Source: Thermodesulfovibrionales bacterium (GTDB lineage Bacteria > Nitrospirota > Thermodesulfovibrionia > Thermodesulfovibrionales > Dissulfurispiraceae). Taken from it: 64,000 nucleotides of DNA. The stretch covers positions 16,658-80,657 of the forward strand of contig JAOAGP010000039.1 of assembly GCA_026415695.1 (NCBI GenBank), in the 5' to 3' direction. Positions 1 to 64,000 of this stretch are shown here, piece after piece (the first letter of the stretch is position 1; each line of letters opens with the position of its first letter). The notes under the pieces were generated by a model. The model saw only the letters and a program-made list of their open reading frames with translations, did not search any database and was not told where the DNA came from. The translations under genes were made by a program, and so were the position numbers.

Positions 1-2
1 AG

Positions 3-326
3 GATGTCTCGGAGTCTTATTTAGAGCAGATACTCAATAAACTCAGAAAGGCGGGTCTAATCACGAGCAAAAAGGGTCCTGGTGGTGGATACACCCTTAC
101 AATGCCACCAGATGAGATAAGCATTGCAGATATCTTGATACAATTAGAGGGTCCCCTTGCCATAACATCATGTCTTGACCCATCAGAGGGGTGTTTGAGG
201 GTAGATAAGTGTGTTAGCCATCTTTTATGGAAGGGATTAGGGCAACAGATTGAGAGATTTTTAAAGACGATTAAATTAAGCCATCTTATAAAGGGAGATA
301 TTGGGAAGGAAGATGAAATTTGTTGA
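3..326 (+). CDS. Rrf2-family transcriptional regulator, 5'-truncated
   Basis: The reading frame is open from the window edge, so the N-terminal helix-turn-helix is partly missing. The visible part starts in the recognition region (SESYLEQILNKLRKAGLI), followed by the Rrf2 wing signature KKGPGGGY. A three-cysteine cluster follows (C-x6-C-x5-C in SCLDPSEGCLRVDKC), in the place where IscR binds a [2Fe-2S] cluster. In the family such proteins repress Fe-S or cysteine genes. Its place at the head of a tusA-like/iscS/iscU group suggests it is the Fe-S-sensing repressor of that operon. The last 14 bases overlap the next gene. Family assignment is firm; the ligand is inferred. Confidence 0.9.
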   Translation, partial: DVSESYLEQILNKLRKAGLITSKKGPGGGYTLTMPPDEISIADILIQLEGPLAITSCLDPSEGCLRVDKCVSHLLWKGLGQQIERFLKTIKLSHLIKGDIGKEDEIC

Positions 327-561
327 CAATGTAAAGGCAGATGTGACTGCAGATATAGTCTATATGATGTGTCCGATGCACCTATTGAAACTGGATGAGA
401 TGATGAAAAAGATTGAAAAAGGTCAGATACTTGAGATAATGACTGATTATGATGGTGCACTTGAAGACATCCCTCAATGGTGTGAAAAGACAGGGAATGA
501 ATTTATTGGGATTCATGAGGATGAGGATTATTTTAAGTTTTATGTAAGAAAACTTGTTTAA
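313..561 (+). CDS. TusA/SirA-like sulfur-carrier protein
   Basis: About 82 residues with the TusA-like fold pattern. The putative persulfide cysteine is in a short MMCPMHLLKLDEMM motif, followed by the LEIMTDYDGALEDIPQWCEKTGNEFIG block typical in layout of the family. The classical CPxP is CPMH here, so the second proline is missing. I start it at the ATG at 313, which follows GGAAGG, rather than at the TTG at 301. It overlaps the end of the Rrf2 gene and lies 15 bases before the IscS-like gene, so the three are probably cotranscribed. A role in handing sulfur to or from the neighbouring Fe-S assembly proteins is inferred. Confidence 0.8.
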   Translation: MKFVDNVKADVTADIVYMMCPMHLLKLDEMMKKIEKGQILEIMTDYDGALEDIPQWCEKTGNEFIGIHEDEDYFKFYVRKLV

Positions 562-576
562 AGGAGATATTTTGAT

Positions 577-1746
577 ATGAGATGCTATCTTGACCATGTT
601 GCAACTAATCCATTAGACCCTCAGGTGTTTGATGCAATGTTACCCTATTTTAAGGAGGAGTTTGGTAACCCATTAAGCATATATGATTTAGGTATAAAGG
701 CGAGAACTGCTATTGAAAACGCAAGGGAGCAGGTGGGCAAACTCATAAACTCAAAACCATCAAACATCATATTTACATCAAGTGGTGCTGAGGCAAACAA
801 CCTTGCCTTAAGAGGACTTGCGATGGCAAAACAATCAACTGGTAAGCATGTATTGGTCTCAAAGGTGGAGCATCACTCCATACTTAATTCTGCAAGGGTT
901 TTAGAAAAGAGTGGTTTTGCAGTCACATATCTGCCAGTTGATAAATATGGGGTTGTTGACCCAGATGTTGTAAAATCATCTATTACTAAAGAGACCATCC
1001 TTGTATCAATCACACATGCAAGCAGTGAGATTGGAAGCATTGAACCAATCAAGGAGATATCAAAGATTACTAAGCAGAAAAAGATACTCCTACATACCGA
1101 TGCTGTGGCAACTTGTGGGAATATCCCAGTAGATGTAAATGATTTGGATGTGGATGCATTGAGTATTGCTGCACATCAGTTTTACGGTCCGAAGGGGGCA
1201 GGTGCCCTTTATGTAAGAGAAGGGGTAAGGATTGTCCCCCTCATTTATGGAGGCATACAAGAAGGTGGAAGAAGGGCGGGCACTGAAAATGTTCCTGCTA
1301 TTGTAGGCATGGGTAAGGCTGCAGAGATAGCAATGCAAAGGATGTCTGATAGAATAGCACACTGCCAAAGACTACGAGACAGGATAATAGAATCAATTCT
1401 TAAGATACCAAATGTATATCTCACGGGTCATCCTGAAAATAGGTTGCCTCATCATGCAAGTTTTGTAGTGGAGTTTATTGAGGGTGAAGCCATGTTGCTG
1501 ATGCTTGCAATGAAGGGTATCTATGCAGCCAGTGGTTCGGCTTGCTCATCAAGGGCACTTAAATCTTCACCAGTTTTGCTTTCGTTAGGTGTGCAAACTG
1601 CCCTTGCACAGGGCTCAATAGTATTTACACTTGGACAGGGAAACACCGATGCAGAGATTGATTATCTATTGGATGAGTTCCCAAAGGTTATTAGTCGCTT
1701 AAGAGAGATGTCACCTTTTGCAAAGGGGTGGCAACAAGGCTCTTAG
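577..1746 (+). CDS. IscS/NifS-like protein lacking the PLP lysine
   Basis: A 389-residue class-V aminotransferase-fold protein, full length for IscS. The family normally uses PLP to take sulfur from cysteine. The motif around the Schiff-base lysine reads IAAHQFYGPKGAGALYVR: Gln201 stands where E. coli IscS has the lysine in SGHKIYGPKG. Other cofactor contacts also differ: HTDAVA (Ala178) instead of DATQ, SSEIG instead of NNEIG, and TSSGAE instead of SGATE. The mobile-loop cysteine is kept (Cys323 in ASGSACSSR), as is the stacking His99 (EHHSIL). The gene has no frameshift and looks maintained. Archaeoglobus fulgidus IscS was reported to lack this lysine and desulfurase activity while offering a cysteine ligand for cluster assembly on IscU. 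I infer a similar role here. Confidence 0.88.
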   Translation: MRCYLDHVATNPLDPQVFDAMLPYFKEEFGNPLSIYDLGIKARTAIENAREQVGKLINSKPSNIIFTSSGAEANNLALRGLAMAKQSTGKHVLVSKVEHHSILNSARVLEKSGFAVTYLPVDKYGVVDPDVVKSSITKETILVSITHASSEIGSIEPIKEISKITKQKKILLHTDAVATCGNIPVDVNDLDVDALSIAAHQFYGPKGAGALYVREGVRIVPLIYGGIQEGGRRAGTENVPAIVGMGKAAEIAMQRMSDRIAHCQRLRDRIIESILKIPNVYLTGHPENRLPHHASFVVEFIEGEAMLLMLAMKGIYAASGSACSSRALKSSPVLLSLGVQTALAQGSIVFTLGQGNTDAEIDYLLDEFPKVISRLREMSPFAKGWQQGS

Positions 1747-1771
1747 AGTTGTTTATTTTTGAGAGTTAGAG

Positions 1772-2833
1772 GTGTATATCTTGGCACTCCAAAGCACAGA
1801 CTATAAAGAAAGAAACTATCTTTCAGCTATTGAGGCAGCCAAATATCTTAAAATATCAGTTTCGGCCCTTCATTCTCTTGTTGGTAATAAAATAATCAAG
1901 GTTAAACAGTCAGCAAGTGGACAAATGAGATTTAGTCTATCAGAATTAAAAAAGGTTACTCATGACATATCCCATCACATAGAAGAGAAAAAAGATTATA
2001 ATCATGTAAATGTTTTTGAGATTAATGGGACAAATCACTGCCTGTATGTCAAGAATTCAATGTGTATGAATGACCTCCCTGACAATAGCATCCATCTGAT
2101 GATAACCTCTCCTCCTTACTTCAATGCAAAGATGTACTGCAGTCAGCAAATAGATGGTGATCTTGGAAACATTCACGATATAGACGAATGGTTTGAAAAG
2201 ATTGGTTATGTATGGAGAGAGGTTTATAGGGTTTTGCAACCTGGCAGAAAGGCTTTTATAAACATAATGAATCTCCCAATAAGGCTTAATGGCGGATTTA
2301 GGACATTAAATCTAACAGGCAAAACAATTGATTTATGTGAAAAGATAGGCTTTATATTTAAGCGTGATATAGTATGGCACAAAACAAATGCTGTGAGGGC
2401 ACATTTTGGCACTTATCCTTATCCTGGTGGAATACTCATAAACAATATGCATGAGTTTATCTTAGAGTTTGATAAACCAGAACAAAAGGGATTTAAGAAA
2501 TACGGACATCTAACAAGGCAACAGAAGGAGCAATCTAAATTGGATAAAGAGTTTTGGTTGTCTATCAAAAAAAGCGATGTCTGGATTATGAAACCTCAAG
2601 GTAGTGGAGACAGACGAGACCATGTTGCACCTTTCCCTTATGAATTGCCGTATAGACTTATTAAGGCATTTAGTTATGTTGGTGAGAGAGTTTTAGACCC
2701 GTTTGTAGGGGCAGGGACTACCTTATTTGCAGCAATTGACCTCAAGCGAAACGGTGTTGGTTATGAGATAAATCCAGAGATTGCTTTAGAGACAGCTAAG
2801 AAGATTAAGTCATATCAATATAAGCTGTGGTAG
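1772..2833 (+). CDS. type II DNA methyltransferase with N-terminal HTH
   Basis: A 353-residue amino-methyltransferase of the beta circular order: the catalytic motif IV SPPY is at 113-116 and the AdoMet motif DPFVGAGTT at 309-317. It should methylate adenine N6 or cytosine N4; SPPY does not decide which. Residues about 14-65 (YLSAIEAAKYLKISVSALHSL and following) look like an excisionase/MerR-type helix-turn-helix, so it may also bind its own promoter as a control domain. The start is GTG 1772, 25 bases after the IscS-like stop. Its last 7 bases overlap the putative endonuclease gene. The pair sits between iscS and iscU, which points to insertion by horizontal transfer. Confidence 0.9.
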   Translation: MYILALQSTDYKERNYLSAIEAAKYLKISVSALHSLVGNKIIKVKQSASGQMRFSLSELKKVTHDISHHIEEKKDYNHVNVFEINGTNHCLYVKNSMCMNDLPDNSIHLMITSPPYFNAKMYCSQQIDGDLGNIHDIDEWFEKIGYVWREVYRVLQPGRKAFINIMNLPIRLNGGFRTLNLTGKTIDLCEKIGFIFKRDIVWHKTNAVRAHFGTYPYPGGILINNMHEFILEFDKPEQKGFKKYGHLTRQQKEQSKLDKEFWLSIKKSDVWIMKPQGSGDRRDHVAPFPYELPYRLIKAFSYVGERVLDPFVGAGTTLFAAIDLKRNGVGYEINPEIALETAKKIKSYQYKLW

Positions 2834-3993
2834 AAAATCTGATGAAACCAGATGGCAAAACGATATATGCACAATCAAGTGATATTAAATCAAGGACATA
2901 TCTTGAATACCGTAAAGATATGAAGAAAAAAGCTATTTCGGAACTGGAAGTCCTGCCATGGCTTAGAAATAAACTAAAATCTAAATATGCGAGTGTTGTA
3001 GTTGAGAAATCTGGGGGTGATAGTTTTTTATGGTTCTTAAGAAAAGGTGGAATCTCAAGGGATGCTGATTTTAGGGCACGGATTGATGATAAGGAAATGG
3101 AGATTGAGTTTCAATATGCAGATACTGATATTAAAGATAATTATGTATTTGACTTTAAAATCTCTAAGGTTGCAACAAAGATAAAAGGTAAGAATAGTCT
3201 TGAACCTAAAGATACAATTTTTCTATATCTATTTAAATCATCTCCCACAAAATACGCCTTTATTCCTGCAAAATGGATACTTGATAATGGCACAAAAGGA
3301 GTGGCTCCTGCTTGGGGTAATAGAGAGGTTTATAAAATCATATGGAGTCAGCTTTCAAAAGCATCCATGATAGAAGAAGACAAATCATTGTCAGCTGTTT
3401 GGGAATTAATTGATATGAAACTATTCATCTTAGATTTTCAACATGAGTTGATTGATATATTTAAAGAACAACTTTCTCATAAACTTCAAAAAGTTATAGA
3501 TAAAAAACAGATTATTGAGATTATTCCACAGGATTTAAACAGTTTTTTTGAGGTGTGTTTTGTATTAGACAGTATAAATAAAATCCCTCAAAATGCTAAT
3601 CGTTGGTTAATTTATCTTTTAAAGTATGTTAATGATGAAAACACCCTTGAGGATATTTCTAAAATCATATATTGTATTGATTTTATCTATGCGAAAATTC
3701 CTCAACTAAAGAATAATGAAATTGAACAACTTATAAAAAACTTAAAGCTTTTGCTCAACAAAATAAGTAAGTTTTATCAACCTGATGGTTCTTATGTGTC
3801 GTCATCAAAAAAAAGCCCTTTAGAAAACACGAGATTTGCTCTGTTTTCAATAAATCTTTTGGAGGATTTGACACAAGATGCTATATACTACTATCAGGTC
3901 TCAGATTTAAAAAGTATAACTAAAATTTATGAAAATATCCCTGATATAGGTAAAACCTATGATTTCATAAAAAGGGCAATAGAAAGTAAATAA
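2827..3993 (+). CDS. putative type II restriction endonuclease
   Basis: 388 residues with no close family I can name. Assigned from context (7-base overlap with the methyltransferase gene) and a candidate PD-(D/E)xK-type site: Asp81 in SRDADFRARIDD, then Glu94-x-Gln96 in EMEIEFQYA. This D...ExQ arrangement is like the one known in BglII. The C-terminal half is lysine- and isoleucine-rich, probably helical, and without recognised motifs. Base composition is visibly more AT-rich than the flanking isc genes, consistent with acquisition. The start is GTG 2827 or possibly ATG 2842. Recognition sequence is unknown. Confidence 0.68.
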   Translation: MVENLMKPDGKTIYAQSSDIKSRTYLEYRKDMKKKAISELEVLPWLRNKLKSKYASVVVEKSGGDSFLWFLRKGGISRDADFRARIDDKEMEIEFQYADTDIKDNYVFDFKISKVATKIKGKNSLEPKDTIFLYLFKSSPTKYAFIPAKWILDNGTKGVAPAWGNREVYKIIWSQLSKASMIEEDKSLSAVWELIDMKLFILDFQHELIDIFKEQLSHKLQKVIDKKQIIEIIPQDLNSFFEVCFVLDSINKIPQNANRWLIYLLKYVNDENTLEDISKIIYCIDFIYAKIPQLKNNEIEQLIKNLKLLLNKISKFYQPDGSYVSSSKKSPLENTRFALFSINLLEDLTQDAIYYYQVSDLKSITKIYENIPDIGKTYDFIKRAIESK

Positions 3994-4010
3994 TTTCAAT
4001 GGAGGAAGTC

Positions 4011-4388
4011 ATGTATTCAGCCAAAGTAATGGATCATTTCTCAAACCCAAGAAATGTTGGAGAGATACCTGATGCAGATGGTGTAGGGATGGAAGGCAAT
4101 CCCACTTGTGGGGATGCAATGCAGATATTTATAAAAGTCAAAGACGACATCATTACTGACATCAAGTTTAAGACATTTGGCTGTGGCGCTGCTATAGCTG
4201 TAAGCAGTATGGTCACAGAAATGGCAAAAGGCAAACACATTGACGAGGCTTTAAAGATTACTAAAGAGGCAGTGGCAGCTGAGCTTGATGGGCTACCACC
4301 ACAAAAGATGCATTGTTCAAATTTAGGTGCTGATGCACTAAGAAAGGCTATTGAGGATTATAGGAGTAAAAAGGCGGCAGGTGGTTAA
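4011..4388 (+). CDS. iscU: Fe-S cluster assembly scaffold IscU
   Basis: 125 residues, an IscU-type scaffold that assembles [2Fe-2S] clusters. The three ligand cysteines are present: Cys33 in NPTCGDAM, the one in FGCGAAIAVSSM, and the one in MHCSNLGADAL with its preceding His. The Asp after the first cysteine (CGD) is also kept. The start is the ATG at 4011, because GGAGGA at 4001-4006 is a ribosome site ahead of it; the ATG at 3999 lies before that site. It should partner with the IscS-like protein, but 2.2 kb of restriction-modification genes now separate them. Confidence 0.95.
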   Translation: MYSAKVMDHFSNPRNVGEIPDADGVGMEGNPTCGDAMQIFIKVKDDIITDIKFKTFGCGAAIAVSSMVTEMAKGKHIDEALKITKEAVAAELDGLPPQKMHCSNLGADALRKAIEDYRSKKAAGG

Positions 4389-4427
4389 AACAGGATTAGT
4401 CAACCTAAACTGAAAAAGAGGTTAAAA

Positions 4428-5345
4428 ATGGGATACAAAATACTTCTTGCAGATGACAGTATCACTATACAAAAGGTTGTAGAATTGGTGCTTTCACCTG
4501 AAGGGTTTCAAATTAGTGCTTTTAACAATGGTGAGCAAGCATTAGCAGAAATAGATACTATAAGACCAAATCTGATACTTGCAGATGTGGAGATGCCAAA
4601 GATTAATGGGTATGAGTTGTGCAAAAAGATCAAATCAAATCCTAATACTTCAGAGATACCAGTTATCTTACTTGTAGGGGCTTTTGAACCATTTGATGAA
4701 AATGAGGCAAAGGCAGTAGGAGCGGATGATTTCATCATAAAACCATTTGAATCTCAAGAACTAATCAGTAAGGTAAAGGCACTTGTCAAAGACTTCCCAG
4801 AAACTACAGATGTTGTTGAGGAAGAAGCAATCCAAGATATAGGTCATATTGAGGAGACCGAAACATCACAAGATAAGGAGTCAGAGATAACCTTTACAGA
4901 AGATGACTTTGCTCTATTACAAGGTCAATTCCACGAAGAAGAGCAGATTCAGGAGCCAACTACACAAGAGCAACAGCCAGAGACATTTAAGGAGGTGTTT
5001 GAAGAGGCGGTCAAGTCTCAACAGGCAACTGATGTAAATATCGCTATGCCTGCACTGAGCAAGGAAGAGATAATAGAGATTTACAAAGGGGTGATAACTG
5101 AACAGGTAACCAAACTATTAGACGATTCCTTTAAGGAAGTGATAACGATGGCTGTAAAGGATAAGATTTCAGAAATCGTATCAAATATAACACCTTCAAT
5201 AGTAGAAAACACAACAAGCCAGATACTAAGTGGGATTTCAGTTGAGATAAGAGACAAGACCATATCCATACTGAATCACTTTATACCAGAGGTTGCTCAG
5301 GAGATGGTGCAAAGGGAGATAAATAGGATAACTGCCGATATCTGA
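4428..5345 (+). CDS. response regulator with long acidic/helical tail
   Basis: 305 residues. Residues 1-120 are a CheY-like receiver: DD at 9-10, phosphoacceptor Asp53 (LADVEMPKINGYEL) and Lys105 (IIKPFES). The switch region reads LLVGAFEPFDE, a variant seen in receiver proteins of deltaproteobacteria-like groups. A Gln/Glu-rich linker (about 125-200) leads to an amphipathic helical C-terminus (about 205-305) with repeated EI/VTxxL patterns and no known output domain. AGAGG lies 6 bases before the ATG. No kinase is adjacent. The output is unknown; a protein-interaction tail is inferred. Confidence 0.85.
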   Translation: MGYKILLADDSITIQKVVELVLSPEGFQISAFNNGEQALAEIDTIRPNLILADVEMPKINGYELCKKIKSNPNTSEIPVILLVGAFEPFDENEAKAVGADDFIIKPFESQELISKVKALVKDFPETTDVVEEEAIQDIGHIEETETSQDKESEITFTEDDFALLQGQFHEEEQIQEPTTQEQQPETFKEVFEEAVKSQQATDVNIAMPALSKEEIIEIYKGVITEQVTKLLDDSFKEVITMAVKDKISEIVSNITPSIVENTTSQILSGISVEIRDKTISILNHFIPEVAQEMVQREINRITADI

Positions 5346-5357
5346 CCTTAAAGGTCA
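5343..5357. repeat. perfect 7-1-7 palindrome after the response regulator gene
   Basis: TGACCTT-A-AAGGTCA overlaps the TGA stop of the response-regulator gene and lies 74 bases before valS. It could form a short hairpin or be a protein-binding site. There is no run of T after it, so a classical terminator is unlikely. Confidence 0.5.
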
Positions 5358-5430
5358 AATAAGACAAAGATTAGCATCTGAAAACAAGAAATCATATTTT
5401 CATATACACAAGGAGCATGCAAGAAACAAT

Positions 5431-8244
5431 ATGAAAGAGATTGGCAAGGCGTATATTCCATCGGAGATTGAAGAGAAATGGTATAAATACTGGGAAGAAG
5501 GCGGCTTTTTTATACCGAGCGACAATAAAGAAAAGGAATGCTATTGTATCGTGATACCCCCTCCTAATGTAACAGGTTCGTTACATATGGGACATGCCCT
5601 CAATGCAACGCTTCAAGACATACTCTGTAGATGGAAGAGGATGCAGGGATTTAGGACATTGTGGGTTCCGGGAACTGACCATGCAGGTATTGCCACGCAG
5701 AATGTTGTTGAGCGGTCTTTGGCAAAAGAAGGAATAAATAGATATGAACTTGGACGAGATGAATTCATCAAGAGGGTTTGGCAGTGGAAGGCTGAATATG
5801 GCAACAGGATTATATTTCAGCTCAAGAAGTTAGGGGCGTCGTGTGATTGGACAAAGGTAAGATTTACAATGGATGAGGGACTCTCTCATGCTGTCAAAGT
5901 GGTGTTTGTAAGATTGTTTGAAGAGGGGCTAATTTATAGGGACAATAGGCTAATCAATTGGTGTCCTCGTTGCCACACGGCACTTTCTGACCTTGAGGCA
6001 GAACATGAAGAATTAGAGGGTAAACTCTACTATCTCAAATATCCTTTTGAGGATGGAAGTGGATTTGTTATTGTTGCCACGACGAGACCTGAAACAATGC
6101 TTGGTGATACTGCAGTGGCTGTAAATCCGCAAGATGATAGATACAACCAATACATAGGCAGGTTTGTTTTACTACCACTTACTGACAGGAAGATACCGAT
6201 AATCTCCGACAAGGAAGTAGATATGGAATTTGGAACTGGTGCAGTAAAAGTAACACCTGCACATGACTTTAATGATGAGCAGATTGCAAAAAGACATGGG
6301 CTAAACTCCGTAAAGGTCATTGATGAAGATGGCAAGATGACTCAACTTGCTGGCAAGAGATATCAGGGCTTGGATAGATACGAATGCAGAAAACTTGTTT
6401 TAAAGGATTTAAAGGAAAAAGGGCTTTTAGATGGAGAGAAAAAACACAAACACAATGTGGCACATTGTTATCGCTGCAAGACTATCATTGAACCTATGCA
6501 GACGGTTCAGTGGTATGTAAATGTTGGACCTCTTGCAGAGGAGGCAGTGCGGGTTGTAAAGACTGGCGAAATCAAGTTCATACCAGAACAATGGGAAAAC
6601 AACTACTTTGCTTGGATGAGAGACATAAAAGACTGGTGCATCTCAAGACAGATATGGTGGGGGCACCAAATACCAGTCTGGTATTGTCCAGATTGTAAGG
6701 ATACAGATAACTCTTCTCAAGGAGACAAGATCATACATACACTCTACAACCCTATAAAGATAAAGAATCAGGAAAGATGGCACGCCACTTACAATGAACT
6801 AAGGAAACACGGTCTGTCACACGACGACATTATAAAACAATCCCGTTCTATAAAAATACCCAAGGATATTAAAGCGATTTGTTCTATGAATGAGGTAAAA
6901 TCATGTCCAAACTGCTCATCAAACAACCTAATTAGAGACCCAGATGTCCTTGATACATGGTTTTCCTCTGCATTATGGCCATTTTCCACATTAGGATGGC
7001 CAGAGCAAACAGATTTGCTTAAGGATTATTATCCAACAACCGTGCTTGTTACTGCCTTTGATATCATCTTCTTTTGGGTTGCAAGGATGATAATGATGGG
7101 TTGCAAGTTTATGAAGCAACCACCCTTTAGAGATGTTTATATTCATGCAATAATCCGTGATGCAAAAGGGCAAAAGATGAGCAAGTCTATGGGCAATGTC
7201 ATAGACCCACTTATCATGATAGAAAAATACGGGGCAGATGCCTTCAGATTCTGTCTTGCAGTCTTTGCTGCACAGGGAAGGGATATCAGGTTTTCAGAGG
7301 AGAGGCTTGAGGGTTACAGACATTTTATAAACAAGATTTGGAATGCTGCAAAGTTTATAACCACATACAAAAAATACTGTAAATCATGCAAGGTTGAGGA
7401 TATACAGTCGCTTGCAAATAAATGGATTATCACAAGGTTATCTGCCACAAGTGAGGATGTTGACAAGGCACTGAGGTCATACAGGTTTAACGATGCTGCA
7501 AATGCGATATATCAGTTTGTATGGCATGAGTTTTGTGATTGGTATATTGAATTGATAAAGCCTGATCTATACAGTGGAAGTGATGCAATAAAGACAGAAA
7601 CGGTTAACTGTTTTGGATATGTATTTGAAAAGATACTTTTGTTGTTACATCCGTTTATGCCTTTTGTTACAGAAGAATTGTGGCAAAACTTCTTTGGACA
7701 TCAAAATACAATAATGTTGACAGCCTTCCCAACATCAGCAATGAGGTTTGTAAATTCTGAAAAGGAAATGGGCTACATCATAGATGCCATATCTGGTATC
7801 AGAAGTATAAGAGGTGAGTTAAACATTCCCCTTTCACATGAGATAAAGGTATTTATAAAGACACTCAATCAACAGTCAAAAGAGGTGCTAAAAAACCATA
7901 TTGAATCAGTCAAAAAGGTTGCACGATGTAGTGATGTAATAGTTGGTGAGGATATAAAACGGGAAAAAGGTTCTGCTGTGACCGTTAAAGAATCTATGGA
8001 GATATACATCCCTTTAGAGGGGCTTATTGATGTAAAGGCAGAATTACAGAGACTCAACAAGGAGATTGACAAGATTCATAAGGAGATAGAGGTCATCAAT
8101 AAAAAACTCTCAAACGAGGATTTCCTCAAAAAAGCAGCATCAGATGTAGTGGACAAGGAAAAGAAGAGGTTTGAAGATTATAGTCACAGGAAAAATAAGA
8201 TACATGAGCAGATAGACCTTTTGAGGTCTATTGACAAAAAGTAA
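5431..8244 (+). CDS. valS: valyl-tRNA synthetase
   Basis: 937 residues; charges tRNA-Val. Class I signatures are present: HMGH at 52-55 and KMSKS at 582-586. The editing (CP1) region includes ATTRPETMLGDTAV, and DVLDTWFSSALWPFSTLGW is diagnostic. A C-terminal coiled-coil arm (about 870-937) is typical of ValRS. Between the zinc-knuckle half CPDC (about 417) and the second half CPNC (about 491) there is an insert of roughly 65-70 residues, longer than the usual short hairpin. AGGAG at 5411-5415 is 15 bases from the ATG, rather far. A five-codon ATG frame (5417-5434) ends in a TGA overlapping the valS ATG. Confidence 0.98.
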   Translation: MKEIGKAYIPSEIEEKWYKYWEEGGFFIPSDNKEKECYCIVIPPPNVTGSLHMGHALNATLQDILCRWKRMQGFRTLWVPGTDHAGIATQNVVERSLAKEGINRYELGRDEFIKRVWQWKAEYGNRIIFQLKKLGASCDWTKVRFTMDEGLSHAVKVVFVRLFEEGLIYRDNRLINWCPRCHTALSDLEAEHEELEGKLYYLKYPFEDGSGFVIVATTRPETMLGDTAVAVNPQDDRYNQYIGRFVLLPLTDRKIPIISDKEVDMEFGTGAVKVTPAHDFNDEQIAKRHGLNSVKVIDEDGKMTQLAGKRYQGLDRYECRKLVLKDLKEKGLLDGEKKHKHNVAHCYRCKTIIEPMQTVQWYVNVGPLAEEAVRVVKTGEIKFIPEQWENNYFAWMRDIKDWCISRQIWWGHQIPVWYCPDCKDTDNSSQGDKIIHTLYNPIKIKNQERWHATYNELRKHGLSHDDIIKQSRSIKIPKDIKAICSMNEVKSCPNCSSNNLIRDPDVLDTWFSSALWPFSTLGWPEQTDLLKDYYPTTVLVTAFDIIFFWVARMIMMGCKFMKQPPFRDVYIHAIIRDAKGQKMSKSMGNVIDPLIMIEKYGADAFRFCLAVFAAQGRDIRFSEERLEGYRHFINKIWNAAKFITTYKKYCKSCKVEDIQSLANKWIITRLSATSEDVDKALRSYRFNDAANAIYQFVWHEFCDWYIELIKPDLYSGSDAIKTETVNCFGYVFEKILLLLHPFMPFVTEELWQNFFGHQNTIMLTAFPTSAMRFVNSEKEMGYIIDAISGIRSIRGELNIPLSHEIKVFIKTLNQQSKEVLKNHIESVKKVARCSDVIVGEDIKREKGSAVTVKESMEIYIPLEGLIDVKAELQRLNKEIDKIHKEIEVINKKLSNEDFLKKAASDVVDKEKKRFEDYSHRKNKIHEQIDLLRSIDKK

Positions 8245-8256
8245 AAAGGAGGGTTC

Positions 8257-8739
8257 ATGGAAAAGGATGTCAAAAACATTGAAGGTAAACACCTAAACAT
8301 CATAGAGGCTGAGTTTATGAATGTTAGTCAAAGCACTATTCGGTCTGTTGAGGGAGGTAATATTGATTTACAACAGGTTGCCGCAGTCAGTATTGATGGT
8401 GAAAAGATTGATGTTACTCAAGGTGCGTCAATAATCTTAAAAGGTGAGACGGTCAATATGAATCAGAGTATGGCAGTGATGGCTGCTGGCAATACAAACA
8501 ACCACAACTTCTCTTTTACGCCACTTACTATCTCTGAAGAGACGACAATCAATAAAAGTGCTGCTGGTGTGGTTGTGTCTAATAATCTAAATGCAAGCAA
8601 TACGACCTCAATCCTTACTATCGCAAAAAATATAAATGGTGACATCACTACCCTGATTGATTGGCGTTCTGCATTGGCTTTAAGTGCAATTATGGGTGGA
8701 GTTTTGGCTTTTATTAAGATATTTCAGAAAGGCAAGTAG
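8257..8739 (+). CDS. 15-residue-repeat protein with C-terminal membrane anchor
   Basis: 160 residues; I do not recognise a family. Residues 16-75 are four exact 15-residue repeats beginning IEAEF, VEGGN, IDGEK and LKGET, with the pattern [IVL]-x-G-x-x-[IV]-[DN]-[VLM]-x-Q and a glutamine at residues 25, 40, 55 and 70. This regularity suggests a small beta-solenoid. A Ser/Thr/Asn-rich stretch follows, then one hydrophobic segment (about 138-155, ALALSAIMGGVLAFIKIF) and a basic end. AAAAGGAGG precedes the ATG. It lies 12 bases after valS and before nadC. A membrane-tethered, possibly self-assembling protein is inferred. Confidence 0.7.
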   Translation: MEKDVKNIEGKHLNIIEAEFMNVSQSTIRSVEGGNIDLQQVAAVSIDGEKIDVTQGASIILKGETVNMNQSMAVMAAGNTNNHNFSFTPLTISEETTINKSAAGVVVSNNLNASNTTSILTIAKNINGDITTLIDWRSALALSAIMGGVLAFIKIFQKGK

Positions 8740-8760
8740 TATTGTTTTGGATGTGATGCC

Positions 8761-9585
8761 TTGGAATTTTTAGTCAAAAATATACTTGATATCGCATTTT
8801 TAGAGGATTCTTTTTGTGGTGATATATCATCTTCATTAACTATTGCATCTGATGCTAAATCAACTGGTTTGTTTAAGGCAAAGGAGGACTTTATCCTTGC
8901 AGGTATGCCATTTGTCAGGGATGTTTTTGAATACTTGTCTAATGATGTAGTCTTGCAGGTTTTTAAATCTGAAGGAGAAAAGATAATATCTGGTGATATA
9001 ATTGCCAAGATTACGGGTAGGACACGAGATTTGTTACGAGGTGAAAGGATTGCCCTAAATATACTTCAGCATGTCTGTGGTGTTGCAACATTGACGAGGG
9101 CATTTGTTGATTTAGTCAAAGACCTACCTGTAAGGATTGTAGATACTCGTAAAACGATGCCCGGCATGAGGATGATGCAGAAATATGGGGTGATGGTTGG
9201 TGGTGGATACAATCACCGTTTTTGTCTGTCAGATGGAATACTGCTTAAAGACAATCACATCAAGGCAGTTGGCTCAATCACAGAGGCAATAAATAGGGTT
9301 AGAAAGGCTCATCACCTTCTGAAGATTGAGGTAGAGGTTGGCAATATTGAACAGGTAAGAGAGGCTATAAATGCAGGTGCTGATGTCATCATGCTTGACA
9401 ACATGTCTATTGAAGAGATGAAAGAGGCTGTAGGGATAATTTCAAAGAGGGCAATTGTTGAGGCTTCAGGCGGGGTTAATAAGGATAACATCAGGGCAAT
9501 TGCTCAAACTGGTGTGGATATAATCTCTATTGGTGCACTAACACATTCAGTAAAGGCGGTTGACATCAGTATGGATATAGATTAA
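8761..9585 (+). CDS. nadC: nicotinate-nucleotide pyrophosphorylase (carboxylating)
   Basis: 274 residues. Converts quinolinate and PRPP to nicotinate mononucleotide, CO2 and PPi in de novo NAD synthesis. Family signatures: FLEDSFCGDISS near the N-terminus, GERIALNILQHVCGVAT, RIVDTRKTMPGMR, GGGYNHRFCLSDGILLKDNHI, and the phosphate-binding end VEASGGVNKDNI...GVDIISIGALTHS. The start is TTG 8761; no ATG or GTG fits upstream in frame, and GGA at 8749-8751 is a plausible weak ribosome site. Confidence 0.96.
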   Translation: MEFLVKNILDIAFLEDSFCGDISSSLTIASDAKSTGLFKAKEDFILAGMPFVRDVFEYLSNDVVLQVFKSEGEKIISGDIIAKITGRTRDLLRGERIALNILQHVCGVATLTRAFVDLVKDLPVRIVDTRKTMPGMRMMQKYGVMVGGGYNHRFCLSDGILLKDNHIKAVGSITEAINRVRKAHHLLKIEVEVGNIEQVREAINAGADVIMLDNMSIEEMKEAVGIISKRAIVEASGGVNKDNIRAIAQTGVDIISIGALTHSVKAVDISMDID

Positions 9586-9597
9586 GGGGTTGATATT

Positions 9598-10629
9598 GTG
9601 AAAGGTCTAACATACAAGGATGCCGGGGTTGATATACAACAAGGCGATAGATTTGTGAGTGCTATATCTCCTCTTGTTAAGACGACATTTAGACAAGAGG
9701 TCATGATGGACATTGGCTCTTTTGGTGCTTTATTTAGCATTGATGTAAATAAATACAAGGAGCCAGTGTTGGTAAGCGGAACAGACGGTGTTGGCACTAA
9801 ACTAAAGATTGCTTTTATGACAGACAAGCATGACACTATTGGCATAGACCTTGTTGCAATGTGCGTAAATGATATACTAACACTCGGTGCTGAACCTTTG
9901 TTTTTCCTTGATTATCTTGCAGTGGGAAGACTTGATGTCAACAAATCAACCCAGATAATAAAGGGCATTGTTGATGGTTGTAAGATGGCTGGTTGTTCCT
10001 TAATTGGTGGTGAAACTGCTGAGATGGCTGGATTTTACAAGGAAAACGAATACGACATAGCAGGCTTTGCAGTAGGTATTGTTGAAAAGGCAAAGATAAT
10101 AACAGGTGAGAATGTATCAGACGGTGATATCGTAGTGGGGATACAATCCTCTGGTTTACACAGCAACGGATACTCACTTGTTAGAAGGCTTTTCTTTGAT
10201 GAACTTCACTGGGATTTAGGTAGGTATGTTTCGGAATTAGGGACTTCTTTAGGGGATGAGATACTTAAACCCACTATCATATATGTTAAACCTGTGCTTG
10301 AGATACTAAAACTTGGTGTGGTCAAGGCAATGGCACATATCACTGGAGGGGGTTTAACTGGCAATATCCCCCGTGTAGTTCCCAAAAATATGACTATACT
10401 GATTGAAAAAGGCACTTGGCAGATACCACCAGTGTTTACCCTCATTCAACGGTTAGGAAGGGTAGATGAAGATGAGATGTATAACACCTTTAATATGGGG
10501 ATAGGATTTGTTATAATCTGTAGCAGACAAGACTATCCATCTGTTTCTGAAGGACTAAAAAAATCAGGCCTAAAATACTATCTTATTGGGCAGATTAAAA
10601 AGGCAGAAGGAGGTGTAAGGTATGTTTAG
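9598..10629 (+). CDS. purM: phosphoribosylformylglycinamidine cyclo-ligase (AIR synthetase)
   Basis: 343 residues. Closes FGAM to AIR with ATP, the fifth step of purine synthesis. Typical PurM blocks: YKDAGVDIQQGDRFV at the N-terminus, VSGTDGVGTKLKIAF, GIDLVAMCVNDILTLGAEPLFFLDYLA, GGETAEMAGFY, GIQSSGLHSNGYSLVR and HITGGGLTGNIPRV. The start is GTG 9598, 12 bases after nadC. It overlaps the following peptidase gene by 8 bases. The preceding enzyme, PurL, is encoded elsewhere in this window at 59.4-63.3 kb, so purine genes are scattered. Confidence 0.97.
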   Translation: MKGLTYKDAGVDIQQGDRFVSAISPLVKTTFRQEVMMDIGSFGALFSIDVNKYKEPVLVSGTDGVGTKLKIAFMTDKHDTIGIDLVAMCVNDILTLGAEPLFFLDYLAVGRLDVNKSTQIIKGIVDGCKMAGCSLIGGETAEMAGFYKENEYDIAGFAVGIVEKAKIITGENVSDGDIVVGIQSSGLHSNGYSLVRRLFFDELHWDLGRYVSELGTSLGDEILKPTIIYVKPVLEILKLGVVKAMAHITGGGLTGNIPRVVPKNMTILIEKGTWQIPPVFTLIQRLGRVDEDEMYNTFNMGIGFVIICSRQDYPSVSEGLKKSGLKYYLIGQIKKAEGGVRYV

Positions 10630-11482
10630 GATGAAGTTTAAAAGACTTCTAAAAAGGCTCTTTTCACCTATTACCATCATGTTAGTCCCGCACGATAGTA
10701 AAAAACCACTAAATCTTAAGATACCATCGGTTGGTATCATCTCGGTATTTTTATTGTGGATTGGTGTATCGTCTTATGCAATATCTTCTGGAGTTACGAG
10801 GTTGCAATACGAACAGATGGAGACAAGGCTTGCATACTATACTCAACAATTTAATGATATCAAGGGTTCAATAAATGTCATCAAAGAGGCAGAAAGTGAA
10901 TTGACAAGGGTGCTTTCAGGCAACAACAAAAAGGACATACTTCAAAGGATATCAGACAGTGATTCGGGGTCGTTAAATCTTGAGGAAATCAAACAACAGA
11001 TGCAACTGACTATCAACAAGGTAAGCGAGATTAAGGAGTATATCAGGCTTCAGAGAAACATCTATCTTTCTACACCTATTGGTTGGCCTGTAGAAGGCAG
11101 GATTACATCCTATTTTGGAAACAGAGAAGCCCCTCGTAAAGGCGATAATGAGCACCATTCAGGTATTGATATATCTGCACCATCAGGCACACAAATCCTT
11201 GCAACCGCTGATGGCATTGTCAGTTTTTCGGGATGGAGTTCAGGCAATGGCAATGTGGTTATCATTGAGCATGGAATGGGCTATACCACACTCTATGCCC
11301 ACAATTCCAAAAACCTTGTAAATGAGGGAGAAAGGGTAAAGAGGGGTGATACAATAGCCCTTGTTGGTTCAACTGGAAACTCCACAGGTCCGCACCTGCA
11401 CTATGAGGTGTGGTATAAGGGGAAGGCAGTCAATCCAATGAAATATCTAAAGGAAGGTGACTATGTTTCTGAGAAGAAGTGA
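10622..11482 (+). CDS. M23-family (LytM) murein endopeptidase, membrane anchored
   Basis: 286 residues. One transmembrane segment near the N-terminus (about 34-56) is followed by a coiled-coil stretch (about 60-140) and a C-terminal M23 domain. Zinc-ligand motifs are present: HSGIDISAPSGT (HxxxD) and the GPHLHYEVW block (HxH), with GYTTLYAHNSK between. The active ligands look intact, so it should cut peptidoglycan cross-links. AGGAGGTG at 10608-10614 places the start at ATG 10622. It overlaps the bactofilin gene; M23 peptidase plus bactofilin pairs are a known arrangement linked to cell shape. Confidence 0.93.
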   Translation: MFRMKFKRLLKRLFSPITIMLVPHDSKKPLNLKIPSVGIISVFLLWIGVSSYAISSGVTRLQYEQMETRLAYYTQQFNDIKGSINVIKEAESELTRVLSGNNKKDILQRISDSDSGSLNLEEIKQQMQLTINKVSEIKEYIRLQRNIYLSTPIGWPVEGRITSYFGNREAPRKGDNEHHSGIDISAPSGTQILATADGIVSFSGWSSGNGNVVIIEHGMGYTTLYAHNSKNLVNEGERVKRGDTIALVGSTGNSTGPHLHYEVWYKGKAVNPMKYLKEGDYVSEKK

Positions 11483-11846
11483 TAAGATTGAAACACTGAT
11501 AGGGCAAAGGTCAGAGTTTAAGGGGGATGTAACTACAGAAGGCACTATCAGGATTGATGGTAGGTTTATTGGCAATATTACTGCAGAATGGGTCATCATT
11601 GGGGATTCAGGCTATATAAAAGGGAATATTACATCAAAAGGGATAATCATTGGTGGAATAGTTGAGGGCAATCTCAAATCTGACGATATCGTGGAGATAA
11701 AATCAACAGGGAGATTAACAGGCGATATACACACAAAAAAATTGTCCGTTTCAGAAGGGGGGATGTTTGAAGGCAGGTCCTTCATAAAAAGGGAAGATGA
11801 TGGCAAGGTCATAGATTTTCCTATCAAGGAATCTGCATCTATGTAA
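11463..11846 (+). CDS. bactofilin (polymer-forming cytoskeletal protein)
   Basis: About 127 residues with the bactofilin (DUF583) beta-helix pattern: IRIDGRFIGNITAEW, IIGDSGYIKGNITSKG, IIGGIVEGNLKSDD, IEIKSTGRLTGDI and SEGGMFEGR. Bactofilins assemble without nucleotide into filaments that position cell-wall enzymes. The start is ATG 11463, 5 bases after AGGAAGG; GTG 11457 sits inside that ribosome site. The gene overlaps the M23 peptidase gene by 20 bases, suggesting translational coupling and a shared job in local wall remodelling. Confidence 0.95.
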   Translation: MFLRRSDKIETLIGQRSEFKGDVTTEGTIRIDGRFIGNITAEWVIIGDSGYIKGNITSKGIIIGGIVEGNLKSDDIVEIKSTGRLTGDIHTKKLSVSEGGMFEGRSFIKREDDGKVIDFPIKESASM

Positions 11847-11851
11847 GTTTT

Positions 11852-12265
11852 ATGTCGGAACACATTTATCAAAAGGTTGTATATTACCACGATACCGATT
11901 GTGCAGGGGTTGTATATTATGCAAACTACCTGAAGTATCTTGAGGAGGCAAGGACAGAAATACTGGTTTGTAAAGGGATCAACCCAAAAAGATTAGCAGA
12001 AGACGGGGTTGGATTTGCTGTTGCCAAGGTTGAGATACAATACAAAAGTCCTGCAAGATATCAAGACAGGATTACTGTAAAGACAAGCATCCTAAAGACA
12101 AAACTCTCCACCATCCAGTTTAAACAAGATGTCTACAGGGAGGATGATTTACTTGCAAGTGCCATTGTAACAGTTGTGCTTGTAGGTAAAGACTTTAGAC
12201 CTATACCAATACCCAAAGAAATAAAGCAGGCAATTGAGGATGTCAACGACATTTCAAGAAGATAG
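11852..12265 (+). CDS. YbgC-like hotdog acyl-CoA thioesterase
   Basis: 137 residues with the 4-hydroxybenzoyl-CoA thioesterase/YbgC signature YHDTDCAGVVYYANYLKYLEE; the Asp of HDTD is the usual catalytic residue. These enzymes hydrolyse short or long acyl-CoA or acyl-ACP, and YbgC often sits with tol-pal genes, which are absent here. It follows bactofilin by 5 bases and overlaps the next gene by 26 bases. The substrate cannot be read from the sequence. Confidence 0.92.
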   Translation: MSEHIYQKVVYYHDTDCAGVVYYANYLKYLEEARTEILVCKGINPKRLAEDGVGFAVAKVEIQYKSPARYQDRITVKTSILKTKLSTIQFKQDVYREDDLLASAIVTVVLVGKDFRPIPIPKEIKQAIEDVNDISRR

Positions 12266-13064
12266 CATATTAGAGTTTCTCAAGACACTCCAAGATAAAC
12301 TTTCAGCAAATAAAAAACCACATATTGACCTTTCAAACACCGTTGCAATGCTTTACATTGGGGATACGAAAACCCTTTTCCCGATTAAAAATCCTGTGAA
12401 GATAGACATAGATAACCTCCTCAATATTGAATATCAAAAAAAGAGGGTGCTTAACAATACCACCAACTTTATCAAATTAAAACCAGCCAATAATGTATTG
12501 TTATGGGGGGAAAGAGGAACTGGCAAGTCATCGTTAATCAAGGGACTCATCAGAAAATTTTCAAGTGTGGGCTTAAGGATGATACAGGTCTTTACAAAGG
12601 ATATACTCTCAATCCACTATCTTTATGATTTCATATCATCCAATAACTATTACCGTTTTATCATCTTCATTGACGACCTTTCTTTTTCAGAAGACAGTGA
12701 TGACTTTAAGGCACTTAAAACTATAATGGACGGTGGATTACAAGAGATACCAGAGAATCTTTTGTTTTATGCCACATCTAACAGAAGACATCTCATACCT
12801 ACGAGGTTTAGTGATAGGGATACAGACTTTGTCATGCCTTCTGATAACCTTGAGGAAAAACTCTCACTTTCAGACAGGTTTGGTTTGAGATTGGGTTTTT
12901 ACAGATTTGATGAGGATGCATATCTAAAGATTGTTGATATGTATGCAAGACAGCGAAATGTGAGTTTAGAAAAGGAAACACTTCATAGATTGGCAATTCA
13001 GTGGTCTGTAGAGGCAGGTTGCAGAAATGGACGGGTTGCAGAGCAATTTGTCAGAAGCCTTTGA
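12240..13064 (+). CDS. DUF815-type AAA ATPase
   Basis: About 274 residues. The P-loop is GERGTGKSS, the Walker B-like segment is FIIFIDDLSF, and NLLFYATSNRRHLIPTRFSDRD is the sensor-1 region characteristic of the DUF815 family. The function of this family is not established. The start is taken as ATG 12240; a TTG six bases upstream is possible. It overlaps the thioesterase gene by 26 bases and is followed 9 bases later by an HD-GYP gene, so the run from purM to here looks like one transcription unit. Confidence 0.88.
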   Translation: MSTTFQEDSILEFLKTLQDKLSANKKPHIDLSNTVAMLYIGDTKTLFPIKNPVKIDIDNLLNIEYQKKRVLNNTTNFIKLKPANNVLLWGERGTGKSSLIKGLIRKFSSVGLRMIQVFTKDILSIHYLYDFISSNNYYRFIIFIDDLSFSEDSDDFKALKTIMDGGLQEIPENLLFYATSNRRHLIPTRFSDRDTDFVMPSDNLEEKLSLSDRFGLRLGFYRFDEDAYLKIVDMYARQRNVSLEKETLHRLAIQWSVEAGCRNGRVAEQFVRSL

Positions 13065-13073
13065 TTTAGACAC

Positions 13074-14291
13074 ATGATATTTCGTAAGGTCATCCCAGAA
13101 AAAACCCTCGTTTCTTTTCCGATTCAGGATTTAAAAGTAGGTGTTAGGCTGCCGTTTGATGTGTATATAAAAGAAGGTGGATTGATAGTCCACTTCCTTA
13201 CAAAAGGCAGTTTATTCACTGTATTAGCAAGGGATGAGATCAGCAAACGGTCAATAACTGAAGGTTACATCCTTGAGCAATACAAAGACAAGTTGTGGGA
13301 TTATTTACAGAAAAAGGAATTGCCTTATGAGTTGCAACTTGAAAGACCAGAAATCTTTAGAGAATACTTAAATAAGAAGGTCAAATTATTACCGATAGAC
13401 AAGACACTTTTATCAAACGATACCCCACCTACTTTTACCATCTTTAAAGCCAAGAAGATGGACTTCATACCCATTTATCAACCAGAAAAAGACAGTTTAC
13501 TTCCCCCGTTAGATGATAAAGAAGGTGACTTACTGATTAGTTGTGATGATTCTGATGGCTACATAGATTATGTTGAGGGGCTTAACATCAAAAAAGCGAT
13601 ACAGGATAAGGATATTAGATTGCTACTTTTTAGAGAACAGATTAAATCATCACTAAAGGCACTCTTTGATAATCCAAAACAGCCGCATCTAATCCCAAGG
13701 ATTATACAGCAGACCAACGACATTGTCTCACTGCTTGTAGAAAATAAAGATATCTTTTATGAAGGGCTTTTTAAAAGGATATCAGATTACTATTCATATG
13801 TTCATTCTATCAATGTAGCAATACTTTCCATAAGGTTGGCAATTGAGATAGGACTTAAGATTAGCCAGATAGAAAATCTGGCAATAGGTGCGATACTGCA
13901 TGACATTGGGAAGTCAGCAATATCCCAAGAGATTGTAAACAAACAAGGGCGTTTAAGTAGTGGTGAGTATAAGATATTTAGGATGCATGTTACAGAAGGG
14001 GAAAAGTTACTGAGAGAATATGAAAACATCCATGAGGACTCAATAACAGCAGTGCTACAACACCACGAAAAACTCTCTGGTAGGGGATATCCCTTCAGAC
14101 TTACTGGTTCTGAGATAAAACTCTTTAGTAGGATTATCTCAATTGTTGACAGTTATGACGCAATGACAACAAACAGACCGTATAGACCTGCAAATACGAC
14201 ATTTATGGCACTTTCTATAATCTCCCGTGAAAAAGGCGATTTTGATCCAGATATATTAAGGCTGTTTGTAAGGATATTAGGTAGGGCATAA
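13074..14291 (+). CDS. HD-GYP domain protein (putative c-di-GMP phosphodiesterase)
   Basis: 405 residues. The C-terminal HD-GYP domain contains AILHDIGKSAI (HD and Lys), an HH in VLQHHEKLSGRGYP (the GYP signature) and DSYDAMTTNRPYR. The metal-binding His/Asp set looks intact, so hydrolysis of cyclic di-GMP is expected. An N-terminal domain (about 15-70, with the pattern IQDLKVGVRLPFDVY...FLTKGS) also occurs in the second HD-GYP protein at 29.6-30.8 kb, so they are paralogues. No membrane segment is seen. It lies 130 bases upstream of a chemoreceptor gene. Confidence 0.92.
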   Translation: MIFRKVIPEKTLVSFPIQDLKVGVRLPFDVYIKEGGLIVHFLTKGSLFTVLARDEISKRSITEGYILEQYKDKLWDYLQKKELPYELQLERPEIFREYLNKKVKLLPIDKTLLSNDTPPTFTIFKAKKMDFIPIYQPEKDSLLPPLDDKEGDLLISCDDSDGYIDYVEGLNIKKAIQDKDIRLLLFREQIKSSLKALFDNPKQPHLIPRIIQQTNDIVSLLVENKDIFYEGLFKRISDYYSYVHSINVAILSIRLAIEIGLKISQIENLAIGAILHDIGKSAISQEIVNKQGRLSSGEYKIFRMHVTEGEKLLREYENIHEDSITAVLQHHEKLSGRGYPFRLTGSEIKLFSRIISIVDSYDAMTTNRPYRPANTTFMALSIISREKGDFDPDILRLFVRILGRA

Positions 14292-14420
14292 GTAACAAAA
14301 AAATTATTAGAGGGGAGGTGAGAAAAAGGAAAATACTATCTTTAAAGAGGGTTACAAAGGATAAAAAAAAATAAAAGGTAGCTCTATATAAAAATAGCAC
14401 AAGAAAAGAGGAGGAGGGGT

Positions 14421-16058
14421 ATGAGGGAGTTTTTATTGAGGCTTGACAAAAGCACTCGTCTTAGATGGAAGACAATCATTCCATTAGCAATTGCTATCAC
14501 CTTTGGTATTATCGCTACAATTATTGTGACAGGGTATTTCTCTTATAAGTTGGCCTACGATGCAACCGTATTATTTGGTGCAAAGGAAATACCCCCTGAA
14601 TTGCTTGATAAGGTCAAGTTTGTTGTCTTAGTGTTTTCAACACTCGGGTTTTGCGGGATAATCTCAGCATGTCTAATTGTATATGTTACCTATATAATAA
14701 CCCACAAACCCCTTGAAAAATTAGATGAGATATTAAGGAGGATTGCAGAAGGTGACCTGACATCAAATATAGGATATACCGATAGAAAGGACATAATAGG
14801 CAGGCTTGCAAAGAGCACAGCCAGTGTTGTGTCATCATTTACGAACCTATTAGATAAATCATCGGAATATTCCTTAAAATTAGCCCAAACGGTTGATAAG
14901 TGCACTACTGTGATTGGTCAGGCAATTGATGGTACGCACAAACAGACCCAACAGGCAAATCAGATAGCAAGTGCATCTGAGGAGATGACACAGACTATCT
15001 CAGACATCGCATCAAATGCAGCCAAGGCATCACAATCTGCAACTAAATCAAAGGAGGTTGCACAAGAAGGTTATACAAAGGCACAAGATGCCATTACAAA
15101 GGTAGAGATGGTGTATCAAAGCACAAATGAACTTAATAAGGTCATTGAAAGTCTCAACATGGGTGCAGCTGAGATTGGAGATATAATAACAGTTATCAAA
15201 GACATCGCAGACCAGACAAATCTTTTGGCATTAAATGCTGCTATAGAGGCAGCAAGGGCTGGAGAGCAGGGTCGTGGTTTTGCAGTGGTTGCAGATGAGG
15301 TAAGAAAACTCGCAGAAAAGACAATAAAAGCAACTGAAGAGATAGCAAGAAAGATAAATAAAATACAAGATGATGTCTCCCATGCCGCAAAGGCAATGCA
15401 CAAGGAATTAGAAGAAGTATCAGGTGTTACAGAATATGTAAGAACCATTGGAAGCACACTTGACTCAATTGTGCAATCAGCCCAAAACACAAATCAACAG
15501 ATTACGCAGATTGCCGTTACAGTAGAGCAACAATCCGCAACAAGTGAAGAGATTACAAAAAATATCGCTGAAAGTGCAAAAATTGCAGCAGAATTGGAGG
15601 CGATATCACAGACAATAGTAAGGGATTCCTACGAGATACTAAAGGTATCTTCTGAATTGAGACATACTGTATCAAAGGTCAAAACAAGACTATCTCAACA
15701 AATGCTTTTTGATATCTTTAAGGGTGACCACGAAAGACTTAGAATAAGGGTTAATGCACATTTAAGAGGAGTGGAAAGGCTTGACCCCTCAATATTAGGT
15801 GATGAAAAGGCTTGTGGTATTGGTAAGTGGTATTACAGTGAAGAGGGAGCAAAACATAGGGATTTAAGGAGATTTGTGGAATTAGAAGGATTGCATTCAA
15901 GATACCATAAGGCAGCAAGGGATGTTGTAGAGGCACACAACAGGGGAGATATAAACAAGGTTCCACAACTAATCAAAGAGATGGAGTTGCTCGGTAAGGA
16001 TCTAAACAACATACTTGATGACATGAAGTCAGACTACATACAAAGAAAGGTTGTCTAA
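14421..16058 (+). CDS. methyl-accepting chemotaxis protein with C-terminal CZB domain
   Basis: 545 residues. Two transmembrane segments (about 19-43 and 65-92) enclose only about 20 residues, so there is no periplasmic ligand domain. A HAMP domain follows (about 93-150), then the signalling hairpin with the conserved tip block [20 protein letters not shown]. The end (about 432-500) is a chemoreceptor zinc-binding (CZB) domain: H in [15 protein letters not shown], Cys in [10 protein letters not shown] and His in [13 protein letters not shown] domains bind zinc and tune signalling, so the likely input is cytoplasmic. A GAGGAGGAGG ribosome site precedes the ATG. It converges on znuC with 5 bases between. 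Confidence 0.93.
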
Positions 16059-16063
16059 TATCG

Positions 16064-16792
16064 TCAGTGTTTGTGGCATATTATGTGTTGGGAGGCATTG
16101 CCAAAGAATTCTGTCATCCTTGTAGACTGGCAAAACTCATCAAATGTGCCAAAAAAGATGACCTCCTTATCAAGATACAAGAGTTTGCTTGCGTATTTCC
16201 CGATACTGCCTGTATCGTGGGTTATAAGCACGATGGTGGTGTTGTGATTCTTGTTTAGGGCTCTTATGATATTGTAAAAGTGCTCCCTACTTTCTGGGTC
16301 AACTGCAGAGGTTGGTTCATCAAGTATGAGCAATGAAGGGTCATTTACAAGTGCCCTTGCAATAAAGACCTTTTGTTGTTGACCACCAGAAAGATGTCCG
16401 ATAAGGTTGTTGCTGATATCGGTTATATCAAGCATCTTTAAGACAAAATCTATCCTTTCTTTATGTCCATTTTTTGATGTAAGTCCTAATGAGATTACTT
16501 CTCTAACAGTGCATGGGAAATATGGCACCGCCATAGTCATCCTTTGAGGTAGATAGCCTATTTTATGCCAATCTTGGAAGTCTTGAAGTTCAACACCAAA
16601 TAACCTCACTGTGCCACTACTTTTTGGTATCAACCCAAGTATGACCTTTATAAGAGTTGTTTTCCCTGCACCGTTAGGACCAACAAGCCCTATAAAATCC
16701 CCTTCTGTTATGGATACAGTTATATCCTTGATTACATCAATGTGATTGTATGTAGCAGTAAGATTGTAGGTCTCAATTACATTTAGGGGCAT
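16064..16792 (-). CDS. znuC: zinc/manganese-type ABC transporter ATPase
   Basis: 242 residues with all ABC motifs: Walker A GPNGAGKTT, Q-loop GYLPQRM, signature LSGGQQQK and Walker B LLILDEPTSAVDPESRE, then HDTGSI. The family couples ATP hydrolysis to Zn2+ or Mn2+ uptake with a ZnuA-type binding protein. It overlaps the upstream znuA gene by 10 bases. No ZnuB-like permease gene follows; the next gene is the convergent chemoreceptor. The symbol rests on family resemblance and on the znuA neighbour; manganese or iron remains possible. Confidence 0.9.
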   Translation of the reverse strand: MPLNVIETYNLTATYNHIDVIKDITVSITEGDFIGLVGPNGAGKTTLIKVILGLIPKSSGTVRLFGVELQDFQDWHKIGYLPQRMTMAVPYFPCTVREVISLGLTSKNGHKERIDFVLKMLDITDISNNLIGHLSGGQQQKVFIARALVNDPSLLILDEPTSAVDPESREHFYNIIRALNKNHNTTIVLITHDTGSIGKYASKLLYLDKEVIFFGTFDEFCQSTRMTEFFGNASQHIICHKH

Positions 16793-17739
16793 TGTAACAC
16801 CTTTTTTAAGACATCAAGATTGTCATTAAGAACGGATACAAAGGTCTTGCCCTTTTTAAACTCATCTACCTCTAAATTGTGTCCTGCTCTTAAAAGAACA
16901 ACTTGAGCACCTGTCTCTCTTGCTATTGTGTTTGCAACACGAGGCATGATCATCTCTTCAAAAACAACATATCGTAAGCCTTCTTTTTTTACAATAGATG
17001 AAAGCGTAGCAAGGGTTTTGGGTGAGGGTTCACTATCTGGTGATATGCCATATGCAGAGTAGAAATGAAGATTATAGCGTTTTGCAAGGTAACCAAAGGA
17101 GTGATGTCCACCACTGATAATCGTTTTTTTAGGACATGAAGAGAGGGTCTTTTCGTAGTTTGAGTCTATATCTGAAAGTATTGCCTTGTATCTGTCTGCA
17201 TTTTTTTTATAGAAATCCTGATTGAGGGGTTCCTTTTGCACAATCCCTTCATAGATGTTATCAACCATCTTCATCGCATTTCTGATATCTAACCAGATGT
17301 GTGGATCAACATCAGAATGATGCGGGTTATTATCGTGCTTATGGCTGTGTTGTTTTATCGTTAACAGGGTAGTCCCTCTACTTGCATCAATGACAATTAA
17401 ATTCTTGTTGTCGATAGCCTTTAATAACCTATCTACCCACGGTTCTAAAAACCGTCCTGTATAAACAAAGATATCGGAATTATTGAGCCTTGCAATATCC
17501 ATCGGTTTTGGCTCAAAACTGTGTGGTTCTGAACCAGCTGGAAGCAGAAGTTCAACTATGGCATTTTGACCTGCAATCTCTTTAGAAAACTCATAAAGAG
17601 GAAAGAGTGTTGTGATAATCCTCATCTTTTTGGTGTCATTAGCCTCCTGTTTTTTACATCCAAAACAGGCTGTCAACAAAACAATAATAAGTATGAAGAT
17701 AACAAACAAAGATGGTTTAAGTGAGGTTATCCTATGCAT
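16783..17739 (-). CDS. znuA: zinc ABC transporter substrate-binding lipoprotein
   Basis: 318 residues, cluster A-1 metal-binding protein. The signal has a lipobox LTAC (Cys25), so it is likely lipid-anchored. Metal-ligand histidines appear in LPAGSEPHSFEPKP (His73), VDPHIWLDIRNAM (His147) and SGGHHSFGYL. A His/Asp-rich loop (about 131-147, HSHKHDNNPHHSDVDPH) is the zinc-type feature. Late motifs include ISPDSEPSPKTL and VVFEEMIMPRVA. It is the first gene of the znuA-znuC pair, and a weak Fur/Zur-like palindrome lies 22 bases upstream of the start. Confidence 0.93.
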   Translation of the reverse strand: MHRITSLKPSLFVIFILIIVLLTACFGCKKQEANDTKKMRIITTLFPLYEFSKEIAGQNAIVELLLPAGSEPHSFEPKPMDIARLNNSDIFVYTGRFLEPWVDRLLKAIDNKNLIVIDASRGTTLLTIKQHSHKHDNNPHHSDVDPHIWLDIRNAMKMVDNIYEGIVQKEPLNQDFYKKNADRYKAILSDIDSNYEKTLSSCPKKTIISGGHHSFGYLAKRYNLHFYSAYGISPDSEPSPKTLATLSSIVKKEGLRYVVFEEMIMPRVANTIARETGAQVVLLRAGHNLEVDEFKKGKTFVSVLNDNLDVLKKVLQCP

Positions 17740-17761
17740 TTATAAAAAGTCCTTTTTAAAT

Positions 17762-17779
17762 TGATAATGAAGATTAATA
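17762..17779. promoter_or_regulatory. possible metal-regulator operator in the znuA/hydrolase gap
   Basis: TGATAAT-GAAG-ATTAATA is an imperfect inverted repeat (5 of 7 pairs) resembling half-sites used by Fur-family regulators. It lies just upstream of znuA in the 203-base gap between divergent genes. The spacing differs from the usual 7-1-7, so this is weak evidence. The rest of the gap is AT-rich with no gene. Confidence 0.25.
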
Positions 17780-17942
17780 TTCCCACTAACTTATTGTTGG
17801 TTTGTGAAAATTCAATTGTAATAATTTTTATTTTCGTGTAAAAGAATAAAAAATGGCAAGTATGCCCTTAACTTTTCATCCTTATCGCTGTTATCAAATC
17901 TTTGACCACTTTGTAATTTTAATGATAGATTAGATAATCACA

Positions 17943-18836
17943 ATGGATCCCATAACCCATACATTTACAGGATTAGCAGTAAAGCAGATAGGATTTAACA
18001 GGAAGGCAAGCATTGCAATAGTCATCATTGCCTCCTTACTGCCCGATATTGATTACATCACTCGCATATGGGGTGCAGATGTATTACTGAGATATCACAG
18101 GGGCATCACTCATGGAATAGGGGCACTATTTGTATTCCCTTTACTGCTTGCCTTTTTGTTTAAGAACAGATGTGGTTTTTGGTATTCATATATCCTGTCT
18201 TTCTTGGCATTTGGGTTACATCTGCTTTTTGACCTGACAAACTCGTATGGCACGAGGATACTCTCCCCTTTGGATTTTAATGCCTATAGTTTGGACATCA
18301 TGTTTATCATTGAGCCTTGGTTGACAATCCCTCTGTTGATATCTTTTGTTGCAGGGCTAATAAACAAAAAGAGGGCGTCAATTATCGCAATCAGTGCAAT
18401 AATCCTTGTGTCAATGGTATTTGCCTCAAGGTATTACTTACAAACGGAGGCAAAGAGGTTTCTAAAAAGCAATATTGATGCAAATATCTACATGGTCTTG
18501 CCCATACCGAATGATTTTCTTACTTGGGGATATCTAACACAGACAAAAGAGTATTCTGAATTGGGCATAGTTGACCTTTTTACAAGGCGTGTGTTGGTGG
18601 CACAACGGTATGAAAACAAAAAAGACCCCTTAATTGATGCCTCTAAAGAAAACAAGATTGTTAAAAACTTTCTCTACTTTGCAAAGACACCACATGCAGA
18701 GGTGGTAAAAACAGATGATGGGTCTATGGTTATATGGAGAGAATTAAGATATGCGCTAATAACTGGAGAACGCTTTTCAGTGAAGGTCAAGTTTGATAAA
18801 AATGGCAACATCAAACAGGCTGGTTTTAGGATATAA
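17943..18836 (+). CDS. YdjM/DUF457-type membrane-bound hydrolase
   Basis: 297 residues. The N-terminus DPITHTFTGLA, then SLLPDIDYITRIWG and RYHRGITHGIGAL, gives the His/Asp pattern of the family annotated as LexA-regulated, membrane-bound metal-dependent hydrolases. Several hydrophobic segments follow (about 60-75, 80-97, 120-140, 145-165), then a soluble C-terminal domain of about 130 residues. The biochemical function of the family is not known. The start is ATG 17943. Confidence 0.85.
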   Translation: MDPITHTFTGLAVKQIGFNRKASIAIVIIASLLPDIDYITRIWGADVLLRYHRGITHGIGALFVFPLLLAFLFKNRCGFWYSYILSFLAFGLHLLFDLTNSYGTRILSPLDFNAYSLDIMFIIEPWLTIPLLISFVAGLINKKRASIIAISAIILVSMVFASRYYLQTEAKRFLKSNIDANIYMVLPIPNDFLTWGYLTQTKEYSELGIVDLFTRRVLVAQRYENKKDPLIDASKENKIVKNFLYFAKTPHAEVVKTDDGSMVIWRELRYALITGERFSVKVKFDKNGNIKQAGFRI

Positions 18837-18851
18837 GGGGTAAGTAGTTAG

Positions 18852-19490
18852 ATGAAGGTTTGTGAAATATTTACAAGTATTCAAGGGGAGTCTTCTTATG
18901 CTGGCAAGCCCTGTCATTTCATAAGACTAACTGGTTGTAACCTCCGTTGTAGATACTGTGATACGACTTATTCATACACTGAAGGCTTTGATATTGACCT
19001 CAAGACCTTGGTATCAGAGATACAAAGATTGGCACGGTATAGACTGTTTATGATTACAGGGGGTGAGCCCCTCCTTCAAGAAGAGACCTTTGAACTGTCA
19101 GCATGGCTCATGAAACAGGGGTTTAAGGTCTTGATAGAGACCAACGGTAGCCAGCCAATCAAGACGATACAAAAACATGCTACTATAATTATGGATATAA
19201 AGACACCCGGTAGCGGAATGGCTGAGTTTAACGATTTAACAAACATACCATACATTAAGGCTGGTGATGAGGTGAAGTTTGTCTTAACAGATGGGGATGA
19301 TTACATTTGGGCGAGGGATTTTATCAGACAACATAAATTTAAAGAGGGGGTTGAGGTGTTGTTTTCGCCAGCACATAAGATGCTTGACCCACAAAAACTA
19401 TCACAATGGATATTGAGGGATGGTCTTGATGTAAGACTTAATCTCCAACTACACAAGATCATCTTTGGAGAGACAATGAGGGGGGTATGA
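18852..19490 (+). CDS. queE: 7-carboxy-7-deazaguanine synthase (radical SAM)
   Basis: 212 residues. The radical SAM motif CNLRCRYCDT gives the three [4Fe-4S] cysteines, preceded by FTSIQGESSYAGKPCHFIRLTG, which is typical of QueE. Further conserved elements are ITGGEPLLQ and a VKFVLTDGDDY block. The enzyme makes CDG from carboxy-tetrahydropterin in queuosine/7-deazaguanine synthesis. The other queuosine genes are not in this window. Its TGA overlaps the ATG of the next gene (ATGA). Confidence 0.95.
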   Translation: MKVCEIFTSIQGESSYAGKPCHFIRLTGCNLRCRYCDTTYSYTEGFDIDLKTLVSEIQRLARYRLFMITGGEPLLQEETFELSAWLMKQGFKVLIETNGSQPIKTIQKHATIIMDIKTPGSGMAEFNDLTNIPYIKAGDEVKFVLTDGDDYIWARDFIRQHKFKEGVEVLFSPAHKMLDPQKLSQWILRDGLDVRLNLQLHKIIFGETMRGV

Positions 19491-19927
19491 TTTTAGTTGT
19501 TTTGATAGGATTTCTCGTAACATTAAGCATTTTTTCATCGCCTATGGCTCAAGAGACCGAAAAATGGCAACTTATTGTAAGAAGTGAAAGTAATAACGAT
19601 TACTACATAGATATTAATTCATTGAGTTACACGGATTACCACACTGCACTTGCGTGGTATAAGGTAATACCTGCAGATAAATCCACTGTTTTTGATAGGT
19701 TTAAACATCTGAGGTTGTTTGGTTTTAAGAGTGCCAATGCCCAATACTTTAAGGTATACTGTGAGATTGATTGTAGGAGGAGGGTCTTAAGGTTCTTGAT
19801 AACCACTGTGTATGATGCAGATGGCAATATTGTAAGGAGGGATGAGACATTAAATGCCAGATGGACATCAATACCAAGACAGAGCACATTTGACATGATA
19901 CGGGATGTTATATGCAAATCAGACTGA
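19487..19927 (+). CDS. small exported protein, surface-adhesin E-like
   Basis: 146 residues. A signal peptide (about 1-21, ending SPMAQE) is followed by one globular domain. The layout WQLIVRSESNNDYYIDINSL, then TALAWYKV and YFKVYCEIDCRRRVLRFL, resembles the small surface-adhesin protein E-like domain (PF16747-type). The resemblance is from memory of the pattern and is moderate. It overlaps queE by 4 bases and the following lipoprotein gene by 16 bases. Function is unknown. Confidence 0.65.
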   Translation: MILVVLIGFLVTLSIFSSPMAQETEKWQLIVRSESNNDYYIDINSLSYTDYHTALAWYKVIPADKSTVFDRFKHLRLFGFKSANAQYFKVYCEIDCRRRVLRFLITTVYDADGNIVRRDETLNARWTSIPRQSTFDMIRDVICKSD

Positions 19928-20838
19928 TTAAAAGGACTCTACTAATTGTTGTAGTCTTACTCATCCTCTTTTCATGTTCAGAGGAAAGGCCAATCCTTGT
20001 TGATTTTTCAAAGAGGTCTGACATCCCTTTAAGACAACATAAGACGGTTACTATCAAATATGCCTATTTGCCTCAATACTCCCATATAGTTTCATACCAA
20101 AGGCATAACCCCCTCATAGAGTATTTAAAGTCAGAGACTAACCTTCAGATAGAGCAGGTCTTCCCAGAGACCTTTAATGAGCATATAAAGATGTTAGGGG
20201 AGGGTAAGATTGATATCTCTTACTCAAACCCAGTTGCCTATGTGGAGATGGCAAACCGGTATGGTGCGAGGGCATTTGCAATGATAGTTGAGCCGGATGG
20301 CAAGGCAGATTTTAGAGGGCAGATCATAGCAAGGAGCGACAATCAAGACATCAAATCTATTAAGGATTGTAAGGGTAAGAGGTGGATTGCAGTTGATCCA
20401 TATTCGGCAGGCGGATATATATTCCCGCTTGGGCACTTCATTAAAAACGGTATTAATAAAAAAGACTTTGCAGAGATTGCATTTGCACAGGGGCATGGGA
20501 AATCAGAGAAGGTCGTTTTAGCAGTGCATGCGGGCAAGTATGACTGTGGTTCAGTAAGAGAAGGCACGCTTGAGATTGTAAAGGACAAGATAAATCTTGC
20601 TGATATAAAGATACTTGCAAATACTGATGCCTATCCCGGATGGGTTTTTGCTGCAAGAAAAGGGCTTGATTCATCGGTAGTTGATGCAATCAGGGATGCG
20701 ATGATAAAACTTGATGAGAACAACCCTAAACATCAGCAAATTCTAAAGGCAGCAAATATAAAGGCAATTATATCGGCAGATGATAAGGACTTTGACTCAA
20801 TAAGACAGTTGATGAAAAGAGTAGGTTCTGAACTTTAG
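19912..20838 (+). CDS. PhnD-like periplasmic binding lipoprotein
   Basis: 308 residues. The signal has a lipobox-like LFSC. The body is a phosphate/phosphonate (PhnD/PtxB)-type binding protein: VTIKYAYLPQYSHIVSYQ, PLIEYLKSETNLQIEQ, GKIDISYSNPVAYVEMANR, CKGKRWIAVDPYSAGGYIFPL and YDCGSVREGTLEIVKD. No permease or ATPase is nearby. Instead a membrane sensor kinase follows 6 bases later, so it probably presents a ligand to that kinase rather than to a transporter. The ligand is not predictable. Confidence 0.88.
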   Translation: MQIRLIKRTLLIVVVLLILFSCSEERPILVDFSKRSDIPLRQHKTVTIKYAYLPQYSHIVSYQRHNPLIEYLKSETNLQIEQVFPETFNEHIKMLGEGKIDISYSNPVAYVEMANRYGARAFAMIVEPDGKADFRGQIIARSDNQDIKSIKDCKGKRWIAVDPYSAGGYIFPLGHFIKNGINKKDFAEIAFAQGHGKSEKVVLAVHAGKYDCGSVREGTLEIVKDKINLADIKILANTDAYPGWVFAARKGLDSSVVDAIRDAMIKLDENNPKHQQILKAANIKAIISADDKDFDSIRQLMKRVGSEL

Positions 20839-20844
20839 TCTTCT

Positions 20845-22917
20845 ATGAACAAAAAAGACCATCTTCTTGATGATATCTCAATTTGGTTAAAAAGTGTAAG
20901 GTTTAGGATCAAGATTACCATTGCGATGATCATTACGCTTGTGATGTTTGGTTTTTTATTGTCTTACATCATTGGCAGATTCACATCTAAGTCAATGCTT
21001 GATGAAAAAAAGTCAAAGGGAGTAAGTCTATCAGTCACCCTTGCCTCAAGGACTATTGAGCCGTTACTGTCGTATGATTTTTTAAATCTGAAAAACCTCG
21101 TTGATGAGACGGTTAGATTAAATAAGGATGTCTCTTATGCAATGATTATTGACAAAGAGGAGCAAGTGGTTGCCCATACCTTCATAGACGGCTTTCCTGT
21201 AGATTTGGTTAGGGTCAATAGTGTAATGCCCAAGGATACCTATAGCATAAAACTAATCACTGATGGTAAGGATTTGATGTATGACATTGCAGCACCTATT
21301 AAGATAAGTGGTGATAACATCGGCACGGTAAGAATTGGCATATCTCATAGTGAGGCAGAGAGTGTGGCAAGTCGTATCAGATGGACTATTTATTTGATAA
21401 CATCTGGTGGAATACTCTTTGGAGCAGTTATTGTTGCTTGGATTTCAACTACTGTTACTCAAAGGATAAAAACACTACATATGGCGGCAAAGGAGGTTAT
21501 TAATGGTAATTTGGATGTCCATGCAAACCCAGAAACCGTTTTGAATTGTTGGGAGTTGATGAACTGTAACAACCACTCATGTCCTGCCTTTGGAAACAAG
21601 ATTATGAAATGTTGGTACATTGCAGAGACAAGATGTAATGAGTGCAATGATATCTCGTTTAAGAACAAGTTTGATAGATGTCAAAGATGCAGCATCTACA
21701 AAAAGACATCAGGTGATGAGATACAGGAACTTACAGATTTTTTTGATATAATGGTTTACACCCTTAAGGATAGAATACAGACGCTTAAGGCAACTGAGGA
21801 GAGATTACAAAATCAGCAGCAGTTACTTAAGATGATACTTGATGCAACACCTGATTATGTAACACTTCAGGACACCGAGATGAGATATCAGGTTGTAAAT
21901 CAGGCGTTTTGTGAGCTTGTAGGTAAAACTGAATCCGAAATAATTGGGAAAACGGACAGGGACATACTGCCTATGAGGGAGTTTGAAAATAATATGGATG
22001 ATAACATCAAGGTTTTGAATAATAAAACAAGGATGACAAGCGAGTTTGAGATAACCATTAACAATCAGTCAAGGTGGTTTCATATTGTTAGACTACCGAT
22101 TATCAGAGCTGATGGTGAGGTGGCAGGAATCTTATGTAGCAGTAGAGATATTACAGATATAAAGCAGTTACATGACCGATTAGCAAAGGCTCAGCAGATG
22201 GAATCTATTGGGCAACTTGCTGCAGGCGTGGCGCATGAGATTAATACTCCATTGGGTATCATACTCGGCAATGTCCAACTCATGCTTGAAGACACAGAAG
22301 AAGGCACAGAATTACACGAAAATCTACTTATAATTGAGAAATACACGAGGATATGTAAAAAGATCGTATCAGACTTGTTACACTTTTCAAGAAGGACTGA
22401 GAGCGTTAAGAGGGACATTTCAGTCAATGAAATCATCAAACAGGTTGTCTCAGTGGTTGAGCATACATATAGTTTAGACAGGGTCTATTTTAGGATGCTT
22501 CTTTCAGAGGGAATACCCCTGATTTATGGAGACCCAGAGAAGTTAGAACAGGTGTTTATGAATCTCTTTAGGAATGCATTTGATGCTATAGGTAGTGATG
22601 GAGAGATTCTTGTTACTACTGGTTTTCAGAAGGAGTCTAACAATGTGGTGGTTACCGTTGCTGATACAGGCAGTGGAATAAGCCCAGAAAACAAGGACAA
22701 GATATTTAATCCTTTTTTTAGCACAAAGTCTGTTGGCAAAGGCACAGGGCTTGGGTTATCAGTATCATTGGGGATAATACATGACCACAGTGGCAGTATT
22801 GAATTTGAAAGCCCTCCTGTGACGAGATTTCCATGGTTTGATGAAACATATATACCAAAGAGCGGGACTATGTTTATAATTAAACTACCCATAACTAAAA
22901 AGAATACAGGGGGTTAA
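20845..22917 (+). CDS. membrane sensor histidine kinase with Cys-rich two-CW segment and PAS
   Basis: 690 residues. TM1 (about 22-46), an extracytoplasmic sensor of about 130 residues, TM2 (about 181-203) and a HAMP-like linker. Residues 235-282 hold a cysteine cluster: CWELMNC (235-241), C246, CW 256-257, CxxC 264-267 and CxxC 279-282, resembling domains called two-CW. A PAS domain (about 325-440) precedes HisKA with His464 (GVAHEINTPLG) and an HATPase domain (NLFRNAFDAI, DTGSGI, GTGLGLSVS). The Cys cluster could bind metal or an Fe-S centre and sense redox state. It lies between the PhnD-like protein and a receiver protein, its likely partners. Confidence 0.93.
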   Translation: MNKKDHLLDDISIWLKSVRFRIKITIAMIITLVMFGFLLSYIIGRFTSKSMLDEKKSKGVSLSVTLASRTIEPLLSYDFLNLKNLVDETVRLNKDVSYAMIIDKEEQVVAHTFIDGFPVDLVRVNSVMPKDTYSIKLITDGKDLMYDIAAPIKISGDNIGTVRIGISHSEAESVASRIRWTIYLITSGGILFGAVIVAWISTTVTQRIKTLHMAAKEVINGNLDVHANPETVLNCWELMNCNNHSCPAFGNKIMKCWYIAETRCNECNDISFKNKFDRCQRCSIYKKTSGDEIQELTDFFDIMVYTLKDRIQTLKATEERLQNQQQLLKMILDATPDYVTLQDTEMRYQVVNQAFCELVGKTESEIIGKTDRDILPMREFENNMDDNIKVLNNKTRMTSEFEITINNQSRWFHIVRLPIIRADGEVAGILCSSRDITDIKQLHDRLAKAQQMESIGQLAAGVAHEINTPLGIILGNVQLMLEDTEEGTELHENLLIIEKYTRICKKIVSDLLHFSRRTESVKRDISVNEIIKQVVSVVEHTYSLDRVYFRMLLSEGIPLIYGDPEKLEQVFMNLFRNAFDAIGSDGEILVTTGFQKESNNVVVTVADTGSGISPENKDKIFNPFFSTKSVGKGTGLGLSVSLGIIHDHSGSIEFESPPVTRFPWFDETYIPKSGTMFIIKLPITKKNTGG

Positions 22918-22921
22918 CAAA

Positions 22922-23281
22922 ATGGCTCGCATAGTTGTCCTTGATGATGTGGTGGATTCTGTAAATGTAGTAAAGAGGATACTTGAAAGAAAAGGGCATA
23001 CAGTATTTGGTTTCACAGAAGAGGAGGATGCGATTGACTTTTGTAAGAAAAATGATGTTGACCTTGCCATACTTGATATAAAGCTAAAGAGGATAAGTGG
23101 TATTGAAGTTCTTGAGGAGATTAGAAAAAACAAGCCAACTATAAAGGCTATTATGCTGACAGGATATCCAACACTGCAGACTGCAAAAGAGGCATTGGTG
23201 TTAGGGGCAAGGGAGTATTGCATCAAACCAATTGAAAAGCAGGAATTGGAACAGAAGGTTCAAGGTGTTTTAGAATCATAG
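22922..23281 (+). CDS. single-domain response regulator
   Basis: 119 residues, a receiver only: DD near the N-terminus (VVLDDVVDSV), phosphoacceptor Asp in LAILDIKLKRISG, Thr in IMLTGYPT and Lys in CIKPIEK. There is no output domain. It starts 4 bases after the kinase stop and ends 2 bases before the phosphatase-YkgJ gene, so the four genes are probably one unit. It should take phosphate from the kinase and act by protein contact. Confidence 0.92.
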   Translation: MARIVVLDDVVDSVNVVKRILERKGHTVFGFTEEEDAIDFCKKNDVDLAILDIKLKRISGIEVLEEIRKNKPTIKAIMLTGYPTLQTAKEALVLGAREYCIKPIEKQELEQKVQGVLES

Positions 23282-23283
23282 AA

Positions 23284-24348
23284 ATGTCAAAGTATCAAAT
23301 AAGATGGATTACTGACAATCTTGCTGTAGGTCCTGCCCCTTTAAGTGAGGATGATATTGATGTGCTTAAAAAGCAGGGGATATCTGCTATTGTAAATCTT
23401 TGCGGTGAGTTTTGTGACCTTGCAGATATTGAGCGTCTTTGTGGTTTTGAGGTCTATTACTTAGCAGTAGATGATGACAGTGTGCCTTCTTTGGAAGAGA
23501 TGGAAAAGGCACTTGAATGGTTAGATGAGGCTATATTTCTTGGCAAAAAGGTACTTGTTCACTGCAGATTAGGATTGGGTAGAACTGGAACTTTTATAAA
23601 CAGTTATTTATTGAGAAAGGGCTTTGGTCTGAAGATGGCACAAAAGCGTCTAAAGGATGTAAAATCTACACCTTCAAGTTATTATCAATGGAGCCTATTA
23701 AGGAAATATGACAAACAGAATAAAAGGCTGACTATTAGAGAGCCATCATTAGAAGGCAAGCACCTTGTTAATCTGACACCTTTTTTTAATGAATATGAGG
23801 TCTATGTAAATGAGATACAAAGAACCATTAAGGATAATATATCTGGTGAGACGAAGGAATGCGGTATATCATGCACTGACTGCTGTCGTGAGCAGTTTAC
23901 AATCACACTCATAGAGTCAGCATACATAAACCACATCATAAACAAGATGCTAACAAGAGAGCAAAGGATGAGGGTTATCCAAAAGGCATGTCATTTGAGA
24001 ACACAGATGTTACAGCAGCCAGATGTTGACTATGAGTGTCCGTTGCTTGAGGATAAAAGGTGTGTGATATCTGATTACAGACCAGTAAGATGTAGGGTGT
24101 ATTTTGTGAAGATGGCATTTGGTTCTATGTTATCGGATACAAACAAAAGGTTGGCAGATATAGTTTATTCAAGGATAAGTGATTCTGCTATTGAAGACAG
24201 TCTTCATGAGATATCAAGACAACTTTTTTTGGCACTCAATTCTTCGTTTTTAAGGGACAGGGAATTGAGATTTAGCATGATAAATGTGGTTTCTGGAAGG
24301 TTTGTCCAAGACTACTTTAACTATGCAATGTCAAGAAATTCAGTGTGA
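23284..24348 (+). CDS. dual-specificity phosphatase-YkgJ Cys-cluster fusion
   Basis: 354 residues with two domains. Residues 1-145 are a dual-specificity/tyrosine phosphatase with the P-loop HCRLGLGRT (Cys94, Arg100) and a candidate general acid in AVDDDSVP. Residues about 190-280 carry the YkgJ (zinc- or iron-chelating) pattern: Cys193, 197, 200 and 201, then Cys252, 260 and 270 with the usual SDYRPVRCR tail. The phosphatase residues look intact. The fusion and its position directly after a kinase and receiver suggest a redox- or metal-gated dephosphorylation step. The substrate is unknown. Confidence 0.87.
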   Translation: MSKYQIRWITDNLAVGPAPLSEDDIDVLKKQGISAIVNLCGEFCDLADIERLCGFEVYYLAVDDDSVPSLEEMEKALEWLDEAIFLGKKVLVHCRLGLGRTGTFINSYLLRKGFGLKMAQKRLKDVKSTPSSYYQWSLLRKYDKQNKRLTIREPSLEGKHLVNLTPFFNEYEVYVNEIQRTIKDNISGETKECGISCTDCCREQFTITLIESAYINHIINKMLTREQRMRVIQKACHLRTQMLQQPDVDYECPLLEDKRCVISDYRPVRCRVYFVKMAFGSMLSDTNKRLADIVYSRISDSAIEDSLHEISRQLFLALNSSFLRDRELRFSMINVVSGRFVQDYFNYAMSRNSV

Positions 24349-24381
24349 CTCATAAAAATAAATCGTAAGGGGTAAGAGACA

Positions 24382-26070
24382 ATGCAGTCAGAGTATCCAA
24401 AGGTTTCAAACTTTATAAGATCCATAGTTGAGCAAGATATCAAAGAGGGTAGGGTCAAGAAGGTGATTACGAGATTCCCACCTGAACCCAATGGTTACCT
24501 CCACATAGGGCATGCAAAGTCAATATGTCTTAACTTCGGTCTTGCTGAAGAATTCGGAGGACATTGCAATCTTAGATTTGACGACACAAACCCAAGTAAA
24601 GAGGAACAAGAATATGTTGACTCCATAATTGAGGATGTGAGGTGGCTTGGGTTTGATTGGGAAGATAGGCTTTATTATGCATCCGATTATTTTGAGCAGT
24701 TGTATCAGTGGGCAGAGGAGTTGATAAAGAAGGGTAAGGCATATGTATGTGACCTAACACCTGAAGAGATAAAGGAATACAGAGGCACACTTACAGAACC
24801 CGGTAAGGAAAGCCCATATAGAAACAGAACAGTTGAGGAGAATCTTGATCTGTTTAGGAGGATGCGTGCAGGTGAATTTCCCGATGGCTCAAAGACCTTG
24901 AGGGCAAAGATTGATATGTCATCAGGTAACATCAACATGAGAGACCCTGTAATGTATCGTATCAAACACGAATCCCATCACAGGACAGGCGATAAGTGGT
25001 GTATTTATCCAATGTATGACTATGCCCATGGTCAAAGTGATTCCATTGAGGGAGTAACGCACTCAATATGCACTATGGAATACGAAGACCATAGACCCCT
25101 GTATGATTGGTATTTGGATAACCTTGAGATATACCATCCGAGGCAATACGAGTTTGCAAGACTAAATCTGAGCCATACAGTTTTAAGCAAAAGGAAGTTA
25201 TTGACATTAGTCCAGCAGGGTTTTGTCAATGGCTGGGATGACCCCAGAATGCCAACCATAGCAGGTATTAGAAGAAGGGGTTATACCCCACAGTCAATCA
25301 GAAACTTTTGTGAGCGTATTGGTGTAGGTAAAAAGGAAAGCCTCGTTGATATAGCACTTCTTGAATACTGTATAAGGGAGGATTTAAATAAGACTGCCCA
25401 AAGGGTCATGGCAGTGTTAGAACCGCTAAAGGTTGTAATCATCAACTATCCTGAAGATAAGGTTGAATACCTTGATGCAATCAACAATCCTGAAGACCCG
25501 GCAGCAGGGACAAGGCAGATACCGTTTAGTAAAGAGATATACATTGAGAAGGATGATTTTATGGAGCATCCTGTAAAAGACTTCTATCGTCTTGCACCGG
25601 GTAGAGAGGTGCGTTTGAGGTATGCCTACTTTATCAAGTGTGTGGATGTAAAAAAAGATGCTGATGGTAACATAACAGAGATTATCTGCACATACGACCC
25701 AGCAACAAGAGGCGGAGATGCACCTGATAAGAGGAAGGTCAAGGCAACTCTTCATTGGGTGTCGGCATCACACTGTTTTGAAGCAGAGGTCAGACTTTAT
25801 GACAAGCTGTTTACCAAAGAAGACCCAAACGATGTTGAAGAGGGCAAGGATTTTACTGATTACATTAATCCCAACTCCCTTAAGATAATAAAGAATGCAA
25901 GATTAGAGCCATCATTGCAGACAGCAAAGAAGGGTGAGAGATTCCAATTTGAAAGACTTGGATATTTCTGTGTTGACAGTGTTGATTCAAAGGAGGGATG
26001 TCCAGTCTTTAATCGCACCGTTACCCTAAAAGATGAATGGGCTAAGATAAAGAAGACTTTGAATGTTTAA
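24382..26070 (+). CDS. glnS: glutaminyl-tRNA synthetase
   Basis: 562 residues. Class I motifs: HIGH at 41-44 ([16 protein letters not shown]) and VLSKRK near 267 for KMSKS. GlnRS-specific blocks include [49 protein letters not shown] and WDDPRMPTI, and there is a C-terminal anticodon-binding beta-barrel region. The presence of GlnRS means that Gln-tRNA is made directly, at least in part. A T-box leader is not seen upstream. It abuts the next gene with no gap. Confidence 0.97.
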
Positions 26071-27561
26071 ATGTCAGATACAAAGTTCAGATTAGCCCAA
26101 TTAATTATCCAGAGATTAGATGGTGATAGATTAGGTGATTCTAATTACGAAAAAACGATAAAAGACTATGTCTCAAGGGGATGTGGTGGTTTTATAATCT
26201 TTGGGGGGCGTAGAGAGGTTGTAAGACGCTTCATCAAAGAACTTGAGGGCATAGCAAAACATCCACTATTTATCGCATCTGACATAGAATGTGGATTAGC
26301 AAGACAGATTAAAGAGACGACCCAATTCCCCTGCCAGATGGCTTTAGCCTCTGCACTGTATCCTTCTAAACAAGATACCCTCATCAAGATGCTAAATGCC
26401 ATTGCAGATGAATGTCTGTATGTGGGTATCAACATGCCTTTGATACCTGTTTTAGATGTAAATCAAAACCCCAACAATCCTATCATAGCCACACGGGCAT
26501 TCTCCGATGATGTAGAGGTGGTATCTTGGTTTGTGCCATTTTACGCGGATGTATTTAAGATGAAAGGATTGATAGGTGTATGCAAGCACTTTCCGGGTCA
26601 TGGTGATACATCCCTTGATTCACACATCCTACTACCGACTATCAACAAGACAAAGGATGCGTTAGAAAGTGTTGATTTAAAACCCTTTAAGACCGCCATT
26701 GATGAGGGGTTTCAAGGTGTGATGGTGGGACATCTAAAGATACCTTGTCTTGATGATACCTATCCTGCAAGTTTATCAAAAAGTATAGTCACCAACCTTT
26801 TAAGGCAAGGGATGGGTTTTGATGGTCTTGTTTTAAGTGATGCAATGAATATGGAGGCACTCAAAGGATTTAAAAACATCTACGCAATGGCATTAAATGC
26901 TGGAATTGATGTAATACTTCATCCACATGATTTTGATGGATGTCTTCAATCCCTTTGTGATGCAATAGACGAAGGGGTTTTAGGATATGATGTGATTGAT
27001 ACGGCATTTGAAAGGGTAATGAAGGCGAGGTATCAAAAAAGAGAGCACAATGATTTGATCAATTTAGAGTATCATGAACAGTTATCAAGTATTATTTACG
27101 GCATGTCAACATCATTGCTTAAGCCCAATGATAGACTCTTGCCATTACACCGTAATGACTTTAAGCATGTCTTCATCTGTGATGAAAGTGGAAGAAATGA
27201 TAGCACTCCTACAAGGCGATTCTTTAAGGATGTGGTTACAAGTCAACAGATACCGTCTATCAAAGGTAGAAATGTTGTAGTTGCAATCTTTACTATTGTC
27301 TCTGCTTGGCATGGTAGTTCAGGTATTAGTGATGAGGGAATTAATGTAATACAAAAAATCATATCCCTTTCAGATAAAACGGTTATCATATCTTTTGGAA
27401 GTCCTTATGTATTGAGGTTTTTTGGTGATGCTGACATTTTAATCGCAGCCTATGAACCCACACCAAAGGCACAAGAAAATGCAATGAAGTGCCTTTTTGA
27501 AGGAAAAAGATTTAATACAAACCTGCCTGTAAGGATTGATTTTATGAAACCTGATGATTAA
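26071..27561 (+). CDS. nagZ: GH3 family beta-N-acetylhexosaminidase-like
   Basis: 496 residues, longer than the usual NagZ of about 340. The GH3 domain has the NagZ-type catalytic loop KHFPGHGDTSLDSH (about 172) and the nucleophile Asp in LVLSDAMNMEAL (about 256). These enzymes remove GlcNAc from recycled muropeptides. A C-terminal domain of about 150 residues (from about 340), with VVVAIFTIVSAWHGSSG, resembles the second GH3 domain found in longer members. No signal peptide is seen, so it is likely cytoplasmic. The ATG follows the glnS stop directly. Naming as nagZ is probable, not certain. Confidence 0.85.
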   Translation: MSDTKFRLAQLIIQRLDGDRLGDSNYEKTIKDYVSRGCGGFIIFGGRREVVRRFIKELEGIAKHPLFIASDIECGLARQIKETTQFPCQMALASALYPSKQDTLIKMLNAIADECLYVGINMPLIPVLDVNQNPNNPIIATRAFSDDVEVVSWFVPFYADVFKMKGLIGVCKHFPGHGDTSLDSHILLPTINKTKDALESVDLKPFKTAIDEGFQGVMVGHLKIPCLDDTYPASLSKSIVTNLLRQGMGFDGLVLSDAMNMEALKGFKNIYAMALNAGIDVILHPHDFDGCLQSLCDAIDEGVLGYDVIDTAFERVMKARYQKREHNDLINLEYHEQLSSIIYGMSTSLLKPNDRLLPLHRNDFKHVFICDESGRNDSTPTRRFFKDVVTSQQIPSIKGRNVVVAIFTIVSAWHGSSGISDEGINVIQKIISLSDKTVIISFGSPYVLRFFGDADILIAAYEPTPKAQENAMKCLFEGKRFNTNLPVRIDFMKPDD

Positions 27562-27664
27562 TAGCCCTAAAACCTGCCTGACTTTTACATCACAATGAAA
27601 TTTGAATAATGTCTGTTTAATATGATACTTTTAGAACCTATCTAATATCGTTTTTGGAGGTCTA

Positions 27665-29599
27665 ATGGAAAAGTATTTGAGTGTGTATCGCAGAAGTCTT
27701 GAAAATCCTCAAGAATTTTGGGCAGAGGCAGCTGACAAGATCACATGGTTTAAAAGATGGGATAAGGTTTTAGACGATACAAACAAGCCTTTTTACAGGT
27801 GGTTCACAGGAGGGGAACTCAATACCTGCTATAATACCCTTGATAGACATGTATTGGCAGGCAGGGAAAACCAGATTGCCCTTATCTATGACAGTCCTGT
27901 AACTAAACAAATCAAGACCTTTACATACAAGGAGTTGTTAGAAAAGGTATCAGTCTTTGCTGGTGCTTTGAAGAGGGAAGGGATACAAAAGGGTGATAGG
28001 ATTGTCTTATACATGCCCATGATACCAGAGGCAGTAGTTGCAATCCTTGCCTGTGCAAGACTTGGTGCGATTCATTCAGTGGTATTTGGGGGTTTTGCCC
28101 CAAATGAATTGGCTGTAAGGATTGATGATGCTACACCTAAACTTGTAATCTCTGCCTCTGGTGCAATTGAGGTTACAAGATTGATTCACTACAAACCCAT
28201 GCTTGAAAAGGCTCTATCTATTGCAAGACATAAACCTCAAAGATGTGTAATCTTTCAGAGACCTGAGGTAAAGGCAGACCTAAATCCAGAGATGGACATT
28301 GACTGGAATGACTTTATTAGTGGTGCCAATCCTGTTGATTGTATCCCTGTTAGTGCTACAGACCCTCTTTACATCCTCTATACATCAGGCACTACTGGAT
28401 TGCCAAAAGGTGTAATGAGAGACAACGGTGGTCACGCAGTAGCACTTCGATGGAGTCTTGATAATATCTATGATACCCATGAAGGTGAGGTGTATTGGGC
28501 TGCCTCTGATATTGGGTGGGTTGTTGGACATTCATACATAATCTATGGTCCTTTATTGACAGGATGCACTACTATTTTATACGAAGGTAAGTCTGTTGGC
28601 ACTCCAGATCCGGGTGCATTTTGGCGAGTAATCTCTCAACACAATGTCAAGACACTATTTACTGCACCAACTGCCTTTAGGGCAATAAAGAGAGAAGACC
28701 CTACAGGTAGTTATCTCTCAAAGTATGACATGTCTAACTTCAGATACCTCTTTCTTGCAGGTGAAAGAACTGATCCTGATACATACCATTGGGCTTCTAA
28801 CCTTTTAAAAGTGCCAGTTATTGATCACTGGTGGCAGACCGAGACAGGATGGCCAATAACTGCTAATTGTTTAGGTATAGAAAGACTTGAGGTAAAGCCC
28901 GGCTCATCAACAGTGCCTGTGCCGGGATATGATGTTAGGGTAGTTGATAGGGATGGGACGGAATTAGAGGGTAAAAAAGAGGGCTACATAGTTATCAAAT
29001 TGCCTTTACCACCGGGCACACTTCCGACACTCTGGAATAACGACCAGAGGTTTAAAACCTCGTATTTGGATAAATTTAGGGGTTACTACTTTACAAGCGA
29101 TGGTGGGTATAAAGACCAAGATGGTTATGTGTTTATAATGGGTAGGGTTGATGATGTGATAAATGTTGCAGGACATCGGTTATCTACAGGAGAGATGGAG
29201 GAGATCATCTCTAAACATCCCGATGTTGCCGAATGTGCTGTCATAGGTGTCCATGACTCTCTAAAAGGACAATTGCCTGTTGGGTTAGTGGTTTTGAAAT
29301 CAAATGTTGTGCGAAATGAGGAGGAAATAGTTCAGGAACTGGTTAAGATGATAAGAGAGGAACTCGGACCGATTGCGTGTTTTAAAAAGGCCTGTGTTGT
29401 ATCAAGGCTTCCTAAAACCCGCTCTGGAAAGATATTGAGGGGGACTATGCGTCGCATAGCTGATGGTGCTGAGATTATCATACCTCCCACCATTGATGAC
29501 CCAGCAACACTTAAGGAGATTGAGGAGGCATTAAGAAAGATTGGTTATGCGAGACAGGATTCTGAATTTTTTGTCGGGTGCATGAGGATAGATGAATAG
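27665..29599 (+). CDS. acetyl/propionyl-CoA synthetase (AMP-forming)
   Basis: 644 residues of the ACS/PrpE group. ATP-binding loop YTSGTTGLPKGV, then DIGWVVGHSYIIYGPLL, WWQTETGWPI, and the acetylation-site lysine in LPKTRSGKILRGTMRR. The VVGHSYI and TETGWP variants and the start YLSVYRRSLENPQEFW are closer to propionyl-CoA synthetase than to classical Acs, so propionate may be preferred; this is inferred. GGAGG lies 4 bases before the ATG. The 103-base upstream gap is AT-rich and could hold the promoter. Confidence 0.92.
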   Translation: MEKYLSVYRRSLENPQEFWAEAADKITWFKRWDKVLDDTNKPFYRWFTGGELNTCYNTLDRHVLAGRENQIALIYDSPVTKQIKTFTYKELLEKVSVFAGALKREGIQKGDRIVLYMPMIPEAVVAILACARLGAIHSVVFGGFAPNELAVRIDDATPKLVISASGAIEVTRLIHYKPMLEKALSIARHKPQRCVIFQRPEVKADLNPEMDIDWNDFISGANPVDCIPVSATDPLYILYTSGTTGLPKGVMRDNGGHAVALRWSLDNIYDTHEGEVYWAASDIGWVVGHSYIIYGPLLTGCTTILYEGKSVGTPDPGAFWRVISQHNVKTLFTAPTAFRAIKREDPTGSYLSKYDMSNFRYLFLAGERTDPDTYHWASNLLKVPVIDHWWQTETGWPITANCLGIERLEVKPGSSTVPVPGYDVRVVDRDGTELEGKKEGYIVIKLPLPPGTLPTLWNNDQRFKTSYLDKFRGYYFTSDGGYKDQDGYVFIMGRVDDVINVAGHRLSTGEMEEIISKHPDVAECAVIGVHDSLKGQLPVGLVVLKSNVVRNEEEIVQELVKMIREELGPIACFKKACVVSRLPKTRSGKILRGTMRRIADGAEIIIPPTIDDPATLKEIEEALRKIGYARQDSEFFVGCMRIDE

Positions 29600-29610
29600 G
29601 GGTTAAACCT

Positions 29611-30849
29611 TTATAGTGATAAACCAGCAACAAACTTCAGGAAATCCTTTAGCAATTTAGCATCGTAAATCTGGGGGTTTTTTGACATCTCCTGAAGTAT
29701 TTGAGTTCGTTTTATAACAGGATACTTGTATCCCCTGACCCTCATTCTTTCAAATGTATCAGACAGGGCTATTATCTTTGAAAAATGATGAATCTTATCC
29801 CCCTTTAATCCATACAGATATCCGCTGCCGTCTTCCCTTTCATGATGGGTAAGTGCTACTATCTTTGCAACAGAGGGTATATCCATGTATGGCTCAAGGG
29901 ATTCTTTACCTTTTAATACATGAGACCTATAAATCTGTCTTTGCAACTCATCATGTGAATCCTCTTTAGCATCGTCGTCGATGTAGATTCGGCCTATATC
30001 ATGAAGTATTGCTGAAATACCAAGATTAAATAGGGAGTTGTCATCCATGTTCATCACATGACCATGCATCATAGACATAAGGCATACATTTGTAGAATGT
30101 ATGTATAAATAGATGTCTGATACATCAAAGAACAACATCTTGCCAGCAACTGTAAAATCATTCTTAATCAAACCAATGAGTAGGGTTATGTGTTTGTATA
30201 GTTTTAAAAGGGTATCTTTTGAAAGGCAGTTGTTTCTAATCTCTTCAAATACCCTAAAACACCAAACCTTGAGTTTTTCCCTCCTAATCCTCACCTTAAT
30301 CAAGACATCTTGAATCTCGGGATTATCAAGCAGATTGTCTAAATATGTATAATAAGTGTCAATATCTGTTTTACGGATTGCAATGTCTGCGTTTAGGTCA
30401 AGTAGTTGTTTGTATGAAGATTCGTTTTCAATAGAAAAAGGCAATTCTCCATAGACAGGAAACCTCAAACCTCCAATACAAACCTTCAAAGGTAAGCCTG
30501 ACCCCAAGACCATTTTGTCTATGATAAACCATTTATCACGGAACTCCTTGTATCTTGATTCAAAAAATGTCGGGTCTAATATCATGTTTCTTAACTTTGC
30601 TGCACTTTGTAGATATTCGTTAAAACTCAACGCATTAGCCTGCCTAATAAAGAATCTACTCAATGCCTGTTTCTTTATCATCTCTTGTGCAAAGTAACTA
30701 TAGGTTGACCCCTTATCAAGAAGTGATTTATACATTGTGCCATCGTAAGTGTATATCTCAAAAGGTATCTTACTGCCCGGCACAAGGGAGTCAAGACTGA
30801 TAGGGATATACCTTTCTTCATCGGAATCTATGGTATATGTCTTTTTCAT
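29611..30849 (-). CDS. HD-GYP-like protein with altered GYP motif
   Basis: 412 residues. The N-terminal domain (PISLDSLVPGSKIPFEIY...LLDKGSTYSYFAQEMI) matches the one in the 13.1-14.3 kb protein. The C-terminal HD domain has AILHDIGRIYI and THHEREDGSGYLYGL: the HD and HH residues are kept, the lysine after HDIG is Arg, and GYP reads GYL. It may still bind a cyclic dinucleotide, but activity is less certain than for its paralogue. It converges on the acyl-CoA synthetase gene with 11 bases between and diverges from the receiver-NuoE gene. Confidence 0.85.
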   Translation of the reverse strand: MKKTYTIDSDEERYIPISLDSLVPGSKIPFEIYTYDGTMYKSLLDKGSTYSYFAQEMIKKQALSRFFIRQANALSFNEYLQSAAKLRNMILDPTFFESRYKEFRDKWFIIDKMVLGSGLPLKVCIGGLRFPVYGELPFSIENESSYKQLLDLNADIAIRKTDIDTYYTYLDNLLDNPEIQDVLIKVRIRREKLKVWCFRVFEEIRNNCLSKDTLLKLYKHITLLIGLIKNDFTVAGKMLFFDVSDIYLYIHSTNVCLMSMMHGHVMNMDDNSLFNLGISAILHDIGRIYIDDDAKEDSHDELQRQIYRSHVLKGKESLEPYMDIPSVAKIVALTHHEREDGSGYLYGLKGDKIHHFSKIIALSDTFERMRVRGYKYPVIKRTQILQEMSKNPQIYDAKLLKDFLKFVAGLSL

Positions 30850-30974
30850 ATTTTCATCTTGTAAATTGTTTGATGTATCATAATAGTCTTTTCGTAAAAT
30901 GTGCCTGCTTCTTCACTTTTACCCTCATATTTTGGTAGTATTTACATCACACTTTTTAGAGGGAGCGATGACTT

Positions 30975-31835
30975 ATGAGTTCAAATATACTCATCCTTGA
31001 CGATGATATTACAATATTAACTGGTTGTAAGAAGGTTCTCCGTGCTGAGGGGTATGATGTTATCACAACAAATACAGCAAAGGAAGCACTTGATATACTC
31101 AATCAGCACAGCATTGATGTTATCCTTACAGACATTGTAATGCCTGAAATGGACGGTATGGAATTTATCCGAAATCTTCGTGCATCAAGACCAGACTTAC
31201 AGGTAATTATAATAACAGGCTATCCTTCACAGGACACACTAAGAGAGGCATTGAGCCTCAAGGTTATTGATTACATACCAAAACCATTCTCACCAGCGTT
31301 GTTAGTTGAGGTGGTAAAAAAGGCTGTGGAAGTCAAGGAAGATGGGGTTAAGAAAACAATTCCTCACTCTTTAGAAGAGGAATTTCCAAAAGAAAGTATA
31401 GATGAGATTATCAAGAAGTATAAGAATAAGACAGGAGGTATTATCCCCGCACTGCTTGAGGCTCAAGAGGTAGTTGGTTACCTGCCAAAGAACCTTCTAA
31501 AATACATCTCAAAGAAGATGAGGCTCTCAACAAGTGAGGTTTATGGCATAGTGTCTTTTTATTCTTTTTTTAGTCTAAAACCACGAGGCAAACACAAGAT
31601 TAAGGTGTGTTTAGGGACAGCCTGCTATGTAAAAGGGGCAGAAGAGATAATCAACAGATTTCAGAAGGGCTTGGATTTACAGGTGGGTGGTATTACCTCT
31701 GATAGAAAGTATTCATTGGAGACAGCCAGATGTCTGGGTGCATGTGGGTTAGCACCTGTTGTGATAGTAAATACGGACACCTATGGGAGTGTCAACCCAG
31801 TAAATGCCCTTGAACTTCTAAAACAATACGACTAA
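30975..31835 (+). CDS. response regulator fused to NuoE/HydC-like [2Fe-2S] domain
   Basis: 286 residues. Residues 1-120 are a receiver with DD at 10-11, phosphoacceptor Asp53 (LTDIVMPEMDG), Thr in IIITGYPS and Lys103. Residues about 135-285 are a NuoE-like thioredoxin-fold domain: the helical start IIPALLEAQEVVGYLP, SEVYGIVSFYSFF, and the four [2Fe-2S] cysteines C212 and C217 (VCLGTACYVKG) and C253 and C257 (RCLGACG). NuoE/HydC/HoxE subunits normally relay electrons beside a NuoF-like flavoprotein, but none is in this window. A phosphorylation-gated electron-transfer or redox-sensing role is inferred. AGAGGGAG precedes ATG 30975. Confidence 0.9.
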   Translation: MSSNILILDDDITILTGCKKVLRAEGYDVITTNTAKEALDILNQHSIDVILTDIVMPEMDGMEFIRNLRASRPDLQVIIITGYPSQDTLREALSLKVIDYIPKPFSPALLVEVVKKAVEVKEDGVKKTIPHSLEEEFPKESIDEIIKKYKNKTGGIIPALLEAQEVVGYLPKNLLKYISKKMRLSTSEVYGIVSFYSFFSLKPRGKHKIKVCLGTACYVKGAEEIINRFQKGLDLQVGGITSDRKYSLETARCLGACGLAPVVIVNTDTYGSVNPVNALELLKQYD

Positions 31836-31849
31836 TCCCTTTTTAAGAC

Positions 31850-32530
31850 TTGCAACAGCAACCTACAGTATCACGACTACCCAATTTTGATGATATACAT
31901 TCAAGATACGATATCCTAAACCGTATCCTTTCTTTAGGATTTGATAAGACTTGGAGACAGGAGATGTCTAATATCGTAATACAAAAAGGATGCAAGACAA
32001 TACTTGACCTTGCATCTGGCACTGGAGACAGTGCCAAAGACTTGATAAAAAATGGCTGTAAGGTTGTTGCATTAGACTTAAGCCAAAAGATGCTATATAA
32101 TGCAGTCACAAAGATTAACTCACATCAATTTATGCCTGTTATTGGTTCTGGTTATGAGATACCTTTTAAGGACTGCACCTTTGATGCTGTAACATGTGCC
32201 TTTGGTATCAGAAACATGCACTACACCACAAAGGCAATAGCAGAGATATTTAGGGTTTTAAAACATGGTGGATGGATATTTATACTTGAGTTTTCTATGC
32301 CTCAAAGAAAGACATTCCGTGAGGCATATAAAATCTACCTCAAATATTGGGTGCCTCTTATTGCTGGTATCTTATCTAATAGACCTGCATATGAATACCT
32401 CGGGGATTCCATCGAGGCATTTCATAGCAGGGAAGAGTTTTGTAAAATTATCACAGAAAACGGTTTTCATAACTGCCAAGTGAAAGACCTTACACTTGGC
32501 ACCGTTACTCTATATTTGGCAGTCAAATGA
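31850..32530 (+). CDS. MenG/UbiE-type quinone methyltransferase
   Basis: 226 residues. AdoMet-dependent methyltransferase with motif I ILDLASGTGDSAKDL and the UbiE signatures FDDIHSRYDILNRILSLGFDKTWR, TCAFGIRNM, EIFRVLKHGGWIFILEFSMP and YLGDSIEAF. It should C-methylate the quinone ring, probably demethylmenaquinone in an anaerobe; the choice of quinone is inferred. The only fitting start is TTG 31850, just after an in-frame stop, with no clear ribosome site. It is convergent with the PPC gene. Confidence 0.93.
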   Translation: MQQQPTVSRLPNFDDIHSRYDILNRILSLGFDKTWRQEMSNIVIQKGCKTILDLASGTGDSAKDLIKNGCKVVALDLSQKMLYNAVTKINSHQFMPVIGSGYEIPFKDCTFDAVTCAFGIRNMHYTTKAIAEIFRVLKHGGWIFILEFSMPQRKTFREAYKIYLKYWVPLIAGILSNRPAYEYLGDSIEAFHSREEFCKIITENGFHNCQVKDLTLGTVTLYLAVK

Positions 32531-32547
32531 GTAAATATCACCCAAAA

Positions 32548-32970
32548 TCATTTTTCCCAAAGATACAAACCTGTCTCGTCGTCTAATTGTCTCTTAAAAT
32601 ATCCACCATAAAACGGGACTATCTGATATTCAAGTGCATACACAATCGTTCCATTGTATAGATGTCCTCCAATGACACTGTAATCTCTCTTTGAAAGCAC
32701 AATGTGCAGATGGGCAAATGGTAAGCCATCCTTTAGAGAGATGTTACCAGTAAGCGAAAGCACCTCCATTGGTTCTTCAAATTCCTTCTCCTCATATGTC
32801 TTTTTTTCTTGGTCAAAATAGCCGATCCTTGCCTTTGATACCGCACCTATTGCACTTATTACACCTGCCACGATGTGATTTTGTGTAATAATCCTTGTCA
32901 GTCCTTCAATGATATCATCCCCCTTATTGAGACGCCCTTGCAAGACCTCATTAAAAACCATCTTCTTCAT
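32548..32970 (-). CDS. PPC/PCC domain (DUF296) protein
   Basis: 140 residues forming a single PPC/PCC domain: GDDIIEGLTRIITQNHI, VISAIGAVSKARIGYFD, EVLSLTGNISLKDGLPFAHLHIVLS (with the His-x-His pair) and GGHLYNGTIVYALEY. These proteins trimerise; in bacteria they stand alone and their function is mostly unknown, although the name refers to plant DNA-binding relatives. It lies 12 bases downstream of the LutBA-like gene and may be cotranscribed with it. Confidence 0.9.
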   Translation of the reverse strand: MKKMVFNEVLQGRLNKGDDIIEGLTRIITQNHIVAGVISAIGAVSKARIGYFDQEKKTYEEKEFEEPMEVLSLTGNISLKDGLPFAHLHIVLSKRDYSVIGGHLYNGTIVYALEYQIVPFYGGYFKRQLDDETGLYLWEK

Positions 32971-32982
32971 CCTAATCCTCCT

Positions 32983-35091
32983 TTATAACAACTCAACTGT
33001 GTGATATACCTTGATATCAGAATTTAGCTTATCCAGACCTCCCTTTATCTGCATCACACAACCGGGACAGTCCATAACAACTGCCTTTGCACCTGTGTCA
33101 GTGATATTTTTGAGTTTCTTTGTCAATATTGGTTTTGATATTTCAGGGAACTTTATGGAATAAGACCCTCCCATACCGCAGCACATATCACTCTCAAACA
33201 TCTCTTTAATCTCATAACCTTTTTCCCTTAAAAGTTGCCTTGGCTCATCAAAAACATTTAGTGTCCTCTTTAGATGACAAGAATCATGGTAGGTAATAGT
33301 CTGTGGAGTGTTTGTCTTGTCTAATACCAATTCACCGTTGGATTTCAGTCTTGTGATAAAAGAAGACAAATCCCAACTTTTATGAGACAGTATAAGTGCC
33401 TTCTGCTCATACATTGAGCCTTTTAGCAATTCTAAAAACTCCTTTTTGAGTGCTGCAGTGCAGGTAGGACATGCTGATATAATGTAATCAGAGTTTTCTG
33501 ATAGCAATGCATCTATGTTATCAATTGCGTTTTGTCTTGCAGTATCATAGTCACCGCTATATCTTGCAGGTGCTCCACAACAGGTCTGTCCTTCAGGGAA
33601 TAAGACCTTATAACCTGCCTTGTTTAAGACCTTTACAACCGATTCCCCGATATGTGGGTAGGCAAAATCAATGAGACAACCTCCGTAAAATACCACTGTC
33701 TTTGTTGATTGTGGTTGGGAGATTGATTTTATCTTATCCCTAAACGGTGTATCAGAGATAGCAGGAAGGGATCTAAAATCAGCAAGCCCACTTAAAAACA
33801 TCGGAAGATGTCTTATGTAGCCATCCTTCTCAAATGGCTTTTGTGCAAGGGATGCCATCCTCAACATCCTGTGGAAGAGTTTTCTATTGTTGACTATCTT
33901 AAATATCGCCTTTTGTGTAAAAGACAGCCCTTCTTGTTCTATTAGCCTTTTTCTAATCTCAAGGATGAGTTCAGGGATGTCTATCTTTGCAGGGCATACC
34001 TCTTTACAATTACCACATTGGATGCACAGCGACTGTATGTCCTTTGACCTTTTTAACTCACCAAACCATGCAGTAAGTATCGTCCCAATGCCACCTGTGT
34101 AAACATCGCCAAATACATGCCCACCTACAAGCCTAAAGACAGGGCAGACATTAAGACACGATGCACAACGGATACACTGTAGTGCCTGTTTAAATACACC
34201 ATCTTGAGCCATTTCTGACCTGCGATTGTCCATAAGAATGAAGTGGATTTCCTTTTTGTCTCCGTCAATATTTGGTGTATCCCCTGATATCACTGATACA
34301 TAACTCGTGATGAGTTGTCCTGTTGCACTTCGTGGAAGTGCCTTTATTATTGGCACTATGTCGGATACCTTTGGCACTAATTTCTCAATGCCAATTATCG
34401 CAATATGTATTTTGGGTAGTGTTGTGACAAGTCTTGCATTGCCTTCGTTTGTAAGAAGGACAATACTACCAGTCTCTGCAATTGCAATGTTTGCCCCACT
34501 AATACCCATGTCTGCATTTAAGAACTTTTCTCTCAATTGTTTCCTTGCAGTCTTTACCAAACGGGGTATGTCAGATGTTAGCCTTTCATTGACCTCTTTG
34601 CTAAACAGATCAGCAACCTCTTCCTTTGTCATGTGTATTGCTGGTAATACCATGTGTGATGGTCTCTGCCCTGCAAGTTGGATTATCCACTCACCTAAAT
34701 CCGTCTCTTGAACATCCATCCCCTTTGACTTTAGTGCCTCATTTAGGTGTATCTCTTCGGACGCCATTGATTTTGATTTGACTATGGATCTCACATTGTT
34801 TTTGGTGGCTACATCAAGTATGTATTCCTTAACAGCCTGTGGGTTGTTTGTCACAAATACCTTTGCACCCCTTGCCTCTGCCTTTATCTTAAACTCGCTG
34901 ACTAACTCCTTCTGCCTTGATGCAGCATCTCCCTTGATCCTTGCTATTGTTTGCCTTAATTCCTCAAAGTTTATCCCCTCGTAAGCCTTTTGACGACTAA
35001 TCCTATATGCCTCTGAAAACCTGCCTAAAGCCCCAGTCAGATTTTGGTTGCTTAACGCCTCAATTATTGATGACTTAAATCTATCGGTCAC
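32983..35091 (-). CDS. LutB-LutA fusion: Fe-S lactate oxidation protein
   Basis: 702 residues joining two normally separate Lut subunits. Residues about 60-290 are the LUD (LutB) domain with GANIAIAETGSIVLLTNEGN. Two [4Fe-4S] motifs follow, CIRCASCLNVCPVF and CIQCGNCKEVCPAKI. The C-terminal half has two CCG domains as in LutA/GlpC: TCCGAPARYSGD with ACPTCTAAL, and DSCHLKRTL with MCCGMGGS and DCPGC. The LutABC complex oxidises lactate to pyruvate. The start is GTG 35091 with GGGGAGGTG ahead, 1 base after the lutC stop. It probably works with LutC, encoded just upstream. Confidence 0.92.
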   Translation of the reverse strand: MTDRFKSSIIEALSNQNLTGALGRFSEAYRISRQKAYEGINFEELRQTIARIKGDAASRQKELVSEFKIKAEARGAKVFVTNNPQAVKEYILDVATKNNVRSIVKSKSMASEEIHLNEALKSKGMDVQETDLGEWIIQLAGQRPSHMVLPAIHMTKEEVADLFSKEVNERLTSDIPRLVKTARKQLREKFLNADMGISGANIAIAETGSIVLLTNEGNARLVTTLPKIHIAIIGIEKLVPKVSDIVPIIKALPRSATGQLITSYVSVISGDTPNIDGDKKEIHFILMDNRRSEMAQDGVFKQALQCIRCASCLNVCPVFRLVGGHVFGDVYTGGIGTILTAWFGELKRSKDIQSLCIQCGNCKEVCPAKIDIPELILEIRKRLIEQEGLSFTQKAIFKIVNNRKLFHRMLRMASLAQKPFEKDGYIRHLPMFLSGLADFRSLPAISDTPFRDKIKSISQPQSTKTVVFYGGCLIDFAYPHIGESVVKVLNKAGYKVLFPEGQTCCGAPARYSGDYDTARQNAIDNIDALLSENSDYIISACPTCTAALKKEFLELLKGSMYEQKALILSHKSWDLSSFITRLKSNGELVLDKTNTPQTITYHDSCHLKRTLNVFDEPRQLLREKGYEIKEMFESDMCCGMGGSYSIKFPEISKPILTKKLKNITDTGAKAVVMDCPGCVMQIKGGLDKLNSDIKVYHTVELL

Positions 35092-35092
35092 A

Positions 35093-35617
35093 TTACACCT
35101 CCCCTTTTAAAACTAAGATTATCAAGCGTTCAGGACCATGCACCCCAATGGTCAAGACCCTTTCAATGTCAGCAGTCCTACTCGGTCCTGTTATAAATGC
35201 AAGATACCCAATGTCCTTTGGATTTAGGATATCTAAAACAGTTTGCATGTCTTTCAGTATGTTGTTTTCTTTGATTATTGCAATGTGTATCAATGGCAGG
35301 GAGGATGCTAATCGTTGTGCAACATCAGTGCTATTTTGAACAAGCGTGCCTGTTTCAGCAATGCCATAATCCATCTCTGTAATGCCTATGTGAGCGGTGC
35401 TTGCTATGTCTTTATTCACATCTGTGACTACAGACGGCATTACACTTAAAATCTCATCCTTTGTAAATATCTTACCTAATGCCCAGACTACAGGGGCATT
35501 ATTGACATTCTCTTTTTTCACAAAGTCCTTTACAAACTCAAGTGCCTGTTGCTTTGTATCAAATTCCCATACCTCTGCACTTACAGCCTGAGCCTTTGCC
35601 TTAAATTGTTCAATCAT
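35093..35617 (-). CDS. lutC: LutC-like LUD domain protein
   Basis: 174 residues from the ATG at 35617, which follows GGAGG. The frame stays open 35 codons upstream, but that part lacks a ribosome site and looks non-coding. The LUD domain shows STAHIGITEMDYGIAETGTLVQNS, SSLPLIHIAIIKENNIL and a C-terminal ITGPSRTADIERVLTIGVHGPERL, the pattern of LutC/YkgG. It should be the third subunit of the lactate oxidation complex. It is the first gene of the lutC-lutBA-PPC group and is divergent from moxR. Confidence 0.93.
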   Translation of the reverse strand: MIEQFKAKAQAVSAEVWEFDTKQQALEFVKDFVKKENVNNAPVVWALGKIFTKDEILSVMPSVVTDVNKDIASTAHIGITEMDYGIAETGTLVQNSTDVAQRLASSLPLIHIAIIKENNILKDMQTVLDILNPKDIGYLAFITGPSRTADIERVLTIGVHGPERLIILVLKGEV

Positions 35618-35740
35618 ATTATTACCTCCAAGTAAGACATAAGTAATTAAACAAAAAAGATGGGTAGAAAATATATAGGTTTTTATCTGATTTTTATTAA
35701 GCCCTGCCACTATTAAAGGCATATTTTTGCTGTAATAGTT

Positions 35741-35746
35741 TATAAT
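35741..35746 (+). promoter_or_regulatory. candidate -10 box of the moxR run
   Basis: TATAAT lies about 30 bases upstream of the moxR start and 20 before its GAGG ribosome site, a reasonable distance for a transcription start near 35753. No convincing -35 element is seen at 16-18 bases. It lies within the 159-base gap between divergent lutC and moxR. Confidence 0.35.
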
Positions 35747-35776
35747 TAATGATTACAACCTTTTTTGAGGAAAATA

Positions 35777-36715
35777 TTGGCTATTGAGATAAAAAACCAG
35801 ACGGTCTCAAGGATTATCACATCCCTTGCACCATATCTTCAGGGAAAAGAAAATGCCTTAAAATTATCCCTTCTTGCCTACTTTTCAAAGGGGCATTTAC
35901 TCATTGAAGACCTCCCTGGACTTGGCAAGACAAGGCTTGCTGTGGCACTTGCAAGGGCATTGGGTTTGAGTTTTGGTAGGGTGCAATGCACAAATGACCT
36001 CTTACCTTCAGACATCACAGGACTATCGGTATTTAACAAGTCAACAAACTCGTTTGATTTTCATAAAGGACCAATATTTAACAACATCATCCTCGTAGAT
36101 GAGATAAACAGGGCTACACCAAAGACCCAGAGTGCTCTTCTTGAGGCAATGGCAGAAGAACAGGTTACTATTGAAGGCAAAACCTACAGGCTTCCTGAAC
36201 CATTTTTTCTCATAGCAACACAAAATCCCCTTGAACACTTTGGCACTTTCCCATTACCTGACAATCAATTAGACAGATTCTTGATGCGTATAAGTATTGG
36301 CTATCCACCTCGTGATTTTGAGAAAGACATCATAAGAGGTGGTAGTAAGAGGGATACGATAAACTTAATTAGTCCTGTAATTGAGGTTGATGACAGTCTA
36401 AAGATGCAAAAAGAGATTAGGCAGACTGTCATAATCTCTGAAAAGATGCTTGACTACATAATTGAAATCTTACAGGCTACACGGAACAACAAATACATCA
36501 AGGTTGGTTTATCTACAAGAGGTGCATTGGCACTTTCTTATGTTGCAAAGACGAGTGCGTATTTTCAAGACAGGGATTACATAATCCCAGAGGACATCAT
36601 TGAGTATCTTCCTTACACAGCGCCTCACAGATTGATTTTACACGAGCAATACAAGGGTATTGACCAAAGGGAGTTGATACAATCAATACTTCAAGAAGTA
36701 AAAATCCCCCTGTAA
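35777..36715 (+). CDS. MoxR-type AAA+ ATPase
   Basis: 312 residues. Walker A DLPGLGKTRLA, then QCTNDLLPSDITG, Walker B ILVDEINRATPKTQSALLEAM and FLIATQNPLEHFGTFPLP are diagnostic of the MoxR (RavA/ChlI-like) group. The C-terminal lid has LSTRGALALSYVAKT. MoxR ATPases act as chaperones or metal inserters for exported or membrane proteins, usually beside a DUF58 protein, as here. The start is taken as TTG 35777 (6 bases after GAGG); TTG 35765 is also in frame. Its TAA shares its last base with the ATA that seems to start the DUF58 gene. Confidence 0.94.
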   Translation: MAIEIKNQTVSRIITSLAPYLQGKENALKLSLLAYFSKGHLLIEDLPGLGKTRLAVALARALGLSFGRVQCTNDLLPSDITGLSVFNKSTNSFDFHKGPIFNNIILVDEINRATPKTQSALLEAMAEEQVTIEGKTYRLPEPFFLIATQNPLEHFGTFPLPDNQLDRFLMRISIGYPPRDFEKDIIRGGSKRDTINLISPVIEVDDSLKMQKEIRQTVIISEKMLDYIIEILQATRNNKYIKVGLSTRGALALSYVAKTSAYFQDRDYIIPEDIIEYLPYTAPHRLILHEQYKGIDQRELIQSILQEVKIPL

Positions 36716-37584
36716 TAACTATTACAAAGGCTGGCTGGCTTTATATCGCCACCACAATCTTTTTGGGTTTTGCTGCTATCAATACTGCAAATAATCTGAT
36801 ATACCTTATCGTATCAGCACTTCTTAGTTTTATGGCAATATCAGGTTTCATTGGAAGGAGAAACATCCAGAGGTTAGATGTAGAGATACTAACACCTGAT
36901 GAAATATATGTAAACACAAAGACACCAATAAGGATAAAGGTCATCAACAACAAATCCTTCTTGCCGTCTTTTCTCATCAGGGTGTTGGTCTTTGACCAAA
37001 AAACACTACTGCCATTTATTGATAAAAAATCGTCATCTTATAGATATACTGAGGGGATTTTTCACAAAAGGGGGAACAACAAGATAGATAATATCTCTGT
37101 CTGTTCGGTCTTTCCTTTTAATTTTTTTATAAGATGTAGAGGCATTAAAAAAGGTCAAACAATTTTAGTATTTCCTCAACCATTGATATGTCCATCGTTA
37201 TCTGCTAATACAATAGATGCTAACAAACACAAGGGAGAGACAAGTGTAGATAACATTGGTTTTGAGGCTGATTTGTTATCTATCAGAAACTACATCATTG
37301 GAGATCCGCTAAAATACATTCATTGGAAGGCATCAGCAAAGACCGATAAACTCAAGACCAAAGAACTCTCATCTTTAGAGACCGAACCAGTCATCATAGA
37401 CTTGGATTCATTACCTTTTGATATTGAGACAAGACTTTCCTGTGCTACATACCTTATAAATCAATTCTATAGAGCAAAGATACCTTTTGGACTAAAGATT
37501 GGTGAAGAGGTGTTTGAACCAGATTTCACATTAGAACATAAGTTAAAACTCCTCAAGATACTTGCACTGTATGAAGGCAAATAA
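36715..37584 (+). CDS. DUF58 protein, apparent ATA start
   Basis: 289 residues if started at 36715. The N-terminus then reads (M)TITKAGWLYIA followed by a membrane hairpin with AAINTANNLIYLI, exactly the usual DUF58 start. The DUF58 core RNYIIGDPLKYIHWKASAKTDKL is at about 195-215. In this frame, between the upstream stop at 36661-36663 and 36763, there is no ATG, GTG or TTG. The TTG at 36763 would remove the first half of the first membrane segment. ATA 36715 overlaps the moxR stop as TAATA, like the common TAATG coupling. DUF58 proteins partner with MoxR ATPases. The start codon is inferred. Confidence 0.9.
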   Translation: MTITKAGWLYIATTIFLGFAAINTANNLIYLIVSALLSFMAISGFIGRRNIQRLDVEILTPDEIYVNTKTPIRIKVINNKSFLPSFLIRVLVFDQKTLLPFIDKKSSSYRYTEGIFHKRGNNKIDNISVCSVFPFNFFIRCRGIKKGQTILVFPQPLICPSLSANTIDANKHKGETSVDNIGFEADLLSIRNYIIGDPLKYIHWKASAKTDKLKTKELSSLETEPVIIDLDSLPFDIETRLSCATYLINQFYRAKIPFGLKIGEEVFEPDFTLEHKLKLLKILALYEGK

Positions 37585-39487
37585 AGAGATCAGCATAGAG
37601 TTAATACTCAAGGGGATTTCATACATCATTGCGGTTACCGCTTTTATGTCTGTATTTATGCACATAGGCATTGTGTATAAGTTAATAGGTGTGTTTTTGC
37701 TTGGATTGTCATTAAGCATTGATTTTAAGACAAGGATATATGTCCAAAGGACTATTATCAATCTGACCACCGTTTTTATCCTATTTGCCACATTTTATAG
37801 GATAGACCTAAACGACCCTGCAACACCAGTGATTGAGGGATTGACAGTGTTGTTGTTTGTAAAATTTCTTGAAGAGAAGGCATTTAGGGATTATATGCAG
37901 ATATACACCATCTCATTATTTATACTTTCAGGGTCTGCACTTTATAACATTGATATGAGTTTTTTGGCGTTTTTCCTTACACAGTTTTTCCTGACAGGCA
38001 TAGCAATAGTAATACTTACCTTTTATTCAGAAAACAAAGAAACACGACTTACCATCAATGCAATTACTAAAACCATAACAACCGCCTTGCTAATCCCCTT
38101 AATCTCAATACCTATGCTGATTGGGCTTTTTTTCATACTGCCAAGGACAACCTTACCCCTCTTTACCTTTTTAAACAGACCTGAAAAGGGTATTACTGGT
38201 TTTACAGACAACATAAGATTAGGAGATGTGTCGGGGATTCAGGAGGATGCATCTGTCATCTTTAGGGCAAACATGCCAAGGGTGGATGACAATAGCCTTT
38301 ACTGGCGTGGCGTTGTGCTTGATTATTTTGACGGCATCTCATGGACAAGGTCTAATAGGGATGTTACTGATGTCTTGAGTCAAAGAGGATTAAAGGGGGA
38401 GGTTATTCAGCAGGGTATCTTTTTAGAACCTTATGACAATCGTTATCTCTTTGGTTTGGACAGACCTGTTGGTATTAACATGCGAGGAGCAAGATTTCAA
38501 TACGATCTGACCGTAATGGCTGATGATGTTATCAAAAAGAGGACATACTATGTAGTAAACTCAATTAAACAACAGGCTGTAGAGACAATAAGAATAGACA
38601 CAGAAGTTTATACTCAACTGCCAGAGATATCTGATAAGGTGAAGAATCTTTCAAGGTCTTTAACAGAAGGGAAAGATGCACTATCTGCAGTAAACTCAAT
38701 AGTGAGTTTCTTTTCAGAAAAAAACTTTAAGTATTCATTACAAAACCTACCCATCACACAAAACCCCCTTGAGGATTTCCTTTTTGAATACAGATTTGGC
38801 AATTGTGAATACTTTGCATCGGCAACGGCTGTGCTTTTAAGGGCAAGTGGTATCCCTGCAAGGCTTGTTGTTGGTTACAGAGGCGGGTATTACAATCCCA
38901 TTGCAGGATACTATGTAGTCACACAACAAAGTGCTCATGTGTGGACAGAGGTATATATAAATCGTCATTGGGTGAGGATTGATACTACTCCCGGTTCATT
39001 TATAGTAGGTCAGAGGGATGCTTCATTTCAACAAAAAATAAGGATTTACCTTGATACAATAAACTACTACTGGAATCAGATGATCATTGGTTATGACTTT
39101 GAAAAACAGATGAGGGGATTTAGGACATTTCAATCTACGATTAGGGGGTTGAAGTTCCCTTCGTTTCAGGATTTAAAATCTTTCATCCCATACATACTTT
39201 TTTTTATAGGTATCTTGATAACAATTAAGGTGATAATAAATGTAGTAATGCAAAGGAAGACCTTTGAACAAAGGCTGATACAGGATTTTGAAAAAAGGCT
39301 CAAAAAGAAGGGCTATATTAGAAAAAAACATCAGGGGTTAAGGGATTTTGTTGAAACGATTAGAGATGATGAATACAAGCAAAAGGTATTCTTGTTTGTT
39401 AAAGAGGTTGAGGAGGTATTTTATAAAGACATAAAACCTTCAAGACAACACAAAAAGAGGTTCAAGGAACTATTGCGCGCCTTATGA
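37571..39487 (+). CDS. transglutaminase-like membrane protein (TgpA type)
   Basis: About 638 residues. Five to seven transmembrane segments lie in the first 200 residues, then a long soluble region. The transglutaminase core has the Cys-His-Asp triad in RFGNCEYFASA, QSAHVWTEVYI and VRIDTTPGSF. A further membrane segment near 545 and a DUF4129-like basic helical tail follow. TgpA-type proteins usually sit with MoxR and DUF58 genes, as here. The substrate is not known. The start is ATG 37571, which overlaps the end of the DUF58 gene by 14 bases. The stop TGA overlaps the rsmE ATG. Confidence 0.92.
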   Translation: MKANKEISIELILKGISYIIAVTAFMSVFMHIGIVYKLIGVFLLGLSLSIDFKTRIYVQRTIINLTTVFILFATFYRIDLNDPATPVIEGLTVLLFVKFLEEKAFRDYMQIYTISLFILSGSALYNIDMSFLAFFLTQFFLTGIAIVILTFYSENKETRLTINAITKTITTALLIPLISIPMLIGLFFILPRTTLPLFTFLNRPEKGITGFTDNIRLGDVSGIQEDASVIFRANMPRVDDNSLYWRGVVLDYFDGISWTRSNRDVTDVLSQRGLKGEVIQQGIFLEPYDNRYLFGLDRPVGINMRGARFQYDLTVMADDVIKKRTYYVVNSIKQQAVETIRIDTEVYTQLPEISDKVKNLSRSLTEGKDALSAVNSIVSFFSEKNFKYSLQNLPITQNPLEDFLFEYRFGNCEYFASATAVLLRASGIPARLVVGYRGGYYNPIAGYYVVTQQSAHVWTEVYINRHWVRIDTTPGSFIVGQRDASFQQKIRIYLDTINYYWNQMIIGYDFEKQMRGFRTFQSTIRGLKFPSFQDLKSFIPYILFFIGILITIKVIINVVMQRKTFEQRLIQDFEKRLKKKGYIRKKHQGLRDFVETIRDDEYKQKVFLFVKEVEEVFYKDIKPSRQHKKRFKELLRAL

Positions 39488-40191
39488 CCATCTACATTGA
39501 AAATATAGACAATACAGAAATTGTTCTTGACAAGGAAAGGGCTCATTACCTTCTTAATGTGATGAGATGCAACATCGGAGATAAAATTGAGATAATTGAT
39601 GGCAAGGGGAAAAGATATCTTGCAGTCATAAAATCAAAAGGCAATCTTGTAGCAGTAAGCCTAATGGATACAATATCGGTGGATATACATCCATACCCAA
39701 CTATTCTATGTCAGTCAATTATCAAAGGTGCTAATATGGATCTGATAATAAGACAAACCACCGAACTTGGTGTAAAAGAGATATATCCACTTATAACACA
39801 AAGGACGATTGTGAGGGAGACATCAAGACTAAAAAGGTGGAAAAGGATTGCAGAGGAATCTTCAGAGCAATCGGGCAGGTCGTATATACCGATTATACAT
39901 GAGCCTGTTAAACTCAACGAGATTGTGCGTGGTATTGATACACAAAAGGATATCTGCCTTGTATTTCAAAAAAATGGTAGCAGACTCAATCCTTCGGTGT
40001 TTAAAAACCCTGTCAGTAAGAGGATTTTTCTATTCATAGGACCTGAAGGTGATTTTACTGTTGAAGAATTGAGGATGATGTCTGATGTTGGCATAAAAAG
40101 TATCTCTTTAGGGAGATTTGTCTTAAGGGCGGACACTGCAGGGATTATTGCAGTAGCACTTGTTCATCACTACATTGATGACTATGAGTGA
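39484..40191 (+). CDS. rsmE: 16S rRNA (uracil-1498-N3)-methyltransferase
   Basis: 235 residues, SPOUT methyltransferase. Blocks: HYLLNVMRCNIGDKIEIIDG (N-terminal PUA-like), QSIIKGANMDLIIRQTTELGV, ESSEQSGRSYIP, and the C-terminal knot LFIGPEGDFTVEEL with SLGRFVLRADTAGI. It methylates U1498 of 16S rRNA. The ATG overlaps the transglutaminase stop (ATGA), so translation is probably coupled. Confidence 0.96.
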   Translation: MTIYIENIDNTEIVLDKERAHYLLNVMRCNIGDKIEIIDGKGKRYLAVIKSKGNLVAVSLMDTISVDIHPYPTILCQSIIKGANMDLIIRQTTELGVKEIYPLITQRTIVRETSRLKRWKRIAEESSEQSGRSYIPIIHEPVKLNEIVRGIDTQKDICLVFQKNGSRLNPSVFKNPVSKRIFLFIGPEGDFTVEELRMMSDVGIKSISLGRFVLRADTAGIIAVALVHHYIDDYE

Positions 40192-40237
40192 TTTGATATA
40201 AAATTAATGCCAAAAACTTAAAAGGAGGTAATGGAAG

Positions 40238-40585
40238 ATAGAAAGCAAGGACATAGCATTATTAATAGGAAAGGCTGCATTTGACAAAAAGGCTGATGAT
40301 GTTTTGATTTTACAATTAGGTAATCTCACCATTATTGCAGACTATTTTGTAATCTGCTCAGGAGACTCACCTATACACACAAGGGCAATCAGTGATTGGA
40401 TAGAGGAATCATTGGCAAGATTGGGGATTAAGCCATTGAGGATTGAAGGTCAGAGTTATGCCCATTGGATACTACTTGATTACGGGTCAGTGGTTGTTCA
40501 TGTTTTTGAAAAGGAGACAAGGGCGTATTATGAACTTGAAAAACTCTGGATTGACGCTGATAGGATAGAGATCAACAAGGACTAA
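40238..40585 (+). CDS. rsfS: ribosome silencing factor RsfS, apparent ATA start
   Basis: 115 residues from ATA 40238. RsfS signatures: IALLIGKAAFDKKADDVLIL, ADYFVICSGDSPIHTRAISDWIEE, GQSYAHWILLDYGSVVVHVF and TRAYYELEKLW. The conserved first helix (KDIALLIGKAA) lies upstream of the first standard start in this frame (TTG 40304), and the frame has a stop at 40229-40231 with no ATG, GTG or TTG before 40304. A strong ribosome site AAAGGAGG (40221-40228) is 9 bases from ATA 40238. The ATG at 40231 is in another frame and only 2 bases from it. RsfS blocks subunit joining when nutrients run low. A frame error in the sequence is the alternative. Confidence 0.93.
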   Translation: MESKDIALLIGKAAFDKKADDVLILQLGNLTIIADYFVICSGDSPIHTRAISDWIEESLARLGIKPLRIEGQSYAHWILLDYGSVVVHVFEKETRAYYELEKLWIDADRIEINKD

Positions 40586-40591
40586 AGGATT

Positions 40592-41041
40592 TTGAAGATA
40601 AGGCTGATATGCTTTGGAAGGACTAAAGCGGATTTCATAAGACTTGCTACAAGTCACTACCTCAAACTCATAAGCCCGTTTGTAAGCCTATCAGTCCAAG
40701 AACTCAAGGAGCAAAGGGCTAAATCAATACATCACTCACTCAAGGTAGAGGCAGAAAGACTTTTTAAGACAACACAGAGATATTACCTTCTTGATGTAGA
40801 GGGGATGGAGTTTACATCAATAGGCTTTGCGGATTTTGTAAGGCAAGGATTAGCAAATGAAAGAACCCTTGATTTTGTGATTGGTGGTGCCTTTGGTGTT
40901 TGTCAAGAGGTTAAGCAAAAGGCGATAAAACTCATCTCTCTTTCAAGAATGACCTTACCACACGAGATTGCAAAGGTGTTACTTTTAGAACAGATTTATA
41001 GGGCATTTACTATCATAAATAACAAGGAGTATCACTATTAA
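40592..41041 (+). CDS. rlmH: 23S rRNA pseudouridine-1915 N3-methyltransferase
   Basis: 149 residues, SPOUT fold. Signatures: KIRLICFGRTKADF at the start, FVIGGAFGVCQEV, ISLSRMTLPHEIAKVLLLEQIYRAFTI and the terminal EYHY. It methylates pseudouridine 1915 of 23S rRNA. It is taken to start at TTG 40592, which gives the normal N-terminus, but AGGA at 40586-40589 is only 2 bases away; an ATA two codons later (40598) has better spacing. It follows rsfS, as in many bacteria, and abuts the RNase P gene. Confidence 0.95.
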   Translation: MKIRLICFGRTKADFIRLATSHYLKLISPFVSLSVQELKEQRAKSIHHSLKVEAERLFKTTQRYYLLDVEGMEFTSIGFADFVRQGLANERTLDFVIGGAFGVCQEVKQKAIKLISLSRMTLPHEIAKVLLLEQIYRAFTIINNKEYHY

Positions 41042-41641
41042 ATGAAGGATATCAAGGTGGCAAAGAAAGTGGTTATAGATACAAGTTTGTTTGTAAACCC
41101 TGATGTGAGGTATGGATTTGGAAAGACACCAACCGATGCCTTTAGGTCATTTCTAAATGATATAAAGGCATTGCCCCATATTGAGTTTTACATGCCGCCA
41201 TCGGTATTTGAGGAACTCAAAAACTTTCTTGATCTAAACAACATTGCATCTGAGGACATAATCTATTTGATACAAAAATCACCCAAAAGACACGAACTAA
41301 TGTGTCCTGCTTACTTGCTATACGAACTTATTGAGGAGATGAGAGACAGGGTAAATAAGGGATTGAGGATTGCTGAAAAATCGGTTAGAAGTGTTGAGCA
41401 TCAAAAGGTTGATGAGATTATACAAGATTTAAGAAGGAAATACAGAGATGCCTTAAGGGAAGGCATCATTGACAGTAAAGAGGATGTTGACCTATTGTTG
41501 CTTGCGATGGAGTTAGATGCGTTTTTGATAACAGCAGACAAAGGACTTTCAAAGTGGGCGGATAAATTGGGCATAAAGTGGCTTTTTTGTCAGAGTTTTA
41601 TTGATTTCATGAAGGCTGAAAAACAAACCTCAAATCAATAA
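41042..41641 (+). CDS. protein-only RNase P, HARP (Aquifex type)
   Basis: 199 residues; PIN-like fold of the family earlier called RNA ligase partner protein and later shown in Aquifex to be an RNA-free RNase P. The first acidic residue is Asp13 (VVIDTSLFVNP). A helical domain (about 65-135) is followed by the acidic cluster Asp144, Asp148 (GIIDSKEDVDLLLL) and Asp166 (ITADKGL). These match the Aquifex catalytic Asp7, 138, 142 and 160 as I remember them, with one constant offset of 6. It should remove 5' leaders from pre-tRNA. The ATG directly follows the rlmH stop. Its 3' end overlaps the convergent glycosylphosphotransferase gene by 7 bases. Confidence 0.9.
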   Translation: MKDIKVAKKVVIDTSLFVNPDVRYGFGKTPTDAFRSFLNDIKALPHIEFYMPPSVFEELKNFLDLNNIASEDIIYLIQKSPKRHELMCPAYLLYELIEEMRDRVNKGLRIAEKSVRSVEHQKVDEIIQDLRRKYRDALREGIIDSKEDVDLLLLAMELDAFLITADKGLSKWADKLGIKWLFCQSFIDFMKAEKQTSNQ

Positions 41642-43056
41642 GCACCCTCTTTTAAAAACACAACCTTGAAGGTCTTTAAGAGGATAACGATGTCAAGCCA
41701 CAAAGACCAATTTATTACATAAAATGAATCCAACCTTGCCCTTTCTTTCATGGTCAACTTATTTCTACCAGATACCTGCCAAAGCCCTGTAATCCCCGGT
41801 TTTACCTCTTTATAAAACTCTGCCAAATGACCATAATACTGCTCCAATTCTTCTTTCAAAAGTGGTCTTGGTCCGATTAAACTCATCTCACCTTTTAATA
41901 CATTTAAAACTTGTGGTAATTCATCAAGGGAGGTTATTCGTAGTATTTTGCCTACTTTTGTAATCCGTGGATCATCTTTTAATTTGTAATACTCCTCAAA
42001 TTCCGTTTTTGCAGAGGGGTTTTTATTTAAAAATTCTTTAAGCCTTTCCTCTGCATCAACATACATCGTCCTAAACTTATAGACATAAAATTCCTGACCA
42101 AAACGTCCCACCCTTTTTTGCCTAAAGAAGACCGGACCTTTTGAGTCAATCTTGATTAGTAAAGCAACAAAACACACCATAACAATAAATATAGGCATTA
42201 TAAGTAATGATACGGTGTAATCAAAGGTCATCTTTATAAGTGTGTTGACAGGGTCTTTAAGATTGTTTTTTATGTGCAACACTGGGGAGTCGTCCTTAAA
42301 AAGTGAGGCTATTTCGGTGTTTAGATGTGAGATGAAATCAATATCTGGCATGACATACACATTTTTTATTGCCATCTGTATCTGACTAACATTGCCGTTT
42401 ATGCACTTGTCATTCTTAAGTGATATAAATGCGGTGGTAGCCCCAATTAATTTTGCTATCCTTTTGAGCCATTTTATAGACTTATATACCTTTATATCCC
42501 TGTTCATTATTTTGATACTGCCAACGACATCGCTAAACACACATCCTACGGCATATCCAATGTATTTATCATCCTCAATCAACTGACACATCCTTTTGGC
42601 ATTTTCAATATCTGATACAACTATGACATGCTCAATCCCTATACCTTTTTTGTGTAGAAGTTTTTTTGTAAACGCCCTCAATGTTGGTATTAAAAAGAGG
42701 CTATACAAGAATATGAGCAATACAAAGAGTCTTGATACCTCATCGGTCATCTTTGACAGTGTAATAATGGCTAATACAATCATAAGGCAAAGGAAAGTTG
42801 ACTTTACAATCTGTTTTGTATCAATCCAAAAGTTTTGTCTCTTTGTATAAAGTCCTGCATAACCTAAAAGTGCTATGAGTATGATAGGTATCCAGACTTG
42901 CTTAAGAATAAAAAGAGCAGATGTTATGTCAAATAGAGGGAAATTTAGAAATGAATAGTTTAATGCTGATCTTGTTAGGTATGCCAAACAAAATGAAATA
43001 TAAAAACCTAATACATCAGCAAAGATAAGTATAAGGGTGTAAATCGTCTTATTCAC
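41635..43056 (-). CDS. polyprenyl-phosphate sugar-1-phosphate transferase
   Basis: 473 residues. Four to five N-terminal membrane segments (first about 130 residues), a nucleotide-binding-like middle domain, a further membrane segment (about 275-300) and the C-terminal transferase domain. Motifs: GPVFFRQKRVGRFGQEFYVYKFRTM, LDELPQVLNVLKGEMSLIGPRP and VKPGITGLWQVSGRN. This WbaP/WcaJ-type enzyme loads the first sugar phosphate onto undecaprenyl phosphate to start a surface glycan. It is the last gene of a six-gene minus-strand polysaccharide operon and overlaps the upstream glycosyltransferase gene by 8 bases. Confidence 0.93.
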   Translation of the reverse strand: MNKTIYTLILIFADVLGFYISFCLAYLTRSALNYSFLNFPLFDITSALFILKQVWIPIILIALLGYAGLYTKRQNFWIDTKQIVKSTFLCLMIVLAIITLSKMTDEVSRLFVLLIFLYSLFLIPTLRAFTKKLLHKKGIGIEHVIVVSDIENAKRMCQLIEDDKYIGYAVGCVFSDVVGSIKIMNRDIKVYKSIKWLKRIAKLIGATTAFISLKNDKCINGNVSQIQMAIKNVYVMPDIDFISHLNTEIASLFKDDSPVLHIKNNLKDPVNTLIKMTFDYTVSLLIMPIFIVMVCFVALLIKIDSKGPVFFRQKRVGRFGQEFYVYKFRTMYVDAEERLKEFLNKNPSAKTEFEEYYKLKDDPRITKVGKILRITSLDELPQVLNVLKGEMSLIGPRPLLKEELEQYYGHLAEFYKEVKPGITGLWQVSGRNKLTMKERARLDSFYVINWSLWLDIVILLKTFKVVFLKEGAY

Positions 43057-44170
43057 CGAGATGCCTTTTTATCTTGTCTTCAATGAAGTCCCTAAATCTT
43101 TCCTTAAAGATCTCTTTACTGAAATTCTCTGAATGTCTTCTAATCAACTCTGGGTCAAACCTGTCTTCAATCTCCAAAAAATATCTTACAGTGTTTATAA
43201 GTGAATCAACATCCTGTTTATAAAAGTATATCCCAGTTTTACCATTTACAACGGTCTCAAGTGTTCCCCCCTTTGCATATGAGATAACAGGACATCCACA
43301 TGCCTGTGCCTCAACAGGAACTATACCAAAGTCCTCTTCTGCAGCAAATACAAGGCATCTTGCAGTCTGCATGTATTTTTTTAGTTCATCATGTTTAAGC
43401 CACCCCAAAAACTCAACATTCTTTGAGGCAATTGACTTTATCTTGTTCATATCAGGACCGTCTCCAATAACCATTAATTTCAAGTCTGGGAGACGACTAA
43501 ATGCAGAAACAATTAGGTCAATTCTTTTGTAGGGAACCATCCGTGAAACAGTAATGAAATAGTCCTCTTTCTTTTGTCTAAAGTCAAATGATAACACATC
43601 CACAGGTGGATATATAACCTCTGCATCTCTTTTGTAAACCTTCCAAATTCTCTTTTTTATGTAGTTTGAGTTTGCAATTAGATAGTCAACCCTGTTTATT
43701 GAACCTACATCCCAAATCCTGATGTAATGTAATATCATCTTGGCTAAGAGTCCTTTTATCCCCTTTTTGAATCCTGATTGTTTTAGATACAGATGATACA
43801 TATCCCATGCATATCTAATTGGAGTGTGCATGTAAGATATATGTAGTTGGTTTGAGTTAGTGATTACACCTTTAGCTACCGCATGACTGCTTGATATGAT
43901 GATATCATATTCCGAAAGGTCAAAACCCTCAATCGCAAAGGGCATAAGTGGTAGATATTTTCTATAGTGCTTTTTTGCAAATGGTAAGGACTGAATAAAG
44001 GATGTGTTTATCTTGGCTTGTTGAAATGACATTTTTTTTATGGCATTGTAATCGCAGATAAGTGTAAATATATCTGCTGGGTATATCTCATATATAGCAT
44101 CTAATACGCCCTCTGCACCACCCATTGTCATGAGCCAGTCGTGAACAAGTGCTACCTTATATGCCTTCAT
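43049..44170 (-). CDS. family 4 glycosyltransferase
   Basis: About 373 residues, GT-B fold. YKVALVHDWLMTMGGAE is the typical N-terminus of this group (mannosyl/rhamnosyl-transferase-like). The C-terminal half has FITVSRMVPYKRIDLIVSAF, LMVIGDGPD, VEFLGWLKHDELKKYM and AAEEDFGIVPVEAQACGCPVI with the GT4 ExxxxxxxE motif. ATG 44170 is preferred because AAAGGGA lies just ahead; the frame also has an ATG 15 bases upstream. It overlaps the upstream gene by 14 bases. Donor and acceptor sugars are unknown. Confidence 0.92.
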   Translation of the reverse strand: MKAYKVALVHDWLMTMGGAEGVLDAIYEIYPADIFTLICDYNAIKKMSFQQAKINTSFIQSLPFAKKHYRKYLPLMPFAIEGFDLSEYDIIISSSHAVAKGVITNSNQLHISYMHTPIRYAWDMYHLYLKQSGFKKGIKGLLAKMILHYIRIWDVGSINRVDYLIANSNYIKKRIWKVYKRDAEVIYPPVDVLSFDFRQKKEDYFITVSRMVPYKRIDLIVSAFSRLPDLKLMVIGDGPDMNKIKSIASKNVEFLGWLKHDELKKYMQTARCLVFAAEEDFGIVPVEAQACGCPVISYAKGGTLETVVNGKTGIYFYKQDVDSLINTVRYFLEIEDRFDPELIRRHSENFSKEIFKERFRDFIEDKIKRHLGE

Positions 44171-45194
44171 ATCGTCCCTTTTCATCTTTTAAGCCATGGT
44201 ATATAGCCTTTAAAACAAGCCACATTCTTTGAAACCCGTATCTCCAACATCTTAAAAAAGATGAGACAATTGATGCCATTAAAACGCTTGGTAGGCAATA
44301 AAAAAAATACTTTTTGGTGATTAGTATCCTATTTCTGTGAGAATAGTAGTCTGTAACAGGTGTTTTTGTCTTTTTCCTCTTGCTTGAGCCAATCGTTGAT
44401 CCTTCTTTATGGTAGACGATGCTATCGTTACATTGGATGATATCCCATTTCTTTCTTTTCCCTCTTAATATCCAATCTAACTCTTCAAAATATAAAAAGT
44501 ATTCCTCTGACATCAAGCCGACATCAAGTATAAACTCCCTCTTAACTAACATAGCTGCACCAACGATGTAGTCAATCCTTGCTGGTTTTATCCCGTTGTC
44601 TAATTTATTGTTAAGGTTTTGCACAGGCATTCCAATACATCTAAAATACCTCCCTCCTAATGCATTTATCCTTGTAGGGTCATCAAAATAAAGCAACTTG
44701 CTTCCGATAATACCAACCTTTTTTTCTTTACTTATAGCATCTGCAAGGCTTGTTATTATTGATAGACTATCATCCTTTACAACAGTATCGTTATTTAAAA
44801 TCCACACATACTTACATTTCACATCTGCTAAAGCAAGTATCATTGCTATATTATTTCCCCCTGCAAAACCAACATTTTCATCTAACAAGATAATGTTTAG
44901 TTTGTGTAAGACATCTTGCCTTACATCTGATAAGGTCATAATCTTATAATCAACAGTCTGTCTTTGAATGGGTAATGCCAGATACCTTAAAGGATGATCT
45001 TTAGGTATGTAGTGATTTAACCTGCCCTCAAGCCAATTTTTCATGTTATTTGCTGAATCATCTGTAGAACCGTTATCAACCACAATAACCTTGTAGTTGT
45101 TGTATCTAAGCCTAAAGATACTCTCAAGACAAAGGATAGTATCCCCCCAACCATTGTAGTTTACGATTACTATGTAAACAAGTGGCTCAACCAT
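44157..45194 (-). CDS. family 2 glycosyltransferase (rhamnosyltransferase-like)
   Basis: 345 residues, GT-A fold: VYIVIVNYNGWGDTILCLES, VIVVDNGSTDDS, NVGFAGGNNIAM and the metal-binding ILNNDTVV. A candidate catalytic base is in FEELDWILRGKRKKW. The pattern resembles WbbL-type rhamnosyltransferases. The end is hydrophobic (about 305-325), suggesting membrane association. There is an insert of about 35 residues after the first beta-alpha unit (residues 55-95). The start ATG 45194 overlaps the upstream stop by one base (TGATG). Confidence 0.9.
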   Translation of the reverse strand: MVEPLVYIVIVNYNGWGDTILCLESIFRLRYNNYKVIVVDNGSTDDSANNMKNWLEGRLNHYIPKDHPLRYLALPIQRQTVDYKIMTLSDVRQDVLHKLNIILLDENVGFAGGNNIAMILALADVKCKYVWILNNDTVVKDDSLSIITSLADAISKEKKVGIIGSKLLYFDDPTRINALGGRYFRCIGMPVQNLNNKLDNGIKPARIDYIVGAAMLVKREFILDVGLMSEEYFLYFEELDWILRGKRKKWDIIQCNDSIVYHKEGSTIGSSKRKKTKTPVTDYYSHRNRILITKKYFFYCLPSVLMASIVSSFLRCWRYGFQRMWLVLKAIYHGLKDEKGRYEGI

Positions 45195-46204
45195 CAACCT
45201 TGTGTGAGAGGATGTTTTGGATTTATGCCTAAAATGCCTTTATTACCGTCTAATAAAGCAGAAAGTAATATCTTAAATCTATGCAATCTCTTTCTTCTGA
45301 TAGCATTTACAAAGAGAAGAAAAAGATAGGTATACTTGTGAAACAAATAAAAAAGTCCTCTTCTCATAAGACAATATCTCTCAAAATATACCTCATTTCT
45401 GAAGGCATAATAGACAGTGTTATCATTGCCACCTAATATTAACGCATCAAAAGGATTTCCAAAACTACCCCTACACCACCAAGACATCTGTATATCTCTT
45501 ATGATTGCATTTGTGATAACAAAAATCACTCCCCCTTTACAAGTGATACGATGTGTATATTCTAAATCATCCACATAGAGACCAAATGCTTGGTTTGGTA
45601 AACCATGCTTATCTATGACCTTTTTATTAAAAAAAAGCCCGCTATATACTGAATAGGGCACCCTTATCTTATTGTTGGTTGCAGAATCAAGATTTAGTGG
45701 TTTATACCTTCTTAATAGCCTTCTTGGGATATCAAATATGTGGAATCTCCTGAAGGCAGACTTGAATTTAAGGGTATGTTCAAATACCCCCTCTTTTAAG
45801 TCAGAGATGTGGTCATATCTCATGGCACTTAAAATAGTGTCTTCATAACCATATTCTTTTACAACATCCTCGTAGTTTTTTATCAAGACCTCTATACATC
45901 CATCCTGTAATTCTGCATCATCATCTAATACCATTACATAGTTTTGCCTTGCTTCTTGTGCTGACATTAATCCAGTTTTAAATCCATAAGCAGAGCCCAT
46001 GTTTGTATCCAATAGGATTAATGTTGTGTTGATATCTTCAAATCTATCCGCTAAAGACCTGTTTAATTGATATCTAATCCCATTGCCGACTATTATAAAA
46101 TTTCTTATTCCTTGTGTGATACAGGATGCCAAAGACTTAAATAGCAATTCTTTTCTATCACCGTATGTGACGGTCACAATCACTATGTCATCTAAAGGTA
46201 TCAT
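45194..46204 (-). CDS. family 2 glycosyltransferase
   Basis: About 336 residues, GT-A fold: VIVTVTYGDRKELLFKSLASC, FIIVGNG, LDTNMGSAYGFKTGL, and a DDD metal motif in VMVLDDDAELQDG. FGLYVDDLEYTHRI supplies a likely catalytic Asp. It resembles galactofuranosyl- or rhamnosyl-transferases in layout, but the sugar cannot be assigned. The start is ATG 46204 with AAGGG 9 bases ahead; TTG 46213 is less likely. It lies between the O-antigen ligase gene and another GT2 gene. Confidence 0.88.
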   Translation of the reverse strand: MIPLDDIVIVTVTYGDRKELLFKSLASCITQGIRNFIIVGNGIRYQLNRSLADRFEDINTTLILLDTNMGSAYGFKTGLMSAQEARQNYVMVLDDDAELQDGCIEVLIKNYEDVVKEYGYEDTILSAMRYDHISDLKEGVFEHTLKFKSAFRRFHIFDIPRRLLRRYKPLNLDSATNNKIRVPYSVYSGLFFNKKVIDKHGLPNQAFGLYVDDLEYTHRITCKGGVIFVITNAIIRDIQMSWWCRGSFGNPFDALILGGNDNTVYYAFRNEVYFERYCLMRRGLFYLFHKYTYLFLLFVNAIRRKRLHRFKILLSALLDGNKGILGINPKHPLTQG

Positions 46205-46209
46205 ATCTT

Positions 46210-47388
46210 TCAACCCTTGTAAGTCAATAACATACCGGTAAATAAGGCAAAGAGATGTGATGTGCCAAAGGATAATATCTGATTATCGGTTGTAGTAGAT
46301 AAGAGCAATACAATGTTAAAAACAAATATTGCATAGCCAACAAGAGTATTTCTCTGCATGTAAGCTCTACGAATAACCACAAAGAAAAGCATGAAAAAAG
46401 ACAAAAATCCTAATATTCCAAAACTGACCATCATATACAATAACGAGTTGTGAGGTTGACTAATCCTTAAAAAAATCTCATCAATATTATCGGAACGATG
46501 TCTTACTATCTCGTTACTATAACTCCCAGTGCCATGACCAAATAGAGGTTTTTCTTTTATAAGAACTAATGCCTTATCCCACATGTATAGTCTTAGCCCA
46601 ATGGATGTATTTGGATTACCCCCTTTATACTCCTTTATGTCATCAAACACAGCCTTTATCCTATGTTCAAGTGTTGGAGAGAGGATTATGGTTATGATAA
46701 CTACAAGGATGGCAAGAGGTATAACGATTAAAGGTCTTATCCTCCCTAAAATGTTTGATATGATAAATGGCAAGCCTATAATGAGGATAGCAAAACCAAT
46801 CCTGCCAATACCTAACATTAGAGCTGTTAAAAATAGTAGAATTGCTGTTACACACACAAATCTCATGTGATTGTCTGATAACTTATATACAAAAGAGACA
46901 ACCCAAATCCCAAAGGCAAGCATAACTGACAGAGTTATGTGCTTAATGAATCCCCTTGGGAAGTCTTCCACAGGGATTATGCCTATGGATTGTGCAATAA
47001 CTATTAAAGATGTGGTTATAAGCCCCAGTAGAAATGAAAAAATGTATCTCTTTTTTTCTTCATCATTTGGGTTTATTGCAAAAATTACCAAAGCATATAC
47101 CCAAATGAGCGACCTTTTAGCAAAAGAAATCCCAGAATTGAGATCCGAAGTCCATAACAACCCTATCCAATGTAACAAAACAAATACCAACACAGCTATC
47201 CCAATGTCTGTTTTAAAAAAGGAGGTTATCTTTGAGAGGTTTAACCTACGGGATACAATATTGATCACTAAAAGTATAATCCCTGATATCTCAGCTGGAC
47301 TTGTGGCTACAGGTATTAGAAAAAAGAAAAGCATAGTGCTAAATGATACTAATTTGTCAGTGTTTATCTTATTTAAATTGCTAAACAT
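46210..47388 (-). CDS. O-antigen ligase/polymerase family membrane protein
   Basis: 392 residues with about ten to twelve membrane segments. The Wzy_C/WaaL region is visible: LYMWDKALVLIKEKPLFGHGTGSYSNEI followed by ISQPHNSLLYMMVSFGILGFLSFF, with the conserved His in QPHN. These proteins join O-antigen to lipid A-core, or polymerise repeats; the two cannot be told apart here. It is in a run with four glycosyltransferases and an initiating sugar transferase. Confidence 0.9.
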   Translation of the reverse strand: MFSNLNKINTDKLVSFSTMLFFFLIPVATSPAEISGIILLVINIVSRRLNLSKITSFFKTDIGIAVLVFVLLHWIGLLWTSDLNSGISFAKRSLIWVYALVIFAINPNDEEKKRYIFSFLLGLITTSLIVIAQSIGIIPVEDFPRGFIKHITLSVMLAFGIWVVSFVYKLSDNHMRFVCVTAILLFLTALMLGIGRIGFAILIIGLPFIISNILGRIRPLIVIPLAILVVIITIILSPTLEHRIKAVFDDIKEYKGGNPNTSIGLRLYMWDKALVLIKEKPLFGHGTGSYSNEIVRHRSDNIDEIFLRISQPHNSLLYMMVSFGILGFLSFFMLFFVVIRRAYMQRNTLVGYAIFVFNIVLLLSTTTDNQILSFGTSHLFALFTGMLLTYKG

Positions 47389-47398
47389 GTGAATAGAT

Positions 47399-48178
47399 TT
47401 ATTTCTTTGGTGAAGTATCTTGTCTTTTCATCTCAATTAGTTTTGCATACTTAAAAAATGAACCATTTGCCTTTATTACAGCATTGACTAAACCATCAAT
47501 GCCATCTAAAAAGCCCATTTTGATGAAGTATATCTTTATAAACATGGATAAACCATGTATAATTGGGGTCAGACTATTTGTTTTAAAGCCCTTTTTTTGA
47601 AAATCTGATGCACAAACTGTGCTATATACATTCATCCTCTGAATCATGTCATGGTAATCTCTAAAACTGAAGTGCTCAATTGGTTCTTCAATGGTTCCAA
47701 TCTCATCGCTACAAACCCACTTGTCGTGAGGATTGCCAATGAATTTGCCTGATGTTTTTTTAAATAGTCTTATCTGCCAGTCAGGCCAAAAGTCCCCCCT
47801 TTTAAGCCATCTGCCTTGGATGTGGTTTTTTCTTGGAAAACGATATACATTGAATCGTGGAGATGACAATACCTGCAATATCTTATCCCGTGTAGTCTCT
47901 GGTATCCTTTCATCTGCGTCAATTGACAACACCCACAGATTACTACATTTCTCAACAGCACTGTTTTTTTGCCCATCGTGTCCTTTCCAGTCTTCTATAA
48001 AAACCCTACAACCAAATGATTGGGCAATAGAGACAGTGCTGTCTGTTGTCCTACTGTCAACAACAACTACAATCTCATCTGCAAACTCCAAACTCTTTAG
48101 ACATCTCTCAATGTCTTTTTCAGAGTCTTTTGCAATGATTGCAACCGATAAGGAATTGTTATTCATGGGGTTACTCAT
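47399..48178 (-). CDS. LPS core glycosyltransferase, WaaE/KdtX-like
   Basis: 259 residues, GT2: LSVAIIAKDSEKDIERCLKSL, FADEIVVVVDSRTTDST, DWKGHDGQKNSAVEKCSNLWVLSIDADERI and DWQIRLFKK. The DWxGxxxQKN...DADE pattern is typical of the WaaE/KdtX beta-glucosyltransferases of the LPS inner core. It is the first gene of the minus-strand polysaccharide operon, divergent from hemL, with 63 bases between. Confidence 0.9.
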   Translation of the reverse strand: MSNPMNNNSLSVAIIAKDSEKDIERCLKSLEFADEIVVVVDSRTTDSTVSIAQSFGCRVFIEDWKGHDGQKNSAVEKCSNLWVLSIDADERIPETTRDKILQVLSSPRFNVYRFPRKNHIQGRWLKRGDFWPDWQIRLFKKTSGKFIGNPHDKWVCSDEIGTIEEPIEHFSFRDYHDMIQRMNVYSTVCASDFQKKGFKTNSLTPIIHGLSMFIKIYFIKMGFLDGIDGLVNAVIKANGSFFKYAKLIEMKRQDTSPKK

Positions 48179-48186
48179 AACTGTAG

Positions 48187-48199
48187 TGTTAGTTTAACA
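48187..48199. promoter_or_regulatory. small inverted repeat between divergent waaE-like gene and hemL
   Basis: TGTTA-GTT-TAACA, five-base arms, in the 63-base gap between divergent genes. It is placed where a shared operator could sit, but it is short and unsupported otherwise. Confidence 0.25.
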
Positions 48200-48241
48200 G
48201 ATTTGAGGCTATTTTTTTTGAGGTTTTGACAAAGGTAATAT

Positions 48242-49546
48242 ATGTATGATAATTTTTCAACCATGAAAACAACAAACTCAAAGAGACTCTACAAAAAGGC
48301 ATTGTCACTGATGCCGGGGGGTGTAAATAGCCCTGTAAGGGCATTTAAGTCTGTTGGTGGTAATCCAATCTTTATCAGTTACGCTAAAGGGTGCTATCTT
48401 TACGATGTTGATGGAAATCACTACATAGACTATGTTTTATCGTGGGGTCCTATGATACTTGGACATGCCTATCCTACGGTTACAAAGGCTATAAAGGATG
48501 CAATATCAAATGGGACGAGTTATGGTGCACCCACGGAAAAAGAGATTGAACTTGCTACCCTCATCAAAAAAGCCTTTCCATCCATTGAAAAGATAAGGAT
48601 GGTAAACTCTGGCACAGAGGCAACTATGAGTGCTATCAGGGTTGCAAGGGGATTTACTAAGAGGGACAAGGTTATAAAGTTTGAGGGGTGTTATCACGGT
48701 CACGCAGATGGGCTTTTGGTGAAGGCTGGTTCGGGTGCTACCACATTTGGAGTGCCAGATAGTTTGGGTGTGCCAGATGATTATGCAAGAAATACTATAA
48801 CTCTACCGTATAACAATCTTGAGATATTTAGGAAAACCATAGAGAACAACTACAAAGAGATTGCCTGTGTGATTGTTGAGCCTGTTGTTGGCAACATGGG
48901 GTGTATCATACCTCGTGATGGTTTTTTACAAGAGGTGAGGGAAATAACACAAAGATACGATATAGTGTTAATCTTTGATGAGGTAATGACTGGATTTAGG
49001 GTGTCGTATGGAGGAGCACAACAATACTACAATATCAGACCTGATTTGACCTGTCTTGGTAAGGTAATAGGAGGGGGCTTACCAGTTGGTGCATATGGCG
49101 GTAAAAGCGAGATCATGAGCATGGTTGCCCCAGAAGGACCTGTTTATCAAGCAGGAACGCTTTCAGGCAATCCTATTGCTATGACTGCGGGCATTGAGAC
49201 CCTTAAGGTGCTTTCAAAAAAGGAGACATACAAACATATTGAAAAGGTTACTTCTGAACTTGCAGAAGGGATGATAGATATTGCAAAAAAGGTCTCCGTA
49301 AAGACCAGATTCTACAGGATTGGCTCAATGTTTTGTGGTTATTTTACTGACAAAGAGGTGTTTGACTACCAGTCTGCAAAGACAGCAGACACAGATACCT
49401 ATGCCAAATTCTTTAGGGCAATGCTTAAAGAGGGGATTTATCTTGCACCATCTCAGTTTGAGGCAGGGTTTACATCCCTTGCACATACCGGAAAGGACAT
49501 AGAGAAGACCTTAAAAAGTGCCTACAAAGTCCTCAAGACCTTGTAA
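48242..49546 (+). CDS. hemL: glutamate-1-semialdehyde 2,1-aminomutase
   Basis: 434 residues; class III PLP aminotransferase fold. Converts glutamate-1-semialdehyde to 5-aminolevulinate in the C5 heme pathway. Blocks: LMPGGVNSPVRAFKSVGG, NSGTEATMSAIRVARGFT, FEGCYHGHADGLLVKAGSG, LIFDEVMTGFR and CLGKVIGGGLPVGAYGG with the PLP lysine. ATG 48242 has AAAGG 8 bases ahead; ATG at residue 8 is an alternative. It is 11 bases from the SurA-like gene. Confidence 0.97.
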   Translation: MYDNFSTMKTTNSKRLYKKALSLMPGGVNSPVRAFKSVGGNPIFISYAKGCYLYDVDGNHYIDYVLSWGPMILGHAYPTVTKAIKDAISNGTSYGAPTEKEIELATLIKKAFPSIEKIRMVNSGTEATMSAIRVARGFTKRDKVIKFEGCYHGHADGLLVKAGSGATTFGVPDSLGVPDDYARNTITLPYNNLEIFRKTIENNYKEIACVIVEPVVGNMGCIIPRDGFLQEVREITQRYDIVLIFDEVMTGFRVSYGGAQQYYNIRPDLTCLGKVIGGGLPVGAYGGKSEIMSMVAPEGPVYQAGTLSGNPIAMTAGIETLKVLSKKETYKHIEKVTSELAEGMIDIAKKVSVKTRFYRIGSMFCGYFTDKEVFDYQSAKTADTDTYAKFFRAMLKEGIYLAPSQFEAGFTSLAHTGKDIEKTLKSAYKVLKTL

Positions 49547-49557
49547 CAACATCAGAG

Positions 49558-50076
49558 ATGATGTCTAAAAGACAATTCTGTAGATATGCCACAACCTTAA
49601 TTTTATCAATCTGTCTCATTCCCTTTTCAGCCTACTCACAAATAATTGATAAAGTGATAGCCTATGTAGATGACTATGCGATTACTATGTATGATTTAGA
49701 AGAGGCAAAAAAGGGATTCAAAGACAACAGGATTGATATAGACACAGATGATATTGTCAATTCTATTATCAACAAGGTGTTGTTAAGAAAAGAGGCAAAG
49801 AAGATGAGACTTGATTCATCAGAGACAAAAGACCCTATCAATGAATACATTGACATAAAAATAAGGTCACTTATATTTATCAAGGAAGAAGATATACAGA
49901 GATTTTATAATGAAAACAGGGGTAGTTTTGGTGATTTACCAATATCTTCAGTAAAGGATAACATAGAACACTATCTAACTGAACAAGAGGTCAACAAACA
50001 ACTTAAAAAACACCTCTCAGAATTACGAAAAAGGTCAAACATCGTTGTCAATACTAAAATAGGGCAATCTGATTAG
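49558..50076 (+). CDS. SurA-like periplasmic chaperone without parvulin domain
   Basis: 172 residues. A signal peptide (about 1-28, ending SAYSQ) precedes the SurA N-terminal pattern: IIDKVIAYVDDYAITMYDLEEA, IVNSIINKVLLRKEAKKM, and the C-terminal helix IEHYLTEQEVNKQLKKHLSELRKRSNIVVN. The PPIase (parvulin) domains that normally lie between are absent. It may be a minimal outer-membrane-protein chaperone. The last 23 bases overlap the convergent radical SAM gene. Confidence 0.8.
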   Translation: MMSKRQFCRYATTLILSICLIPFSAYSQIIDKVIAYVDDYAITMYDLEEAKKGFKDNRIDIDTDDIVNSIINKVLLRKEAKKMRLDSSETKDPINEYIDIKIRSLIFIKEEDIQRFYNENRGSFGDLPISSVKDNIEHYLTEQEVNKQLKKHLSELRKRSNIVVNTKIGQSD

Positions 50077-51289
50077 AGATAGTCTTAATCTCTTTGTCTG
50101 GGGTAACAATCTTTTTACTTATATCTCCGCAGTCATCAATGAGTCTTTTGCCATTACAGGTGATAAAGTATTTAGCCCTTTTGAAAACAACGCCAAGTTT
50201 TATGAGGGATTTAGTATCAAGAGTTGAATATCTCCTTACAGCAATTATCCTCTTTGCCGATTTAAGACCGATGCCGGGCACCCTTAATAATGTTTCATAG
50301 CATGCCTTTTGAACATCTACTGGGAAAAATTCAGGATGTTTTAACGCCCAGTTGACCTTTGGGTCAAGTTGTTCATTGAGATGTGGTTCATCCTTGTCAA
50401 TAATCTCTTCTGCTGCAAAACCATAAAACCTCATCAGCCAGTCAGCCTGATACAATCTGTGCTCACGCAAAAGAGGTGGTTTTGATAATGCTGGCAGACG
50501 ACTATCATCATTTACATGGCAGTATGCAGAATAATAGACACGCTTGAGGTGATATTGATTATAAAGCCTTTTTGACAACATCAAGATGTCATAGTCCGTT
50601 TCTGGTGATGCACCAATAATAAGTTGAGTGCTTTGACCTGCAGGGGTAAATCTTTCAATCTTTTTGTGTTTTTTTCGCTCTTCAGTGTTTTCAATTATGC
50701 GATTGTCAATAAACCCCATGTGGTTAAAGATAACATCAAAATCCTTCTCACAGGCAAGCCTCTTTAGACTTTGCTGGGTTGGCAGCTCAATATTTACACT
50801 CATCCTGTCTGCAAGTAGTCCTGCAAGGTGTATTAGTCTATCATCTGCTTTAGGGATAACCTTCATATGTATGTAACCATTGAAGTCATACCTAAATCGC
50901 AATATCCTCACAGCCTCTAACATCATCTCTAATGTAAAATCTGCTGATTTCATGATAGCAGAACTCAAAAAAAGCCCCTCTATGTAGTTTCGCCTGTAAA
51001 ATGCAATGGTTAAATCTGCTATTTCTTGAGGAGTAAAAGAGGCACGAGGGATGTCATTTGAGCGTCTATTGTAACAATAGGCACAATCATAGATGCAGTA
51101 GTTAGTAAACAGCACCTTCAAAAGCGATATACACCTTCCATCATCCGTCCAAGTGTGACAGATACCTGCCTTGTAGGTGTTTCCTACCCCTTTGGTATTA
51201 GTCCTCACAGATCCACTTGATGCACAAGATACATCGTATTTTGCAGCAGCTGAAAGGATGTTGAGCTTTGATAAAACATCCATATTCAA
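50054..51289 (-). CDS. radical SAM protein of the DNA modification/repair-linked family
   Basis: 411 residues. The start KLNILSAAAKYDVSCASSGSVR and the cluster motif CIYDCAYCYNRRSND (CxxxCxYC) match the family annotated as putative DNA modification/repair radical SAM protein. Near the C-terminus LLRVPGIGLKSAKRIIAVRR is a helix-hairpin-helix, consistent with DNA or RNA contact. In many genomes it sits beside a companion DNA metabolism protein linked to a uracil-DNA glycosylase; neither is adjacent here. The reaction is not known. It is followed upstream by pepF with 7 bases between. Confidence 0.9.
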   Translation of the reverse strand: MNMDVLSKLNILSAAAKYDVSCASSGSVRTNTKGVGNTYKAGICHTWTDDGRCISLLKVLFTNYCIYDCAYCYNRRSNDIPRASFTPQEIADLTIAFYRRNYIEGLFLSSAIMKSADFTLEMMLEAVRILRFRYDFNGYIHMKVIPKADDRLIHLAGLLADRMSVNIELPTQQSLKRLACEKDFDVIFNHMGFIDNRIIENTEERKKHKKIERFTPAGQSTQLIIGASPETDYDILMLSKRLYNQYHLKRVYYSAYCHVNDDSRLPALSKPPLLREHRLYQADWLMRFYGFAAEEIIDKDEPHLNEQLDPKVNWALKHPEFFPVDVQKACYETLLRVPGIGLKSAKRIIAVRRYSTLDTKSLIKLGVVFKRAKYFITCNGKRLIDDCGDISKKIVTPDKEIKTISNQIALF

Positions 51290-51296
51290 AACACCT

Positions 51297-53081
51297 TTAT
51301 ATCTTCTTTAATCTCTTTGCTAAACCCTCTGTCTGATTCAACAACTCTTCAACCTCATCAATGCCATTTATCCAAAAGTCTTTTTTATTGATGTCAACCC
51401 CTAATCTTTGAAATGTTGAACGAGGTGAGTCGGAAAGCCCAGTGGATAAAAAATCCTTGACCAGATGAATAAACGACAAGTCCTTTTTAACACTTCTTTG
51501 TAAGGACTTTGATATCAACAAGCCACTTGCATAGGAATAAACATAGAAAAAGCTCCTTATATGACTCCAATACACCCACCAGTTTTCAGACCCCTTTGAT
51601 TGTTCAACTCCATTACCCATATAGGAAGCCATGTGTTTCTGAAATATGAGCCCGATGTCTTTTTTAGAAAGATAACCACTCTGTCTAAATTCCTTATGCA
51701 ATTCTTGTTCAAATCTGTAGCATGCAACCTGTCTGAATATGGTTGAGACATCATCATTTAATTTCTTCATCATGAGTGCAAGTCTTACATTATCATCACT
51801 GTCCTTGAGTAATTCCTTCAAGACAAAATCCTCCATAAATGTGCTTGCTACCTCTGCAGTGCTTAATGGGGTGCCAAAATTTAGTGCAATCTGTCTTGAC
51901 TTTATTAATTCATTGTTTATACCGTGTCCTAACTCATGAGCCAAGGTTAAGACATCGTCCAACCTATTGTTGTGATTTAGGAGTATGTAGGTGGGATGTC
52001 TTCTTAAATGATGAGCACAAAAGGCACCACTAACTTTGTCTTTTCGTGGAAAGACATCAAACCTGCCTTCATTTATATACATGTTTAAGAAATGAGAAAA
52101 ATCACTATCTAACCGTCCAAAGACCTTTAGGATAAGTGTCAAAGAGTCCTCAAAACTGAAGTCTCTGTTTAAGCCTCCAAGTTCAACATTCCTCTCATGG
52201 TATCGCAAATGTCTTTGTCCTAACAGTCTTGCCTTTAGTTTGTAATATCTATGAGGAATATCAAATCGGCTTGAAACCGTATCTATTAGCGTATCTACAA
52301 CAGAGGTCTCTATATCATCTTGAATATGTCTTTCAGTATCAGGTCTTTCAAACCCTCTAAACCTATCATCAATCATCTTGTTGTATAAAATCGCATTAAT
52401 CTCCACCTCTGCAGTATCAACACATTTGCATAGGATTCTGTTAAATGCAGCTGCTGCCTTATCCCTGATTTTTTTATCAGTGTGATTCATCAGACTAATC
52501 ATAGCAGAAAAAGGTTTTTTTACCTTGTTTTTGTTTTCATCCAACAAAGATGCCTCTTGTCTTGACAACACATTAGATGTCATCTGCACCCAAAAATAAT
52601 ATGAAGGATTGACCTTCATGTTCATAATCCTTTCTTCCTTATCTGAAAGGATATGGGGAGACTCCCTAAATGCCCTTTCAAGAAAATGTCTGTATGGGGT
52701 AAGTGGTGGATAGGATAGGAATCTTTCTTTTAGGCTATCCTCAATCTTGCAGATGTTTAGATAAAAAAACTGTATCTCATTATGGATCTGTTTGCTAAAT
52801 TCATCTATCTTATTCAATCTTGCTTTAATCTCTGGGTCATTTTGTCTTATCTGACTCAAGAGCCAAAAGTAATATCCCTCATCCCCATCTGTTCCGCACT
52901 GCTCAAAGATGTAGTTATACTCATCCAATGCCTCTTTCAGTGCTGATTCATCGGTCATGTAGTCAGTCCTGTGTTTCCATTTGTTTATGAATGAGTAGTT
53001 CAAATCCCTTATCTCATCCTGTTTTCTTTTGTATTCATCATCTGTTGAATAGATATCGCTCAAATCCCATTCATATCTCAT
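51297..53081 (-). CDS. pepF: oligoendopeptidase F-like M3 metallopeptidase
   Basis: 594 residues from ATG 53081, placed by AAGGAG about 9 bases upstream; an in-frame start 45 bases earlier has no ribosome site. The zinc motif is LAHELGHGINN (HExxH), and a late YSYASGLLISKSL block is typical of the PepF/M3 group. It degrades oligopeptides in the cytoplasm; no signal peptide is seen. An N-terminal WDLSDIY is the usual start of the family. It diverges from the small heat-shock genes. Confidence 0.92.
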   Translation of the reverse strand: MRYEWDLSDIYSTDDEYKRKQDEIRDLNYSFINKWKHRTDYMTDESALKEALDEYNYIFEQCGTDGDEGYYFWLLSQIRQNDPEIKARLNKIDEFSKQIHNEIQFFYLNICKIEDSLKERFLSYPPLTPYRHFLERAFRESPHILSDKEERIMNMKVNPSYYFWVQMTSNVLSRQEASLLDENKNKVKKPFSAMISLMNHTDKKIRDKAAAAFNRILCKCVDTAEVEINAILYNKMIDDRFRGFERPDTERHIQDDIETSVVDTLIDTVSSRFDIPHRYYKLKARLLGQRHLRYHERNVELGGLNRDFSFEDSLTLILKVFGRLDSDFSHFLNMYINEGRFDVFPRKDKVSGAFCAHHLRRHPTYILLNHNNRLDDVLTLAHELGHGINNELIKSRQIALNFGTPLSTAEVASTFMEDFVLKELLKDSDDNVRLALMMKKLNDDVSTIFRQVACYRFEQELHKEFRQSGYLSKKDIGLIFQKHMASYMGNGVEQSKGSENWWVYWSHIRSFFYVYSYASGLLISKSLQRSVKKDLSFIHLVKDFLSTGLSDSPRSTFQRLGVDINKKDFWINGIDEVEELLNQTEGLAKRLKKI

Positions 53082-53154
53082 AAAGATTATCTCCTTGTGT
53101 TTTGAAGTATTTATAGAAATCAACATCCCATTGGTAAAATGAAGGTGTGATATC

Positions 53155-53168
53155 TCACCATCTGGTGA
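53155..53168. promoter_or_regulatory. inverted repeat upstream of pepF
   Basis: TCACCA-TC-TGGTGA has perfect six-base arms and lies about 75 bases upstream of pepF. It could be an operator for pepF or for the divergent hsp20 genes. Confidence 0.35.
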
Positions 53169-53309
53169 TTATATCGCCTTCTACTAATGCAATAACCATT
53201 ATATACTAACACCTAATATTTTGTAACGCTGGAGGGCAAGATATTAAATGAATTGAAAAAATAAAGGATTTTATTACACCTAAACACAGCAATACTTTTG
53301 TTTTTTGCT

Positions 53310-53342
53310 ACAAGATAGGACAATTTGTTATGCCTATCTTGT
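53310..53342. promoter_or_regulatory. 10-base inverted repeat between pepF and hsp20
   Basis: ACAAGATAGG (53310-53319) and CCTATCTTGT (53333-53342) are perfect complements with a 13-base loop. It lies between divergent genes, about 130 bases before the first hsp20 gene, so a terminator is not needed. It may be a repressor site, or a hairpin in a long 5' leader. Confidence 0.45.
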
Positions 53343-53474
53343 CATTTTTGACCTATTATCTATGTTTTAATTATTGTTTTTTTTCTGCGAATATAGAGGA
53401 ATTACAATGACTTATGTGAATGGCATGTTTTTTGTTAAATTAAAATGTAAAAAATGTAAAAGGAGGTTGAGAGC

Positions 53475-53885
53475 ATGCTACTGACAAACTTTGAGAGGTT
53501 ATTTGACCCATTCCTTGATTTTTATGAGTTCCCAAGAAGGTTTAGAGGTAGGAGACCAGATTTTCCGCCTTATAATGTATGGTTATCTGATGACAAGGCG
53601 ATAATTACTACAGAATTACCCGGAATAACCCCTTCTGATATTGACTTATCAGTGGTAGGTAAGGTTGTGACATTAAAAGGTGAGCGTAAGGCTGATGAAT
53701 TAAAGGAGGGCGAGTCATATCATAGGAGGGAAAGGTGGTATGGGAGGTTTAACAAGTCAATAGAGTTGCCCTATAACATTGAGAGTAACGGGGTAAAGGC
53801 AACATTCCAAAAAGGCATACTTACTATTGAACTACCGAGGGCAGAGGCTGAAAAGCCTAAAAAGATTGAGATAAAGACTGAATAG
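53475..53885 (+). CDS. small heat-shock protein Hsp20, copy 1
   Basis: 136 residues. Alpha-crystallin domain (about 30-125): VWLSDDKAIITTELPGITPSDIDLSVVGKVVTLKGER, RRERWYGRFNKSIELP, and GVKATFQKGILTIELPR with the GILTIxLPK-type end. The ATG has AAAGGAGG 11 bases upstream. First of three tandem hsp20 genes; all three have strong ribosome sites. Binds unfolded proteins to stop aggregation. Confidence 0.95.
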   Translation: MLLTNFERLFDPFLDFYEFPRRFRGRRPDFPPYNVWLSDDKAIITTELPGITPSDIDLSVVGKVVTLKGERKADELKEGESYHRRERWYGRFNKSIELPYNIESNGVKATFQKGILTIELPRAEAEKPKKIEIKTE

Positions 53886-53898
53886 GAGGTGATTGATA

Positions 53899-54303
53899 AT
53901 GAAAGATACTTCACAAGAGTTACAGAAAAAAGAGGCTGAAACACCTGCTGGGATTGAGCGGACAAGGGATGAGAAGTATTATTTGCCTGCGGTTGATATA
54001 ATTGAAAAGAGTGATAGTATAGTTGTGGTTGCCGATGTGCCGGGTTGTGATGAAAAGGCTGTGGATATTACACTTGAAAAAAATGTCCTAACAATTAATG
54101 GGTTGGTAAGCGAAGGTCGTATTGAAGGCATGAGGCTTGCTCTGAATGAGTATGGTGTTGGTAATTATCAAAGGCAGTTTACCCTATCTGATGAGATAGA
54201 CAGAGAGGGTATTCAGGCAAAGGTTAAAAATGGTGTTTTAACAGTAATATTACCAAAATCTTCTACCGCAAAAACAAGAAAGATTGCGGTAGTATCAGAG
54301 TAA
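53899..54303 (+). CDS. small heat-shock protein Hsp20, copy 2 (divergent)
   Basis: 134 residues from ATG 53899 (GGAGG 9 bases upstream). The alpha-crystallin pattern is kept but divergent: YYLPAVDIIEKSDSIVVVADVPGCDEKAVDITLEKNVLTING, YGVGNYQRQFTLSDEID and IQAKVKNGVLTVILPKSS. It lacks the arginine of the usual ERxYGxFxR stretch (NEYGVGNYQRQF instead). The C-terminal anchoring motif is weak. It probably forms mixed oligomers with its neighbours. Confidence 0.92.
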   Translation: MKDTSQELQKKEAETPAGIERTRDEKYYLPAVDIIEKSDSIVVVADVPGCDEKAVDITLEKNVLTINGLVSEGRIEGMRLALNEYGVGNYQRQFTLSDEIDREGIQAKVKNGVLTVILPKSSTAKTRKIAVVSE

Positions 54304-54316
54304 GGAGGTGTTAGTT

Positions 54317-54811
54317 ATGTCTATCAAGAGTCTAATCAAGAAACCATTTAGTAGGGAGTCTGTACCTGTTCAAAGGGATGACAATCCATTTCTTGCACTT
54401 CACAGGGAGATTAACTCACTGTTTGAAAACTTCTTCAAGGATTTTGATGTAACACCCTTTGGACAGAGCTTTGAGGGATTTAGTCCGAAGATTGATGTTG
54501 TGGATTCAGACAAGGATATCAAGATTACCGCAGAGTTGCCCGGCATGGATGAAAAGGACATTGATGTATCTGTGACTAAAAATGCGGTAACTATTAAGGG
54601 AGAAAAGAAGGTTGAAAAAGAGGACAAGGGTAAGGATTATTACAGGATGGAGAGGTCTTATGGTAGCTTCTGTAGGACAATACCATTACCGGTTGAGGTG
54701 AATCTCGACAAGGCAGAGGCAAAGTTTAGTAAAGGCATACTTACAATCAATCTACCAAAGACAGAGACTGCTATTAAGGAAACGAAAAAGATTGCAATAA
54801 AAGCTGAATAA
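54317..54811 (+). CDS. small heat-shock protein Hsp20, copy 3
   Basis: 164 residues from ATG 54317 (AAGGAGGT 7 bases upstream). Longer N-terminal arm with FLALHREINSLFENFFKDF, then the alpha-crystallin domain: PKIDVVDSDKDIKITAELPGMDEKDIDVSVTKNAVTIKGEK, YRMERSYGSFCRTIPLP and AEAKFSKGILTINLPKTE. This is the most canonical of the three. A perfect palindrome follows before the protease gene. Confidence 0.95.
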   Translation: MSIKSLIKKPFSRESVPVQRDDNPFLALHREINSLFENFFKDFDVTPFGQSFEGFSPKIDVVDSDKDIKITAELPGMDEKDIDVSVTKNAVTIKGEKKVEKEDKGKDYYRMERSYGSFCRTIPLPVEVNLDKAEAKFSKGILTINLPKTETAIKETKKIAIKAE

Positions 54812-54839
54812 GAGTTTTAATATAATAGTAGTTTTTAAG

Positions 54840-54859
54840 AGGAGGCTTGCAAGCCTCCT
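54840..54859. repeat. 20-base perfect palindrome between hsp20 copy 3 and htrA
   Basis: AGGAGGCTTGCAAGCCTCCT reads the same on both strands. It can form a hairpin, is followed only by TTA, and lies 28 bases after the third hsp20 gene. It may be a weak terminator or mRNA-stability element, or a REP-like repeat. Confidence 0.6.
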
Positions 54860-54882
54860 TTATCTGTCTTTGGGAGGAAGAT

Positions 54883-56346
54883 ATGCAAAGAAAAAAATTT
54901 TTATTAAGCGCCGTTTTATTTATTACCGTTGGTGTGATTGTTGGTCTTATCATCTCATCACATCTTAATATCCATTCAACAGGCTTTTCACAGGATGTGA
55001 CGATATCAAAAGAATCCATTGACATCCTCACAAAAACCAATCAGGCATTGTCTGAAGTTGCAAATGCCGTGAAGCCCTCTGTGGTAAATATCTCTTCAAC
55101 AAAAACAATCAGGACACCGGGTTTTCAAAATCCCTTCTTTAATGACCCTTTTTTCAGAAGGTTTTTTGGAGAGGAGTTCAGATTCTTTGAAAGACCTCGT
55201 GAATACAGACAATCAGGATTGGGCTCTGGCGTAATAGTTGATAAAGACGGATACATCCTGACCAACTATCATGTCATCAAAGAGGCTGATGAGATACTTG
55301 TTAAATTATCAGATAAAAGAGAGTTCAAAGGCAAGGTTATTGGCAGTGACCCAAAGACAGATATTGCTGTTATTAAGATACAGGCTGAAAAACTCCCTGT
55401 TATCAAATGGGGGGATTCAGATAAATTAAAGGTCGGGGAGATGGTTCTTGCAATAGGAAATCCCTTTGGTCTAAACCAAACGGTTACATCTGGAATAATC
55501 AGTGCTACTGGAAGGGCAAATGTTGGAATTGCCGATTATGAGGACTTTATACAGACTGATGCAGCAATAAATCCCGGAAATTCTGGAGGTGCACTTGTAA
55601 ATATCAGAGGAGAACTTGTAGGCATAAACACCGCTATTTTTAGCACCTCTGGTGGCTACATGGGTATAGGTTTTGCTATACCAAGTAATATGGTAAAGGT
55701 TGTGATGGATAACCTTATCAAAAAGGGTAAGGTTGTAAGGGGATGGTTAGGTGTATCTATACAACCAATCACACCTGATTTGGCAAAGCAGTTTGATATT
55801 AAGGATGGTAAAGGGGTATTGATTGGTGATGTGATTGAAGATAGTCCTGCTGAAAAGGCTGGTCTAAAAAGAGGTGATGTTATACTTGAGATAGATGGGA
55901 AGGAGTTTTCAGACCCGTCAGCATTAAGAAATGCAGTTGCTGCAATACCTCCCGGCAAAGAAGTTAATATAAAGATACTGCGTGAAGGTAAACAGATGAA
56001 TGTAAAGGTGACTGTTAGTGAGTTGCCAGCAGATATGCAGAAGTTTTCATCTCCTACCGAAGGGCTTTTAAAAGGGGTTCAAGTAAATGATATCACCCCT
56101 GAGATAAGACGCTCATTATCCCTGCCAAAGAGGATTAGTGGAGTGATTATTACTGACATCGCAGAAGGCAGCCCTGCAGACGGTATATTGGCAGAAAACG
56201 ATATTATCATGGAAATCAACAGGAAAAAGATTAATAATGTGAAAGACTACACAAATGCCTTAGGAACGATAAAGAAAAACCAGCCCGTGTTGATACTTGT
56301 TTATAGAAATGGCTCTACAATATACCTAACAATACCTGTAAGATAG
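54883..56346 (+). CDS. degP: DegP/HtrA-type periplasmic serine protease
   Basis: 487 residues from ATG 54883, which follows GGGAGGAAG; the frame also contains an earlier ATG at 54847 inside the palindrome, judged non-coding. N-terminal signal/anchor (about 5-25), then the trypsin-like domain with the triad in TNYHVIKEAD, KTDIAVIKI and NPGNSGGALVN. Two PDZ domains follow (about 290-375 and 395-485). It degrades or refolds damaged envelope proteins. Placement after three hsp20 genes makes a stress-proteostasis block. A Do-type name is safe; degP versus degQ is not resolved. Confidence 0.94.
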   Translation: MQRKKFLLSAVLFITVGVIVGLIISSHLNIHSTGFSQDVTISKESIDILTKTNQALSEVANAVKPSVVNISSTKTIRTPGFQNPFFNDPFFRRFFGEEFRFFERPREYRQSGLGSGVIVDKDGYILTNYHVIKEADEILVKLSDKREFKGKVIGSDPKTDIAVIKIQAEKLPVIKWGDSDKLKVGEMVLAIGNPFGLNQTVTSGIISATGRANVGIADYEDFIQTDAAINPGNSGGALVNIRGELVGINTAIFSTSGGYMGIGFAIPSNMVKVVMDNLIKKGKVVRGWLGVSIQPITPDLAKQFDIKDGKGVLIGDVIEDSPAEKAGLKRGDVILEIDGKEFSDPSALRNAVAAIPPGKEVNIKILREGKQMNVKVTVSELPADMQKFSSPTEGLLKGVQVNDITPEIRRSLSLPKRISGVIITDIAEGSPADGILAENDIIMEINRKKINNVKDYTNALGTIKKNQPVLILVYRNGSTIYLTIPVR

Positions 56347-56355
56347 ATGATTAGT

Positions 56356-56386
56356 CCATCCTCCCCTTGCCAAAGGTGGAGGATGG
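56356..56386. terminator. hairpin between htrA and the GT87-type gene
   Basis: CCATCCTCCCCTT (56356-56368) pairs with AAGG-T-GGAGGATGG (56373-56386), a stem of about 13 pairs with one bulge. It lies 10 bases after the htrA stop and just past the end of the convergent gene, so it could end transcription from both sides, although the T run is poor. It is flanked by a direct repeat GATGATTAG. Confidence 0.55.
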
Positions 56387-56454
56387 ATGATTAGACTAAA
56401 AAAAATAATCAGGTATCTCAAACCAACCCTTCTTAATAATAGCAAGAGGAAATC

Positions 56455-57633
56455 TTATTTTGATTGATATTGCTTAAATGTCTTTATTGAACCTAAAACG
56501 ATTGACAATGTGACAATGATTGCAAGGGGTTTATACCACATCCCTAAATCTGGTGCAATGGGTCTTACCATTTCAGGCAATATACCTAATGTGACACAAA
56601 TAAACATTAAAACATAAGCCTTAAATTTCAGATGTAAATCATGATATAAAAAAAGAGCTGTTATTGCTATTGGAACAGCAACGATAACATAAGTATTCAG
56701 TTCAGTCATAGGATGAAAAAGCATCAGATACCCTGAAGATAGTATCAGGAAAAACATTGTGGAATGTCTTTTACTGAGAATCCTGTTTAAATACAACCAT
56801 AAGGCAAGAGTTAATAACCCTACAAAAGCCCTTGTTATGATTGAATACAATCCTTGAAGTTTTATGCCAAATAAAGACAATAAGCCATTTATATCTGCAA
56901 AGCTCCTTGTGGGGTTCATTGATTGTGTCATCTCGTTTATTGCAGATATATACTGACTTTTTGCGTATTCATAATTTGTGAATAAAAAAGGCATTAATAG
57001 ACATATAACTGCAAAAAGGATTGTCCTTAAGACTACTTTAGAATGGGCAAATACAATAAATCCTGTTATGATTAATCCAGTTTGTTTCAGTGCCGTTAAG
57101 AAAACAAGCAAGAAAGACACAGCCCACCATCTTTTAAAAAATACAAGATATGCAATCAAAAGCAAAATGCCAGCAAACAATAGATTTGCTTGTCCATTTC
57201 TTAAAGCCCCTATGGAAGGTGTAACCACAAGCAGAGTAATGATAAAAAAGTAGTAATACCGTTGCTCATAAAAAAGTGCCTTAACAAGTAGCCAAATCCC
57301 TGTTACGAATACACCTAATGAGATCAATCTCCATACTACATCACCAAATGGTGTGCCCATCAGGTAAAAGGGGTAGTAGATAAAAACAAATTGTGGAAGA
57401 TAGTGATACTGGTATTTTTCTTTACTATAGAGGTCTTTTTGATGAAGCCAGTTATCCACTGCATTGATGTAAACAGGGACGACGGTTCTCTTAAGAGGGG
57501 CATTGATAACCAATACAGAGATAACAAGAAATGTCAAAAGCCATATTAAAAGAGCGAAGGTTAGATGTTTAATCTTGTGTTCTCCAGTTATTTGGTTTTT
57601 CTTTGCTGAGCAACTGCTGTGAAATCTGAGCAA
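56455..57633 (-). CDS. GT87/DUF2029-like membrane glycosyltransferase
   Basis: 392 residues with about ten membrane segments. The loop DNWLHQKDLYSKEKYQYHYLPQFVFIYYPFYLMG, then LRNGQANLLFAGILLL and LKQTGLI, gives the layout of the DUF2029 (GT87) polyprenyl-phosphate-mannose-dependent mannosyltransferase family. The only standard start giving the full frame is TTG 57633, which has no ribosome site. An ATT 20 codons later (57573) has GGAG 8 bases ahead and would start just before the first membrane helix. The gene is isolated and flanked by two palindromic elements. Confidence 0.78.
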   Translation of the reverse strand: MLRFHSSCSAKKNQITGEHKIKHLTFALLIWLLTFLVISVLVINAPLKRTVVPVYINAVDNWLHQKDLYSKEKYQYHYLPQFVFIYYPFYLMGTPFGDVVWRLISLGVFVTGIWLLVKALFYEQRYYYFFIITLLVVTPSIGALRNGQANLLFAGILLLIAYLVFFKRWWAVSFLLVFLTALKQTGLIITGFIVFAHSKVVLRTILFAVICLLMPFLFTNYEYAKSQYISAINEMTQSMNPTRSFADINGLLSLFGIKLQGLYSIITRAFVGLLTLALWLYLNRILSKRHSTMFFLILSSGYLMLFHPMTELNTYVIVAVPIAITALFLYHDLHLKFKAYVLMFICVTLGILPEMVRPIAPDLGMWYKPLAIIVTLSIVLGSIKTFKQYQSK

Positions 57634-57635
57634 CT
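57606..57635. repeat. 10-base direct repeat with 20-base period
   Basis: CTGAGCAACT occurs at 57606-57615 and again at 57626-57635, at the start of the GT87-type gene. A 20-base period puts both copies on the same helix face, as in some operators. It may equally be chance. Confidence 0.45.
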
Positions 57636-57690
57636 CTGTAAGGGTATCTTAAAACAACTTCTTTAATTTATGAATGTTCAAAGCATTTTT

Positions 57691-57714
57691 ACCCCCTCCT
57701 TTAAAGGAGAGGGT
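57691..57714. repeat. palindromic element between GT87-type gene and parvulin gene
   Basis: ACCCCCTCCTTTAAAGGAGAGGGT centres on the perfect palindrome CTCCTTTAAAGGAG. On the plus strand it is followed by GGGTTTTTG. It lies downstream of the minus-strand parvulin gene and could act as a terminator or a REP-like repeat. Confidence 0.5.
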
Positions 57715-57731
57715 ATGGGTTTTTGTAAAAA

Positions 57732-58643
57732 CTATTTTGTTTGCTTTGGCTCGGTCTTTTGTTCTGTTTTTGGTTTTTGTTCTTCTATTTTTTGGGTCTG
57801 TCCAAAGAGATTTACCTTTGCTAATGCATCCTTGTTTATCTCTATCTTGTATTTCTTCTTCATGTCTTCAATCAATTTGTCAAAAACTGTTCTCTGTTTT
57901 TCAACAGTTGCCTTTTGTGTGATAAATCCCTTCACCTTATCAAATTCCGCTACGGTTCCCTTCGTATCCGTTACCTTTAGAAAGTGGATCCCATCCTTTA
58001 GAGGTATAGGGTTGCTTATCTCACCTTTCTTCATCCTGAATGCAATGTTTTCTAAATCCTTGTTGAGATCTCCTTTTTTAAACACCCCCATATCTCCGCC
58101 ACTTTTAGCAGTATTTTTATCTGTTGACATCTCTTGTGCAACCTTTGAAAACTCGTCTCCCTTTTGTAGTCTTTCCATCACCTTTCTGGCTGACTGCTCA
58201 TCTTTAACGACGATTTGGCTCAATCTTACTTGGTTAGGTGTCGTAAATTCATCCTTGTGCTTTTCATAATATTCTTTGAGTTCTTCGTCAGTTGGCTTGC
58301 CAACCTTTTTCATCTCCTCTTCAAGTAGTTGGTTTATTAGTGTTATCTTTTTAAATTCCTCTACCTTTTTTATAAAATCCTCTTTTTTATCAAGCCCCCT
58401 GTGCTGTGCCTCTAAATACAATATTTCTCTCTTTACAAGTTCATCGGCAAAGCGTTCAGGACCATCACTACCAGTGAAAAACTGTTTAGCCATATCTGGA
58501 AGGGTTTCAAACTCCTTTTTTAAATCCTTTTCTGTAAGCCTCTGATTATCAATCTTTACGACATAATCGGATGACATATCAGCCTTTTTACAGGCAAAGA
58601 CTAATAAACCCAAAACCAAAACTAACACCAAAAATCTCTTCAT
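57732..58643 (-). CDS. parvulin-type peptidyl-prolyl isomerase lipoprotein
   Basis: 303 residues. Signal with lipobox VFAC (Cys18). An N-terminal helical SurA/PrsA-like region (about 25-130) precedes a parvulin domain (about 135-225): PNQVRLSQIVVKDEQSA, GGDMGVFKKGDL and IPLKDGIHFLKV. The end is a Lys/Glu/Thr/Gln-rich tail. PrsA-like foldase for exported proteins; anchored to a membrane by lipid. It is near the DegP gene but is transcribed from the other strand. Confidence 0.92.
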   Translation of the reverse strand: MKRFLVLVLVLGLLVFACKKADMSSDYVVKIDNQRLTEKDLKKEFETLPDMAKQFFTGSDGPERFADELVKREILYLEAQHRGLDKKEDFIKKVEEFKKITLINQLLEEEMKKVGKPTDEELKEYYEKHKDEFTTPNQVRLSQIVVKDEQSARKVMERLQKGDEFSKVAQEMSTDKNTAKSGGDMGVFKKGDLNKDLENIAFRMKKGEISNPIPLKDGIHFLKVTDTKGTVAEFDKVKGFITQKATVEKQRTVFDKLIEDMKKKYKIEINKDALAKVNLFGQTQKIEEQKPKTEQKTEPKQTK

Positions 58644-58689
58644 TACACTCTCCTAAATTAGAATTTTATTATATTTGATGATTTATCAG

Positions 58690-59106
58690 TTATTTACACG
58701 GTCCTAAATAAGTCCCGTTTATATTAGACCTTGATACATGCCTTGTATTGCCTTCAGTAATAATCGTTTCAGACTGGCTTTTGAATGACTTACCCATATT
58801 AGTCATTGACCCTGTTGTTTCTATTTTAGTGGCATTTTCTTGACACACCATCTTCCATTTCACAGTGTTCCCTTCAGTCTTGGTATATACAGTCTTACAA
58901 TTAGGGTTCTTTTCTTGCTCGGTTGGGATGTATTTGTCAGACTTGATGCAAGTTTGTATTGTCTGCACAGGTATTTTCATATTCACACCTTCCATCTGTG
59001 TTTCTGTCTTTATCTCCCATAAACCTGTCTGTATGCCACTTGCAAAGGCAGTTGAATAAACAGCAGCCAAGAATACTACTACTAAAATGGATAAAAAAGA
59101 TTTCAT
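58690..59106 (-). CDS. DUF3617 exported protein
   Basis: 138 residues. Signal peptide (about 1-22, ending AFAS). The body matches DUF3617: IQTGLWEIKTETQMEG, a CIKS motif, and paired cysteines (TCIKS, NCKTV, MVCQEN, GPCK) probably in disulfides. Function unknown; periplasmic location is inferred. It lies 46 bases upstream of the parvulin gene on the same strand. Confidence 0.85.
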   Translation of the reverse strand: MKSFLSILVVVFLAAVYSTAFASGIQTGLWEIKTETQMEGVNMKIPVQTIQTCIKSDKYIPTEQEKNPNCKTVYTKTEGNTVKWKMVCQENATKIETTGSMTNMGKSFKSQSETIITEGNTRHVSRSNINGTYLGPCK

Positions 59107-59115
59107 CTTATCTCC

Positions 59116-59334
59116 TTATTTGTGATTTTGCTTTTTAAACATATCAATTATCTCTTTAATCTCTGGAGAGTCCTTCGCAACGGTTCCAATCCGCTCCCCT
59201 CTAATATAATCCCCTTCATAAACATCCCAATCCCCTTGTTGATTTGCCACATACTTTTTACCATTGTATTCATAACATGTTACAAGCACATTAGAGTAAA
59301 AGGACTTTACAAGTGTTTTTAAAACCATACTCAT
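59116..59334 (-). CDS. small hypothetical protein
   Basis: 72 residues from ATG 59334, with AAAGGAGG 11 bases upstream. Contents: VLVTCYEYNGKKYVANQQGDWDVYEGDYIRGERIGTVAKDS and a C-terminal helix. No signal peptide and no recognised domain. The strong ribosome site and placement 9 bases before the DUF3617 gene support it as a real gene. Function unknown. Confidence 0.65.
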   Translation of the reverse strand: MSMVLKTLVKSFYSNVLVTCYEYNGKKYVANQQGDWDVYEGDYIRGERIGTVAKDSPEIKEIIDMFKKQNHK

Positions 59335-59366
59335 TGTGCTAAACACCTCCTTTTGTGTTTACAAGA

Positions 59367-62300
59367 TTATACACTATCAACCCAATTTTTTGCATTGGTA
59401 AATAGTTTTATCCATGGTGAGACTATCTTTGAGTTTATGATTTCGTTTGAAAATGGCAGTTGCCATGAAAGAAATGACCTTTCTGGGTGTGGCATCAAGG
59501 CTAAATGTCTTCCGTCCTTTGAGCAAAGCCCAGCGATTCCTTCTGTAGAGCCATTTGGATTAAATGGATATGTCTGGGTGATGTTGCCTTCAGTGTCTAC
59601 ATAACGAATAGGTGCAAGCCCATCCCTTAAAACTACCTGTAAGATATCTTCATCAGGGAAGTATGCCCGCCCCTCACCATGTGCAATCCACACTCCAAGG
59701 ATTGACTCCTCCATCCCTGAAAGCATTATCGCATTGCTTTTTAGTATCATCACATTTAAAAACCTTGATTCAAACCTGCCAGATACATTATGGATAAATC
59801 TTGGCTGTCTTGTATCGGCAATACCCCTATAGGGCACCCAGCCAAGCAGTGCCATCAATTGACAACCATTACATACCCCTAAACTAAATGTGTCTGTCTT
59901 GTTGTAAAATCTATCAAACTGCTCCCTTACCTTCTCATTAAACCTTATCGTGCCTGCCCAACCTTTTGCGGAATCAAGCACATCTGCATAGCTAAAACCA
60001 CCTACGAAGGCAATACCTTTAAATCTATCAAGTGTAATCTTGCCATTTAACAAATCACTCATTGTCACATCCCACGGCTCAAACCCTGCATAATAAAAGG
60101 CAGATGCCATCTCTCTATCACCATTACTGCCCTCTTCCCTGATGATAGCAACAGGTGGTTTTGCCTTTATGTTTATATTTACAGCATCATACTCAAATCT
60201 TACATCCCATTGTAAACCCTTACAATCGTAAGTGGAGTTCATTTCCTCATTTACACACTGTGGATTAGCCTGTAGCATATCAAGTCTGTATGATGTCTCC
60301 TGCCACCATGATTTAAACAAGAGCATGTCTTCTGAAATGATAGTCTCGTCATTAAGTCTAATAGTGATGTTTTTTTCAGACAATGTATTACCAATCATCT
60401 TAAATGAGACATCAAACCGCTCAAGTATAGAAACTATCTCAGCCTCGTCATCTTTTAGATACTCAAATATTAGTCCCGGTTCTTCAGAAAAGAAAAACTC
60501 AAAGGGTGATACAGTCTCCAATGTCTTTATATCAACATCAAATCCACAGTTACCGCCAAATGCCATCTCAAGAAGTGTAACAATCAACCCACCATCGCTC
60601 CTGTCATGTCCAGCCAATATTAGTCCCTCTTTAATCAAGAGTTGTATCGCATGAAATGTGTTTTTTAGTGCCTGTGGATTATCCATATCAGGTGAGATAT
60701 CACCCACCTGTTTTAGACAATGGGCAAGTATTGAGCCACCCAAACGATTTTGACCGTTTGATAAATCAACAAAAATAAGTTTGCTTATTCCGGGTTTTTT
60801 TATGTCTGGTGTGACCTTTTTAGTAATATCAGGCACAGGTGCATAGGCTGATATGACAAGTGTTGGGGGGGATTTAACGGTCTCAATACTACCATCAGGG
60901 TTTCTAACCTTTGCAGCCATAGAAAGACTATCCTTACCACCATCTACTGCAATACCAAGTGTGATCATAAATTCACCCATGGCAACTGCAGATTCATAAA
61001 GCCTTGCCCCTTCACTGTCAATCTTTGGTGCCCACATCCAATTTGCAGAGCATTTAATATCTTCAAGCCTTGTAATACCAGCCCAGACTATGTTTGTGAT
61101 TGCCTCTGTAACAGCAAGCCTTGCCATGCTTGAGGGATTGATAAGTGATTTTATTGGTTGCTCACCAATGGATATTGCACTGCCAGAAAACCGACCCTCG
61201 TGTGTAAAATGGCTCTGGCTCACCATTGCAAAGTCAGAGATGGGTAACTGTAGTGGTCCAACGCATTGTTGTTGGGCAATAAGTCCTGTAACAGACCTAT
61301 CTACTTTTTTTGTCAAAAACAATTTTGAGCATACTGATGGATGCCTTAAGACCATCTCAAGGGCCTTAATGAAAGTAATCTCCGGTGGTATCTTTAGACT
61401 ATCTGTTTGTATCACCAAGTCTTTGAGATGATAGGTCTTTGGTGGCATGTCTCCTAACACCTTTTGAAGTGGCAAGTCTTCAATTACAATGTTATCCTTT
61501 GAACTGTATAAAAATAGCCTGCCATCTCCAGTAATCTCGCCAATTACCGCAACTGGAAGCCTTTCTCTACTACAAATCTCCTTAAACTCATCTATCCTAT
61601 CAGGATTGATTAAAACGGCATCCTGCTCCTGATACTCTGCACCCCATATCTCAAGGTATGAAAGGGTCTCATCGCCTAATATGATTTTATTTATATCAAT
61701 CCTTGCACCTTCAGGATGAATTATCTCCTTAACAACATTACAGTTTCCGCCTGCACCTTGGTCGTGTATGCTAATAATTGGGTTCTTATCAGCCATCTCC
61801 ACGCACGCCCTCACAACACGATTGAGCCTTTGTTCCATCTCTGCGTCGCCACGCTGGACTGCATTAAAATCAAGTGCCTCAATGTTATCCCCTGAGATCA
61901 TGCTTGATGCAGAGCCACCTCCAATACCAATCCTGTATGCAGGGCCGCCAATCTTGACAACGAGCATACCCTTTGATGGATTGCCTTTTTCTACATGAAT
62001 ATCATCGATAAACCCCACACCACCAGTAAACATGATAGGCTTAATCCATTCCCATCTCTCACCATTATGAAGTCTTAAACCAAACGACCTACAAAAGCCT
62101 TGAATTACTGGCTCACCAAACTTGTTTCCATAATCAGATGCACCGTTACTTGCCTCAATGAGTATCCTTAATGGTGATGCAAGATTAGAGGGATAAATAA
62201 GTGAACCATGTTCCCACGGTAGAGGGTAATCAGGTATGAAGAGGTTGCCTACCGAATACCCTGCAGTGCCCGCACAGACCAAAGAACCCCTGCCTGTTGC

Positions 62301-63287
62301 ATGCACATCCCTAATCCTTCCCCCTGTGCCAGTCTCTGCACCTGGAAAAGGTGCTACACCAGTAGGGAAGTTGTGTGTCTCTGCAGTAAAGATTATGTGA
62401 AAGGTCTTGTTTTTTTGTATAAAGGATGAAGGATGGAAAGGATGAGTTGGCTCAATGGTAACTACATCAAAACCCCTGATAGCACTTGAGTTGTCCTTAA
62501 AGGCAATGATACTGTTGTTAGGGTTTGCTAAATAGGGTTGCTTGACGATTTGCATGAGGGTATGTGGTATCTCTTTGCCATCAATGATTAACCTTCCCTT
62601 AAAAAACCAATGTCTTGAATGCTCACTGTTTGACTGGCTTAGATCAAAGAGTTCAACATCTGTGGGGTTTCGCTTTAGGTCATTTGCAAAGAGGTCGTAA
62701 TAAAAATCAATGTCCCAACTATCAAACCCAAGTCCCATCTCCTTGTTGATATCTTCAAGCACTGATTTGCCATTTTCAATTAATGGAAGTGTAATAACAG
62801 GTTTGGGGAAAATATCGGTCTTAAAAGTCTCTAATGGCTTTTGGTATGGACATTCAGTCATGGCATCGTAAATGAGATTTAAAAATAGGGATATATCCTT
62901 ATCAGAGATTTTTGTGTCAGAGATGATTTTAAATCTGCGAGATCTCTCAATCCTTTTAATCTCATCAATGCCACATGCCCTAAAAACAGAAATAGCATTG
63001 CTACACCATGATGTTGCAAAGTTTAGGCGAGGTCCAACCTCAAGTATAATACCAGCCCCTAAAAATGACTGACTTGAAAATCCCTCTTCATCAAAGGTCT
63101 CTTTTAAAAGCCAGAGGATGATTTCTTCCTGTTTAGGTGATAAAGGATTTATTGTTTCAATGTAGTAGCAAAACTCGGTCTCAATGTCTTTGATTACCAT
63201 TGAGACCGATTGTGGTAGGGTTTTTAATATAACATCTTTTTTAAAACCAGATATCGCTGGTCTGCGGTAAAACCTTAATAAATTCAT
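59367..63287 (-). CDS. purL: phosphoribosylformylglycinamidine synthase, large single-chain type
   Basis: 1306 residues, the E. coli-type fusion of synthetase and glutaminase. N-terminal PurS-like and linker region ([18 protein letters not shown]), then the two synthetase halves with [65 protein letters not shown] and [20 protein letters not shown]. The C-terminal class I glutaminase has the Cys of [15 protein letters not shown] and His/Glu of LMPHPERSF. It makes FGAM, the substrate of PurM (9.6-10.6 kb). The start is ATG 63287 with no ribosome site and a TATAAT 9 bases ahead. Confidence 0.97.
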   Translation of the reverse strand: [1306 protein letters not shown]

Positions 63288-63295
63288 GACAGGCT

Positions 63296-63301
63296 ATTAT
63301 A
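63296..63301 (-). promoter_or_regulatory. candidate -10 box very close to purL
   Basis: Minus-strand TATAAT lies 8 bases before the purL ATG. If used, transcription would start at or next to the ATG, giving a leaderless mRNA, in keeping with the missing ribosome site. No good -35 box is seen. Confidence 0.35.
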
Positions 63302-63305
63302 CTGA

Positions 63306-63344
63306 AGGGGTCTTTGAAATTGAAAGCCTTGTCTCAAGACCCCT
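63306..63344. terminator. hairpin between the last gene and purL
   Basis: AGGGGTCTT (63306-63314) and AAGACCCCT (63336-63344) are perfect 9-base complements around a 21-base loop, 15 bases after the stop of the upstream minus-strand gene. No strong T run follows. A terminator for that gene, or an operator of purL, is possible. Confidence 0.5.
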
Positions 63345-63358
63345 AATATTTTGTAGGA

Positions 63359-64000
63359 CTATTTTACAATACCGGCAGCAGAACCGTTAGTAAGAGAGCC
63401 TGACCCAAATGTTCCAGTAGCAACACCGTTAAAATTGATAGGGCCTGTATATGAGCCACCTGGAAGATTGCCTGAACCTTGTGTAATGCTTCCAACCCAT
63501 CTACTATATGCAGTATCCCAAAGGTTAAATTGGAAGGTGGCAGTTAGTGGGTTTGATGGAGCACCGTTACTGATTGTGAAACTGTTGACACTATTAGTGA
63601 TTGGTTGCCCATTTATTTGCCCAGCAGTTGCCATAGAGTAAGAACCTGATACCGTATTTGTAGCCCAAATGGAAGGCTTTTGCCCTGATGCAGTAGCAAA
63701 GAACTTTACCCCGTTCATGACCACACTTACATAATCACTGCCAGAGACCAAAGAACCTGAAAGGTTTGTCTGACCCACCTCAACATGAGGGATTTTTAGG
63801 TCTTGTAACCTTTGTTGATTTGAAGTTAATCCTGAACCAGTTGTATTACAGGCATTTCCAGTAGCGCCACAAGCATGAGTAATAAAGGTATTGGTCTCCA
63901 GCCACACTCCCATGCCTATTGCGCTATAATTTTTGTTTGTTGGGTCAAAACCACCCACTGTCTCTCCAGCTATTATGTAAGTTGTAGGCGGAGATGTGCT
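63359..64000 (-). CDS. Ser/Thr/Gly/Asn-rich exported-type protein, 5'-truncated
   Basis: The frame is open to the window edge (213 residues visible; 5' end missing). The composition is rich in Gly, Ser, Thr and Asn, with a Cys pair in THACGATGNACNTT. Segments such as ATFQFNLWDTAYSRWVGSI and INFNGVATGTFGSGSLTNGSAAGIVK look like alternating beta-strands of a secreted or surface beta-rich domain. I cannot assign a family; resemblance to the C-terminal domain of large surface or FecR-domain proteins is only an impression. Likely secreted. Confidence 0.6.
   Translation of the reverse strand, partial: STSPPTTYIIAGETVGGFDPTNKNYSAIGMGVWLETNTFITHACGATGNACNTTGSGLTSNQQRLQDLKIPHVEVGQTNLSGSLVSGSDYVSVVMNGVKFFATASGQKPSIWATNTVSGSYSMATAGQINGQPITNSVNSFTISNGAPSNPLTATFQFNLWDTAYSRWVGSITQGSGNLPGGSYTGPINFNGVATGTFGSGSLTNGSAAGIVK

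What the first reader, a model, noticed from the sequence alone, without database searches (positions are those of the whole stretch)
577..1746. IscS-like protein without the PLP lysine in an isc operon
Seen: Gln201 replaces the Schiff-base lysine, and Ala178, Ser149-Ser150 and Ala71 replace the usual Gln, Asn-Asn and Thr of the PLP site, while Cys323 and His99 are kept. The gene is full length next to an Rrf2 regulator, a TusA-like carrier and IscU. Known: Archaeoglobus fulgidus IscS was reported to lack this lysine and desulfurase activity and to offer a cysteine ligand to the cluster on IscU. Inference: this bacterium may build clusters from free sulfide, or take sulfur from the TusA-like carrier, with IscS as a partner rather than an enzyme.
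Basis: partly seen in the sequence, partly recalled or inferred. Interest (0 to 1): 0.82.

Follow-up and report, generated by a model that had tools for sequence, protein, structure and literature searches.

The report
Desulfurase-dead IscS fed by TusA
In this bacterium and in relatives from several phyla, the IscS protein of the iron-sulfur cluster operon has lost the lysine and the arginine that known cysteine desulfurases use to take sulfur from cysteine but keeps its sulfur-carrying cysteine, and it likely passes sulfur from TusA, a carrier encoded beside it, to the cluster scaffold IscU, which would be a way to feed cluster assembly without acting on cysteine itself.

Summary
It is neither an error nor a decaying gene: 26 of 31 genomes of the family carry a full-length copy, all with Gln201 and Cys323; the 120 best database proteins agree; median dN/dS is 0.056. 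In 80 related loci, Arg349 is present in 25 of 25 Lys-bearing and 0 of 55 Lys-less copies, while Cys323 is kept in all. The Lys-less copies group together across seven labelled phyla, four of them with one locus each. A TusA gene lies within 2 kb in 50 of 55 Lys-less and 0 of 25 Lys-bearing loci. The genome's only detected IscU lies in this operon and no SufB/D was found, but a Lys-bearing desulfurase exists elsewhere. I infer a PLP-independent persulfide relay, TusA to Cys323 to IscU. The main rival is the Archaeoglobus model (cysteine ligand donor, sulfide-fed). Lys-less IscS is known from two archaea and one PDB series; the breadth, the Arg loss and the TusA link are what I add. No activity was tested.

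The parts
1..326 (+). Rrf2/IscR-like regulator, 3' part; the whole gene (143 aa) begins 106 bases before the window
   Evidence: PF02082; whole ORF read at L240:7553-7984; the cut piece scores below the IscR cut-off TIGR02010
313..561 (+). TusA-like sulfur carrier, 82 aa, Cys-Pro motif kept (CPMH)
   Evidence: PF01206 71.3 bits, cut-off 28.6; linkage to Lys-less IscS
577..1746 (+). Lys-less IscS homologue, 389 aa; Gln201, Val349, Ala71, Ser149-Ser150, Ala178, Ala198; Cys323, His99, Asp175, Thr236 kept
   Evidence: PF00266 259.1 bits
1177..1179 (+). codon 201 CAG (Gln) at the PLP-lysine position
1543..1545 (+). codon 323 TGC (Cys), persulfide cysteine position
1621..1623 (+). codon 349 GTA (Val) at the substrate-arginine position (E. 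coli IscS Arg354)
   Evidence: E. coli residue named in PMC9978102 (passages); the match of the two numberings (offset 5) and the residue's role in substrate binding are recalled
1772..2833 (+). N4/N6 DNA methyltransferase between iscS and iscU; probably not part of the Fe-S system
   Evidence: PF01555, PADLOC type II MTase
2827..3993 (+). 388-aa ORF without family match, overlapping the methyltransferase gene; possible restriction partner (inferred)
   Evidence: no Pfam, NCBIfam or PADLOC match
3999..4388 (+). IscU scaffold, 129 aa; Cys37/Asp39/Cys63/Lys103/His105/Cys106 equivalents kept; the only PF01592 match in the genome
   Evidence: TIGR03419 208.8 bits, cut-off 187.9; ligand count

Best explanation
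This IscS homologue has lost the PLP lysine and the substrate arginine but keeps the persulfide cysteine, so it is predicted to be no cysteine desulfurase but a persulfide relay that likely takes sulfur from the TusA protein encoded beside it on Cys323 and passes it to IscU. Shown: the substitutions, their fixation under purifying selection, the invariance of Cys323 and of the IscU ligands in the rows examined, the linkage with TusA, and that this operon holds the genome's only detected IscU with no detected SufB/D. Inferred: loss of desulfurase activity (E. coli IscS K206A is inactive, PMC9978102), loss or weakening of PLP binding, direct TusA-to-IscS transfer (the reverse of the known E. coli direction, whose crystal structure puts TusA Cys19 about 4 A from IscS Cys328, PMC2854127), and the final step to IscU. 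Where TusA gets its sulfur is open: candidates in this genome are the Lys-bearing desulfurase on contig C6 and a DsrH-DsrE-DsrE-TusA cluster on contig C9.
For: Lys and Arg go together: of 80 loci, 25 Lys-bearing all have Arg349, 55 Lys-less have Val, Leu or Ile. Cys323 and His99 are kept in 55 of 55 Lys-less loci. TusA profile hit within 2 kb on the same strand: 50 of 55 Lys-less against 0 of 25 Lys-bearing loci; in the family loci 25 of 26 against 0 of 4. Five loci are in both sets; of 76 distinct Lys-less loci 70 have TusA. Within Chloroflexota alone it is 8 of 12 against 0 of 4. In the 14 genomes (13 with a Lys-less gene, one methanogen), 11 separate Lys-bearing IscS-type genes with up to 1.5 kb flanks have no TusA. 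The same profile finds all four TusA of this genome, so it is not blind to other TusA. TusA lies upstream in 53 and downstream in 18 of the distinct hits and on different sides in the sister loci L092 and L106, so the link has survived rearrangement. In the class of L082's genome (titled 'archaeon'), 20 of 21 Lys-less genes (one is L082 again; an odd second copy in L210 set aside) have TusA in the locus, against 0 of 9 Lys-bearing genes standing alone, some with short flanks. DsrE2 genes, known TusA partners (recalled), are in 10 of 55 Lys-less and 0 of 25 Lys-bearing loci. TusA Cys-Pro is kept in 79 of 80 stretches; the other is cut by a contig end.
Against: No protein was tested. The linkage counts are not independent trials: the Lys-less rows are mostly one clade, 30 of the 55 are Nitrospirota, and 14 of the 25 Lys-bearing loci are Bacillota, so descent and taxon explain part of the contrast. 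TusA is missing from 6 of 76 distinct Lys-less loci; L068 holds only about 0.1 kb and L066 about 1.1 kb downstream, L034 about 1.5 kb each side, but L074, L081 and L089 have nearly 6 kb on both sides. Eight of 55 Lys-less loci show no IscU in the locus (L054, L071, L093, L094, L102, L105, L112, L115), so IscU is not always the neighbour. In E. coli the flow runs IscS to TusA, and TusA and IscU bind competing sites (title of PMC11302665, search listing). E. coli IscS R354K is as active as wild type (PMC9978102 passages), though Val is a larger change than Lys. An A. fulgidus structure shows PLP and a cluster ligated by the IscS cysteine (PMC9769115 passages), which fits ligand donation as well as relay.
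Confidence: 0.5

Rival explanations
1. Archaeoglobus-type ligand donor: the protein holds IscU and lends Cys323 as a temporary cluster ligand, while sulfur comes as free sulfide from dissimilatory sulfite reduction.
For: A. fulgidus IscS shows the same losses (Lys to Asp, Gln to Ala, Arg to Leu) and gives Cys321 to the cluster in a complex with IscU D35A (PMC9769115 passages; PMC7585200 passages). The genome has DsrA (559.6 bits) and a second DsrA-like hit beside it. H2S can feed IscU in E. coli lacking IscS (PMC13015791 passages).
Against: It does not explain the TusA linkage. Lys-less copies also occur in Brocadia, Dehalococcoidia and Clostridia loci, where sulfide production was not examined.
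Confidence: 0.3
2. Inactive subunit: it pairs with a Lys-bearing desulfurase as regulator or adaptor, the active protein supplying the sulfur.
For: 24 of 31 family genomes hold both a Lys-less and a Lys-bearing homologue. In the class of L082's genome nine loci hold Lys-bearing and Lys-less genes side by side.
Against: Here the Lys-bearing gene is on another contig, next to RapZ- and HPF-like ORFs (named by eye), and only 39% identical. One genome rated 98% complete, G007, shows no Lys-bearing IscS-type homologue, though a gap in its 160 contigs is possible.
Confidence: 0.1
3. PLP is still bound non-covalently and the protein does another reaction.
For: A. fulgidus IscS structure 4EB5 is drawn with PLP (PMC9769115 figure legend); E. 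coli K206A keeps some PLP (PMC9978102 passages). His99, Asp175 and Thr236 are kept.
Against: Thr/Ser71, Asn149-150, Gln178, Ser198, Lys201 and Arg349 are replaced in this protein, and the letter at 201 varies in the clade (Q, S, R, P, E, M, G, T, Y), unlike a new catalytic residue.
Confidence: 0.08
4. Sequencing error or pseudogene.
Against: 26 of 26 family copies and 120 of 120 database proteins (own included in both) have Gln201; median dN/dS 0.056.
Confidence: 0.01

Closest known systems
Archaeoglobus fulgidus IscS (PDB 4eb5, 4eb7, 4hvk; D199K mutant 4r5f)
   Same: No PLP lysine, Gln to Ala, Arg to Leu, cysteine kept, IscU partner (PMC7585200 and PMC9769115 passages)
   Different: Asp rather than Gln at the lysine; archaeal; 46-49% identical over the fold. 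Whether it is in the same clade is unresolved. TusA linkage of the A. fulgidus gene was not tested; two Asp-bearing relatives, L228 and L229, have TusA in the locus
Methanosarcina acetivorans IscS1
   Same: Reported to lack the lysine (PMC7585200, passages and section 5)
   Different: Its sequence was not examined here; its iscSU cluster holds four further genes of unknown function
PDB series 9wep, 9wer, 9wew, 9wf8, 9wfb, 9wfe, 9wfy ('cysteine desulfurase')
   Same: 9wfy has Leu at the lysine and Val at the arginine; it is the first hit of the Hydrogenothermaceae protein L085, and the same backbone (9wep) is sister to L085 in the tree
   Different: The other six carry Lys and differ at active-site positions; I read them as engineered back-changes of 9wfy (inference). 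No paper was found
E. coli IscS with TusA and IscU (3lvj, 3lvl)
   Different: Active desulfurase; sulfur flows from IscS to TusA (PMC2854127 passages)

Membership tests
Group I cysteine desulfurase (IscS/NifS enzyme) | Class V aminotransferase fold | tested here: met
Group I cysteine desulfurase (IscS/NifS enzyme) | Lysine that binds PLP | tested here: not met
   Gln201
Group I cysteine desulfurase (IscS/NifS enzyme) | Substrate arginine (E. coli Arg354) | tested here: not met
   Val349; 0 of 55 Lys-less against 25 of 25 Lys-bearing loci have Arg
Group I cysteine desulfurase (IscS/NifS enzyme) | Persulfide cysteine in the SGSAC loop | tested here: met
   Cys323; 55 of 55 Lys-less loci
Group I cysteine desulfurase (IscS/NifS enzyme) | NCBIfam equivalog cut-off for NifS or IscS | tested here: not met
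   TIGR03402 486.7 of 530.75; TIGR02006 398 of 643.2 bits. The broader subfamily model NF002806 is passed (307.8 of 304)
Group I cysteine desulfurase (IscS/NifS enzyme) | Desulfurase activity | not testable with these tools
   needs purified protein
Lys-less IscS partner (A. fulgidus type) | Lys lost, cysteine kept, IscU gene in the operon | tested here: met
Lys-less IscS partner (A. fulgidus type) | One clade with A. fulgidus IscS | tested here: inconclusive
   Free tree separates them, but the tree holding all Lys-less rows together is not rejected (p-AU 0.798) and scored higher
Lys-less IscS partner (A. fulgidus type) | Cysteine ligand to the cluster on IscU | not testable with these tools
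   needs a structure of the complex
TusA sulfur carrier (window 313-561) | PF01206 with Cys-Pro motif | tested here: met
   71.3 bits, cut-off 28.6; CPMH
IscU scaffold (window 3999-4388) | Cys, Asp, Cys, His, Cys cluster ligands | tested here: met
   TIGR03419 above cut-off

The most novel reading that the evidence does not exclude
A PLP-independent branch of the ISC machinery exists across at least seven bacterial phyla and archaea: IscS gave up cysteine as substrate, losing the lysine and the arginine together, and became a dedicated persulfide relay that loads IscU from TusA, itself fed by Dsr/DsrE-type sulfur traffic rather than by IscS.
Probability: 0.4. Interest if true: 0.85.

Novelty: new variant of a known kind. 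Interest (0 to 1): 0.68.

Why it matters
Cysteine desulfurase is the textbook entry point of sulfur into Fe-S clusters. In this genome the only detected scaffold is the IscU beside a Lys-less IscS, and 16 of 20 family genomes checked, this one included, show no SufB/D core. If the relay is right, many anaerobic bacteria would feed cluster assembly through a sulfur carrier, and annotation pipelines that call these genes 'cysteine desulfurase' misname the step. The arginine loss in A. fulgidus IscS would also mean that putting the lysine back (entry 4r5f) need not restore activity. The question can be tested directly with three small proteins from this operon.

Tried and rejected
Sequencing error or pseudogene: rejected. 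His36 to Tyr as part of the loss: rejected, Tyr is common in Lys-bearing loci too (19 of 25). 'Only desulfurase in the genome': rejected, L002 has the canonical residues. The other aminotransferase-V hits of this genome (L003 and weaker) were not classified further. Strictly one or strictly two origins of the loss: left open. The 88-row tree puts all 58 Lys-less rows on one side of a branch (SH-aLRT 99). The 122-row tree needs three changes: the A. fulgidus type and a Leu201/Arg349 copy beside L082 fall in a group with archaeal Lys-bearing rows, and the PDB row 9wep (Lys) falls inside the Lys-less clade. The 84-row tree with 9wfy instead gives 39 main rows at SH-aLRT 100 and three A. fulgidus-type rows apart, but the AU test does not reject one group. 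For one search I left out 23 of 111 rows as near-duplicates; for near-duplicates, fragments and part of the paralogues; for a further 38 of 122 rows (long branches and near-duplicates), among them the Leu201/Arg349 copy, which is the one Lys-less gene seen that keeps Arg and which also lacks His99. The predicted structure has mean pLDDT 70.5 and under 50 for residues 283-348, so nothing was read from the pocket or the Cys loop. DsrE2 (PF13686) was sought in this genome and not found. Paper searches for Lys-less desulfurases, for TusA with IscS in these phyla and for the 9W series listed no paper whose title or abstract start describes the bacterial clade or its TusA link; the library lacks most subscription papers.

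Full report
What is there. The window's IscS homologue (577-1746, 389 aa) is full length and in frame. I add Val349 in place of the arginine that matches E. coli IscS Arg354, and Ala198 in place of a serine kept in all 25 Lys-bearing loci. It fails the NCBIfam equivalog cut-offs for NifS and IscS while scoring high on both.

It is fixed and selected. Of 31 genomes of the family (own included), 26 have a full-length copy, the other 25 at 68-81% identity to the window's; all 26 have Gln201, Cys323, His99 and Val349. G015 has only a C-terminal piece at a contig end, with Val349. The 120 best proteins of a 5.8-billion-protein search (own included; 8000 candidates scored) all have Gln201, Val349, Cys323 and His99. 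Pairwise dN/dS is low (median 0.056 over the 15 of 300 pairs with dS < 1.5).

How far it reaches. An alignment of 22 of the copies was used to scan one genome per species; the tool kept the best 80 of at least 592 matches, so the sample leans to close relatives. Of these 80, 55 lack the lysine and 25 have it. The 55 are labelled Nitrospirota (30), Chloroflexota (12), Thermodesulfobacteriota (3), Planctomycetota, Myxococcota, Bacillota and Aquificota (1 each), an Aminicenantes MAG, an archaeal MAG and four without a phylum; nearly all are MAG contigs, so single-locus labels could be binning errors. The letter at 201 is Gln in 41 of 55, otherwise Ser, Arg, Pro, Glu, Met, Gly, Thr or Tyr, while the arginine is always replaced by Val, Leu or Ile. 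With the trait columns left out, the 58 Lys-less rows of an 88-row tree fall on one side of a branch (SH-aLRT 99). With further archaeal rows and the A. fulgidus chain added, the main group stays together (39 of 84 rows, SH-aLRT 100) and the A. fulgidus type stands apart, but a common group is not rejected (p-AU 0.798), so one or two origins remain possible. One Lys-less gene, the second copy beside L082, keeps the arginine.

Archaeoglobus. The A. fulgidus chain 4eb5 aligns with Asp at the lysine, Ala at the Gln, Leu at the Arg and the cysteine kept, so the known Lys-less IscS shows the same double loss. Entry 4r5f is the D199K mutant and still has Leu at the arginine. PMC7585200 (passages and section 5) says that A. 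fulgidus IscS lacks activity because of Lys to Asp and that M. acetivorans IscS1 also lacks the lysine. The original A. fulgidus papers were seen only as references.

Gene company. In this genome the order is rrf2 - tusA - iscS - methyltransferase - unassigned ORF - iscU. The genome's single PF01592 match is this IscU; no SUFBD_core match was found, nor in 16 of 20 family genomes, this one included. IscU from Lys-less loci keeps the cluster ligands wherever letters are present (73 rows, duplicate loci not removed, 1-3 gaps per site; 22 of 22 rows for Lys-bearing loci). A TusA profile finds a hit within 2 kb on the same strand in 50 of 55 Lys-less and 0 of 25 Lys-bearing loci of the scan, and in 25 of 26 against 0 of 4 family loci. 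Five loci are in both sets; of the 76 distinct Lys-less loci 70 have TusA. Because 14 of the 25 Lys-bearing loci are Bacillota and 30 of the 55 Lys-less are Nitrospirota, I looked inside groups: Chloroflexota 8 of 12 against 0 of 4; in the 14 genomes, 0 of 11 separate Lys-bearing IscS-type genes (L154 is L118 again). The class of L082's genome gives 20 of 21 Lys-less genes against 0 of 9 Lys-bearing genes standing alone; nine more Lys-bearing genes lie in tandem with a Lys-less one and eight of those clusters hold TusA. Position varies: 53 upstream, 18 downstream among distinct hits, and the sister loci L092 and L106 differ. DsrE2 genes are in ten of the 55 Lys-less loci and in none of the 25 others, for example IscS-IscU-DsrE2-TusA in L069. 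The relatedness of the rows means that these counts are not independent trials.

Sulfur supply. This genome has a canonical Lys-bearing homologue on contig C6 (L002: Lys, Arg, Asn-Asn, Gln), DsrA plus a second DsrA-like hit beside it, and four TusA, one of which follows DsrH-, DsrE- and DsrE-like genes on contig C9. In the family, 24 of 31 genomes hold both kinds, 2 only the Lys-less kind (G001, which also has a fragment that does not reach residue 201, and G007) and 5 only Lys-bearing full-length kinds (G015 among them). G007, rated 98% complete, shows no Lys-bearing IscS-type copy, but its sister G008, a single contig, does, so a gap is likely.

Reading. What acts on free cysteine is lost (PLP lysine, substrate arginine, parts of the PLP cup), and what carries a persulfide and meets partners is kept (Cys loop, fold, IscU, TusA). 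E. coli IscS K206A has no desulfurase activity; R354K in contrast is as active as wild type (PMC9978102 passages), so the arginine argument rests on its loss to a hydrophobic residue. In the E. coli IscS-TusA crystal the two cysteines are about 4 A apart (PMC2854127 passages). A thiol-persulfide exchange can run either way (general chemistry, not tested), so a relay from TusA through Cys323 to IscU is the simplest use of these parts. The Archaeoglobus model, in which the IscS cysteine is a temporary ligand and sulfur comes as sulfide, remains a live rival and could act together with the relay.

Novelty. Lys-less IscS is known in archaea, and the PDB holds a series whose member 9wfy is a Lys-less protein close to an Aquificota one, apparently with stepwise back-changes in the other six (reading inferred; no paper found). 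I found no paper on a multi-phylum Lys-less clade, the paired arginine loss or the TusA linkage in the searches listed under Tried and rejected. I therefore rate it a new variant of a known kind.

Noticed in passing
window 1772-3993: A DNA methyltransferase gene with a HTH domain and an overlapping 388-aa ORF without any family match sit between iscS and iscU; neither protein has a hit in the other fetched iscS loci searched. Possibly a restriction-modification pair inserted into the operon.
   Followed up: partly
L222, L224, L226, L233-L236, L238, L239 (class of L082's genome): Tandem IscS genes, one with Lys, the next Lys-less with Leu at the arginine, next to IscU and mostly TusA: a possible active/inactive pair.
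   Followed up: partly
PDB 9wep, 9wer, 9wew, 9wf8, 9wfb, 9wfe, 9wfy: Seven chains of one backbone that differ at active-site positions; 9wfy lacks the lysine and arginine, the others regain them in part or whole.
   Followed up: partly
L054, L071, L093, L094, L102, L105, L112, L115: Lys-less IscS with TusA but without IscU in the locus; in the genomes of L071 and L102 a Lys-bearing IscS-IscU pair is elsewhere (L129, L133). The module may have a second use.
   Followed up: partly
L071:7186-7815: TusA domain at the C-terminal end of a 209-aa protein whose N-terminal 130 residues match no Pfam family, beside a Lys-less IscS.
   Followed up: no
L242:2685-4055 (contig C9 of the same genome): DsrH-, DsrE-, DsrE- and TusA-like genes in a row, a sulfur-relay cluster separate from the isc operon.
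   Followed up: partly
L210:346-1494 (-), second IscS copy beside L082's: An IscS homologue with Leu at the lysine, Gln at His99, but Arg349 kept: the one exception seen to the paired loss.
   Followed up: no
window 8257-8739: 160-aa ORF of repeat-like composition without Pfam or NCBIfam match, between valS and a pyrophosphorylase-like gene (both named by eye).
   Followed up: no
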